NCBI GenBank assembly: GCA_011364925.1
Contig: RDOA01000034.1
Location: forward strand, 1 to 38,575
From: Promethearchaeota archaeon
Lineage (GTDB): Archaea > Asgardarchaeota > Lokiarchaeia > Sigyniarchaeales > SOKP01
Length of the DNA stretch: 38,575 nt
Direction of reading: 5' to 3'
Shown here: positions 1 to 38,575 of the stretch, piece after piece
Position numbering within the stretch: position 1 is the first letter of the stretch
How the letters are laid out: each line of letters begins with the position of its first letter
Program-made: the position numbers and the translations under genes
Notes under the pieces: model-generated
What the model saw: only the letters and a program-made list of their open reading frames with translations
Database searches by the model: none
What the model was told of the DNA's origin: nothing

Positions 1-185
1 ATAATAAGTCTTGTCAAGCCATAAATTATAAAAATAATAGGAATAGGTACACCCAGCTCAGCCTCATAAAAGAAGAATAAGTATATAGATAAGAACATAT
101 CTAAACCCAGCAAGCTAAAAAAAGGAACAGTAAAGGATATAACTGTTAGCGCGGTTGGAAATTTCCGATCAAAACTATTAAACAT
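1..185 (-). CDS. Partial membrane protein (N-terminal part, runs off left edge)
   Basis: The minus strand is open from an ATG at 185-183 to the window edge, about 61 codons without a stop. The peptide starts MFNSFDRKFPTALTVI and has two hydrophobic stretches (about residues 12-40 and 47-60), so it is the beginning of an integral membrane protein. A TATA-like stretch around 235-243, read on the minus strand, lies about 50 bases upstream and could be its promoter; the gene is divergent from the sulfatase-like gene at 339. I do not recognise the family, and the piece is too short to assign one. Confidence 0.5.
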   Translation of the reverse strand, partial: MFNSFDRKFPTALTVISFTVPFFSLLGLDMFLSIYLFFFYEAELGVPIPIIFIIYGLTRLI

Positions 186-338
186 AATTCTTCTGAATTT
201 TTATTAATTTGGTTATTTTAATTTTAACAGAACATACTATATAAATTTTCATGAAAAGCTTGATGCCAATTCAGAATTGAAATTTCGTATATCTTAGTTA
301 CTAATAACTGGTAATCTATAATTAATATACACTATTTT

Positions 339-1829
339 ATGAAACAATATTGGGGATTTATTATGGTAAATGCGATATTAATTATTATCGATACATTGAG
401 ACAAGATCATGTAGGGGCGTACGGTAACACATGGATAAAGACGCCTCATTTGGACGCGTTTGCTAAAGAGTCAGTGAAATTCACTAGAATGTATCCCGAG
501 TCATTACCTACTCTCCCAGCGCGAAAAGCAATCTATACAGGAAAACGGGTATTTCCTTTTACTGATGATAAACTTGGAGAGACAAAAACAGCTAGAGGGG
601 ACTTCATTGCTAACGCTCTCGGTGCTCCAGGATGGAGTTCTATTTCTGATTCACAAGATACTCTTGCAGAGCGATTTAAGCGCAAGAAATACGTATCGGC
701 TTTATTTTCTGATGTATATCACCAATCTAAACCTGGATATAATTTCCAACGTGGATTTGATCAATGGAAATGGATTCGAGGGCAAGAAGAAGATGCATTT
801 CTTTCTGGGCCACGGATTTCAGAAGAAGATCTCGAGAAATATCTTACAACTAAAGACGATGGGATAACTGCAGGTACATTATTCGCACAACATATGATGC
901 GTCGATTCCTTCAAAATACTCGCTGGTGGCGCTCTGAAGCGGATACATTTACTGCCCAAGTATTTCGAGCAGCGGGAGAATGGCTTGACATGAATTACAA
1001 CACATTAATAAACGGAAAAGGATTTATGACGGTGGAATCATTCGATCCTCACGAACCTTGGTACCCACCACTTCATTACGTCCGTTTGTACGAGAAAGAT
1101 CCTGATTGGGAAAAAGGTTGTCGAAAAGTAGCGCATTCCCTTTACGGACCGGCAAGTATACTTTCAGATAGGGAACTAAAAAATTTAAGGACAAAATATG
1201 CAGCAGAGGTGTCTCTTGTGGATACGTGGTTCGGTTACTTTATAGATTATATCAAACGCATTGGTATTTGGGATAATTCAATCATTGTAGTAGTTTCTGA
1301 TCACGGACACATGATAGGAGAGCACGGGCTCGTTGCAAAAGCTGCTAATCCTCTTAGACGCGAAGTAGCTGATCTTGTTGCTATGATTCGTTTTCCTGGG
1401 GGCGAATTGAGTGGTACAACTTGCGAAAAGTTTTGTTACCATCACGACATCGCAACTACGCTTTGCGAGATTTGTGGCGTCTCTGCAAATTACATGGATG
1501 GTAAGAACTTATCGAAGCTGGTTCAAGATGAGGATTTGACATATTACGATCATGTTACGATAGCTTGGGGCGGTTCAGTAGCAGTATATGACGGGGATTT
1601 TTGGTACAACGGTTATGTATGGGATATAAAAGGTGGAAGTCTGTTTGATGTCAATAAAGATCCTAAATTAACGCACGATATAATTCTCGAAAACCCCAAC
1701 AAGGCAAGGGAATTACTAAAGATGAGTTGGGAAGATGCAGGAGAACCAATTGATATGGATTTTATGCGAAAATATAAAGATTTATTAGGTTGTACACCTG
1801 TCGCCAGAAGACTTACAAAACAAGAGTAA
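339..1829 (+). CDS. Sulfatase-fold (alkaline phosphatase superfamily) hydrolase
   Basis: This 496-residue protein belongs to the sulfatase/phosphodiesterase branch of the alkaline phosphatase superfamily, whose members hydrolyse sulfate or phosphate esters using a divalent metal. Visible motifs are the N-terminal metal Asp in IIIDTLRQDHVGAYG (D18), the nucleophile region TLPARKAIYTG (58-68), FDPHEPW (235-241) and SDHGHMIGEHG (320-330). The nucleophile position of the C/S-x-P-x-R signature is Thr58, so formylglycine cannot form there and true sulfatase activity is doubtful; a phosphodiesterase or phosphotransferase role is possible. No signal peptide or membrane segment is seen, so it is probably cytoplasmic. 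The family's usual start would be the ATG at 363 (MVNAILIIID), which follows a GGGGATT stretch; the ATG at 339 adds eight residues. It converges with the gene ending at 1844. Confidence 0.85.
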   Translation: MKQYWGFIMVNAILIIIDTLRQDHVGAYGNTWIKTPHLDAFAKESVKFTRMYPESLPTLPARKAIYTGKRVFPFTDDKLGETKTARGDFIANALGAPGWSSISDSQDTLAERFKRKKYVSALFSDVYHQSKPGYNFQRGFDQWKWIRGQEEDAFLSGPRISEEDLEKYLTTKDDGITAGTLFAQHMMRRFLQNTRWWRSEADTFTAQVFRAAGEWLDMNYNTLINGKGFMTVESFDPHEPWYPPLHYVRLYEKDPDWEKGCRKVAHSLYGPASILSDRELKNLRTKYAAEVSLVDTWFGYFIDYIKRIGIWDNSIIVVVSDHGHMIGEHGLVAKAANPLRREVADLVAMIRFPGGELSGTTCEKFCYHHDIATTLCEICGVSANYMDGKNLSKLVQDEDLTYYDHVTIAWGGSVAVYDGDFWYNGYVWDIKGGSLFDVNKDPKLTHDIILENPNKARELLKMSWEDAGEPIDMDFMRKYKDLLGCTPVARRLTKQE

Positions 1830-1833
1830 TATT

Positions 1834-1842
1834 AAAAAAAAA
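1834..1842 (-). terminator. Oligo-T terminator candidate between convergent genes
   Basis: Nine consecutive A on the plus strand read as nine T on the minus strand directly after the stop codon of the small zinc-finger gene. Archaeal termination commonly uses such T runs without a hairpin. There are only 14 bases between the two convergent genes here. Confidence 0.4.
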
Positions 1843-1843
1843 G

Positions 1844-2392
1844 TTATTCTATTTCTAAAGAAAATTCATCAGATTCCTCTTTCAAATTTAATTCATTGAT
1901 AAAGTTCGCATAGTTAGCGTTGACGAAATCAAATGTAAGCAATTTTTTATTATCATCCAATCTAATCTTTATGAAATCATCAATTTTAATTTTAGTCCTC
2001 ATCTTTGCTTTATAATTCAGGAATGGTAAAACTATAGATATTGCAATAAGACTCATACATAGAAATAATGAATAAAAAACGAAGTATAAAGATATACCTA
2101 ATGGTAGTCCGATAAGAGTAGAAAAGAACAATAACTTACCACTCTTACTTGAATATCCTGTGGCCATTTTGAGTTTTTCGGAACATTCAAAACAAATTGG
2201 TAAACTTAGGGAATAATCCAGTTTGTAGTCTTTATCTACTTTATATGTACCTAAAATTGTCTTTTTATATTGATGTTCTGCTATCTTGCCACACGCAATA
2301 CAAATTTTAGGAAACAGAATCTCCTTAGGATCGATAAAATTAACTTCTTTAACCCCCTCCGGTGACATCTCTCTTTTTTTAATTGATGACAT
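1844..2392 (-). CDS. Small zinc-finger protein with two membrane helices
   Basis: This 182-residue protein has two CxxC knuckles, CIAC (C31/C34) and CFEC (C67/C70), that should form one treble-clef or ribbon zinc site. A hydrophobic hairpin follows at about residues 86-126, probably two membrane helices, and then a polar C-terminal tail. The ATG lies directly beside the stop of the caspase-fold gene upstream, with no spacer, so the two are almost certainly co-transcribed and translated in succession. The zinc site and tail would sit on the same side of the membrane as the cytoplasmic zinc ribbon of its neighbour, which suggests a membrane partner. I do not recognise the family; no enzymatic residues stand out. 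Confidence 0.7.
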   Translation of the reverse strand: MSSIKKREMSPEGVKEVNFIDPKEILFPKICIACGKIAEHQYKKTILGTYKVDKDYKLDYSLSLPICFECSEKLKMATGYSSKSGKLLFFSTLIGLPLGISLYFVFYSLFLCMSLIAISIVLPFLNYKAKMRTKIKIDDFIKIRLDDNKKLLTFDFVNANYANFINELNLKEESDEFSLEIE

Positions 2393-4705
2393 TTAAAACA
2401 CCTTCCCGCAATTAATGCAAAATTTATTTGATTTATTGTTAACCTGACCACAACTCTCACATTTCTTCCCTGACTGTAAATATAAATCTGATATCGAACT
2501 TGAAGTAATTACTGAGCTTTTTAACAAGTCAAGAAGTATTTTTCTGATGTGCGAATTTGTTGGTTCAGGCACTCCTGAATTTAGAGCCTTTATCATGTAA
2601 TCAATAGCTGATTGGAAATCTCCTCGATTAAAGAACTGAAATGCTATATCTGCAAGCTGCTGCGCTTTTAAACCTTCTAAGGAATGCGGTGGTTGAGGAG
2701 GATGTAAGTTATATGTAATTGAATCAAATAAGCTTTTGATATCTACCTGAATTGAAGGTGTAGGTGTTGAATATCTAGGTTGATACCTAGCTACATCTTG
2801 GTATGCTGGTATTCTGGGTTTTGGTTTAAATATTGTTTCGATATTTAGGATATTATAATTTGGCTGATATTTAGCCACCCCGAATTTTCCTTTTAGTCGT
2901 TTTTCGCCTATTACGCGCTTCCTATGAATAATTTGAGACACAACGGCATAAGAACCAACAAAAGCGAGTATTACAATTCCAATTGAATTTAGAACAATTG
3001 TTATTAACGAAAATCTTGGGTCTAATGGATCGACTCCCCACGCTACTTCATCTCCATCTTTGAATCCATCTCCATCTGTATCTGGATTTGTTGGATCGGT
3101 GTGGTATTGATTTACTTCTAATCCATCATACAAGCCATCGTTATCAGTATCTGGATCAAGAGGATCTGTCGGACCATAAAACTCTTCATAATCAGATAAT
3201 CCGTCTCTGTCTGTATCGATTGATACATAACTTAATCCATATAATATCTCAATAGCATCATCGAGCAAATCGTTATCTGTATCTTCTGAAACAGTATTCT
3301 CTAAAACAATTAACTCATTTCCTTGGATTCTAGCTACAAGTGCATAGCCAGTAAGTCCCGATACTCCGTCTAGTTGGATTGTACCTGAATACGAGCCAAA
3401 ACCAGTGGTTGACGGCGCGCTCAAGGTCAAATCTTTAGTTTGATAGACGAGACTTTGAGTCCAGTTGTAAACAATGATATCCAATTTTTGAATTAAACCT
3501 GTTCCACAGAGGTCAAAAGAATATGAGAGAGAATTTCCAGTAGGTATCAAAGATAGTGAACCAAATGCGCTACTCAGAACTCCTTCTCCCGAAATTCCAT
3601 CATATTGCATAGGGTGATGAACATATCCGAGAGATGTTGATCTTGAAACTGTATTAGAATAGGTATAATTGTAGCATTCTTCCATTGATATTATATCATC
3701 ACCATTAAAATCAGTGGCATAATCGTTCGAATTTAAAAAGTAATACGTAAAACACCCATTCTGGTGATCACTATCTTCTAAACTTGATTCTTGCGCTAAA
3801 CATGCGGTCATTATATACCGCCCTACCTCCTGAACTTCATCTATTATACCTCCACTATTACACGAATCGCATATAACATATGCTTCAGCGCAATTTAAAG
3901 TATCTAATTTTGAATCGAGTAGTGTATCGATAAAGTAGTTATCTGGAGACGAAGGTAATGAATCGTAACTACATAAATATTGAGTATCAGTATATGTATA
4001 AGCTTCATACATATCGATTTCAAAACCCCAATCTGTGAACGAATTGTCTGTAATAAATCTTATGTATAAACTGTTATCGCTAAGAAGCGGAATCCACCCA
4101 GACCAGAAATCTGTGTGATATCCTGTATAATCCTCATAATACCAATCGTCATATAAATCAGTATCCCCTAAATATACAAAATCAAACCCACTCTCAAGAT
4201 TTACCTCATCAAAATGTACCCTCATATACGCGGCATTTTCATGGTAGATACTCCACATTGTATCCAAATTGTTTGTGTATGGATGAGAAGAACTAATTGA
4301 AGTACTATGAGGACCATCACTTACTACGTCCGTACCTCCATGTCCAGAATAGTAAAAAAAGAAAATGTCATTGTTATCAATCTGCGTTTCAATTTGATCA
4401 AAAGCATTGTTTATTGCACTTTTAGTAGCTTCTTTATCTTGAAGTAGAATAACATTTTCGGCTTTAAAGTTATATTCATCAATTAACATATCATAAACCT
4501 CGCGTGCATCGTCGTCACAGTATGACAAGTCATTATCATAGCCGGGATAATTTGAGATACCAACAACAATAGCATAGGCTTTTTTAACAGCTAAAAGTGC
4601 TGAGGTCCCAAGGTTTTCATAATCATTATCGTTATAGATACTCCTATATTGCTGAAAATATCCAAATAATGGAAATCCAAAACAGAATAGGCAAAAAATT
4701 ATCAA
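2393..4705 (-). CDS. Membrane-anchored caspase-fold (C14-like) protease with inserted CUB domain and cytoplasmic zinc ribbon
   Basis: This 770-residue protein has, in order: a hydrophobic N-terminus (residues 1-17, signal peptide or anchor); the first half of a caspase/metacaspase-type domain (about 42-126) with the catalytic His in YYSGHGG (H122); an inserted CUB-like beta-sandwich (about 135-238, with HPYTNNLDTMWSI, VHFDEVNLESGFDFVYLGD and FITDNSFTDWGFEIDMY); the second caspase half with the catalytic Cys in CDSCNSGG (C282); a beta-rich region (about 385-470); thrombospondin-3-like Asp-rich calcium repeats (about 475-563); one membrane helix (about 566-592) followed by HRKR; a Tyr/Pro-rich linker; a TPR-like helical pair (about 678-745); and a zinc ribbon (C749, C752, C763, C766). 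The protease should therefore face outside and the ribbon inside. The start used is TTG, and an in-frame stop lies a short way upstream. A basic RSK sits just before the TTG in frame, so the true start may be a rare codon slightly upstream. It heads a two-gene operon. Confidence 0.85.
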   Translation of the reverse strand: MIIFCLFCFGFPLFGYFQQYRSIYNDNDYENLGTSALLAVKKAYAIVVGISNYPGYDNDLSYCDDDAREVYDMLIDEYNFKAENVILLQDKEATKSAINNAFDQIETQIDNNDIFFFYYSGHGGTDVVSDGPHSTSISSSHPYTNNLDTMWSIYHENAAYMRVHFDEVNLESGFDFVYLGDTDLYDDWYYEDYTGYHTDFWSGWIPLLSDNSLYIRFITDNSFTDWGFEIDMYEAYTYTDTQYLCSYDSLPSSPDNYFIDTLLDSKLDTLNCAEAYVICDSCNSGGIIDEVQEVGRYIMTACLAQESSLEDSDHQNGCFTYYFLNSNDYATDFNGDDIISMEECYNYTYSNTVSRSTSLGYVHHPMQYDGISGEGVLSSAFGSLSLIPTGNSLSYSFDLCGTGLIQKLDIIVYNWTQSLVYQTKDLTLSAPSTTGFGSYSGTIQLDGVSGLTGYALVARIQGNELIVLENTVSEDTDNDLLDDAIEILYGLSYVSIDTDRDGLSDYEEFYGPTDPLDPDTDNDGLYDGLEVNQYHTDPTNPDTDGDGFKDGDEVAWGVDPLDPRFSLITIVLNSIGIVILAFVGSYAVVSQIIHRKRVIGEKRLKGKFGVAKYQPNYNILNIETIFKPKPRIPAYQDVARYQPRYSTPTPSIQVDIKSLFDSITYNLHPPQPPHSLEGLKAQQLADIAFQFFNRGDFQSAIDYMIKALNSGVPEPTNSHIRKILLDLLKSSVITSSSISDLYLQSGKKCESCGQVNNKSNKFCINCGKVF

Positions 4706-4889
4706 AATTATTTTACTTCTAATAGGTGTCCACCCAGATTATTATATTCATAGATTACTAAAAGGCTTTTATCCACATTATCAAATTTGCAAGACCTTGT
4801 CTAATAACTATTAAATCTTCAAAGAGCCATATAAAAGTTATGGTTTTAAAAAGCCGTGTTCAATTGAAAATAAACAAATTTTTACAAAT

Positions 4890-4940
4890 AAGTAATATAT
4901 ATAAATAAGCCGAGGGTATTATTACTTATCCAATGTATAT
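4890..4940 (+). promoter_or_regulatory. TATA-containing leader of the CapA cluster (copy 1)
   Basis: A TATATATAAATA element near 4896-4907 is followed by a GAGGGTAT start-like segment and ACTTATCCAATG. The whole block of about 50 bases recurs almost unchanged at 6756-6806. It lies 28 bases before the 24-codon CapA-like stub at 4968 and about 165 bases before the first intact CapA gene at 5105, so it probably drives that gene. Confidence 0.6.
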
Positions 4941-4967
4941 CAACCCGAGATTAAGATGAGATAGCAT

Positions 4968-5042
4968 ATGACGTTAAAATCTCCAGATGGTAGCGATTTG
5001 CAAGTTTATTATAATAATTCTAATCACGATTATAATTGGTAA
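4968..5042 (+). pseudogene. N-terminal stub of a fourth CapA-family copy
   Basis: A 24-codon reading frame starts MTLKSPDGSDLQVYY and stops after YNW. It aligns with the first 15 residues of the intact neighbours (MALTNNNGDLLDNYY at 6837 and MRFYNSQGLSLDNYY at 8329), sharing the M-x-L/F, the G, the L and the YY. The distance from the CCAATG of the repeated leader to the ATG is 38 bases here and 39 at the 6837 gene. Leader and coding start therefore look copied together, and the rest of the gene is gone. It could still be translated as a short leader peptide. Confidence 0.5.
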
Positions 5043-5104
5043 AAAAAATAATTTTTAGAATTCTTGAAACATTTGTATCCTGAATTTAAAAAATTGGTGA
5101 TAAT

Positions 5105-6592
5105 ATGAAGCTTCAAACTTCTAAAGATATTCCTTTGGATGAATATTATAGTTCAGAAGAGGGAAAGTCCGGAGGACAAGTGCAGCCAATAAAAGCTGAA
5201 AAGTGGGGAATTAGCCCTTATGAAATCGAAGAAACTCTTTATTATTTTTGTAAACAGGTAGCGTTACCTGGACTTGCCGGTGTTCTTATACCTTTAACAA
5301 TATTTTTTGGTATATTCGAGAATTCCTTTATTGAAACTCTGAGCTATATCATTTATGGAGTAGCAGCAATCCTGCTTATAAGTGTTGGGAGAGAATACAT
5401 AAGAGGATTAAGGTATAAAATTAAAGAGGGCGTAATATATTTACCGGGACCGTATTACCTTAAACATGAAGCAGAGGATTACTCACCTATTATAAATGAA
5501 ATAAGTGACGAACCAAAATACAAAATTGGATTTGTTGGGGATATTATGAAGATGAATGGTTTCGGCTTGAATTTTCACCCAGATATTAAAACCTTCTTTA
5601 AGGATACGGATTTGATAATTGGTAACTTAGAAGGGATTATTATTAATAAAAAGTGTCCAATTTTAAAACAAGGTCATTTAGTAGGCATTCTCGAAAAATT
5701 AGAAGCCCTATTAAGCGATAACAATATGTGGTTGTTGTGTTTAAGTAACAATCACGGAGAAGATTTCAGTAATACACAATTTAACGAAACTGTACACACA
5801 ATACAAAATTATTCAGATAAATTTAATGTTTTTGGGCGAGGAGACGTGTCTTTTATAAGTAACGAAAAAAAAGATTTATATGTAGCATGCGCTACACAAT
5901 GGAGTAACCAAAAAACATGGAACTACACCTTCAAATATAATAATCCCAGTATCGAACTTAACGACTATATTAACAGTGCTACGTATCCATTTCAACTCAT
6001 TCGAAATAATAATTTTAACATCCTTCTTCCTCATTGGGGCTTTGAAAACGAAAAGTACGTGAGAACAAGGTTTCAAGAAGATGCAAAAGCACTTTTAACG
6101 GGTATCCTACCTGATTATAAGTGGTTAAAAAAAATCTATAAAAAACGATTATTGAAAGGTATTTTTGCTCATCCAAATCACAAATGGGATCTTATTTTTG
6201 CTCATCACCCACATGTTCTTCAACCAATTATGACAGTTCCAGATACATTTAAAACCAAAGATGGAAAGACTATTCCTCTAAAAAAATTAGTAGTATTTTC
6301 TGCGGGAAACTTTACTTCGGGAGCTAACATCATTCGAAAAAAGAAACACATTTCTGGTATAATTATGAAGTGCGAGATTGGTCCTTTAAAAGAGTGTAAT
6401 GAAAAACTCGCTATTGGCAAGATGGAATGGCGTAGAACAAAAAATCTAAAAATACGAGTAAAAAGAAAACCCGCAAAATTAGTGTGTATTGACAGCGATA
6501 ATTATCGAACGTACAATAAACCCTTTCTCATTAATGGATTAATATTTTTTGGTATATTTCTTTTTGTCTATTTAATGAATTTGTTTTCTTAA
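5105..6592 (+). CDS. CapA-family membrane protein, copy 1
   Basis: This 495-residue protein carries a CapA-type domain (poly-gamma-glutamate capsule CapA family, a calcineurin-like metallophosphoesterase fold). Motifs are FVGDIMKMNG (143-152), IGNLEG (172-177), SNNHGED (214-220), LPHWGFENE (308-316), FAHHPHVLQP (365-374) and FSAGNFTSGA (398-407). These His, Asp and Asn residues fit a metal-binding site. Two hydrophobic segments (about 53-70 and 76-94) precede the domain and one (about 474-492) closes the protein, so it is anchored at both ends. The intervening domain must lie on one face, but which face is not clear. The ATG at 5105 follows GGTGA at 5096. It is closest to copy 3 in motif wording. 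CapA proteins are linked to capsule or polymer synthesis, but their chemistry is unsettled and no capB/capC is nearby. Confidence 0.85.
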   Translation: MKLQTSKDIPLDEYYSSEEGKSGGQVQPIKAEKWGISPYEIEETLYYFCKQVALPGLAGVLIPLTIFFGIFENSFIETLSYIIYGVAAILLISVGREYIRGLRYKIKEGVIYLPGPYYLKHEAEDYSPIINEISDEPKYKIGFVGDIMKMNGFGLNFHPDIKTFFKDTDLIIGNLEGIIINKKCPILKQGHLVGILEKLEALLSDNNMWLLCLSNNHGEDFSNTQFNETVHTIQNYSDKFNVFGRGDVSFISNEKKDLYVACATQWSNQKTWNYTFKYNNPSIELNDYINSATYPFQLIRNNNFNILLPHWGFENEKYVRTRFQEDAKALLTGILPDYKWLKKIYKKRLLKGIFAHPNHKWDLIFAHHPHVLQPIMTVPDTFKTKDGKTIPLKKLVVFSAGNFTSGANIIRKKKHISGIIMKCEIGPLKECNEKLAIGKMEWRRTKNLKIRVKRKPAKLVCIDSDNYRTYNKPFLINGLIFFGIFLFVYLMNLFS

Positions 6593-6755
6593 ACTTTAAA
6601 TAGCCACGAAAAAGGTTTTTATTGATTTGAATTCATGATATTCAATAGAACACTTCCTAAGCAGTGTCAAAAGTTCTTTTTATAGTTTATAAGTGTAAAT
6701 AAGTTTGGTTTCAAGCTATCATCATTATATAAGAAATTTACTTTGATGTATAAAA

Positions 6756-6806
6756 AAGTAAGATATATATATACAAGCTGAGTGTATAAATAACTATCCA
6801 ATGTTA
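6756..6806 (+). promoter_or_regulatory. TATA-containing leader of the CapA cluster (copy 2)
   Basis: This is the second copy of the block at 4890-4940: an ATATATATATACA element, then GCTGAGTGTATAAATAACTATCCAATG. It ends about 30 bases before the ATG of the second CapA gene. The rest of the 244-base gap between CapA copies 1 and 2 shows no reading frame of note. Copies 2 and 3 probably share this promoter. Confidence 0.6.
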
Positions 6807-6836
6807 TTCAATTTAAAAATTTTAATTTGATATAAA

Positions 6837-8294
6837 ATGGCATTAACCAATAATAATGGCGATCTTCTTGATAATTATTACGGAACTAACATAGTTAATG
6901 GCGTTGTAACTGGACCTCATCCAGCTCCAGTTAGTCCGTGTGATCAGTCAACAACTTTTAATAAATGGGGGAACCCCTATGATCTTCAAGAGACGATATA
7001 CTGGATAATCAAGATGATAATCTTACCAATTTTAGCTAGTATATTAGTCATTTTTATAATAATACTCCCTACATTTGAAAATCCAATATTTGTTGCAATT
7101 AACGCAGTTTTAGCGCCTATTGCAAGCATTTATATTCTGATCGTGGCGAGAGAATCAGCAAGGGCTATATGGAACAGAATTCCGAATGATCTGCGAGTCA
7201 CTTCAGGGACTCCTTTAAATGATATATCAGCAGTTCAATTTAGAATCGGTTTTGTAGGAGACATTATGATGATGAACGGACATATACTTATGTTTGATCC
7301 TGCTGTTGTCAATTTTTTTAATGATGTAAATAATGTACATTTAATTATTGGTAATCTGGAAGGCATTGTAACAAATGATAAAGCTAAAGGTTCACAGCAA
7401 AGACATCTCCCTGTTATACTTGATGAGTTAGTTAGTGTATTGCCACCTAATTTAAAATGGACATTATGTTTAAGCAATAATCACAGTATAGACTATGGAA
7501 ATAAAGCCTTTCATACCTCTTTAATCGATATCCAAAAAAATCCTCAATTTAATGTTTTTGGTCGAAACGATATGAATAATGTATTAGTTCAAACATATCC
7601 CATAAGTATTGCTACTGGCACAGAATGGAGTAATCAAGACACTTGGGATTGTACTTCAAGATATAGAAATACAGAACTATGGACATATTATTCAAACACT
7701 AGATTAAATAATTTTAATAGATTCAATATCCTATTTCCGCATTGGGGATATGAAAATGAGCGATATGTTAGAAAAAGAATTCAGAAAGACGCCAAAGCAT
7801 TGTTAAATGGTGGAACGCAAACCTATACTAGATATCAGACATACATAAGAGAACGCCTTGATAAGGAAATTTTACCTGATCAGAATGGAAGAAAGTGGGA
7901 TTTAATTTTTGGTCATCACTCTCATACACCACAACCAATAATGAGTGTTTGTGATCATGTAAACGATATCGGATTCAATAAATTAGTCGCATTCTCTGGT
8001 GGAAATTTTACTTCGGGTGCCTGGATCATTCGTAGAAAAAAGCATATCTATGGGACTATTATGAAGTGCGATATTGGCCCTCTAACCAATTGTCCTACAA
8101 AGCTAGCTGTTGGAAATGTAGAATGGAGAACCACAGTAAATGTAAGGTCCACTTGTGGGGATAAAAAATATAAAACCGTGAGCATCTACAGTAGAAGATA
8201 TAGAACTTTTGCTCATTATCTATGGCAATTTCTCTTAGCTGTCGGTATAATAGCGTTAATACTCCTACTAAGGTATCTTGATTCGATCCTATGA
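6837..8294 (+). CDS. CapA-family membrane protein, copy 2
   Basis: This 485-residue paralogue of the flanking genes has the same plan: a polar start, two hydrophobic segments (about 55-95), a CapA domain and one C-terminal helix (about 463-481). CapA motifs are FVGDIMMMNG, IGNLEG, SNNHSIDYG, FPHWGYENERYVR, FGHHSHTPQP and FSGGNFTSGA. It is the most diverged of the three: HHSHTPQP replaces HHPHVLQP, and its N-terminal region lacks the IKAEKxGISPY segment shared by copies 1 and 3. The stop is 34 bases before copy 3, so those two are likely one transcript. No signal peptidase site is visible. The likely role is in envelope or polymer handling at the membrane, by family only. Confidence 0.85.
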   Translation: MALTNNNGDLLDNYYGTNIVNGVVTGPHPAPVSPCDQSTTFNKWGNPYDLQETIYWIIKMIILPILASILVIFIIILPTFENPIFVAINAVLAPIASIYILIVARESARAIWNRIPNDLRVTSGTPLNDISAVQFRIGFVGDIMMMNGHILMFDPAVVNFFNDVNNVHLIIGNLEGIVTNDKAKGSQQRHLPVILDELVSVLPPNLKWTLCLSNNHSIDYGNKAFHTSLIDIQKNPQFNVFGRNDMNNVLVQTYPISIATGTEWSNQDTWDCTSRYRNTELWTYYSNTRLNNFNRFNILFPHWGYENERYVRKRIQKDAKALLNGGTQTYTRYQTYIRERLDKEILPDQNGRKWDLIFGHHSHTPQPIMSVCDHVNDIGFNKLVAFSGGNFTSGAWIIRRKKHIYGTIMKCDIGPLTNCPTKLAVGNVEWRTTVNVRSTCGDKKYKTVSIYSRRYRTFAHYLWQFLLAVGIIALILLLRYLDSIL

Positions 8295-8328
8295 ACATTT
8301 AGAATATCTGATTAATTATTGATAACAC

Positions 8329-9843
8329 ATGAGGTTCTATAATTCACAAGGCTTATCTTTGGATAACTATTATAGTACAACACTTGGATGTTGTGGTGGG
8401 AATACTCAATTTATTAAAGCGGAAAAATGCGGAATTAGTCCTTATAAGGCAGATGAGACGATATACTACATTTGCAAGCATTTTGCCTTGCCAGGTATTG
8501 CCACCGTGTTTCTCCTTCTGCCATTAATGTTCTATATTATTTTTAATTTTAGTATTAGGTCTTTAAGTTATATATTCATAATTCTATCATTATTACTTCT
8601 TTTAAGCGTAGGAAGAGAGAATATAAGGGGATGGAAATACAAAATTAAAAATGATGATGGCAATCAAATTATATATCAACCAGGTCCGTATGTATGTAAA
8701 CGAGAAGCAGAAAAATACATATGTAAAATAAATGAAATATCTAAGACTCATTATAAGTTAGGATTTGTAGGTGACATCTTGAAAGTGAACAAATTTGATC
8801 TTGAATTTCATCCCGATATAAAGTGTTTCTTTCACGATGTTGATCTTATTATTGGTAATTTAGAAGGAATAATTACCAGACTAAAATGCCCAATCTTAAA
8901 ACAAGCTCACCCAAGAAAGATTCTTACTCAATTAAAAACCGTACTAAATAAGGATACAATGTGGCTGTTATCAATGGGTAATAATCACAGCGAAGACTTC
9001 AATAATTATCAATTTAACCGTTCTTTAGCTCGTATTCATAGAAACCCAAAATTTGAAGCATTTGGTAGGAAGGATGTATCATTTATTCAAAATCAGAATA
9101 AAGACATAAACATATTTAATGCGACTGAATGGAGTAATCAAAAAACTTGGAATTATACTTCTATCTATGAGTCTCCAAATCGTGAATTTCAGCAGATTAC
9201 TAATCTTCTTGATAATAATAAATTTAATATCCTTTTCCCTCATTGGGGTTTTGAAAACGAAAAATACGTGAGAACAAGGTTCCAGAAAGATGCAAAAGCA
9301 CTACTAACAGGTATCCCACAAAATTACTCGAAATATCAAGATTTTTTAAGAGAAAAATATCACAAGATGATATTACCAGATCCTGCTCATAAATGGGATT
9401 TCATTTTTGCTCACCATCCCCATGTTCTTCAACCTATTTTGAAGATTTCAGATAATATATTAGATGATGACGGAGAACCAGTTATGAATTGTAAGGGAAA
9501 ACCGATTATTTGCAATAAATTAGCTGTTTTTTCTGCTGGAAATTTTACATCAGGGGCCAACATCCTTCGAAAAAAGAAACACATTTCGGGAATTATTATG
9601 AAGTGCGAGATAGGCCCTTTAAAAGAATTTGATGAGAAACTCGCTATTGGCAGGATGGAATGGCGTAGGATAAAAAATCATAAGATTAGAATTAATGGCG
9701 TAAGAACTAAACGAGTTTGTGTCGATAACCAGAAATATAGAACCTATAATAGATCACTCTTCATAGTGAGCATAATTCTTTTAATTATATTTCTTGTAAT
9801 GTTTTTTACTAATGATTTAATATCATTTTTGTCCAGTTTGTGA
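8329..9843 (+). CDS. CapA-family membrane protein, copy 3
   Basis: This 504-residue third paralogue is strikingly close to copy 1: both have IKAEKxGISPY near residue 30-40, HWGFENEKYVRTRFQ, AHHPHVLQP, FSAGNFTSGAN and KKKHISGIIMKCEIGPLKE. Two hydrophobic segments at about 50-90 and one at about 478-500 bracket the CapA domain. The order (1 and 3 alike, 2 different) suggests that copy 3 arose from copy 1, or that the pair is homogenised by gene conversion, rather than simple stepwise duplication. The start ATG follows an AT-rich 34-base gap with no clear Shine-Dalgarno. The 152-base gap after it contains only AT-rich sequence before sucC. Confidence 0.85.
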   Translation: MRFYNSQGLSLDNYYSTTLGCCGGNTQFIKAEKCGISPYKADETIYYICKHFALPGIATVFLLLPLMFYIIFNFSIRSLSYIFIILSLLLLLSVGRENIRGWKYKIKNDDGNQIIYQPGPYVCKREAEKYICKINEISKTHYKLGFVGDILKVNKFDLEFHPDIKCFFHDVDLIIGNLEGIITRLKCPILKQAHPRKILTQLKTVLNKDTMWLLSMGNNHSEDFNNYQFNRSLARIHRNPKFEAFGRKDVSFIQNQNKDINIFNATEWSNQKTWNYTSIYESPNREFQQITNLLDNNKFNILFPHWGFENEKYVRTRFQKDAKALLTGIPQNYSKYQDFLREKYHKMILPDPAHKWDFIFAHHPHVLQPILKISDNILDDDGEPVMNCKGKPIICNKLAVFSAGNFTSGANILRKKKHISGIIMKCEIGPLKEFDEKLAIGRMEWRRIKNHKIRINGVRTKRVCVDNQKYRTYNRSLFIVSIILLIIFLVMFFTNDLISFLSSL

Positions 9844-9995
9844 AATAATAAATATGAGAGTCATGAATATTGGAACTTTAAGAAATTATAGTTTATTATA
9901 AAAAGCTTTAATAACATCCTATTGAAGTGATTATTTAATTCTTTTTCTAAAATAGAAGGTTATTGGATTTAATAGTTTCTTAAGGAGATAAGAAC

Positions 9996-11120
9996 ATGCG
10001 CCTACTAGAATACGAGAGTAAAGATGTCTTTGGGCAGTTTGCTATTCCGCTTGCAAAGTATATCGTTTTAAAAAACCCGAATGAAATAGTGGAGAAAGTG
10101 GGAATTTTTTCTTTTCCTGCTATAATTAAGTCACAAATTGCTATTGGAAGCCGGAAAAAAGCGGGGTTGATCAAAATTGCACAAAATCAAAGTGAAGCAA
10201 TTTCTCTCTGTCAAGATTTTTTTAAAAAAAATGAAGCAGGATTCGCTGTCGAAGCAATTATTATCGAAGAACTAGTGGAAATTCACCAGGAATTCTATTG
10301 TTCAATTACTTTAGACGCTTCAGGAAGGCAATTTTACCTAATTACGAGTAAAGAAGGGGGAATTGACATTGAAGAGGTATCTAAGGAGCACCCAGAAGCA
10401 ATAATCAAGCGGAAATTCTTCTATTCAACAGGTTTAACCGAAAAAGTCGCACGAGACACGGCAATTCAACTTGGATTGTCAAGTGATGTTGTAAAATCAG
10501 GAACCGAAATTTTCCTGAAGTTATGGGACATTACGCAAAAACTAGAAGCTCAACTCGTAGAAATAAATCCTTTAGTATTAACTCCTTCAGGATTAATTGC
10601 TGTTGATGGAAAAATGATCTTGGATGATGATGCCGCTTATCGTCAGCCGATTATTCAAAATCTGCAGGAAAAGAAGTTAAGTGAACTCGAAAAGCTAGCA
10701 AAAGAAGCTGGTTTTTCGTTTGTCGAGTTATCAGGCGACATTGGAATTTTAGCTAACGGCGCAGGACTCACAATGGCGATATTGGATTTATTATCCGAAC
10801 TAGGGCTACAACCTGCTAATTTTTTGGACGTTGGAGGCGGTGCTAGCAAGGAAAGAGTATATAAGGGACTCGCGTTGATTTTAAAACTAAAACCAAGAGC
10901 AGTATTGGTAAACATATTTGGTGGCATTACTAGATGCGATATTGTAGCTCAAGCGATTATTCAAGCTCTAAATGATTTTAAAGACGCTCCACCTATGGTA
11001 ATACGATTAACAGGAACGAACGAGAGAGAAGGGATATCTTTGCTCAAAGAGGCAAACGTAGAAGCATTCCAAGATGTTTTAAAAGCAGTTAAAAAACTTA
11101 AAGAGGTGCTAAACAAGTAA
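9996..11120 (+). CDS. sucC: Succinate-CoA ligase (succinyl-CoA synthetase), beta subunit
   Basis: This 374-residue protein has an N-terminal ATP-grasp fold starting MRLLEYESKDVFGQF, the motif VEINPLVLTPSG for nucleotide/metal binding (about 193-204), and the C-terminal flavodoxin-like domain with NFLDVGGGASKERV and NIFGGITRCD. With the alpha subunit it interconverts succinate and succinyl-CoA with ATP or GTP. The length fits the family (about 380-390). AAGGAGAT at 9982-9989 is a good Shine-Dalgarno six bases before the ATG. The stop is followed after one base by the sucD ATG, so the two are translationally coupled. In this block the enzyme could run in the reductive direction to feed 2-oxoglutarate synthesis, but no 2-oxoglutarate:ferredoxin oxidoreductase is in the window. 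Confidence 0.93.
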   Translation: MRLLEYESKDVFGQFAIPLAKYIVLKNPNEIVEKVGIFSFPAIIKSQIAIGSRKKAGLIKIAQNQSEAISLCQDFFKKNEAGFAVEAIIIEELVEIHQEFYCSITLDASGRQFYLITSKEGGIDIEEVSKEHPEAIIKRKFFYSTGLTEKVARDTAIQLGLSSDVVKSGTEIFLKLWDITQKLEAQLVEINPLVLTPSGLIAVDGKMILDDDAAYRQPIIQNLQEKKLSELEKLAKEAGFSFVELSGDIGILANGAGLTMAILDLLSELGLQPANFLDVGGGASKERVYKGLALILKLKPRAVLVNIFGGITRCDIVAQAIIQALNDFKDAPPMVIRLTGTNEREGISLLKEANVEAFQDVLKAVKKLKEVLNK

Positions 11121-11121
11121 A

Positions 11122-11982
11122 ATGTACATTGATGAAAACTCAAAAGTCGTAGTACAAGGTATCACAGGAGAACAGGGAGCGTTTCATACCCAACTTATGC
11201 TAAACTATGGAACAAACATCGTCGCTGGAGTCACACCTAAAAAAGGAGGCCAAGAAGTAGCTGGAGTTCCAGTGTTTAATACAATGAAGGAAGCCATAAA
11301 GGAAACAGGAGCAAATACAAGTATCGTAATAGTTCCAGCAAGATTTGCTGCTGGGGCAACTAGAGAAAGTTTATACGCTGGAATTCTCATTACCTGCATA
11401 ATTACAGAAAACGTACCGGTGTTTGATATGATTCAACTTGTAGAGAAAGCTAGCAAAAAAGGACTGCATTTAGTGGGTCCTAATTGTCCCGGTATGCTAA
11501 TCCCTGATAAAATCAAATTAGGTATAATGCCGGGGGATATGTGCCATTACGGTGATGTTGCCGTGATTTCGAAAAGTGGAACATTATCCTACGAAATAAC
11601 TAAAGCGATAGGAGATAATGGCATTGGAGTTTCTGCTTATATAGGTATTGGTGGCGATCCCGTAAGAGGAACTACTATGAAAGAAGCTGTGGAATACTAT
11701 TCAGACGATCCAAACACAAAACTAATCGTTCTTGTTGGAGAGATTGGAGGCGACGAGGAAGAAAAGACCGCTCAGTTTATTAAAAAAAATGTTTCTAAAC
11801 CAGTAATAGCCTATATTGCAGGAAAAAGTGCTCCGGAAGGAAAACGAATGGGACACGCTGGAGCAATTATTTCTGGAGATTTTGGTTCTGCGTTGGGAAA
11901 AATTAAGGTTCTTAAAACCGCTGGAGTTTGCATAGCAGATACACCATGGGGAATTCCAAGTCTTATTAAGGATTTAATTTAA
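11122..11982 (+). CDS. sucD: Succinate-CoA ligase (succinyl-CoA synthetase), alpha subunit
   Basis: This 286-residue protein has the CoA-binding Rossmann start (VVVQGITGEQGAFHT), GPNCPGML (119-126), SKSGTLSYE (150-158), and the phosphohistidine loop KRMGHAGAIISG with H245. The fold and length (about 290) match the alpha subunit, which carries the phosphorylated His intermediate and binds CoA. It directly follows sucC with a one-base gap. A malate-CoA ligase is a related alternative, but no malyl-CoA lyase is nearby and the succinate assignment is the simplest. Confidence 0.93.
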   Translation: MYIDENSKVVVQGITGEQGAFHTQLMLNYGTNIVAGVTPKKGGQEVAGVPVFNTMKEAIKETGANTSIVIVPARFAAGATRESLYAGILITCIITENVPVFDMIQLVEKASKKGLHLVGPNCPGMLIPDKIKLGIMPGDMCHYGDVAVISKSGTLSYEITKAIGDNGIGVSAYIGIGGDPVRGTTMKEAVEYYSDDPNTKLIVLVGEIGGDEEEKTAQFIKKNVSKPVIAYIAGKSAPEGKRMGHAGAIISGDFGSALGKIKVLKTAGVCIADTPWGIPSLIKDLI

Positions 11983-12058
11983 AAAAGATGAGAATTCCCA
12001 AAATTTTAAATATTTATTCTGGGTTATTTTACAATTAACAAAACTATTGCAAGTTATC

Positions 12059-13486
12059 ATGATATCCGCAATTATCGCACCATTAATGCTTGTTTTGGTA
12101 ATTATTTTTATTACGATAGGAAAGATGAATCGTCTTCTGGCAGCGTTTATTGGTGCAATCACAGTGGCTTTTTTCTTACTTTATGTGGATAACATTGATA
12201 TTACAATTGTAGTAGGATTTCTAATTGGAACTGATAATTCCAATCTCCAAACGATTTTATTTATTTTTGGCATGATGATGACTATTGCCGTGTGTGAAAA
12301 AAGTGGAGTATTTAGTTATATCGCATTTCGATTAGTACAAATGTCGAAAGGAAAAAGCCGTCGTATTCTTATTATCCTATGTTTTTTTACATTTATTTTC
12401 TCGTCTGTTACGATGAACATCTTATGTATTTTTTTAATTATCCCTCTTACGATTACGATTTGTAGAATTTTGAAAATAAATCCACTCCCATTTATTTTAT
12501 CAGAGGGAATGGTTGTAAATTTAGGTGGACTTCTTTTCGTTATTAGCTCAATTCCTAATTTATTGATAAGTCACGCAATTAATTGGACATTTCCAGAGTA
12601 CTTCATAGATGTAGGATTTTTTTCTATATATCTTTTTATTATTAATATTATATTCTTAACTAAATATAACGAGCGTAAGTTAGAAACTGCTGAACCCAAT
12701 TACATTAAACGCTTATTAGACTATGATCCCTGGATGTTTGTAGCGTCTAAAAAAAATTTTTATAAATCACTGGTTATCCTTCTATTAACGATTCTATCAG
12801 TAATAATACTTCCGTCATTTATTCCAATAACAATTGACATCATAGCTTTAGCCGGAGGTATCATCTCTGTCTTATTGGTTTTAGTCAAAAAATTCGATTC
12901 TATTTGGAAATCTCTCGATTTAGAATTAATTTTTTATCTATTTTGTATTTTATTTATATCTGAAGCAATTGACTTCACTGGAGTACTAAATTTCGTATCA
13001 GTGGGGATAGATTTTATAACGGGAGGTAATCCATTTAGCATTACAATTTTATTGTTATGGCTATCGAGTATCCTTAGTTCCGTAGTTCATAATGCACCAA
13101 TCACTAAAATTTTTATACCAGTTGTTCGGAATGTCTCAACGGCGCAAAATCAACGAGTCTTTTTTTCATCTTTAACAATAGGGACGGTTTTAGGAGAAAA
13201 TCTATCAGTTATGGGAGATAATCTAGTTTTAATTCTTATGGTAAGATCAAAAGGTTATAAGTTAACATTTTCTACTTTTATGAAACTTGGAATTATAACT
13301 ACTATGTTAGAATTAATAGCTTCGAGTTTTTTCTTACTCATGAAGGTAAGTATTCAATTCCTCTTTATTGGGATTATTATCTTATTAGGAATCGTTGTTC
13401 TTTTACTTCTTTCTTCTAAAATTCTCAAATGGGATAAGGTAATTAAAATAAAAAATTTAAGGAAAAACAAGCTGATCCAAAAATGA
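12059..13486 (+). CDS. ArsB/NhaD/SLC13-superfamily ion or dicarboxylate permease
   Basis: This is a very hydrophobic protein of about 475 residues with roughly 11-12 membrane helices. Two pseudo-repeated discontinuous-helix motifs mark the ion-transporter superfamily: VVNLGGLLFVISSIPN in the first half and GTVLGENLSVMGDN in the second, equivalent to the NxGGxxTxIGxxxN of ArsB and NhaD proteins. A TTG four codons earlier (12047) also opens the frame, but the ATG at 12059 is preferred. It sits between sucD and the ATP-citrate lyase genes on the same strand with a 76-base gap, so a di- or tricarboxylate substrate is tempting. The sequence alone does not exclude Na+/H+ antiport or oxyanion export. 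Confidence 0.75.
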   Translation: MISAIIAPLMLVLVIIFITIGKMNRLLAAFIGAITVAFFLLYVDNIDITIVVGFLIGTDNSNLQTILFIFGMMMTIAVCEKSGVFSYIAFRLVQMSKGKSRRILIILCFFTFIFSSVTMNILCIFLIIPLTITICRILKINPLPFILSEGMVVNLGGLLFVISSIPNLLISHAINWTFPEYFIDVGFFSIYLFIINIIFLTKYNERKLETAEPNYIKRLLDYDPWMFVASKKNFYKSLVILLLTILSVIILPSFIPITIDIIALAGGIISVLLVLVKKFDSIWKSLDLELIFYLFCILFISEAIDFTGVLNFVSVGIDFITGGNPFSITILLLWLSSILSSVVHNAPITKIFIPVVRNVSTAQNQRVFFSSLTIGTVLGENLSVMGDNLVLILMVRSKGYKLTFSTFMKLGIITTMLELIASSFFLLMKVSIQFLFIGIIILLGIVVLLLLSSKILKWDKVIKIKNLRKNKLIQK

Positions 13487-13520
13487 GTTTGCTATAGAGT
13501 TGGATAGACAATCCCCCGTT

Positions 13521-13542
13521 ATAAGGGAAAAGAATCCCTTAT
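13521..13542 (+). repeat. Perfect 8-bp inverted repeat before the ATP-citrate lyase genes
   Basis: ATAAGGGA, a six-base loop AAAGAA, then TCCCTTAT form a hairpin 35 bases after the permease stop and about 90 bases before the ATP-citrate lyase start. A second CCCTTATTA occurs at about 13582-13590, just before the likely core promoter. The hairpin could end the upstream transcript or serve as an operator for the aclB-aclA unit; nothing here decides between these. Confidence 0.4.
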
Positions 13543-13633
13543 TAATCATGTAGGAAAAATTTTTATTAAAGTTGAGTTTACCCTTATTATATTTCTTTGA
13601 CACAACATAAAAAAACAAGAGAAAGAGAGAAAA

Positions 13634-14926
13634 TTGGCTCAAAAAAATATTTACGAGTATGATGCTAAAAGGCTCATCGCGAGCGAATTAGCAAAATATT
13701 ATCCTGAGTTTAAATACCATAACAAGCTAGCAGTGATTGACTGCGAAACAGATATAGACAAAGCAATAGCAGATAATTCTTGGATGAAAACTGAGAAAGT
13801 GGTAGTAAAACCAGATCAACTTTTTGGAAAAAGAGGTAAGGCAAATCTACTTTTGTTGGATGCTAATTGCGATGAAATGAAAGACTTTTGTTATAGTAAT
13901 TTGAATAGAGTTTGCGAAATTGGGAATGTAAGAGGTGCTTTGAAACGATTACTTGTAGAACCTTTTATCCCTCACGAAAAGGAATATTATGTCTCAATAA
14001 CGACTGAAAGAGATGGCGATGTCATCCATTTCAGCTTTGAAGGAGGTATTTTTGTAGAAGAAAATTGGGATAAAGTGGTTCATATCCCGATACCTATAGA
14101 AACAGATATTACAACCTTTGATCTTGAAGGAAAGATGCCTGATTTAGGAGACTCAAATAATATCTTGATTCCTTTTATTAAGGGGCTTTATCAAGTATTT
14201 GTGGATCAGGATTTTGCTTTTCTTGAGATTAATCCTTTTGCGATTACAGAGGACAATAAGATTGTACCCTTAGATGTTAAAGCCAGATTAGATGATACGG
14301 CTATGTTTCTTCATGCTGATACTTGGGGAAATCCAGAAAATCCAATTGAATTTCCAGCGGGATTCGGTCAAGAGTTGAGTCTCGAAGAGGTGAGGATAAA
14401 AGAATTAGATGAAAAAACGGGTGCTTCTCTTAAACTTACTATATTAAACCGAGAGGGAAATGTATGGACAATGGTTGCAGGGGGAGGTGCATCAGTTGTA
14501 TACACGGATACAATTGCAGATCTTGGATTTTCAGAAGAATTGGGTAATTATGGAGAATATAGTGGAAATCCTAGCCAAGAGCATACAGAAATATATGCCC
14601 AGACTTTGATTGACCTCATCACCAAAGCACCTAATCTTAAAGGAAAAGAGAAATTCCTTATTATCGGTGGGGGAATTGCCAACTTTACTGACGTTAAAGC
14701 TACGTTTGCGGGGATTGTTAGTGCAATTAAAAAATCAGCCGATAAATTAAAGCAAGCTAATGTTAAAATATTCGTGCGCAGGGGTGGTCCTAACGAGAAA
14801 CAAGGTTTAGAGCTGATGAGACAGACGGGAGAAGAGACGGGGATACCTATTGAAATTTACGATCGCTATAGTAGTATGACGCGTCCAGTAGCAAGAATGA
14901 TAGAAGAAATACGGGGTGAGAAATGA
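13634..14926 (+). CDS. aclB: ATP-citrate lyase, small (ATP-grasp) subunit
   Basis: This 430-residue protein matches the N-terminal half of animal ATP-citrate lyase and the small subunit of the split bacterial enzyme. Motifs are VVVKPDQLFGKRGK (about 56-69), LLVEPFIPHEKEYYVS (about 109-124), FLEINPFAIT (about 196-205) and WTMVAGGGASVVYTDT (about 276-291), with NYGEYSGNPS and FVRRGGPN nearer the C-terminus. It binds ATP and citrate and, with the large subunit, makes acetyl-CoA and oxaloacetate from citrate and CoA. The start is TTG, read as MAQKNIYEYD, behind a GAAAGAGAGA purine tract; no ATG exists in the first 50 codons. The stop abuts the ATG of the large subunit. Some naming schemes swap the A and B labels. 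Confidence 0.93.
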   Translation: MAQKNIYEYDAKRLIASELAKYYPEFKYHNKLAVIDCETDIDKAIADNSWMKTEKVVVKPDQLFGKRGKANLLLLDANCDEMKDFCYSNLNRVCEIGNVRGALKRLLVEPFIPHEKEYYVSITTERDGDVIHFSFEGGIFVEENWDKVVHIPIPIETDITTFDLEGKMPDLGDSNNILIPFIKGLYQVFVDQDFAFLEINPFAITEDNKIVPLDVKARLDDTAMFLHADTWGNPENPIEFPAGFGQELSLEEVRIKELDEKTGASLKLTILNREGNVWTMVAGGGASVVYTDTIADLGFSEELGNYGEYSGNPSQEHTEIYAQTLIDLITKAPNLKGKEKFLIIGGGIANFTDVKATFAGIVSAIKKSADKLKQANVKIFVRRGGPNEKQGLELMRQTGEETGIPIEIYDRYSSMTRPVARMIEEIRGEK

Positions 14927-16762
14927 ATGGAAAGCTATGAATTATTTAACTCGGATACCCAGGCGATAATTTACGGATTTCAAGCAAATCCCGTTCAAAG
15001 AATGCTTGATTTTGATTACATTTGCAAACGGAAGAAGCCATCCGTTGCTGCGATGATTAGACCGACTCAAGAAGCTGCGATAGCGTATCATAAAGTGTTT
15101 TGGGGGAGTAAAGAAATTGTTATTCCAATTTATAAAACGCTACAAATGGCAGTTAAAAAACATCCTAGTGCGGATGTTATGATAAATTTTGCTTCTTTTC
15201 GATCTGCTTACGATACGAGTAAAGAAGCTCTTGAAACGGATACAATTCGCGTAGTAGTTATAATTGCTGAGGGTGTTCCTGAAAGACAAAGTAGAATTCT
15301 ACTTAAAATTGCCGAAGAAAGAAACAAGGTCATCATAGGCCCTGCAACTGTAGGTGGTATAAAAGCAGGGGCATTCAAGATTGCAAATACAGCTGGTACT
15401 CTTGAAAATATCCTGCTTTCAAAATTATATCGTCCTGGTTCAGTAGGTTTTGTGTCTAAATCGGGCGGTTTAAGTAACGAAATGAATTTTATGATTGCAC
15501 AAACTACGGATGGAGTTTACGAATCGATTGCTATTGGAGGAGATCGCTATCCCGGCTCAAGGCTGATCGATCATCTCTTACGCTATGAAGCGAACCCCAA
15601 TATTAAAATGCTAGTGTGTTTAGGAGAAATCGGTGGAACAGAAGAGTATGAAATCGTTGACACGTTAAAGAATGGCAAGATTACCAAGCCAATTGCGATT
15701 TGGGTGACTGGAACCGCAGCTAAAATCCTTCCCAAAGGCCTACAATTTGGACACGCAGGTGCCATGGCTGGCAGTTCAAAAGAAACAGCAGAAGCTAAAA
15801 ATCAAGCTCTTAAAGAAGCAGGAGCGTTAGTTCCTGAATCGTACGAAGATTTTGATAAATTAATTAAAGAAACTTACGAAAAATTAGTACAGGAAGGCAA
15901 AATTAAACCTGCGAAAGAAGAAGAACCTCCAAAGATTCCTACGGATTTTAATGAGGCTGTAAGATTAGGTTTAGTTAGAAGACCTACTGATGTAGTAGTT
16001 ACTGTTAGTGACGATCGGGGTGATGTCCCGACATTCGCTGGAGTCGGATTAGACAACATCGTAAGAGAGAACCGCTCCATCGGTTACGTAATTGGACTTC
16101 TATGGTTCAAGAGAGAGTTACCTGAGTTTGCTCAACAATTTATTGAAATGGTGATTAAATTAACTGCCGATCATGGTCCAGCAGTATCAGGAGCGCACAA
16201 TGCAATCATTACTGCTCGAGCAGGCAAAGATCTTATGTCGGCTTTGGCAAGTGGAATATTAACCATCGGTCCGAGATTTGGAGGTGCAATATCAGATGCA
16301 GCGAAATACATTCGGGAAGCACTACAGAAGGGAATGAATCCCCCAGAATTTATAAAGTATATGAAGGATGTCGTTCAAATTAATATTCCCGGTATAGGAC
16401 ATCGTATAAAATCAGTTCAAAATCCAGATGTGAGAGTATTATTACTCAAAGAATTTGTTTTCAAAAACTTCAAGAAGCACCCGCATTTAGATTTTGCTCT
16501 TGAAGTAGAAAAACTCACAACTTCTAAAAGGAATAATCTGATACTCAATGTTGACGGGTGTATTGGAATTACATTTTTAGATCTTTTAGAGAATCTAGAT
16601 TTTACCTCAGAAGAAATTGAAGATGTAATTTATAGCGAAGCATTAAATGGGTTATTTGTGCTTGGTAGATCAATTGGGATGATGGGGCACATTTTTGACC
16701 AAAAACGACAACGAGCTGGTCTCTATCGACAACCGTGGGACGAGATTTTATTTAGTGAATAA
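14927..16762 (+). CDS. aclA: ATP-citrate lyase, large (catalytic) subunit
   Basis: This 611-residue protein has two modules. Residues 1-330 resemble the succinyl-CoA synthetase alpha fold, with GFVSKSGGLSNEMNF (174-188) and the phosphohistidine loop LQFGHAGAMAGSSKE (H276). Residues 340-611 are a citrate-synthase-like citryl-CoA lyase domain with TADHGPAVSGAHNAI (413-427, H416), IPGIGHRIKSVQNPD (487-501, H492) and the terminal GHIFDQKRQRAGLYRQPW. Both catalytic regions look intact and the length is typical (about 600-610). It starts directly at the aclB stop, so the subunits are co-translated. Nine T at 16767-16775 follow the stop. With the isocitrate dehydrogenase downstream it defines a citrate-processing block usable in a reductive TCA cycle or for cytosolic-type acetyl-CoA supply. 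Confidence 0.94.
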   Translation: MESYELFNSDTQAIIYGFQANPVQRMLDFDYICKRKKPSVAAMIRPTQEAAIAYHKVFWGSKEIVIPIYKTLQMAVKKHPSADVMINFASFRSAYDTSKEALETDTIRVVVIIAEGVPERQSRILLKIAEERNKVIIGPATVGGIKAGAFKIANTAGTLENILLSKLYRPGSVGFVSKSGGLSNEMNFMIAQTTDGVYESIAIGGDRYPGSRLIDHLLRYEANPNIKMLVCLGEIGGTEEYEIVDTLKNGKITKPIAIWVTGTAAKILPKGLQFGHAGAMAGSSKETAEAKNQALKEAGALVPESYEDFDKLIKETYEKLVQEGKIKPAKEEEPPKIPTDFNEAVRLGLVRRPTDVVVTVSDDRGDVPTFAGVGLDNIVRENRSIGYVIGLLWFKRELPEFAQQFIEMVIKLTADHGPAVSGAHNAIITARAGKDLMSALASGILTIGPRFGGAISDAAKYIREALQKGMNPPEFIKYMKDVVQINIPGIGHRIKSVQNPDVRVLLLKEFVFKNFKKHPHLDFALEVEKLTTSKRNNLILNVDGCIGITFLDLLENLDFTSEEIEDVIYSEALNGLFVLGRSIGMMGHIFDQKRQRAGLYRQPWDEILFSE

Positions 16763-16766
16763 TCAA

Positions 16767-16775
16767 TTTTTTTTT
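16767..16775 (+). terminator. Oligo-T terminator candidate after aclA
   Basis: A run of nine T begins five bases after the aclA stop codon. Such runs are typical of archaeal intrinsic termination. The 100-base gap to the isocitrate dehydrogenase gene then has room for its own promoter. Confidence 0.4.
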
Positions 16776-16863
16776 AGTTTAACTAATCTATAATAGTAAA
16801 TTTTAAGATAGAATGATAATTTAGAACTAGACTAGAAACAAACAGAACGTATGGTTGTAAAAA

Positions 16864-18069
16864 ATGGAAAATGTTGTTAGAAATGCAAAAGAACATTTTG
16901 AAAAACTTGTAACTGAACAATTAGCAAGAATAGAGCGAATGAAAAAAGCAGAGGATTGGGTAGATTATTCTACACTAAAACCTCTTATAATTGGAGTAGC
17001 TCCTGGTGATGGAATCGGTCCAGAGATCACAAAACATGCAGATACGATCCTAAAATTCCTATTGGAAGATGAAGTTCAAAAAGGGAAGATAGAATTCAGA
17101 GACATCGAAGGTTTAACCATAGAGAATAGAGCAAAATTAATGAAAGCTATTCCGGACGAAAGCTTAGAGCAGTTAAAGAAGTGCCATGTTATATTAAAGG
17201 GTCCTACGCACACTCCAAGCTCAGCAGATTTAGCCTCGGGGAAATGGCCAAATCTCGAAAGTGCAAATGTTTCAATGAGAAGAGAACTAGACTTATTTGC
17301 CAATGTTCGTCCAGTGAAGGTACCAGAACAAGGAATTGATTGGATCTTTTTTCGAGAAAATACCGAAGGAGCTTATGTATTGGGTTCAAGGGGTATTAGA
17401 GTTACTGATGACTTAGCCTTTGACTTTTGCGTACATACGAAACAAGGAACAGATCGCATCTTAAGATTAGCTTTTGATTACGCGAAAAAGACAGGACTAA
17501 ATAGAGTTTCACTAGTCACTAAAGCTAATGTAGTTAAAACGACAGATGGAATGTACTTAAACATGGCAAAAGAGATTGCAAAGAATGAATATCCAGAAAT
17601 AAAATTCGATGATTGGTATATTGATATTATGGCCGCAAAATTAATTGACCCAGCACGACAATCAGAGTTTAAAGTTTTCGTTGCACCGAATTTATACGGA
17701 GATATAATTACCGATGAAGCTGCTCAGATTCAAGGTTCTGTTGGCACCGCTGGAAGCGCAAATATAGGGAAACGATATGCTATGTTCGAAGCAATTCATG
17801 GGACTGCTCCTAGAATGGTAGAAACAGGTAGAATTCAATATGCCGACCCAACGAGTATAATAAAGGCTTCAGCTATGCTTTTAAATCATATTGGGTTTGT
17901 AGATAAGGCTAAGAAGCTAGAGATGGCTTTAGACGTATGTGCCATCTATGAAAAGAAACTAGTTATAACAGGCAGAGATACCGGAGTTACAGGAGAAGAA
18001 TATGCGAAGTATATCATGGAAACAATTAAAGATCCAAACTTGGAAGCGAAGTGGAAAAGTTATCAATAA
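16864..18069 (+). CDS. icd: Isocitrate dehydrogenase (beta-decarboxylating dehydrogenase family)
   Basis: This 401-residue protein of the isocitrate/isopropylmalate dehydrogenase family has APGDGIGPEI (46-55), the substrate motif SANVSMRRELDLFANVRP (133-150), FFRENTEGAY (162-171) and FEAIHGTAPRM. The S-x-N-x3-R arrangement (S133, N135, R139) is that of isocitrate rather than isopropylmalate dehydrogenases. In the cofactor loop, R-M stands where NADP-dependent bacterial enzymes have Lys-Tyr, so NAD use is plausible but not proven. It has an extra helical N-terminus of about 35 residues ahead of the fold. Its position after aclBA supports a role in interconverting isocitrate and 2-oxoglutarate, in either direction. 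Confidence 0.88.
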   Translation: MENVVRNAKEHFEKLVTEQLARIERMKKAEDWVDYSTLKPLIIGVAPGDGIGPEITKHADTILKFLLEDEVQKGKIEFRDIEGLTIENRAKLMKAIPDESLEQLKKCHVILKGPTHTPSSADLASGKWPNLESANVSMRRELDLFANVRPVKVPEQGIDWIFFRENTEGAYVLGSRGIRVTDDLAFDFCVHTKQGTDRILRLAFDYAKKTGLNRVSLVTKANVVKTTDGMYLNMAKEIAKNEYPEIKFDDWYIDIMAAKLIDPARQSEFKVFVAPNLYGDIITDEAAQIQGSVGTAGSANIGKRYAMFEAIHGTAPRMVETGRIQYADPTSIIKASAMLLNHIGFVDKAKKLEMALDVCAIYEKKLVITGRDTGVTGEEYAKYIMETIKDPNLEAKWKSYQ

Positions 18070-18220
18070 ATTCTTCTAAATTTTTTATTAATTATTTTTA
18101 AGCATATCTCTTTTATTTTTTTCATCGAGAAATCTCGAATAAATATTAATTGAAGATTTATAACTAATTGAGATAAATATAATTTTATAGAACTTAATTA
18201 AGAATTTTTAAAATAATAAA

Positions 18221-19669
18221 ATGTCTCAATCAGAAATTATTAGCAAAACAGATTCAACTCAAAGATCGCCCCATAAAGAGCGGAAATATTGGGCATGGGC
18301 CATAGGAGGACCTGTTGGTTTGATAATGACAAATTTGTGGGGCAGGATTCAATACTTTTCAGCTCATATCCTTTTAATCCCGCAGCTTACTATTTTCATG
18401 ATTTATCTGATATATTCTACGGTTGATGCATTCAATGATCCATTATTAGGTTATTTGGCAGATCGTACGACTAGATTTACACAGAAATACGGGAAACGAT
18501 TTCCTTGGATAATGTTTGGAAGGATTTTTCAACCAATATTCTTAATCTTATCCTTCATTCCAATTTCTATTGTTTTAAATGATCCAGGTAATTTAACCCT
18601 TTCAATCGTGTGGTTATTAGTAATGATGTGCATTTTTGAGACATTCGGAACAACTGCAGAGATAAATCAATCTGGTTTGTTTCCAGATTTATTCCGAACT
18701 CAAAGTGAACGTGGCAAGGTTATACGAGCAACTCAGATTGTAACCATTATTTTCCAAATTTTAATTACTGCACTTCTCATTCCAATCATTTTGGGAAGAT
18801 TGGGTGGAAAGGATGTTCCTGAAGCGTATTTAGGAACAGCCATTATATCTACAATTATGTTTTACATCATGCTAATTCCATTCTCATATGGTGTATATGA
18901 AAATAAAGAAATTAGAGCATTCAGAGTGAATCTTGATAAACAAAAGAAAAGTTATTCTGCAATTAAGGAAAGTCTCAAAAGAATATTCACGGACAAAAAT
19001 TGGATGGCATACTTGATAATGTTTACCTTATATTCTGTCGCAGGAATTTGCTTTTTGAACGGAATACCTTTTTTCTTGCTTGATGGACTTGGTTATGAAG
19101 TAGATTCTATTCAGACTATCCTTCCAACATTAATTGTTTTAATCATGACTTTCGTAGGCTCCTTAATTTTCATACCATTAGTAAAGAAGTTTGGAACAAA
19201 AAAGTGTGGGATCATAAGTTTAGGGTTGTTTAGCTTGTTTTTCTTATTGCTCTTTTCGATAATCGTCTTACCAGTTGCTCTCTTAAACATTTTATGTATT
19301 TTCGGCGGGTTTGCCTATGGAGGTGTAATTGTAACGGGAATTTACATAGGTGCCGAAGCGATCGATAATGCAGTAATTAAGTCAGGCAAGCGAGAAGAAG
19401 GGTCTTATAATGGTGTTCTAAGGATTTTTACGGCTTATTCATATGCGACACAAACCTTAATTTTTGCGATAGTGTCTTACTTTACAGGTTTTGTTTCTGG
19501 TGACCCCAGTACTTATACTGAAGCGGCATATAATGGATTATTAGTTCAAATTAGTTTAATCCCATTCTTTATAATGCTTATTGGAGCAATAGCATTTGCT
19601 TTGATGTATTCTATAAGCAAAGAAAAAGCGCTTGAAAACACGCAAAAATTAAAAGAAATTGGATTATAA
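18221..19669 (+). CDS. GPH/MelB-type MFS sugar:cation symporter
   Basis: This 482-residue protein has about 12 membrane helices. The N-terminal half carries the glycoside-pentoside-hexuronide family signature: STVDAFNDPLLGYLADRTT followed by KYGKRFPWIMFGR (about 67-105). That family imports sugars, glycosides or related small solutes with H+ or Na+. The cytoplasmic loop between the two halves is basic (about residues 230-262). The ATG at 18221 is preceded by a 150-base AT-rich gap with TATA-like sequence. The esterase gene follows after 54 bases on the same strand, so import followed by ester hydrolysis of the solute is a reasonable guess. The substrate cannot be read from the sequence. Confidence 0.82.
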   Translation: MSQSEIISKTDSTQRSPHKERKYWAWAIGGPVGLIMTNLWGRIQYFSAHILLIPQLTIFMIYLIYSTVDAFNDPLLGYLADRTTRFTQKYGKRFPWIMFGRIFQPIFLILSFIPISIVLNDPGNLTLSIVWLLVMMCIFETFGTTAEINQSGLFPDLFRTQSERGKVIRATQIVTIIFQILITALLIPIILGRLGGKDVPEAYLGTAIISTIMFYIMLIPFSYGVYENKEIRAFRVNLDKQKKSYSAIKESLKRIFTDKNWMAYLIMFTLYSVAGICFLNGIPFFLLDGLGYEVDSIQTILPTLIVLIMTFVGSLIFIPLVKKFGTKKCGIISLGLFSLFFLLLFSIIVLPVALLNILCIFGGFAYGGVIVTGIYIGAEAIDNAVIKSGKREEGSYNGVLRIFTAYSYATQTLIFAIVSYFTGFVSGDPSTYTEAAYNGLLVQISLIPFFIMLIGAIAFALMYSISKEKALENTQKLKEIGL

Positions 19670-19723
19670 GATCACATTATAATTTTTGCTAAATTAATTG
19701 GATTAATAAAATAGTGATTTCTC

Positions 19724-20833
19724 ATGGATGAAATAAAGCAGAATAAAAGATATATTATCGATAATTTCCGAGCAAAAAACTTAGAAGATAATCCCCTAAA
19801 TAGTCCAGTTGATCGTGATTTGCGTATTTATCTACCTCCGGATTATTATGAATCAGATGATACAAAATATCCAGTACTTTATTTTTTACATGGGTATGGT
19901 GGGAATAACCACAATTGGACAATCACATCTCAGTTTGAGAAAGATAGGGTTCTCCCTTTTGAATTAATTCCAAAACAGATACTAAAAAGAATTGATGTAG
20001 ATAGAATCCTTACCTACGAAAAACTAGATGAACTCATTACAAGTGAAGAGTTTACACCATTTATTTTAGTTCAACCCGATGCAAGTCTCCATATACCTAA
20101 TATTAACAACACGAAGAATCTACGGGGTGAACTTGCAACAAAAGGAAGCTATTATGTCAATTCCCCCTTCACTGGAAATTACATGGATTACATAGTCAAT
20201 GATGTTATAGAGCATATGGATTCTAGTTTTAGAACTATAGCCAATAAAGCACACAGAATTTTGATGGGAGGATCAATGGGCGGAGTGGGAACATTAAGGA
20301 TTTGCATAGCACATCCCGAAAAATTCGTAGCGGCAGCAGCTTTAAGTCCGGGAGACTTACATCCTGACTTATTAGATTGGAAGTTCGTGGTACCACTTTT
20401 CAAGGAAATTTTTGGTGATAGAATGAGTCAGGAAATGGGGAAGAAATCGTGGGCCGACATACTAGATACATGTGACCTCGTTTACTCCAAGGATAATCCA
20501 TTGCTTCCAACAATTAAAAGAGATGAGAACGGAAAGGTAGTAAGCCTAAATGGAGATGCTTTGGATAATTGGATGAAGACCAGGATAATTAATTTAATTA
20601 GGGAACGTCCCAATGCACTTAAAGAAATTAAATTATTGATAAATTGTGCGCAGAACGATGAGATGGGTTTGGCAGTCGGAGCTGAACAACTTCACGAAAC
20701 TCTAAATGAATTTGAAATTGCACATCAATTTGAGCTCTATGACGATCCTAAAGCATCATTAACGCCTCACATTTTAGGAATCGGTTATCATATTATTCCA
20801 GCAATGCGTTTTTGTCTTCAATTTATAAAGTAA
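19724..20833 (+). CDS. Putative esterase (esterase D / feruloyl esterase-like alpha/beta hydrolase)
   Basis: This 369-residue alpha/beta hydrolase is of the putative-esterase (PF00756-type) family. DLRIYLPPDYY (32-42) and VLYFLHGYGGNNHNW (51-65) give the start of the fold and the oxyanion segment; the nucleophile elbow is GGSMGGVGT with S184. A candidate catalytic His lies at residue 349 or 356. No signal peptide is visible, so it probably acts inside the cell. It sits 54 bases after the GPH symporter and converges with the SdsA-like gene at 20851. The substrate may be an acyl or sugar ester brought in by the symporter, but this rests only on adjacency. Confidence 0.8.
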   Translation: MDEIKQNKRYIIDNFRAKNLEDNPLNSPVDRDLRIYLPPDYYESDDTKYPVLYFLHGYGGNNHNWTITSQFEKDRVLPFELIPKQILKRIDVDRILTYEKLDELITSEEFTPFILVQPDASLHIPNINNTKNLRGELATKGSYYVNSPFTGNYMDYIVNDVIEHMDSSFRTIANKAHRILMGGSMGGVGTLRICIAHPEKFVAAAALSPGDLHPDLLDWKFVVPLFKEIFGDRMSQEMGKKSWADILDTCDLVYSKDNPLLPTIKRDENGKVVSLNGDALDNWMKTRIINLIRERPNALKEIKLLINCAQNDEMGLAVGAEQLHETLNEFEIAHQFELYDDPKASLTPHILGIGYHIIPAMRFCLQFIK

Positions 20834-20850
20834 AATTAAGAAATGAATTA

Positions 20851-22083
20851 TTAAAGAGTGATATCCTGATTTTTCAAAAATTCTATATCCTTATTCGCAT
20901 AATACACCCAAGCATTTCTAGACATATAACAGTAGTCCATTTCGCCTAGTTTGTGAACCAGCTCGATTCTTAACTTTCTAGCCTCAATATGTTCTGGATT
21001 AGCTTGTAAAAGAACATCAAGTACTTGCAACGATAGTTGAAACTGATTGTGATCACATAACTCTCTCGCTTTGTCAATGATTTTTTGATCATTCCCTATT
21101 AAGTCAAAAATTAATTTAATTACTTTCTTTTCTGGACATGGAATAAGATGTGCTGGATTATCATCAAAATACCCATGATACCATCGATACACATTATAGA
21201 CGAAAAATTCGGGTCTCGAATAGAATTTTTTTAAATAAGGACTTCTCTCAAGATGTTCTGGAATCTTTACCCTATGAATCATTTCTGTAATGTGCATACC
21301 TTCGTTAATGTATTTCACAACCTGATCATGTAATGAACGAATCACTTCGATGTTTGCATCTAGGGCGGCGAGCGCTCTTTTACCTCTATAATAATACGAA
21401 GCACCGTTACAAAAGACATGGTAAGGTTCTTTAGCTCTGATTTTTTCCAAGGCTTTAGCCCAATCTAACGCAAATCTCGTAGGCTTCCAGGGGTTGCCAA
21501 TATTTGGAAAACTCCCAATCATCAAATCACCTATAAATGCTGCATTTAATTCGGGAACGAACACCCATACAATATCGTCCGTTTCAGCTCGTTCTGTATA
21601 AAGCTCAAAAGTTTTATCACCTAAGTTTATTTTCATTTCACCTAAAAAAGTATCTGTAGGATGCACATAATTAGCCTCTCGAGGAATATCTGGCATATTA
21701 AATTGGACAGCAGTAATATGACCTCGATGGGGAGCTAACATTTTATACTTATCAAATCGGTCGGGTAAATATTTATTTGCTATTATTTTGGGATTATCTG
21801 ATATAAAAGCTCTTGCTCCTCCTACGTGATCCCCGTGACCATGAGTATAAATAATATATTTTATTTTGCCCTTGACTTTTTCAAAAGCTTTTCTTCCAGC
21901 AAACTCATTATTTAATGTATCAATCAAGACCACCCCCTCAGTTGTTTCTACCCACGCACAACCTACAATCGTAAGGTTAGCTCTAAAAACATCCTTAATA
22001 GGATTATCAAAATGGGGAACTTGTGGTTCTAATAACCTAAGACCCGTTATTAATTTTTTAGCATCTCTTTCATTTTCGTTCAT
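20851..22083 (-). CDS. SdsA/BDS1-like metallo-beta-lactamase-fold hydrolase (alkyl sulfatase family)
   Basis: This 410-residue protein has an N-terminal metallo-beta-lactamase domain with VVLIDTLNN (51-59) and the metal motif THGHGDHVGG (H81, H83, D85, H86). The region from about 285 to 400 (YNVYRWYHGYFDDNPAHLIP onward, then an alpha-helical part ending SRNAWVYYAN) matches the dimerisation domain of primary alkyl sulfatases such as SdsA1. The classical enzyme is about 650 residues with a sterol-carrier-like C-terminal domain; here that last domain is absent, as in many shorter relatives. The role is thus a dinuclear-metal hydrolase of sulfate or other esters; the substrate is uncertain. GAGATAATC lies just before the ATG on the minus strand. 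It converges with the esterase gene, 17 bases apart. Confidence 0.78.
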   Translation of the reverse strand: MNENERDAKKLITGLRLLEPQVPHFDNPIKDVFRANLTIVGCAWVETTEGVVLIDTLNNEFAGRKAFEKVKGKIKYIIYTHGHGDHVGGARAFISDNPKIIANKYLPDRFDKYKMLAPHRGHITAVQFNMPDIPREANYVHPTDTFLGEMKINLGDKTFELYTERAETDDIVWVFVPELNAAFIGDLMIGSFPNIGNPWKPTRFALDWAKALEKIRAKEPYHVFCNGASYYYRGKRALAALDANIEVIRSLHDQVVKYINEGMHITEMIHRVKIPEHLERSPYLKKFYSRPEFFVYNVYRWYHGYFDDNPAHLIPCPEKKVIKLIFDLIGNDQKIIDKARELCDHNQFQLSLQVLDVLLQANPEHIEARKLRIELVHKLGEMDYCYMSRNAWVYYANKDIEFLKNQDITL

Positions 22084-22252
22084 AATTGATTATCTCTTGA
22101 ATTAGGAATTAATAAAAAGTTTTATTTTTTAGTATCAGAATGAATATCTTATTATAATTTAATATTATAAAAATATAATAATCTCTTAATCATTCTAGAT
22201 GACATCTAAAGTAAAAAAGAAGATTTTTATCTTGATTATGGTGATTTGAAAA

Positions 22253-23068
22253 ATGAAAAAAATTGAAATCAATAGAAAAACCGATATTTTATTAGCAATA
22301 CTCCTTATAATCTACTTAGCAGTTGGAGGGATTTCTAATATCCTTGGAAACCCAAATAACCTAATAGCTAATTTTGCTTTTCTTTTTTTTGTTTTACTCC
22401 ATGGAGTATTACGTTATGGAATCAAAAATTTGGTTGTGTTTTTTATAATTACCTTTGCTATATCTTGGACAACAGAAACTCTCAGTATTGTCTATGGTTT
22501 TCCCTTTGGTAATTATCATTACACCGCCATCTTAGGATTTAAACTTGGTGCGGTTCCTATAATGATTATGATCGCGTATTTTGTTGCTGGATATCTAGCA
22601 TGGACTTTAAGTTCGACATTTTTAGGTAACTATGGAAAAGGTATAGAGAAAAAAAATGTATTTTTTGTTCCTTTTATAGCAGGTTTCATCATGGTAATGT
22701 GGAATTTTTGCTTTGATCCGATAATGTCAACTATCAATGGATCATGGGTATGGGAAGATGGTGGTTACTATTTTGGCGTCCCAGTGTCGAATTATTTTGG
22801 ATGGTTTTTTACCGTATATCTTATATACCAAGTTTATGCATTATATCTCTACAAATTTGTTCCAAATAAAAAATTGGGAGGAAATAAGTCTTTTTGGTAT
22901 TTTCCTGCCATATGTTATTTTGGATTGGCTCTAGGATACTTGATAGGACCGTTTAACCACACAGCTAATCTAGATATTTATTGGTCAATGTTCCTTGCCA
23001 CTGTTTTTACGATGGTTTTTACTGCTGGCCTTAACCTGATTTTAGTACAACGAGCAAAAATCGATTAA
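22253..23068 (+). CDS. CruF-like carotenoid 1,2-hydratase family membrane protein (DUF422)
   Basis: This 271-residue protein has about seven membrane helices and the carotenoid-biosynthesis (DUF422/PF04240) pattern: TTETLSIVYGFPFGNYHYT (about 74-92), LGAVPIMIMIAYFVAGY, WNFCFDPIMSTINGSWVWED (about 146-165) and GGYYFGVPVSNYFGWFFTVY (166-185). Family members such as CruF hydrate a terminal psi-end double bond of bacterioruberin or related C40/C50 carotenoids. GGTGATTTG lies just upstream of the ATG. No phytoene synthase, desaturase or lycopene elongase is in the window, so it is an orphan here; it may act on another isoprenoid. A T-rich stretch follows the stop. Confidence 0.8.
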   Translation: MKKIEINRKTDILLAILLIIYLAVGGISNILGNPNNLIANFAFLFFVLLHGVLRYGIKNLVVFFIITFAISWTTETLSIVYGFPFGNYHYTAILGFKLGAVPIMIMIAYFVAGYLAWTLSSTFLGNYGKGIEKKNVFFVPFIAGFIMVMWNFCFDPIMSTINGSWVWEDGGYYFGVPVSNYFGWFFTVYLIYQVYALYLYKFVPNKKLGGNKSFWYFPAICYFGLALGYLIGPFNHTANLDIYWSMFLATVFTMVFTAGLNLILVQRAKID

Positions 23069-23095
23069 TTTTATTTTTTCTTTTTTCTTAAGAAA
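23069..23095 (+). terminator. T-rich terminator candidate after the CruF-like gene
   Basis: Three T runs (four, six and six T) follow the stop immediately and end in the palindrome TTTCTTAAGAAA. This fits archaeal termination. The rest of the gap to 23342 is AT-rich with no gene that I can support. Confidence 0.4.
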
Positions 23096-23342
23096 GAGAT
23101 TTTACTAAATCGTATTCTTGCCAACGAATATTTTGATCTAGATATTCCTCTAAATGCATATAAATTGAAAATGAGAATTTTTGTAATTAAGGCTGCTCTT
23201 ACAAATTAAATTTCCTTTCTTCTAATAGCTTATTTTGAATTGCTAATTATTACTTTATTTGTTTTAGGTGAAATATGTAAATTATTAATTTCTATGAATT
23301 TAAAACAATAACCTTTTATTCTAGAAGATAGAGAATTATATT

Positions 23343-23675
23343 ATGGCAAACGAGGATGTAATTAATAAAAAAATTGAGGAGATAGAAAAAAAATATAAGG
23401 AAAAGGAAGCTGAAATTCAAGAGCAAATTTCAAGAGAATTCGATTCAACGCTCGACGAGATTCATTCAAAATATGAAAAAGATTTTCGAGATATGGGGGT
23501 TGTTAAAAAAGAAAAAAGAGATTTAAAAGGTCGAATCTCTGAGTTAAAATATATTTTAAAAATATTCAAAAAAGAGATTTCAATTTTAACCAAGAATAAA
23601 AAGAAAAAACTAAAACAACAATTAAAAGAATTAGAAACAGAGAAAGAGACAGAAATCTCAAAATTGAAAGAGTAA
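23343..23675 (+). CDS. Small charged coiled-coil protein
   Basis: This 110-residue protein is almost entirely Lys/Glu-rich helix (MANEDVINKKIEEIEKKY at the start, KKKLKQQLKELETEKETE near the end) with regular hydrophobic spacing, broken near residue 53 by DMGVVKKEK. That predicts two coiled-coil segments with a turn, soluble and without catalytic motifs. It has its own AT-rich upstream region of about 270 bases and stands alone. I do not recognise a family; structural or nucleic-acid-associated roles are possible but unsupported. Confidence 0.6.
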   Translation: MANEDVINKKIEEIEKKYKEKEAEIQEQISREFDSTLDEIHSKYEKDFRDMGVVKKEKRDLKGRISELKYILKIFKKEISILTKNKKKKLKQQLKELETEKETEISKLKE

Positions 23676-23819
23676 CTATATTTGAAGTGAATAGAATATA
23701 GCTACTTTATAATATTCAACTTCTTCTTAATTTATTACTTCTCATTTCTTTATATTGAAGTATTTAGGCGGTTATTATTCTTATATTATATGCAAATATA
23801 ATATGAGAAATTTACACTA

Positions 23820-23960
23820 ATATTTTTTATAATTTTTTAGGCATTAGTTTAAATATTATAATGTTTGGGATTGAAAATTTAACCAAATTATCCTCATTTC
23901 TTCATATTTTTTTTATAGTTTTTTATGCATTTGTTTATATATTTTCTTTGGGTTAGATTG
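23820..23960 (+). repeat. Imperfect tandem duplication of a promoter-like segment
   Basis: Within the 311-base gap 23676-23986, two copies of a segment of about 55 bases occur at 23820-23873 and 23904-23960. Both run ATATTTTTT, TTTTTTA, GCATT, GTTTA with a TATA-like AATATT or TATATATT, TTTGGG, and end GATTG. The second lies 27 bases before the ATG of the PH-domain gene and its TTTATATAT element (about 23932-23940) is well placed as a TATA box. The first copy would then be a spare or alternative promoter. The remaining gap shows no gene. Confidence 0.5.
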
Positions 23961-23986
23961 TTAAAGAATAAAGGTGGATTAAAATA

Positions 23987-24349
23987 ATGTCAGGAACAGT
24001 TAAATTTGAAAAGCAAGATCTTATTTTTGAATTGCACGGAGTTGATGCAATACTTAGTATCAAAAGGAATATAAAAGTTCCTCTTAAACATATAACTTCT
24101 GTATCAACTGAACACGTAACTCTGGAACCAAAACTCCAGATGAGGTTAGTTGGTACTCGACTTCCAACGATTGTTAAGGATGGAAGATTTCTAACTTCTG
24201 AAGGTTTGATGTTTTTTGAAATGCATGACCCTGATAAATGTATTACAGTCTCTCTAAATCATGAACATTATAAGAAGATTGTTTTTGAAGTGGACGATAA
24301 GGAAGCTGTGGCAAAAAAAATCAATAATGCATTAAATCATCATCCATAA
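23987..24349 (+). CDS. Small bacterial-type PH-domain protein
   Basis: This 120-residue protein fits the single-domain bacterial/archaeal PH-like fold: IKVPLKHITSVSTEHV (about 29-44), MRLVGTRLPTIVKDG (52-66), EGLMFFEMHDPDKCI (about 72-86) and a closing helix with VDDKEAVAKKI (102-112). The pattern matches small actinobacterial-type PH proteins of similar length. Such domains bind proteins or lipids; no enzyme residues are present. AAAGGTGGATT about ten bases before the ATG is a good Shine-Dalgarno. The alpha/beta hydrolase gene starts 23 bases after its stop, so the two are probably one transcript. Confidence 0.65.
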   Translation: MSGTVKFEKQDLIFELHGVDAILSIKRNIKVPLKHITSVSTEHVTLEPKLQMRLVGTRLPTIVKDGRFLTSEGLMFFEMHDPDKCITVSLNHEHYKKIVFEVDDKEAVAKKINNALNHHP

Positions 24350-24372
24350 AATAAATTTGGGTTGAAATAGGT

Positions 24373-25398
24373 ATGGAATCTGAAGTTAGTTTCGTGAATG
24401 GAACCATCAATTTAGCAGGGACCTTGACTATTCCCAATACATCCGTAGAAAAATTTCCAGCTTTCGTGTTTGTGCATGGATCTGGTCCGAACGATAGAGA
24501 TGAGAATCCAGATTTATCACTTATGTCTCCGAACGATAAAGAAAAGCTTATACAGACATTGAAAAGTTTCAACTTGGAAGTAAGTCAATTTAAGCTTAAT
24601 GTATTCAACGAGATGTCAGATTATCTTGTAAAAAAAGGCTTTGCTGTATTGCGTTATGACAAGAGAGGAATCGGTAAAAGCGAAGGTGATTACTCAACAG
24701 CCGGTTTCAAAGATCTCATATCTGACGCTCATGCTGCAATCAAATTTTTAAGAAGTAAGCCAGAGATAAATCCTTCGAAAATTATTGTATTAGGACATAG
24801 TGAAGGTGGAATCATCGGTCCTGTTTTGTGTGTAGAGGATCCTACTATTGCTGCACTTGTTATTTGTGCTGGAACAAGTCAGAAACTTGACGATATCATG
24901 CTACAACAAGCAAAATACACCAGAGAAATGCTCAAAAGGTTAACGCAAGAACAAAAAGAGAAATTAGGAGTTAAAGATACTCCCGATCCAGTGGAAGTAA
25001 TAGAAAAGTTGATTGAGAAGGTTAAACATGGCGATGAATATGTGGAAGTCGGAGGACATAAAGTTTATGCTAAATGGTTTCGTGAGCATTTTGCACATGA
25101 TCCTTTAGAGACAATTAAGCAAGTGAAATGTCCCGTATTGATTGTGCAAGGTGAAAAAGATTTTCAAGTTCCTTTCAGCAACGCATTAGCCCTTAGAGAT
25201 GCGTTAGAAAAGTCAGGAAATAATAATGTAAGGCTGATGCTGTTCCCGAATATTGATCATCTATTAAAATTTGAGCCGGGTCAATCCAGTCAATTAAAAT
25301 ATATAAGTAAAATGAACAGAGAAGTTGAACCACTAATCCTCAAAAGCATAGCCGGCTGGACAGAGTCAGTGTTGGTTAAAAATGGGAGTATGCACTAA
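24373..25398 (+). CDS. Alpha/beta hydrolase (acyl-peptidase/esterase-like)
   Basis: This 341-residue serine hydrolase has VFVHGSGPNDRDENP (32-46) as oxyanion region, LRYDKRGIGKSEGDY (93-107), the nucleophile elbow LGHSEGGIIGP with S143, the acid region VQGEKDFQVP (about 257-266) and the His region NIDHLLKFEPG. The early HGSGPxDRDE and YDKRGxGxS wording is typical of a large family of uncharacterised dienelactone-hydrolase-like esterases. No signal peptide is seen. It follows the PH-domain gene by 23 bases. The substrate is unknown. Confidence 0.85.
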   Translation: MESEVSFVNGTINLAGTLTIPNTSVEKFPAFVFVHGSGPNDRDENPDLSLMSPNDKEKLIQTLKSFNLEVSQFKLNVFNEMSDYLVKKGFAVLRYDKRGIGKSEGDYSTAGFKDLISDAHAAIKFLRSKPEINPSKIIVLGHSEGGIIGPVLCVEDPTIAALVICAGTSQKLDDIMLQQAKYTREMLKRLTQEQKEKLGVKDTPDPVEVIEKLIEKVKHGDEYVEVGGHKVYAKWFREHFAHDPLETIKQVKCPVLIVQGEKDFQVPFSNALALRDALEKSGNNNVRLMLFPNIDHLLKFEPGQSSQLKYISKMNREVEPLILKSIAGWTESVLVKNGSMH

Positions 25399-25537
25399 TA
25401 TTTCTGAGCGAATGTGCTTTCCAAATAAAATTTAAGCCAAAACAAAACACCAATCAATTTTAAATATAAAAAGAACTCGGTAGCTTACTTATTATTCTTC
25501 GCTTATTCTCTTCTTTTTTCAATCATCGAATAGAATT

Positions 25538-26476
25538 TCAAACGAAAGCTAAAGTTTGGTTCATTAAAACTATTATCAAAATTAAAAATAATATACTAAT
25601 TGCTACGGGTATTATCATTACGCTGTATCCATATTTAGTCTGATCTAAGTGGGTTCTTCGATGGACATAATAATAAAGTAATGAACTTAGCCCAATCCCG
25701 AAAACAATGAAAAAAGAAATTATTCCAATGAGCTCTACTTTATTTCCAAATCGATCCGGTTCAAAATTAATTTTGAAATGGAGTGGAACTAGTTGGGGTA
25801 ATTGAAAGTAGATGCCTAAGAAATAAACCAGTCCTATTCCAGAAAGAACAATTGAGATCACAAATAAAGTTAAAGCATATTTAATATCTTTCGATGAGGT
25901 TTTAGGGGCTTTAAAGGGCGTTGGTTTCTCTTGAATTTGAGGCTCTATATTTCTATTCAAATTATTGAGAATTACTATGAACTCATCTACTTCACTTGGA
26001 GTGATTCCATAAAATTTTCTTTTTGGCTCATCCGCTTCAATAAATAAAAGGTGATCTAGTTTTGTGGCATATAAAGACACAGTCTCAAAGTTTCCCTCTA
26101 TTAGGTATTTGAATTTTCCAAGTAAGTATCCAGGAATCCCTACTCCACCTATCCTAATGCCCTCATATTCCTTTCTTTCAGGCTTAATTACTCTCTTAAT
26201 TTTTTCGATCGGAATTCTTGTAACTTTTAATCCCCATTTAATTAAAAGATACTCATTCGAAATTATGTATTCCATTTCATAGTATGAATATATTAATAAT
26301 GAAAATAGTGCGATAATTGCGATAAAAATACTGAGCATCGTTATTAAAAGAGACATGTTCTGAATTACGGGATAAATCAAAAATATAATCATCAATAGCA
26401 ATATAACAATAGCTACTGTGACAAGGGTTATATACTTGCCTCCATTTGACTTTGCGTGTTTAAATATTCGAGACAT
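25538..26476 (-). CDS. Membrane protein with bacterial PH domain and DUF1648-like region
   Basis: This 312-residue protein has two N-terminal helices (about 16-38 and 42-62), then a PH-like module (YEMEYIISNEYLLIKWG at 66-82, then TRIPIEKIKRVI), a polar linker rich in Pro/Lys (about 177-197), and three further helices (about 200-222, 248-268, 284-308). The segment LPQLVPLHFKINFEPDRFG before the fourth helix is the DUF1648 hallmark (PxHFxxxGxxDxxG-like), found in SdpI-type immunity and related membrane proteins. It is probably a membrane sensor or scaffold. It is on the opposite strand to the hydrolase at 24373 and convergent with it. Confidence 0.65.
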   Translation of the reverse strand: MSRIFKHAKSNGGKYITLVTVAIVILLLMIIFLIYPVIQNMSLLITMLSIFIAIIALFSLLIYSYYEMEYIISNEYLLIKWGLKVTRIPIEKIKRVIKPERKEYEGIRIGGVGIPGYLLGKFKYLIEGNFETVSLYATKLDHLLFIEADEPKRKFYGITPSEVDEFIVILNNLNRNIEPQIQEKPTPFKAPKTSSKDIKYALTLFVISIVLSGIGLVYFLGIYFQLPQLVPLHFKINFEPDRFGNKVELIGIISFFIVFGIGLSSLLYYYVHRRTHLDQTKYGYSVMIIPVAISILFLILIIVLMNQTLAFV

Positions 26477-26615
26477 GGATAATCGTCATCAATAATTGAA
26501 TTTTTGTTTAATTTAACTATTAATTAAAAATGAATGTAAATCAAACTATTAAAAAAGGAGATCTTCAAATTAAATAGGATTTTTTACTTAAACCTAAAAT
26601 GATTGAAGAATATTA

Positions 26616-27305
26616 TTAAATTCCTTTCAATTTATTAAAAAATTCATCTGGGTCATCAATTCCAGATTTAAGTAAAGTATATTCTTGTTGTATTCCTAAT
26701 TCCTTAGAGATTTTTTCTAAATATTTTTTGTCTAGCTCCTCTGGAAAACGTAACCAACATCCCAAAGCATCAATATAATCTTGCCATCCTCCAACGACTA
26801 ATTTATTTAAAATAAAGTCTTCTTTTGATATAACCCAGCACTCGATTCCAAAGATTTTTGCAAGATGCGGAGGTTTTAACCAATAATTTTTGTATTCTTT
26901 TTCCACTTTATTTACAACAATTTTCAACCAATCATTATCAGAGCGATATTTGTATAATTCTTTTATAAATGAAGTCAAAAAGGGTGGTTGAGAACGAGAT
27001 TTGCATACTGTTTTTCCAATATAATTGGGGACAAAACCTACTTTTTCAATTGTATATAGTAGATTTTCTAATATTCCCATTGCTAAATTAAATTTTCCTT
27101 GAACAACTAGACCAAGCGATATAAAAAAGGAATCCCAATAGAAAAACATATCCAAAAAACCACCTGGCTTAACCCATTTATTTGACAATGGAAGAGCCAA
27201 TAAAGATCCATCCATTGTCAATTCTGGCCAGAAATCATAAATATAATTAAAAGTATCAACTATAGTTGCCTCAGGGATTTTTAATTGAAATGGGTGTTTA
27301 GGCAT
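26616..27305 (-). pseudogene. Chimeric gene: trehalase-like N-terminus joined to nucleotidyltransferase-like C-terminus
   Basis: The reading frame of about 229 codons has two unrelated parts. Residues about 1-142 match the N-terminal part of a GH37 trehalase: WPELTMDGSLLALP, KPGGFLDMFFYWDSFFISLG and SRSQPPF, an array seen only in that family. From about residue 150 the text becomes CWVISKEDFILNKL, GGWQDYIDALG and ELDKKYLEKISKELGI, the C-terminal pattern of DUF6036/AbiEii-like nucleotidyltransferase-fold proteins. The trehalase catalytic Asp and Glu lie further downstream in the family and are absent here, so it cannot be a working trehalase. The nucleotidyltransferase part lacks its N-terminal catalytic GS...D region. 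Most likely an in-frame deletion fused two dying genes. The ATG at 27305 is taken; a TTG precedes it. Confidence 0.6.
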
Positions 27306-27349
27306 CAAGATAATTTCTAATATTGGGTACTATTATTAATAATAGGTTT

Positions 27350-27670
27350 TTATACATAATTAAATTCTTCAACAATTTCATAGTGCTGTGAAGTCTTGTC
27401 ATGTCTTAGAAGAACTTCTTGAGCTATTTGAGGTACATAAGATTTTTCATAATCTTCGCCTGCGAATTCCTTTACAGCGTTTAAATCATCAAATTGCATT
27501 ACTGTGATAAACTCGACCTCTTTTTGTAAGGGGCGTTTTAAAAGACTTATTTTTCTATATCCTTGAATTTTTCTCTTTGCGATGGATGGAAATATTTCAT
27601 TTTTTAGTAGGTTTTCATAGGTATCCGCATTTTTAAATGAGGTCCAACCATGCCAAATTCTTGCGATCAT
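27350..27670 (-). CDS. Dimeric alpha-beta-barrel protein (antibiotic biosynthesis monooxygenase-like)
   Basis: This 106-residue protein starts MIARIWHGWTSFKNADTYE and continues with IQGYRKISLLKRPLQKEVEF, FITVMQFDDLNAVKEFAGED and HYEIVEEF. This is the single ferredoxin-like alpha-beta unit of the ABM/dimeric alpha-beta-barrel superfamily; members act as small cofactor-free monooxygenases or as ligand-binding or stress proteins. The length is typical. It lies 45 bases upstream of the chimeric gene on the same strand, and diverges from the hydrolase at 27760 with a 90-base shared upstream region. The function cannot be narrowed. Confidence 0.75.
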   Translation of the reverse strand: MIARIWHGWTSFKNADTYENLLKNEIFPSIAKRKIQGYRKISLLKRPLQKEVEFITVMQFDDLNAVKEFAGEDYEKSYVPQIAQEVLLRHDKTSQHYEIVEEFNYV

Positions 27671-27759
27671 TTTTTCAAAACACTCCGATTGTTAAACATT
27701 AATGATTTAGTTTAAATTAATTAAATTATTTCGCATATTAAAATTTAGAAAGTTTTAGA

Positions 27760-28641
27760 ATGCCAAGAGTTAAGGTAAATAATATAGAGATTGAATATGA
27801 GACAACTGGAGATTCAACATCAAAACCGTTATTGTTGATCACAGGACTGGGAGGTCAATTACTTGCTTGGTCTGACGAAATGTGTGAAAATCTCGTAAAG
27901 AAAGGCTTTTTCGTTATCAAATTTGACAATAGAGATGTTGGATTGTCGACTAAAATTGAAGATGCGGGTGTACCAAATATGATGGAGATTAGTGCTGCTT
28001 ATACCCGCGGCGAAATGCCCAAAGTTCCATATACTTTAGAGGACATGGCTGATGATGCTATTGGTCTTTTAGATGCTCTGAACATTGATAAAGCCCATAT
28101 TTGTGGAGCTTCGATGGGTGGCATGATCGCACAAATTATAGGATATCGACACCCCTCTCGAGTAAGTTCTCTCATAATAATTATGAGTACAACTGGAAAT
28201 CCGGAATTACCACCGTCAAAACCTGAAGTCATGATGGAATTCTTTGCTCCCATTCCATCAGAACGTGAAGCTTATATTGATGAAATGGTAAAGCGTGATA
28301 GTCTCATTAACGGAACATTTACTTATGATAAAGATCAAGGAAGAGATTACAGGACTAAAGAATACGACAGATGTTATTATCCAGATGGGATAGTGCGCCA
28401 ATTGGCAGCAATGGCGATACCAGGTAATATTAAACCTTTTATATCCGCAATTTCCGCTCCTACCATTGTGATTCATGGAAGTGAAGATCCTTTTAATCTT
28501 ATAGAAGCGGGTAAAGAGATCGCAGCAACCATACCAAATGCTGAATTATTGATTATTGAAGGAATGGGGCATAGTTTTCCTCGAGAGATATTTCACCAGA
28601 TATTAGAAGCTATAGATTTGAATACTAAGAAAGCTATATAA
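27760..28641 (+). CDS. Alpha/beta hydrolase
   Basis: This 293-residue alpha/beta hydrolase has LLITGLGGQLLAWSDE (25-40), VIKFDNRDVGLSTKIED (52-68), the nucleophile elbow CGASMGGMIAQ with S118, the acid region IHGSEDPFN and the His region IEGMGHSFP near the C-terminus. The DNRDxGxS and GxSMGGMIAQ wording is that of the esterase/aclacinomycin-methylesterase-like group. No export signal. It is transcribed divergently from the ABM-like gene, and the region before its ATG is very AT-rich. The substrate is unknown. Confidence 0.85.
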   Translation: MPRVKVNNIEIEYETTGDSTSKPLLLITGLGGQLLAWSDEMCENLVKKGFFVIKFDNRDVGLSTKIEDAGVPNMMEISAAYTRGEMPKVPYTLEDMADDAIGLLDALNIDKAHICGASMGGMIAQIIGYRHPSRVSSLIIIMSTTGNPELPPSKPEVMMEFFAPIPSEREAYIDEMVKRDSLINGTFTYDKDQGRDYRTKEYDRCYYPDGIVRQLAAMAIPGNIKPFISAISAPTIVIHGSEDPFNLIEAGKEIAATIPNAELLIIEGMGHSFPREIFHQILEAIDLNTKKAI

Positions 28642-28858
28642 GTTTAAAATTTTAAGAACATTTTTGTTCTATTTTCATTATTATAGAGAATTGTAGATGT
28701 TAAAAATAAAATTGTGAAAGTCCAGATCTTTTTTATCTAAGTTTACATCTAAAATTATTGGTGGGTTATTGTTCCCTTATTAGAATTGATAATCTTAATA
28801 ATTAGTCTCAAATTACTTATGATAATCAGTTTAAGAATATTATAGAAGGTCTCTTTGT

Positions 28859-30202
28859 ATGCGAAAAAAAGTTATTATTATTGGCGCCTTAGGAATGGAT
28901 TTTCACTTATATAATACAGTATTTCGAGATAATGATGAATACGAGGTTATCGCATTCACGATCGCTGGAGAACAAAATGTAGGGACTATAGAAGAAGAGG
29001 AAAGGAAGTTTCCAGCAGAATTGGCTGGTAAATTATACCCTAACGGCATTCCAATGGTTTCAGAGGATTTACTTGAGGAAATGATCAAAAAGTATGCTGT
29101 TGATGAGGTAATCTTTGCTTACTCCGATGTATCTCACGAAGAGGTTATGCATAAAGCAAGTAGAGCCTTATCTGCAGGTGCTAATTATCGTTTAATTTCA
29201 GGGCGATTCACACAAATTAAGGCAAATAAACCAGTAATAGCTGTGTGTGCTGTAAGAACGGGATGCGGAAAAAGCCAAGTATCTAGAGCTGTTTATCGAT
29301 ATTTGAAGAAAAAAGGTATAAAAGTTATAGCCATAAGAGAACCAATGCCTTATGGAGATTTAGTTCAACAAAATGTAATGCGATTTGAAACCTACGATGA
29401 TCTAGATAAATACGATTGTACAATTGAAGAAAGAGAAGAGTATGAGCCCTATATACGACAGGGATTAGTAATTTATTCGGGAGTAGATTACGAGAAGATT
29501 ATTCGAGAAGCGGAGAAAGAAGCAGATATGATCGTATTTGATGGCGGTAATAACGAGATTTCATTTTACATCACGGATCTTCTTTTTGTAGTTGTAGATC
29601 CATTACGTCCGGGGCATGAAGTAAAATATCACCCTGGGGAAGTTAATGCGCGATATGCTGATGTGTTTGTTATTAACAAGATGAATAGTGCCAAACCCGA
29701 AGATGTGAAAATAGTAGAGAATAATTTAGATCTGCTAAATCCTAAAGCGATAAAAGTTTTTACAAATTCTACTGTTACAGCAGATAATCCTCTTAAAATG
29801 AAAGGAAAGAAGGTTATTGTAGTGGAAGATGGCCCAACTTTGACGCATGGCGGGATGGCTATCGGAGCTGGATATGTCGCTGCTAAAAATGCTGGAGCTA
29901 AAATTATAGATCCAAAACCTTTTCTTGTAGGGACCATGAAAGAGGTTTTTAAAGAATTTCCACAAATTACACAGATAGTCCCAGCTATGGGTTATAACGA
30001 TCAGCAGATTAAGGACATGGAAGATACTCTCAACAAAGCTGAATGCGAATATATAATCGATGGGAGCCCAATCGATCTCGAAAAATTAATTGATAGCAAT
30101 AAACCTATTATTAGAGTTGCATACGATATCGAAGCTATATCAAATCCAACTATAGAAGAAGTTCTTGATGAATTTATAGAAAAACATCTAAAACAAAATT
30201 AG
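28859..30202 (+). CDS. Cyclic 2,3-diphosphoglycerate synthetase-like P-loop protein (predicted GTPase)
   Basis: This 447-residue protein matches the CpgS/COG2403 family in length (about 450) and motifs: an N-terminal Rossmann-like part (KKVIIIGALGMDFHLYN), the P-loop AVRTGCGKSQVSR (131-143, K138, S139), REPMPYGDL, IVFDGGNNEISFY and GPTLTHGGMAIGAGY. CpgS makes cyclic 2,3-diphosphoglycerate, a thermolyte of some methanogens, but homologues are widespread in mesophiles where the product is unproven, so I leave the symbol empty. AAGGT lies just before the ATG. The flavodoxin gene starts 12 bases after the stop. A decayed second copy of its last 50 codons lies at 31287-31448. Confidence 0.8.
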   Translation: MRKKVIIIGALGMDFHLYNTVFRDNDEYEVIAFTIAGEQNVGTIEEEERKFPAELAGKLYPNGIPMVSEDLLEEMIKKYAVDEVIFAYSDVSHEEVMHKASRALSAGANYRLISGRFTQIKANKPVIAVCAVRTGCGKSQVSRAVYRYLKKKGIKVIAIREPMPYGDLVQQNVMRFETYDDLDKYDCTIEEREEYEPYIRQGLVIYSGVDYEKIIREAEKEADMIVFDGGNNEISFYITDLLFVVVDPLRPGHEVKYHPGEVNARYADVFVINKMNSAKPEDVKIVENNLDLLNPKAIKVFTNSTVTADNPLKMKGKKVIVVEDGPTLTHGGMAIGAGYVAAKNAGAKIIDPKPFLVGTMKEVFKEFPQITQIVPAMGYNDQQIKDMEDTLNKAECEYIIDGSPIDLEKLIDSNKPIIRVAYDIEAISNPTIEEVLDEFIEKHLKQN

Positions 30203-30214
30203 CCTACCAGAAAA

Positions 30215-30778
30215 ATGGAAAAAACCCAAATATTAATTGCTTATGGCACTCGTTATGGAGCGACCGCTGGTACCGCAGAAGAAATTTCTAAAGTTCTTCA
30301 GGGTGAAGGATTTGAATTAAAAGTCGTAAATCTCAAAGAAGAGAAAGTCAAGGACATCTCAAATTTTGATCTTATTATTATTGGGAACGGGATGAAAATG
30401 GAAATGTGGACAAGTAATGTTAAAGCATTTCTGAAAAAGTTTAGTAATGAGCTCAAAGAAAAGAAAGTGGCAATTTTCGTATCTTCAGGCGGGCGGGCGC
30501 TCATGGAATATAAAGGAGAAAATGATGAAATTGAAAGAATAACTAAAAAATACCTTGAAGATAAAGCTACTAAATACGATTTGAATCCAATCTCGATGAT
30601 CATGTTTGGAGGTATCTGGGATTATAATCAGATGGGTAAAATTTATAGAAAATTCTTAGACGCAGAAAAAGAAAATTTTATCCCGGCAGGATTTAAAGAA
30701 ACAGAGCCAGGAGTATACGATTCAAGAAATTGGGATGAGATACATAAATGGGCTAAAGAATTAGCTAATACGATTTAA
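30215..30778 (+). CDS. Flavodoxin-domain protein (HemG/flavodoxin_5-like)
   Basis: This 187-residue flavodoxin-fold protein has the FMN phosphate loop YGTRYGATAGTAEEI (10-24), FDLIIIGNGMKMEMWT (51-66) and FVSSGGRALMEY (88-99). The second half is longer than in classical flavodoxins and resembles the HemG/protoporphyrinogen-oxidase-like flavodoxin group. It should bind FMN and carry electrons or reduce a small substrate. It lies 12 bases after the CpgS-like gene and is probably co-transcribed. A ten-T run follows at 30804-30813. Confidence 0.82.
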   Translation: MEKTQILIAYGTRYGATAGTAEEISKVLQGEGFELKVVNLKEEKVKDISNFDLIIIGNGMKMEMWTSNVKAFLKKFSNELKEKKVAIFVSSGGRALMEYKGENDEIERITKKYLEDKATKYDLNPISMIMFGGIWDYNQMGKIYRKFLDAEKENFIPAGFKETEPGVYDSRNWDEIHKWAKELANTI

Positions 30779-30803
30779 AAAACTCTTTTAAGATTAGAAG
30801 AAC

Positions 30804-30813
30804 TTTTTTTTTT
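30804..30813 (+). terminator. Oligo-T terminator candidate after the flavodoxin gene
   Basis: Ten consecutive T lie 26 bases after the flavodoxin stop, in line with archaeal intrinsic termination. A TATA-like GTTTATATAATC follows at about 30827-30838 and would fit the next gene. Confidence 0.45.
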
Positions 30814-30883
30814 ATTCAAAGAAATGTTTATATAATCAAAAAACATAATTGTAATTGTGCAATTTTGAAGAGGTTGAGAAAGT

Positions 30884-31291
30884 TTGGATGATTCAACAAT
30901 TATTAAAATCAAAAACCACCTATCTGACAGATTAGAAGAGATTAAAAATGGGACATACATTCCGTACTACGATAGATTTAAAGAATTGCCGGAATTCAGA
31001 GGAATCGACAAGAAAACTTTTGAAATCGCCCGAAGGGAGTGGTATAAACAAAATCTTCCTAAGGATAAATTTAAGTTTCCTTTTATTGTGGCTAAAAAGC
31101 GAATAAAGAGGTCACTTACTAAGGGATATTGTTGGTTAATTATAGGAGTGATAGTCACTATACTTGGCTTTTGGACTGGGGTAGAGGGTAGTTGGTCTGG
31201 TGGAGCTGAGACCTTTTTAATAATAGCCGGCATAATTCTACTGGTTTTTGGAATTATAAGCCTATTATACAATAGGTTCAAAAAGTCTTAA
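30884..31291 (+). CDS. Small membrane protein of unknown function
   Basis: This 135-residue protein starts at TTG behind the purine-rich AAGAGGTTGAGAAAG, with a TATA-like element 50 bases upstream. The first 75 residues are polar and charged (NGTYIPYYDRFKELPEFRG, FEIARREWYKQNLPKDKF). Two hydrophobic helices follow (about 81-100 and 108-129), separated by a Gly/Ser-rich turn, and the end is NRFKKS. Two-helix topology puts both termini inside. No family is recognised. Its last five bases overlap the start of the CpgS-tail remnant, so it appears to have been dropped in front of that remnant, or its end was created by the rearrangement. Confidence 0.55.
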   Translation: MDDSTIIKIKNHLSDRLEEIKNGTYIPYYDRFKELPEFRGIDKKTFEIARREWYKQNLPKDKFKFPFIVAKKRIKRSLTKGYCWLIIGVIVTILGFWTGVEGSWSGGAETFLIIAGIILLVFGIISLLYNRFKKS

Positions 31292-31448
31292 TGAAAAATG
31301 TGAAGTAATTATTGATGGGAGCCCGATAGACCTTGAAAAATTGATTAATAGTAATCACCCTATTGTCAGAGTCTCGTACGATATCGAAGCTATTAAAAGC
31401 CCAACAATAGAAGAAACATTACTTAAAAATCGTTTAAATAATATTTAA
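31287..31448 (+). pseudogene. Remnant of a second CpgS-like gene (C-terminal 50 codons)
   Basis: In the frame starting at 31287 the translation reads LNEKCEVIIDGSPIDLEKL, then VSYDIEAIKSPTIEE, and ends in a stop at 31446-31448. The intact gene at 28859 ends LNKAECEYIIDGSPIDLEKL, VAYDIEAISNPTIEE. The match covers the last 50 or so residues and both copies stop at equivalent places. There is no start codon or upstream homologous part, so the piece is a scar of a tandem or paralogous copy. The nucleotide match is clear but diverged, with several changes at third positions, so the copy may have been under selection before its loss. Confidence 0.75.
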
Positions 31449-31528
31449 TTCTAAAGTCTCATTAAATCAACCATAGTTTAAAGTCATGTTTTTAATATTA
31501 TAATCATAATTCAATTGAGTGAAAATCT

Positions 31529-33709
31529 ATGGTTTTAGCAGAGATGAAATATGAACTCCACGAAGTTCGAAAAGGGTATACTAACAGAACTCTCTACATT
31601 AATCTCTCCAATAATAATATTCAGATAAAGCCCGTAACCGATGGAATGAAAGAAAATTTTATTGGAGGCAAAGGGTTTGACCTCTGGCTTATGTGGAATG
31701 GACTCCCACAAGATAAAATAGTTAAATGGAACGATCCTGAAAATGAAATATGTATCTCTTCAGGACCATTAGGAGGGAACATCTTTTATCCAGGATCTGG
31801 AAAGTCTATTGTTACTACCATTTCTCCCTTAACGGATATTGTAGTAGATTCGAATGTAGGTGGATATTTCGGTCCTTATTTGAAATTCTCTGGATTTGAT
31901 GCCATCGAAATTCAAGGAAAAGCAGAAAAAGAAGTCATTGTATATATCAATGGCGTTGGTGGGATTGTTCAAATCAAACAAGTGGAAGAATCACAAGAAT
32001 TGTCTAAATATTCTCACGAACTTACTCAACAACTTACCGAGCAATACGCTCAAGACGACCGTGAAAAACAACGAGTTTCGATAGTAAGCACTGGTCCTGC
32101 CGCAAAACACACGAATTGGGGGCTCCTAAATTTCTCATGGTATGTTCCTGGTCGAAAATGGGCGTCAAGTAAGCAAGCCGGAAGAGGGGGAATTGGCACC
32201 GTTTTTGCAGATAAGAATATAAAAGCATTAGTCTGTCGATCTCCTAAAGTTTCCGTTAGCTCAAATAATCCTGCTAATTTAGAAGAAGCAAGAAAAATAG
32301 GAATCGCACACACGCAAGAAATAATTAAACTTGATCCTGTTCAGAACGAAATGCGTAGAGTTGGAACAGGTCATCTTCCAGACATCATGAATGTTACCGA
32401 CCTCCTACCCACAGAAAATTTCCGTTTTGGAGCTCATAGAGAAATTCGAGGGAAAGAGATCCCATACAATAGGGAAATTATGAGAGGGATATATTCTGGA
32501 AAAGAAGGCGCGGATGGATGCTGGATTGGATGCACAGTCAGCTGTTCTCACTATTCGGAAGAGTATGAAGTCCGGACAGGTCCTTTTAAAGGCCAAAAGC
32601 TAATCGTCGATGGTCCAGAATACGAAACCATTGCTGGATGCGGTTCAAATTGGGGTGTGTGGGATCCTCAGTGGGTTCTAGAAGTAAATTTCTATTGTGA
32701 CACTTATGGTATAGATACTATCTCAGTTGGTACGGGAATTGCGTTTGTCATGGAGTGTTTTGAAGCTGATATCTTAAATAAGAAAATAACTGGAGGATTA
32801 GAGTTAAATTTTGGCAATGCAGAAGCTGCAGTTGAGTTAATTCACCAAATGGCTAAAGGAGAAGGCTTTGGCGTTATCGTGGGAAAAGGTATAAAATATA
32901 TGAAGAAATATTTCATTGATAATTATGGAGCAGATCCACAATTTATTCAAGACATCGGAATGGAGCACAAAGGCTTAGAATTTTCTGAATATGTGACAAA
33001 AGAATCTCTAGCTCAACAGGGAGGATATGGATTAACGAATAAAGGGCCACAACATGACGAGGCTTGGCTTATATTCGACGATGTCATCCGAAACTCGATT
33101 CCAACCTTTAAGGATAAAGCTAGAGCACTGCAATATTTCCCTTTATGGCGAACTTGGTTTGGTTTGTGTGGTTTATGTAAATTGCCTTGGAACGACATTC
33201 AACCCGAGAGTCAAGCTGATTATCCCATAACCGATCCAAACACAGGAGAGCTAGTTCGCGCTAAAATTCCCGACCATGTAAAGTGGTACACAGAATACTT
33301 CTCGGCAGTGACGGGAAGGGAATCTACAACAGAAGATCTAATTTTGATGTCTGAAAGAGTTTATAATTTTCAACGGATATTTAACATCAGATTAGGTAAA
33401 GGTCTTCGGGAACACGATTCTAATTTACCTTATAGAGCCGTTGGACCAGTTACTCCTTTAGAATACGAGAGTAGGGTCGAACGATACGATGAACAGTTAA
33501 AAGCAATGAATATAGATGTTTCAGATAAATCTACTGAAGAAAAAATCAAAATCCTTCGAAAGCATAGAGAAGAACAGTACGAAAAACTCCAAGATGCTGT
33601 ATATTTGGAACGAGGTTGGAAGAAAAACGGTTGTCCTTCAATAGCGACAGTAAAAAGATTAGGAATTGATTTTCATAAGATAATCGATATTATTGCTCCG
33701 TATCAATAA
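31529..33709 (+). CDS. Aldehyde:ferredoxin oxidoreductase family (tungsten/molybdenum bis-pterin) enzyme
   Basis: This 726-residue AOR-family protein has the N-terminal pterin-binding domain: RKGYTNRTLYINLS (14-27), FIGGKGFDLWLMW (44-56), PGSGKSIVTTISPLTD (88-103) and GGYFGPYLKFSGFDAIEI (111-128). It then has GRGGIGTVFADKNIKALV (218-235), DGCWIGCTVSC (C331, C335, C339) and GLCGLCKLPW (C547, C550) for the 4Fe-4S cluster. The family oxidises aldehydes (or reduces acids) with ferredoxin. The first two cluster cysteines are spaced C-x3-C instead of the usual C-x2-C. An alternative start is the ATG at 31544. The next gene begins 26 bases after its stop, giving an operon with two flavoprotein genes. 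It is longer than the classical 600-residue enzymes because of a charged C-terminal extension. Confidence 0.88.
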   Translation: MVLAEMKYELHEVRKGYTNRTLYINLSNNNIQIKPVTDGMKENFIGGKGFDLWLMWNGLPQDKIVKWNDPENEICISSGPLGGNIFYPGSGKSIVTTISPLTDIVVDSNVGGYFGPYLKFSGFDAIEIQGKAEKEVIVYINGVGGIVQIKQVEESQELSKYSHELTQQLTEQYAQDDREKQRVSIVSTGPAAKHTNWGLLNFSWYVPGRKWASSKQAGRGGIGTVFADKNIKALVCRSPKVSVSSNNPANLEEARKIGIAHTQEIIKLDPVQNEMRRVGTGHLPDIMNVTDLLPTENFRFGAHREIRGKEIPYNREIMRGIYSGKEGADGCWIGCTVSCSHYSEEYEVRTGPFKGQKLIVDGPEYETIAGCGSNWGVWDPQWVLEVNFYCDTYGIDTISVGTGIAFVMECFEADILNKKITGGLELNFGNAEAAVELIHQMAKGEGFGVIVGKGIKYMKKYFIDNYGADPQFIQDIGMEHKGLEFSEYVTKESLAQQGGYGLTNKGPQHDEAWLIFDDVIRNSIPTFKDKARALQYFPLWRTWFGLCGLCKLPWNDIQPESQADYPITDPNTGELVRAKIPDHVKWYTEYFSAVTGRESTTEDLILMSERVYNFQRIFNIRLGKGLREHDSNLPYRAVGPVTPLEYESRVERYDEQLKAMNIDVSDKSTEEKIKILRKHREEQYEKLQDAVYLERGWKKNGCPSIATVKRLGIDFHKIIDIIAPYQ

Positions 33710-33735
33710 CAACTATTGTTTAGACCTGATTATTA

Positions 33736-35820
33736 ATGGAAAACATTACTAAACACCCAATTTTGGACATTCCTGATAGAAAAAAGATAGAATTCAGCTT
33801 TGATGGAACGATTCTGTACGGATTTGAAGGAATGGTTATATCTTCTGCTTTATTTTTAAATAAAATAAAAGTTTTTGGTCATCATACCAAAGATCACAGC
33901 CCCCAGGGAATTTTTTGTGCGAACGGACAGTGTTCTCAGTGTAATGTAATCGCTGACGGAATACCGGTCAAAGCGTGTATGACACCGCTCAGAGAGGGTA
34001 TGACGATTAAAAGTTGTAATGGTTTACCAGAGATACCTGCTGATGATGTTCAACCTGAGATAAAGGATATTGATATTACTAGTACTGATGTATTAGTGAT
34101 AGGTGGTGGTCCCGCGGGGCTATCTGCTACTAAGATATTAGGAGAAAATAAAATTGATGTTGTTTTAGTTGATGATAAATCTACATTAGGGGGAAAATTA
34201 GTTCTCCAAACGCATAAATTTTTTGGTTCGCAAGAAGATGTATACGCAGGTACACGAGGCGTCGAGATAGGTAAAATACTCGGAAATATCGTGTCTAATC
34301 TTGAAACGGTAAAAATTTGGCTCGATAGTATAGCAGTTGCCGTATTTAGCGATGGTTTAGTAGGTATTATTAAAGACATGGACGAGTATGCTTTAATTAA
34401 ACCAAACTACTTATTAATTACTACAGGCGCAAGAGAAAAAATGTTAGTGTTTCCTGGAAATACGCTCCCTGGAGTATATGGTGCTGGTGCCTTTCAAACC
34501 TTAGTAAATAGAGATTTAGTTAAAGCAGCAGAAAATATTTTTATTGTGGGAGGAGGCAATGTTGGTTTAATAGCAGGATATCACGCGATTCAAGCAGGAA
34601 TAAACGTTGTAGGATTAGTCGAGGCTTTATCGCAATGTGGAGGGTATAAGGTTCACGAAGACAAATTAAAACGGTTAGGCGTTCCAATCTATACGAATCA
34701 TACCGTAATATCCGCCAATGGTCAAAATAAGTTAGAATCAATCACAATAGGTAAGTTAACGGACAGCTGGGAGATCGAACCAGGTTCAGAAAAAACATTC
34801 GCGTGTGATACTCTATTGATAGCTGTCGGACTAAATCCTGTCGACGAGTTTTACCATAAAGCGCAACAATTTAATATGAAAGTGTGGATTGCGGGTGACG
34901 CCCAAGAAATTGCTGAGGCTTCTGCGGCAATCTTTACCGGTAAAATTGAAGCGTTAAAAATCTTAAAGGAGATTGGAGTTTCAATGGCGGAAGATCTAGA
35001 AGAATTAGAAGATTTCGCTAATTTGATGAAAGCAAAACCTCCAGATCCTGTTCAAGTTGAGACTCCAGAAAAGGAAGAAGGTTTATTCCCACTTTTTCAC
35101 TGTAATCAAGAAATCCCGTGCAACCCTTGTACCACTGTGTGTCCACAACATCAAATCAAGACAGTTGACGATCTGATTACTCAATTACCATATTTCACCG
35201 ACGATGAAGACTGTATAGGCTGCGGAAAATGCGTAGCTGTTTGTCCCGGTTTAGCCATAACTTTGGTTGATTATAGAAAAGATAAAAATAACCCAATCGT
35301 TACTTTTCCTTTAGAATTAACTTCAGAAAAGATAGAAGTTGGTCGAAAAGTCATGGTTGTTAGCAATGATGGTGAATTAGGAGAGTTTGAGGTTGCGAGA
35401 GCGCGTTTTCTCAAAGAATTTCCAAAAACTCAATTAGTCTCAGTCAAACTACCTTCTGACATAGCAAAAGTAGCAGTTGGTATTAAACTTACAAAATCCA
35501 GTTACACCGAACCTATGGATCTTTATCAGCAATCCTATACCGATGACGATATAATAGTGTGTAGGTGTGAGAGAGTCTCGGTAGGAGAGATTCGCAAGTG
35601 GATTCAATATGGAGTGCATGATTTTAACGAACTGAAAGCGTTAACTAAAATTGGAATGGGTGCTTGCGGAGGGAAAACTTGTACTCCTTTAATTAATAGA
35701 ATTTTTAAAGAAGAAGGAGTCGTATCAGAAAATATTGTCCCGGGTACGAAACGACCTCTTTTTGTGGAAGTTCCAATGGGAGCTTTTGCAGGGCTAAAAG
35801 CTAAGAAAGGAGGTAATTAA
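33736..35820 (+). CDS. Fused iron-sulfur flavoprotein: HcnA-like 2Fe-2S, HcnB-like FAD/NAD, ferredoxin and BFD-like domains
   Basis: In order, this 694-residue protein has a 2Fe-2S domain of the HcnA/sarcosine-oxidase type (FCANGQCSQCN with C61, C66, C69, then C81); an FAD/NAD(P)-binding pyridine-nucleotide-disulfide-type module (VIGGGPAGLSA at 121-131; second Rossmann VGGGNVGLIA at 271-280; TLLIAVGLNP, WIAGDAQE); an 8Fe-type ferredoxin stretch (C456, C462, C465, C469 and C493, C496, C499, C503); and a BFD-like 2Fe-2S tail (C609, C611, C644, C649). Similar pieces exist as separate subunits in HcnAB, opine oxidase and archaeal dye-linked proline dehydrogenases. It should pass electrons from the DAO-type subunit downstream to ferredoxin or NAD. 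It sits between the AOR gene and that subunit, within 26 and 3-5 bases. Confidence 0.85.
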   Translation: MENITKHPILDIPDRKKIEFSFDGTILYGFEGMVISSALFLNKIKVFGHHTKDHSPQGIFCANGQCSQCNVIADGIPVKACMTPLREGMTIKSCNGLPEIPADDVQPEIKDIDITSTDVLVIGGGPAGLSATKILGENKIDVVLVDDKSTLGGKLVLQTHKFFGSQEDVYAGTRGVEIGKILGNIVSNLETVKIWLDSIAVAVFSDGLVGIIKDMDEYALIKPNYLLITTGAREKMLVFPGNTLPGVYGAGAFQTLVNRDLVKAAENIFIVGGGNVGLIAGYHAIQAGINVVGLVEALSQCGGYKVHEDKLKRLGVPIYTNHTVISANGQNKLESITIGKLTDSWEIEPGSEKTFACDTLLIAVGLNPVDEFYHKAQQFNMKVWIAGDAQEIAEASAAIFTGKIEALKILKEIGVSMAEDLEELEDFANLMKAKPPDPVQVETPEKEEGLFPLFHCNQEIPCNPCTTVCPQHQIKTVDDLITQLPYFTDDEDCIGCGKCVAVCPGLAITLVDYRKDKNNPIVTFPLELTSEKIEVGRKVMVVSNDGELGEFEVARARFLKEFPKTQLVSVKLPSDIAKVAVGIKLTKSSYTEPMDLYQQSYTDDDIIVCRCERVSVGEIRKWIQYGVHDFNELKALTKIGMGACGGKTCTPLINRIFKEEGVVSENIVPGTKRPLFVEVPMGAFAGLKAKKGGN
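35809..35814 (+). promoter_or_regulatory. Strong Shine-Dalgarno for the DAO-family gene
   Basis: GGAGGT lies inside the last codons of the upstream gene. It is 8 bases before TTG 35823 and 11 before GTG 35826, which supports translational coupling and one of these two non-ATG starts. Confidence 0.6.
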
Positions 35821-35822
35821 TC

Positions 35823-36989
35823 TTGGTGGAATACGATGTTATCATTATAGGAGCTGGAAGTGTGGGTGTTCCCACCGCGTTAGCTACGGCGAAAAACGGA
35901 CTTAAAACGCTCGTTGTTGATAGTTTACCTTCTGTTGCGCAAGGCGATAACAAGCACGCTATTGGAGGAATACGAGCAACACATTCTGTTAAAAGTAAAA
36001 TATGGTTATGCCAGCGCTCCATCGATATTTTCTCTTCTTGGAAGGATACATATGGAGACGATATCTGGTGGGAGCAAGGTGGCTACTGTTTCCTAGCGTT
36101 CACTGACCAAGACGAGCAAATATTAAGAAATACTGTTCGACAACAAAAAGAATATGGATTAAACATTAATTATATTGGTCCCAAGAGAATAAAAGAGTTG
36201 ATTCCGGGAATAGATAATACGAATTTAAAAGGTGGTACTTTTAGTCCTGAAGATGGAAATTCGTCTCCACTATTAGCTCTTCACGCATTTTTTCGAAAAT
36301 CAAAAGAATTTGGAGCAAGTTATACGTTTAATGAAAGCGTTATGAGTATTAAGACACATAATAAAGAAATAACAGGTGTAAAGACTAATAAATCAGAATA
36401 TAAAGCTCAAACTATTATTAATGCTGCTGGAGCACAAGCAAAAAATATTGGAAAAATGGTTAATATCGATTTACATGTCGCTCCGGAAAGCCATGAAGCG
36501 GGAATTACTGAACCCGTCAAAAAGTTCTTTTCTACGATGGTAGTTGATATCAAACCAGCAACAGATAAGAAGTTTGGGAATTCTAAAAATTACTACTTCT
36601 ATCAAAATAAGGAGGGAAAGATCATCTTTTGTTTAACCCCAGATCCTAACTTTCCCGGTCTTGATCGCTCCGAAACTAGCTCGTTCTTGCCTCAAATCAC
36701 TAAAAGGATGGTCAGATTACTTCCAAGATTAAAAAGTGTTAAGATAAGGAGAACTTGGAGGGGGCTTTACCCTATGACTCCAGATGGAAATCCTATAATT
36801 GGAAGAGTAGACGAGATCGCAGGGTTCATAAATGCTGTTGGTATGTGTGGACAAGGATTTATGCTCGGACCGGGACTTGGTGAACTTCTTTGTCGAATAA
36901 TTACAGAAAAGCTAACTTCGAAAGATCTTCAGATGTTGGAGGAACTTGCCTACGGTCGTAATTATTATAAAATAGAAGATTTAAAGTAA
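35823..36989 (+). CDS. FAD-dependent amine/amino-acid dehydrogenase subunit (DAO superfamily, HcnC/SoxB-like)
   Basis: This 388-residue D-amino-acid-oxidase-fold flavoprotein has the FAD dinucleotide loop VIIIGAGSVGVPTAL (6-20), AIGGIRATHS (47-56) at the usual second FAD/substrate region, INAAGAQAKNIG, and the C-terminal RRTWRGLYPMTPDGNPIIGR and GMCGQGFMLGPGLGE. These are hallmarks of sarcosine oxidase beta, HcnC glycine oxidase and dye-linked proline dehydrogenase subunits. It should oxidise a C-N bond of an amine or amino acid to an imine. It starts with TTG (35823) or GTG (35826). With the upstream gene it forms a heteromeric dehydrogenase; the substrate could be proline, glycine, sarcosine, an opine or another amine. 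Confidence 0.87.
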   Translation: MVEYDVIIIGAGSVGVPTALATAKNGLKTLVVDSLPSVAQGDNKHAIGGIRATHSVKSKIWLCQRSIDIFSSWKDTYGDDIWWEQGGYCFLAFTDQDEQILRNTVRQQKEYGLNINYIGPKRIKELIPGIDNTNLKGGTFSPEDGNSSPLLALHAFFRKSKEFGASYTFNESVMSIKTHNKEITGVKTNKSEYKAQTIINAAGAQAKNIGKMVNIDLHVAPESHEAGITEPVKKFFSTMVVDIKPATDKKFGNSKNYYFYQNKEGKIIFCLTPDPNFPGLDRSETSSFLPQITKRMVRLLPRLKSVKIRRTWRGLYPMTPDGNPIIGRVDEIAGFINAVGMCGQGFMLGPGLGELLCRIITEKLTSKDLQMLEELAYGRNYYKIEDLK

Positions 36990-37081
36990 AAAATATAAAG
37001 CATAATCTGATATAATCCTTAACAAATCTAAATTAGCTATGTATTCTTTTAAAAAATAAAAATAGATAAATTGATGGAAAA

Positions 37082-38014
37082 ATGGTTCGACATTTATTGA
37101 AAATTTCTGATTTAACTAAAGCAGAAATTGAGAAGATAATAGATAAATCTATAGAACTTAAAAATAATCCACAGAAATTTACATCAGCGCTTGAAGGAGA
37201 AACGCTCTTAATGATTTTTGAGAAACCTTCTTTGAGAACGAGAATCTCGTTCGAAGTAGGTATGCAACAATTAGGAGGTCACGCAATATTCTATTCTATA
37301 AAGGACGCACCACTTGGAAGGAAGGAGAACATTCAAGACACTGCAAAGGCTGCGTCAAGGTATATTAGCTTAATGGCAGCGCGCTTGTATAAACGACATG
37401 ATATGTGGGATTTAGCAAAATACTCAGACGTTCCAGTTATTAATATGCTCGACGATTTTGCGCATCCCTGTCAAATGATGGGAGATTTCTTAACTATAAA
37501 AGAGAAAATAGGAAGGTTAGAGCGGTTTAAAATGAGTTATTTTGGAGACGCTCATAACAATGTAACCTACGATCTGATGAGGATCTGTGCGATGTTTGGA
37601 TTGGAGTTAGATGTTGCTTGTCCTGCCGGAAAAGAATACACTCCAGAACAAATTGTTCTCGACGAAGTGGCTCAAATTTCAGAAGGAACCGGAGCATATA
37701 TCAACATTCTTCACGACGCTTATAACGCTGCGAGAGATTCTGATATTGTATATACAGATTCGTGGATGTCGTATGGCATTCCTGTAGAACAAGAAGAAGA
37801 ACGACGTAAAATTTTTACACCATTCCAAGTCAATTCACAACTGATGGAAACTGCCAAACCGGATGCAATTTTTATGAATTGTTTACCTGCAAAGCGAGGT
37901 TATGAACAAACTGCTGAAGTAATTGATGGACCTAAATCTTTTGTGTTCGATCAAGCAGAAAACAGACTCTACAGTCAAAAAGCAATAATGCTTTTCTTAC
38001 GAGATAAGTTTTAA
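37082..38014 (+). CDS. argF: Ornithine carbamoyltransferase family enzyme
   Basis: This 310-residue transcarbamoylase has the carbamoyl-phosphate loop FEKPSLRTRISFEVG (46-60), DFAHPCQMMGDFLT (125-138), YFGDAHNNVTYDL (153-165), TDSWMSYGIP (225-234), FMNCLPAKRG (264-273) and FDQAENRLYSQKAIM. The length and the overall HPCQ/NCLPA pattern favour ornithine carbamoyltransferase, which makes citrulline from ornithine and carbamoyl phosphate. Two ligand positions deviate from the textbook enzyme: SYG instead of SMG in the substrate loop and NCLP instead of HCLP. A related carbamoyltransferase with another amine substrate is therefore possible. The ATG at 37082 follows a 92-base gap after the DAO-family gene. 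Confidence 0.8.
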   Translation: MVRHLLKISDLTKAEIEKIIDKSIELKNNPQKFTSALEGETLLMIFEKPSLRTRISFEVGMQQLGGHAIFYSIKDAPLGRKENIQDTAKAASRYISLMAARLYKRHDMWDLAKYSDVPVINMLDDFAHPCQMMGDFLTIKEKIGRLERFKMSYFGDAHNNVTYDLMRICAMFGLELDVACPAGKEYTPEQIVLDEVAQISEGTGAYINILHDAYNAARDSDIVYTDSWMSYGIPVEQEEERRKIFTPFQVNSQLMETAKPDAIFMNCLPAKRGYEQTAEVIDGPKSFVFDQAENRLYSQKAIMLFLRDKF

Positions 38015-38029
38015 AATATTTAAACATGG

Positions 38030-38063
38030 CTTTCATGGAAGTTTGAGACTTTCATGAAGGTTT
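38030..38063 (+). repeat. Paired near-palindromic direct repeats before the winged-helix gene
   Basis: CTTTCATGGAAGTTT (38030-38044) and CTTTCATGAAGGTTT (38049-38063) repeat with 19-base periodicity, and each is close to the palindrome CTTTCATGAAAG. A TTTAAATA element follows at about 38077-38084. The arrangement suits an operator for a dimeric regulator, possibly the winged-helix protein encoded next, but this is inferred from position alone. Confidence 0.45.
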
Positions 38064-38134
38064 CATTATAATAACTTTAAATAAAAGTGTTACCTATTTT
38101 CTTTTAGAGTATACGAAATCTCACAAGAAAGCAC

Positions 38135-38575
38135 ATGTCATCTTTTAACTATCCTCCTCCACAAATTATAGAGGATTCCTTTGGAAAAAAAAATTATGAG
38201 CAGATAATTTTATGGACGTTATACAACAACGAACAATGTGAGTGGGCAGTGTTTCTTCAAGAACCACTTGAAATACCAATGTCTACATTATCGCGACACT
38301 TAAATCAGCTACAAAGTGAAGGTCACATTATTAAGATATCGAAGGGACTCTATGAAATAACTCCAGAAGGTCGTAGAAGATTTCATAACTTATCTACAAC
38401 GAAAGAAAGGAAAAGAAAGATAAATTACCCTCCAGATATTATTCTAAAAAAGCGAAATTATACCCATTGGATATTGTGGATGGTTTATAATAACACATTT
38501 TGTAAATGGGTTGACTTTTTAAGTGAACCTCTCTCAATTAATCAATCTTCTTTATCGAAAGCAATAAATCAACTG
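38135..38575 (+). CDS. Tandem winged-helix transcriptional regulator (partial, runs off right edge)
   Basis: From the ATG at 38135 the frame is open to the window end (147 codons). It holds two repeats: residues about 6-60 (YPPPQII, YEQIILWTLYNN, CEWAVFLQEPLEI, MSTLSRHLNQLQSEGHI) and about 96-147 (YPPDIILKKRNY, THWILWMVYNN, CKWVDFLSEPLSI, NQSSLSKAINQL). Each is a winged helix with the recognition helix in the STLSRHLNQL or SSLSKAINQL segment; the first continues into a wing, GLYEITPEG (about 75-83). The linker between them is strongly basic (KERKRK). A DNA-binding role is well supported. The missing C-terminus prevents any statement about a ligand domain. Confidence 0.7.
   Translation, partial: MSSFNYPPPQIIEDSFGKKNYEQIILWTLYNNEQCEWAVFLQEPLEIPMSTLSRHLNQLQSEGHIIKISKGLYEITPEGRRRFHNLSTTKERKRKINYPPDIILKKRNYTHWILWMVYNNTFCKWVDFLSEPLSINQSSLSKAINQL

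Follow-up and report, generated by a model that had tools for sequence, protein, structure and literature searches.

A truncated cpgS-like fragment upstream of an aldehyde ferredoxin oxidoreductase operon in Lokiarchaeia, a probable leftover of allele displacement

A stretch of about 127 bases in front of an aldehyde ferredoxin oxidoreductase (AOR) operon of a Lokiarchaeial genome was identified, on sequence evidence, as an internal piece of a cpgS-like gene that is cut at both ends. The fragment is probably what remains of another cpgS allele, one of genus type, that was displaced at this locus through recombination with DNA bearing a different cpgS version. The window, i.e., the whole stretch of 38,575 nucleotides that was analyzed, corresponds to contig C43 of a metagenome-assembled genome (3.9 Mb in 112 contigs), with a contamination estimate of 4.2%; the named relatives of this genome are Candidatus Lokiarchaeota.

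The fragment and its two junctions

The downstream order in the window is the intact cpgS-like gene (28859–30202), a flavodoxin-domain gene (30215–30778) that stands just before the AOR leader in several relatives, a gene for a 135-aa protein (30884–31291), the fragment, and the AOR operon, whose first gene (31529–33709) heads a conserved AOR-Fer2/Pyr_redox-DAO run; these parts, the two junctions and the AOR leader lie on the forward strand. The similarity of the fragment to the gene at 28859, as reported in a preliminary description, proved to be real: positions 31297–31415 aligned with 30042–30160 over 119 ungapped bases at 78% identity (E 1e-24), and chance similarity was rejected by a local score of 67 against a maximum of 20 in 300 shuffles. 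In the pairing of 30045–30202 with 31287–31448 given in that description, the former interval is out of frame. The remnant extends over 31295–31421, with an uncertainty of about 6 bases at the left edge and about 10 at the right, and covers about 42 codons (residues ~395–435) in the CpgS reading frame, which is free of stops over 31297–31415. No in-frame ATG, GTG or TTG was found from the preceding in-frame stop to the start of the similarity, so that translation from an upstream start was rejected, and initiation at an internal TTG at 31341 would yield no more than about 35 codons. The view of the region as a genomic scar of a second cpgS-like copy whose 5' part is missing was borne out. The fragment is the sole other piece of cpgS found in the 3.9-Mb genome, where a search for a full paralogue elsewhere was negative, and we ascribe no present function to it.

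On the left, the bases at 31286–31294, TCTTAATGA, form the conserved terminus of the 135-aa gene and can also be read as the L-N of CpgS. The similarity to cpgS begins at 31297–31301 in most species, and the cpgS of G005 has TCTTAATGA at the place of the junction. The junction, CTTAA/TCTTAATGA, possibly represents a microhomology of 5–9 bases at most, of which the five shared bases would be at most a part. The scar had been thought to start at 31287; the bases 31287–31294 are explained by the conserved gene end. The 135-aa protein has two hydrophobic segments and no family match, and a full-length homologue was found only in the sister genome G021 (69%), there too between cpgS and AOR, ending with the same AAGTCTTAATGA as in the window. 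Because this homologue shares the terminal residues and the stop, the end of the 135-aa gene is evidently ancestral, and the proposal that the event had set it was abandoned. The N-terminal ~60 residues of the protein (30884–31060) form a domain that is found once more in the genome (G000:C101:23701–23883) and of which a 960-aa open frame of G037 (L037, G037:C9) contains at least four copies.

On the right, 11 bases (31422–31432) separate the cpgS similarity from a conserved leader of the AOR operon (31433–31528). The leader sequence from 31433, TTTAAATAATATTTAATTCTAAAGTCTCATTAAATCA, is near-identical in G002, G007, G010, G050 and G053 and recognizable, although weaker, in G064. It contains a TATA-like TTTAAATA (31433–31440) and, just past this box, an inverted repeat TTTAAT-N11-ATTAAA (31444–31466) that is conserved in five other species and is a possible candidate for an operator, perhaps for a TetR-like regulator absent from the window. 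The leader also supplies the TAA at 31446–31448, which had been taken for a stop equivalent to that of the intact gene. Since the block from 31433 is conserved before AOR in relatives, this TAA and the last codons ahead of it belong to the leader and not to a gene end; the CpgS similarity ends at about 31415–31421. True CpgS proteins end in a form like TIEETLDKFIEKFLK before the stop, and this C-terminus is also missing from the fragment, which is therefore not the C-terminal tail that had been described. An arrangement of fragment and AOR as undisturbed neighbors, as in G017 with similar spacing, was rejected because the leader is of another type. Other scars were observed at these loci. In G007 (L072, G007:C72, ~4565–4620), the first ~12 codons of the flavodoxin gene are fused directly to the AOR leader, a scar of the deletion of that gene at the same locus. 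In G056 (L077, G056:C37, 9767–9922), AOR is followed by a 5' piece of the Fer2/Pyr_redox gene and then by the intact Fer2 gene, so that cpgS is not alone in leaving such scraps.

Mosaic structure of the intact gene and affinity of the fragment

The intact gene encodes 447 aa and gave no match in Pfam or NCBIfam. A profile of 18 relatives matched solved cyclic 2,3-diphosphoglycerate synthetases, with a best E value of 2e-10, and all three CpgS structures (8ork, 8oru and 9sxb; PMC10690619) were among its matches. The match is remote, however, and covers about 110 of 437 positions, and the Lokiarchaeial gene is a member of a distinct family found across bacteria and archaea, for which synthesis of cyclic 2,3-diphosphoglycerate is putative. 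"CpgS-like" is thus a fair but remote label.

In the rpoB tree, which alone stands here for the species tree and in which the position of G014 was disregarded, the window genome groups with G021, G007 and G008 (99/97), and G019 falls outside the 14-species clade. The body of cpgS (alignment positions 180–1080), on the other hand, pairs with G019 (100/98), and forcing it into its rpoB clade was rejected by AU tests (p 1e-5 and 7e-5). The informative sites flip sharply from G019-like to genus-like at alignment position ~1083, near codon 361: in the bins after 1080, 30 of the 35 scorable sites are genus-like, and the observed clustering was reached in none of 5000 permutations. The intact gene is evidently a recombinant, of which most (~28999–29940) goes with the distant species G019 and the 3' fifth (~29940–30202) is of the local genus type. 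An origin of the whole gene from a foreign source was considered and revised on account of this genus-type 3' part.

The fragment, over 123 aligned bases, is 85% identical to the allele of G009, 83% to those of G002 and G008, 81% to those of G021 and G007, and 76% to its own intact neighbor, a ranking that is to be read as a best-of-30 comparison. In local alignment, its own copy came 15th of about 30 alleles, with 14 other Lokiarchaeia matching better. The differences sit mostly at third codon positions (e.g., [5,0,13] against G009), suggesting that the fragment diverged as part of a working gene, and it looks like an ordinary cpgS allele of the genus that remained functional until fairly recently. 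AU tests of its placement (123 columns) gave p 0.30 for a sister relationship to its own copy, p 0.12 for a position with G021, G007 and G008, and p 0.52 for one with G019; as only about 120 bases are available, its place in the tree is not significant. Since the genus type is shared by the fragment and the 3' fifth of the intact gene, it does not decide which of the two was first at the locus.

The cpgS locus in related genomes

Among the 196 genomes searched, of which 138 carry cpgS, none has two full cpgS copies at the site, and the fragment resembles an ordinary allele of the genus; the diverged paralogue that had been assumed to lie before the operon found no support. In most relatives with contigs that extend to the AOR operon, cpgS lies upstream of it, but the interval between the two is variable. 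The order in G002 is cpgS-tetR-flavodoxin-AOR, cpgS stands immediately before AOR in G017, G005, G019, G023, G036, G045 and G056, and other cargo occupies the interval in G010, G050 and G053. The tail of a tetR-like gene, present in full in G002, was observed between cpgS and flavodoxin in G009 (L070, G009:C24, ~12130–12200). Elsewhere in the window, diverged repeats at 5372–9679 (5372–6446 with 8596–9679 at 68%, and others) look like tandem paralogues.

The sister genome G021 carries a 48-bp remnant of the cpgS 3' end, with the terminator region, about 37 bases behind the 135-aa gene (score 43, against a maximum of 32 in 1000 shuffles). What G021 has kept of cpgS is what the window lacks. This complementarity suggests that a single older event preceded the split of the two lineages and that trimming then went on separately in each.

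Related loci were then searched with all cpgS alleles. At 1.5–5 kb upstream of the intact cpgS, additional copies of its promoter, in most cases together with the first codons, were found in G014, G010, G009, G056, G053, G060, G059 and G008, and G011 likewise carries a 5' scrap upstream, giving nine further genomes with 5' scraps. Two such scraps, of about 85 and 120 coding bases, are present in G056, and those of G053 and G008 consist of the promoter only. Nine of 11 scraps, including that of the window, match the allele of another species better than their own. The genes beside the scraps include ParE, VapB and PIN toxin-antitoxin genes and genes for an MFS transporter, a radical SAM protein and an acyltransferase-like protein. 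In G009 (L070, G009:C24, 8139–8198), a copy of the cpgS promoter and start lies directly before the MFS transporter gene, a possible candidate for promoter capture.

A self-comparison of 382 kb around rpoB contained no such pairs of scrap and gene. Ordinary regions were added as a control, as the surroundings of rpoB may be unusually stable, and 400 kb of other DNA with 354 ORFs contained at most two. The comparison of 7 of 30 genomes with 2 of 354 ORFs gave a Fisher p of about 3e-7, or 3e-5 with five events. Both values serve as guides only, since an event may be common to several related genomes and the presence of a scrap was the reason for choosing the locus.

Origin of the fragment and recurrence of displacement

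Displacement by an imported allele would proceed as follows. The incoming DNA would pair with the resident cpgS on one side, which would serve as the homologous anchor, and would be joined at its other end through a short homology or none; alternatively, a molecule containing a portion of cpgS could have recombined by a single crossover. The former route would leave an intact hybrid gene and the truncated end of the old allele flanking the new cargo. Later deletions would trim the scrap up to the AOR promoter, which would be kept by selection, and displacement in situ appears to have been repeated, leaving cpgS ends behind. A donor genome with the exact incoming segment was looked for and none was found.

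A tandem duplication of a cpgS segment before the split of the window genome and G021, reduced by deletions to one piece, with the intact copy later partly overwritten by G019-like DNA, is appreciably less probable, although it deserves consideration. It would be a cheap and common process; G021 shares the order of the 135-aa gene followed by a cpgS remnant, the 24% difference between the fragment and its own tail is about that between alleles of the two sub-groups of the genus, and grouping of the fragment with its own copy is not rejected by the AU test given above. Decay of a tandem paralogue accords poorly, however, with a neighbor that is only the 15th-best match and with the lack of a full second copy at the site in all 196 relatives (0 of the 138 cpgS-bearing genomes), and most scraps in other genomes are likewise closer to foreign alleles than to the resident one.

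We regard an assembly artefact, in which contigs of co-occurring Lokiarchaeia were joined at short shared words, as improbable. The fragmented state and estimated contamination of this metagenome-assembled genome and the short similar word at the left junction would fit such a join, but the same kind of remnant occurs in independent assemblies, among them G021, where it follows the same gene, and G053, a single-contig genome, and the two junctions coincide with a natural gene end on the left and a promoter edge on the right. Least probable is that the fragment is still translated or acts as a regulatory leader of the AOR operon. Its open frame, its synonymous-biased differences and its position directly upstream of the AOR promoter might be cited for such a role; against it, no start codon precedes the similarity, both ends are truncated, the fragment is absent in other species with the same AOR leader, and the codon bias is explained by the time that it spent inside a gene.

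The displacement of a genus-type allele by imported DNA, which we favor, has counterparts in known systems. As in xenologous gene displacement in situ, the position of the gene is conserved but its phylogeny is discordant, here in the pairing of the cpgS body with G019, and part of another allele persists next to the gene; in contrast to that process, the replacement of cpgS is mosaic inside the gene and pieces of other alleles survive. Homology-facilitated illegitimate recombination, or partial single-crossover integration (PMC3240628), has one homologous and one illegitimate side, as may be the case at the present locus, where the sharp switch near codon 361 would be a candidate for the former and the left junction for the latter. 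Most such events in E. coli left a partial duplication of the target gene, of 109–950 bp in sequenced clones (PMC3240628), and a similar route has been proposed for Vibrio effector loci, where newcomers shift older genes downstream and parts of the older ones are kept (PMC5361080). Unlike the E. coli and Vibrio cases, the Lokiarchaeial locus is known from its end products only, in uncultured Asgard archaea, and its mechanism is deduced from them; unlike the Vibrio loci, it holds a metabolic-type gene.

A scrap of this kind alone is ordinary, and its recurrence over about ten genomes is the part worth following. We tentatively propose, as an idea that may well turn out otherwise, that the cpgS-like gene in Lokiarchaeia is a standing recombination anchor, at which imported alleles and cargo (toxin-antitoxin pairs, transporters and small genes) are repeatedly taken up, each uptake restoring one intact cpgS and leaving scraps of the promoter end or the 3' end as a record of exchange between species. 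A search of the available literature returned no relevant report on gene-replacement hotspots in Asgard archaea. Gene exchange in these uncultured archaea is poorly known, and recurrent scraps of foreign alleles would trace recombination between species of Lokiarchaeia. Single-gene trees from Lokiarchaeial genomes can accordingly mix histories, even inside one gene.
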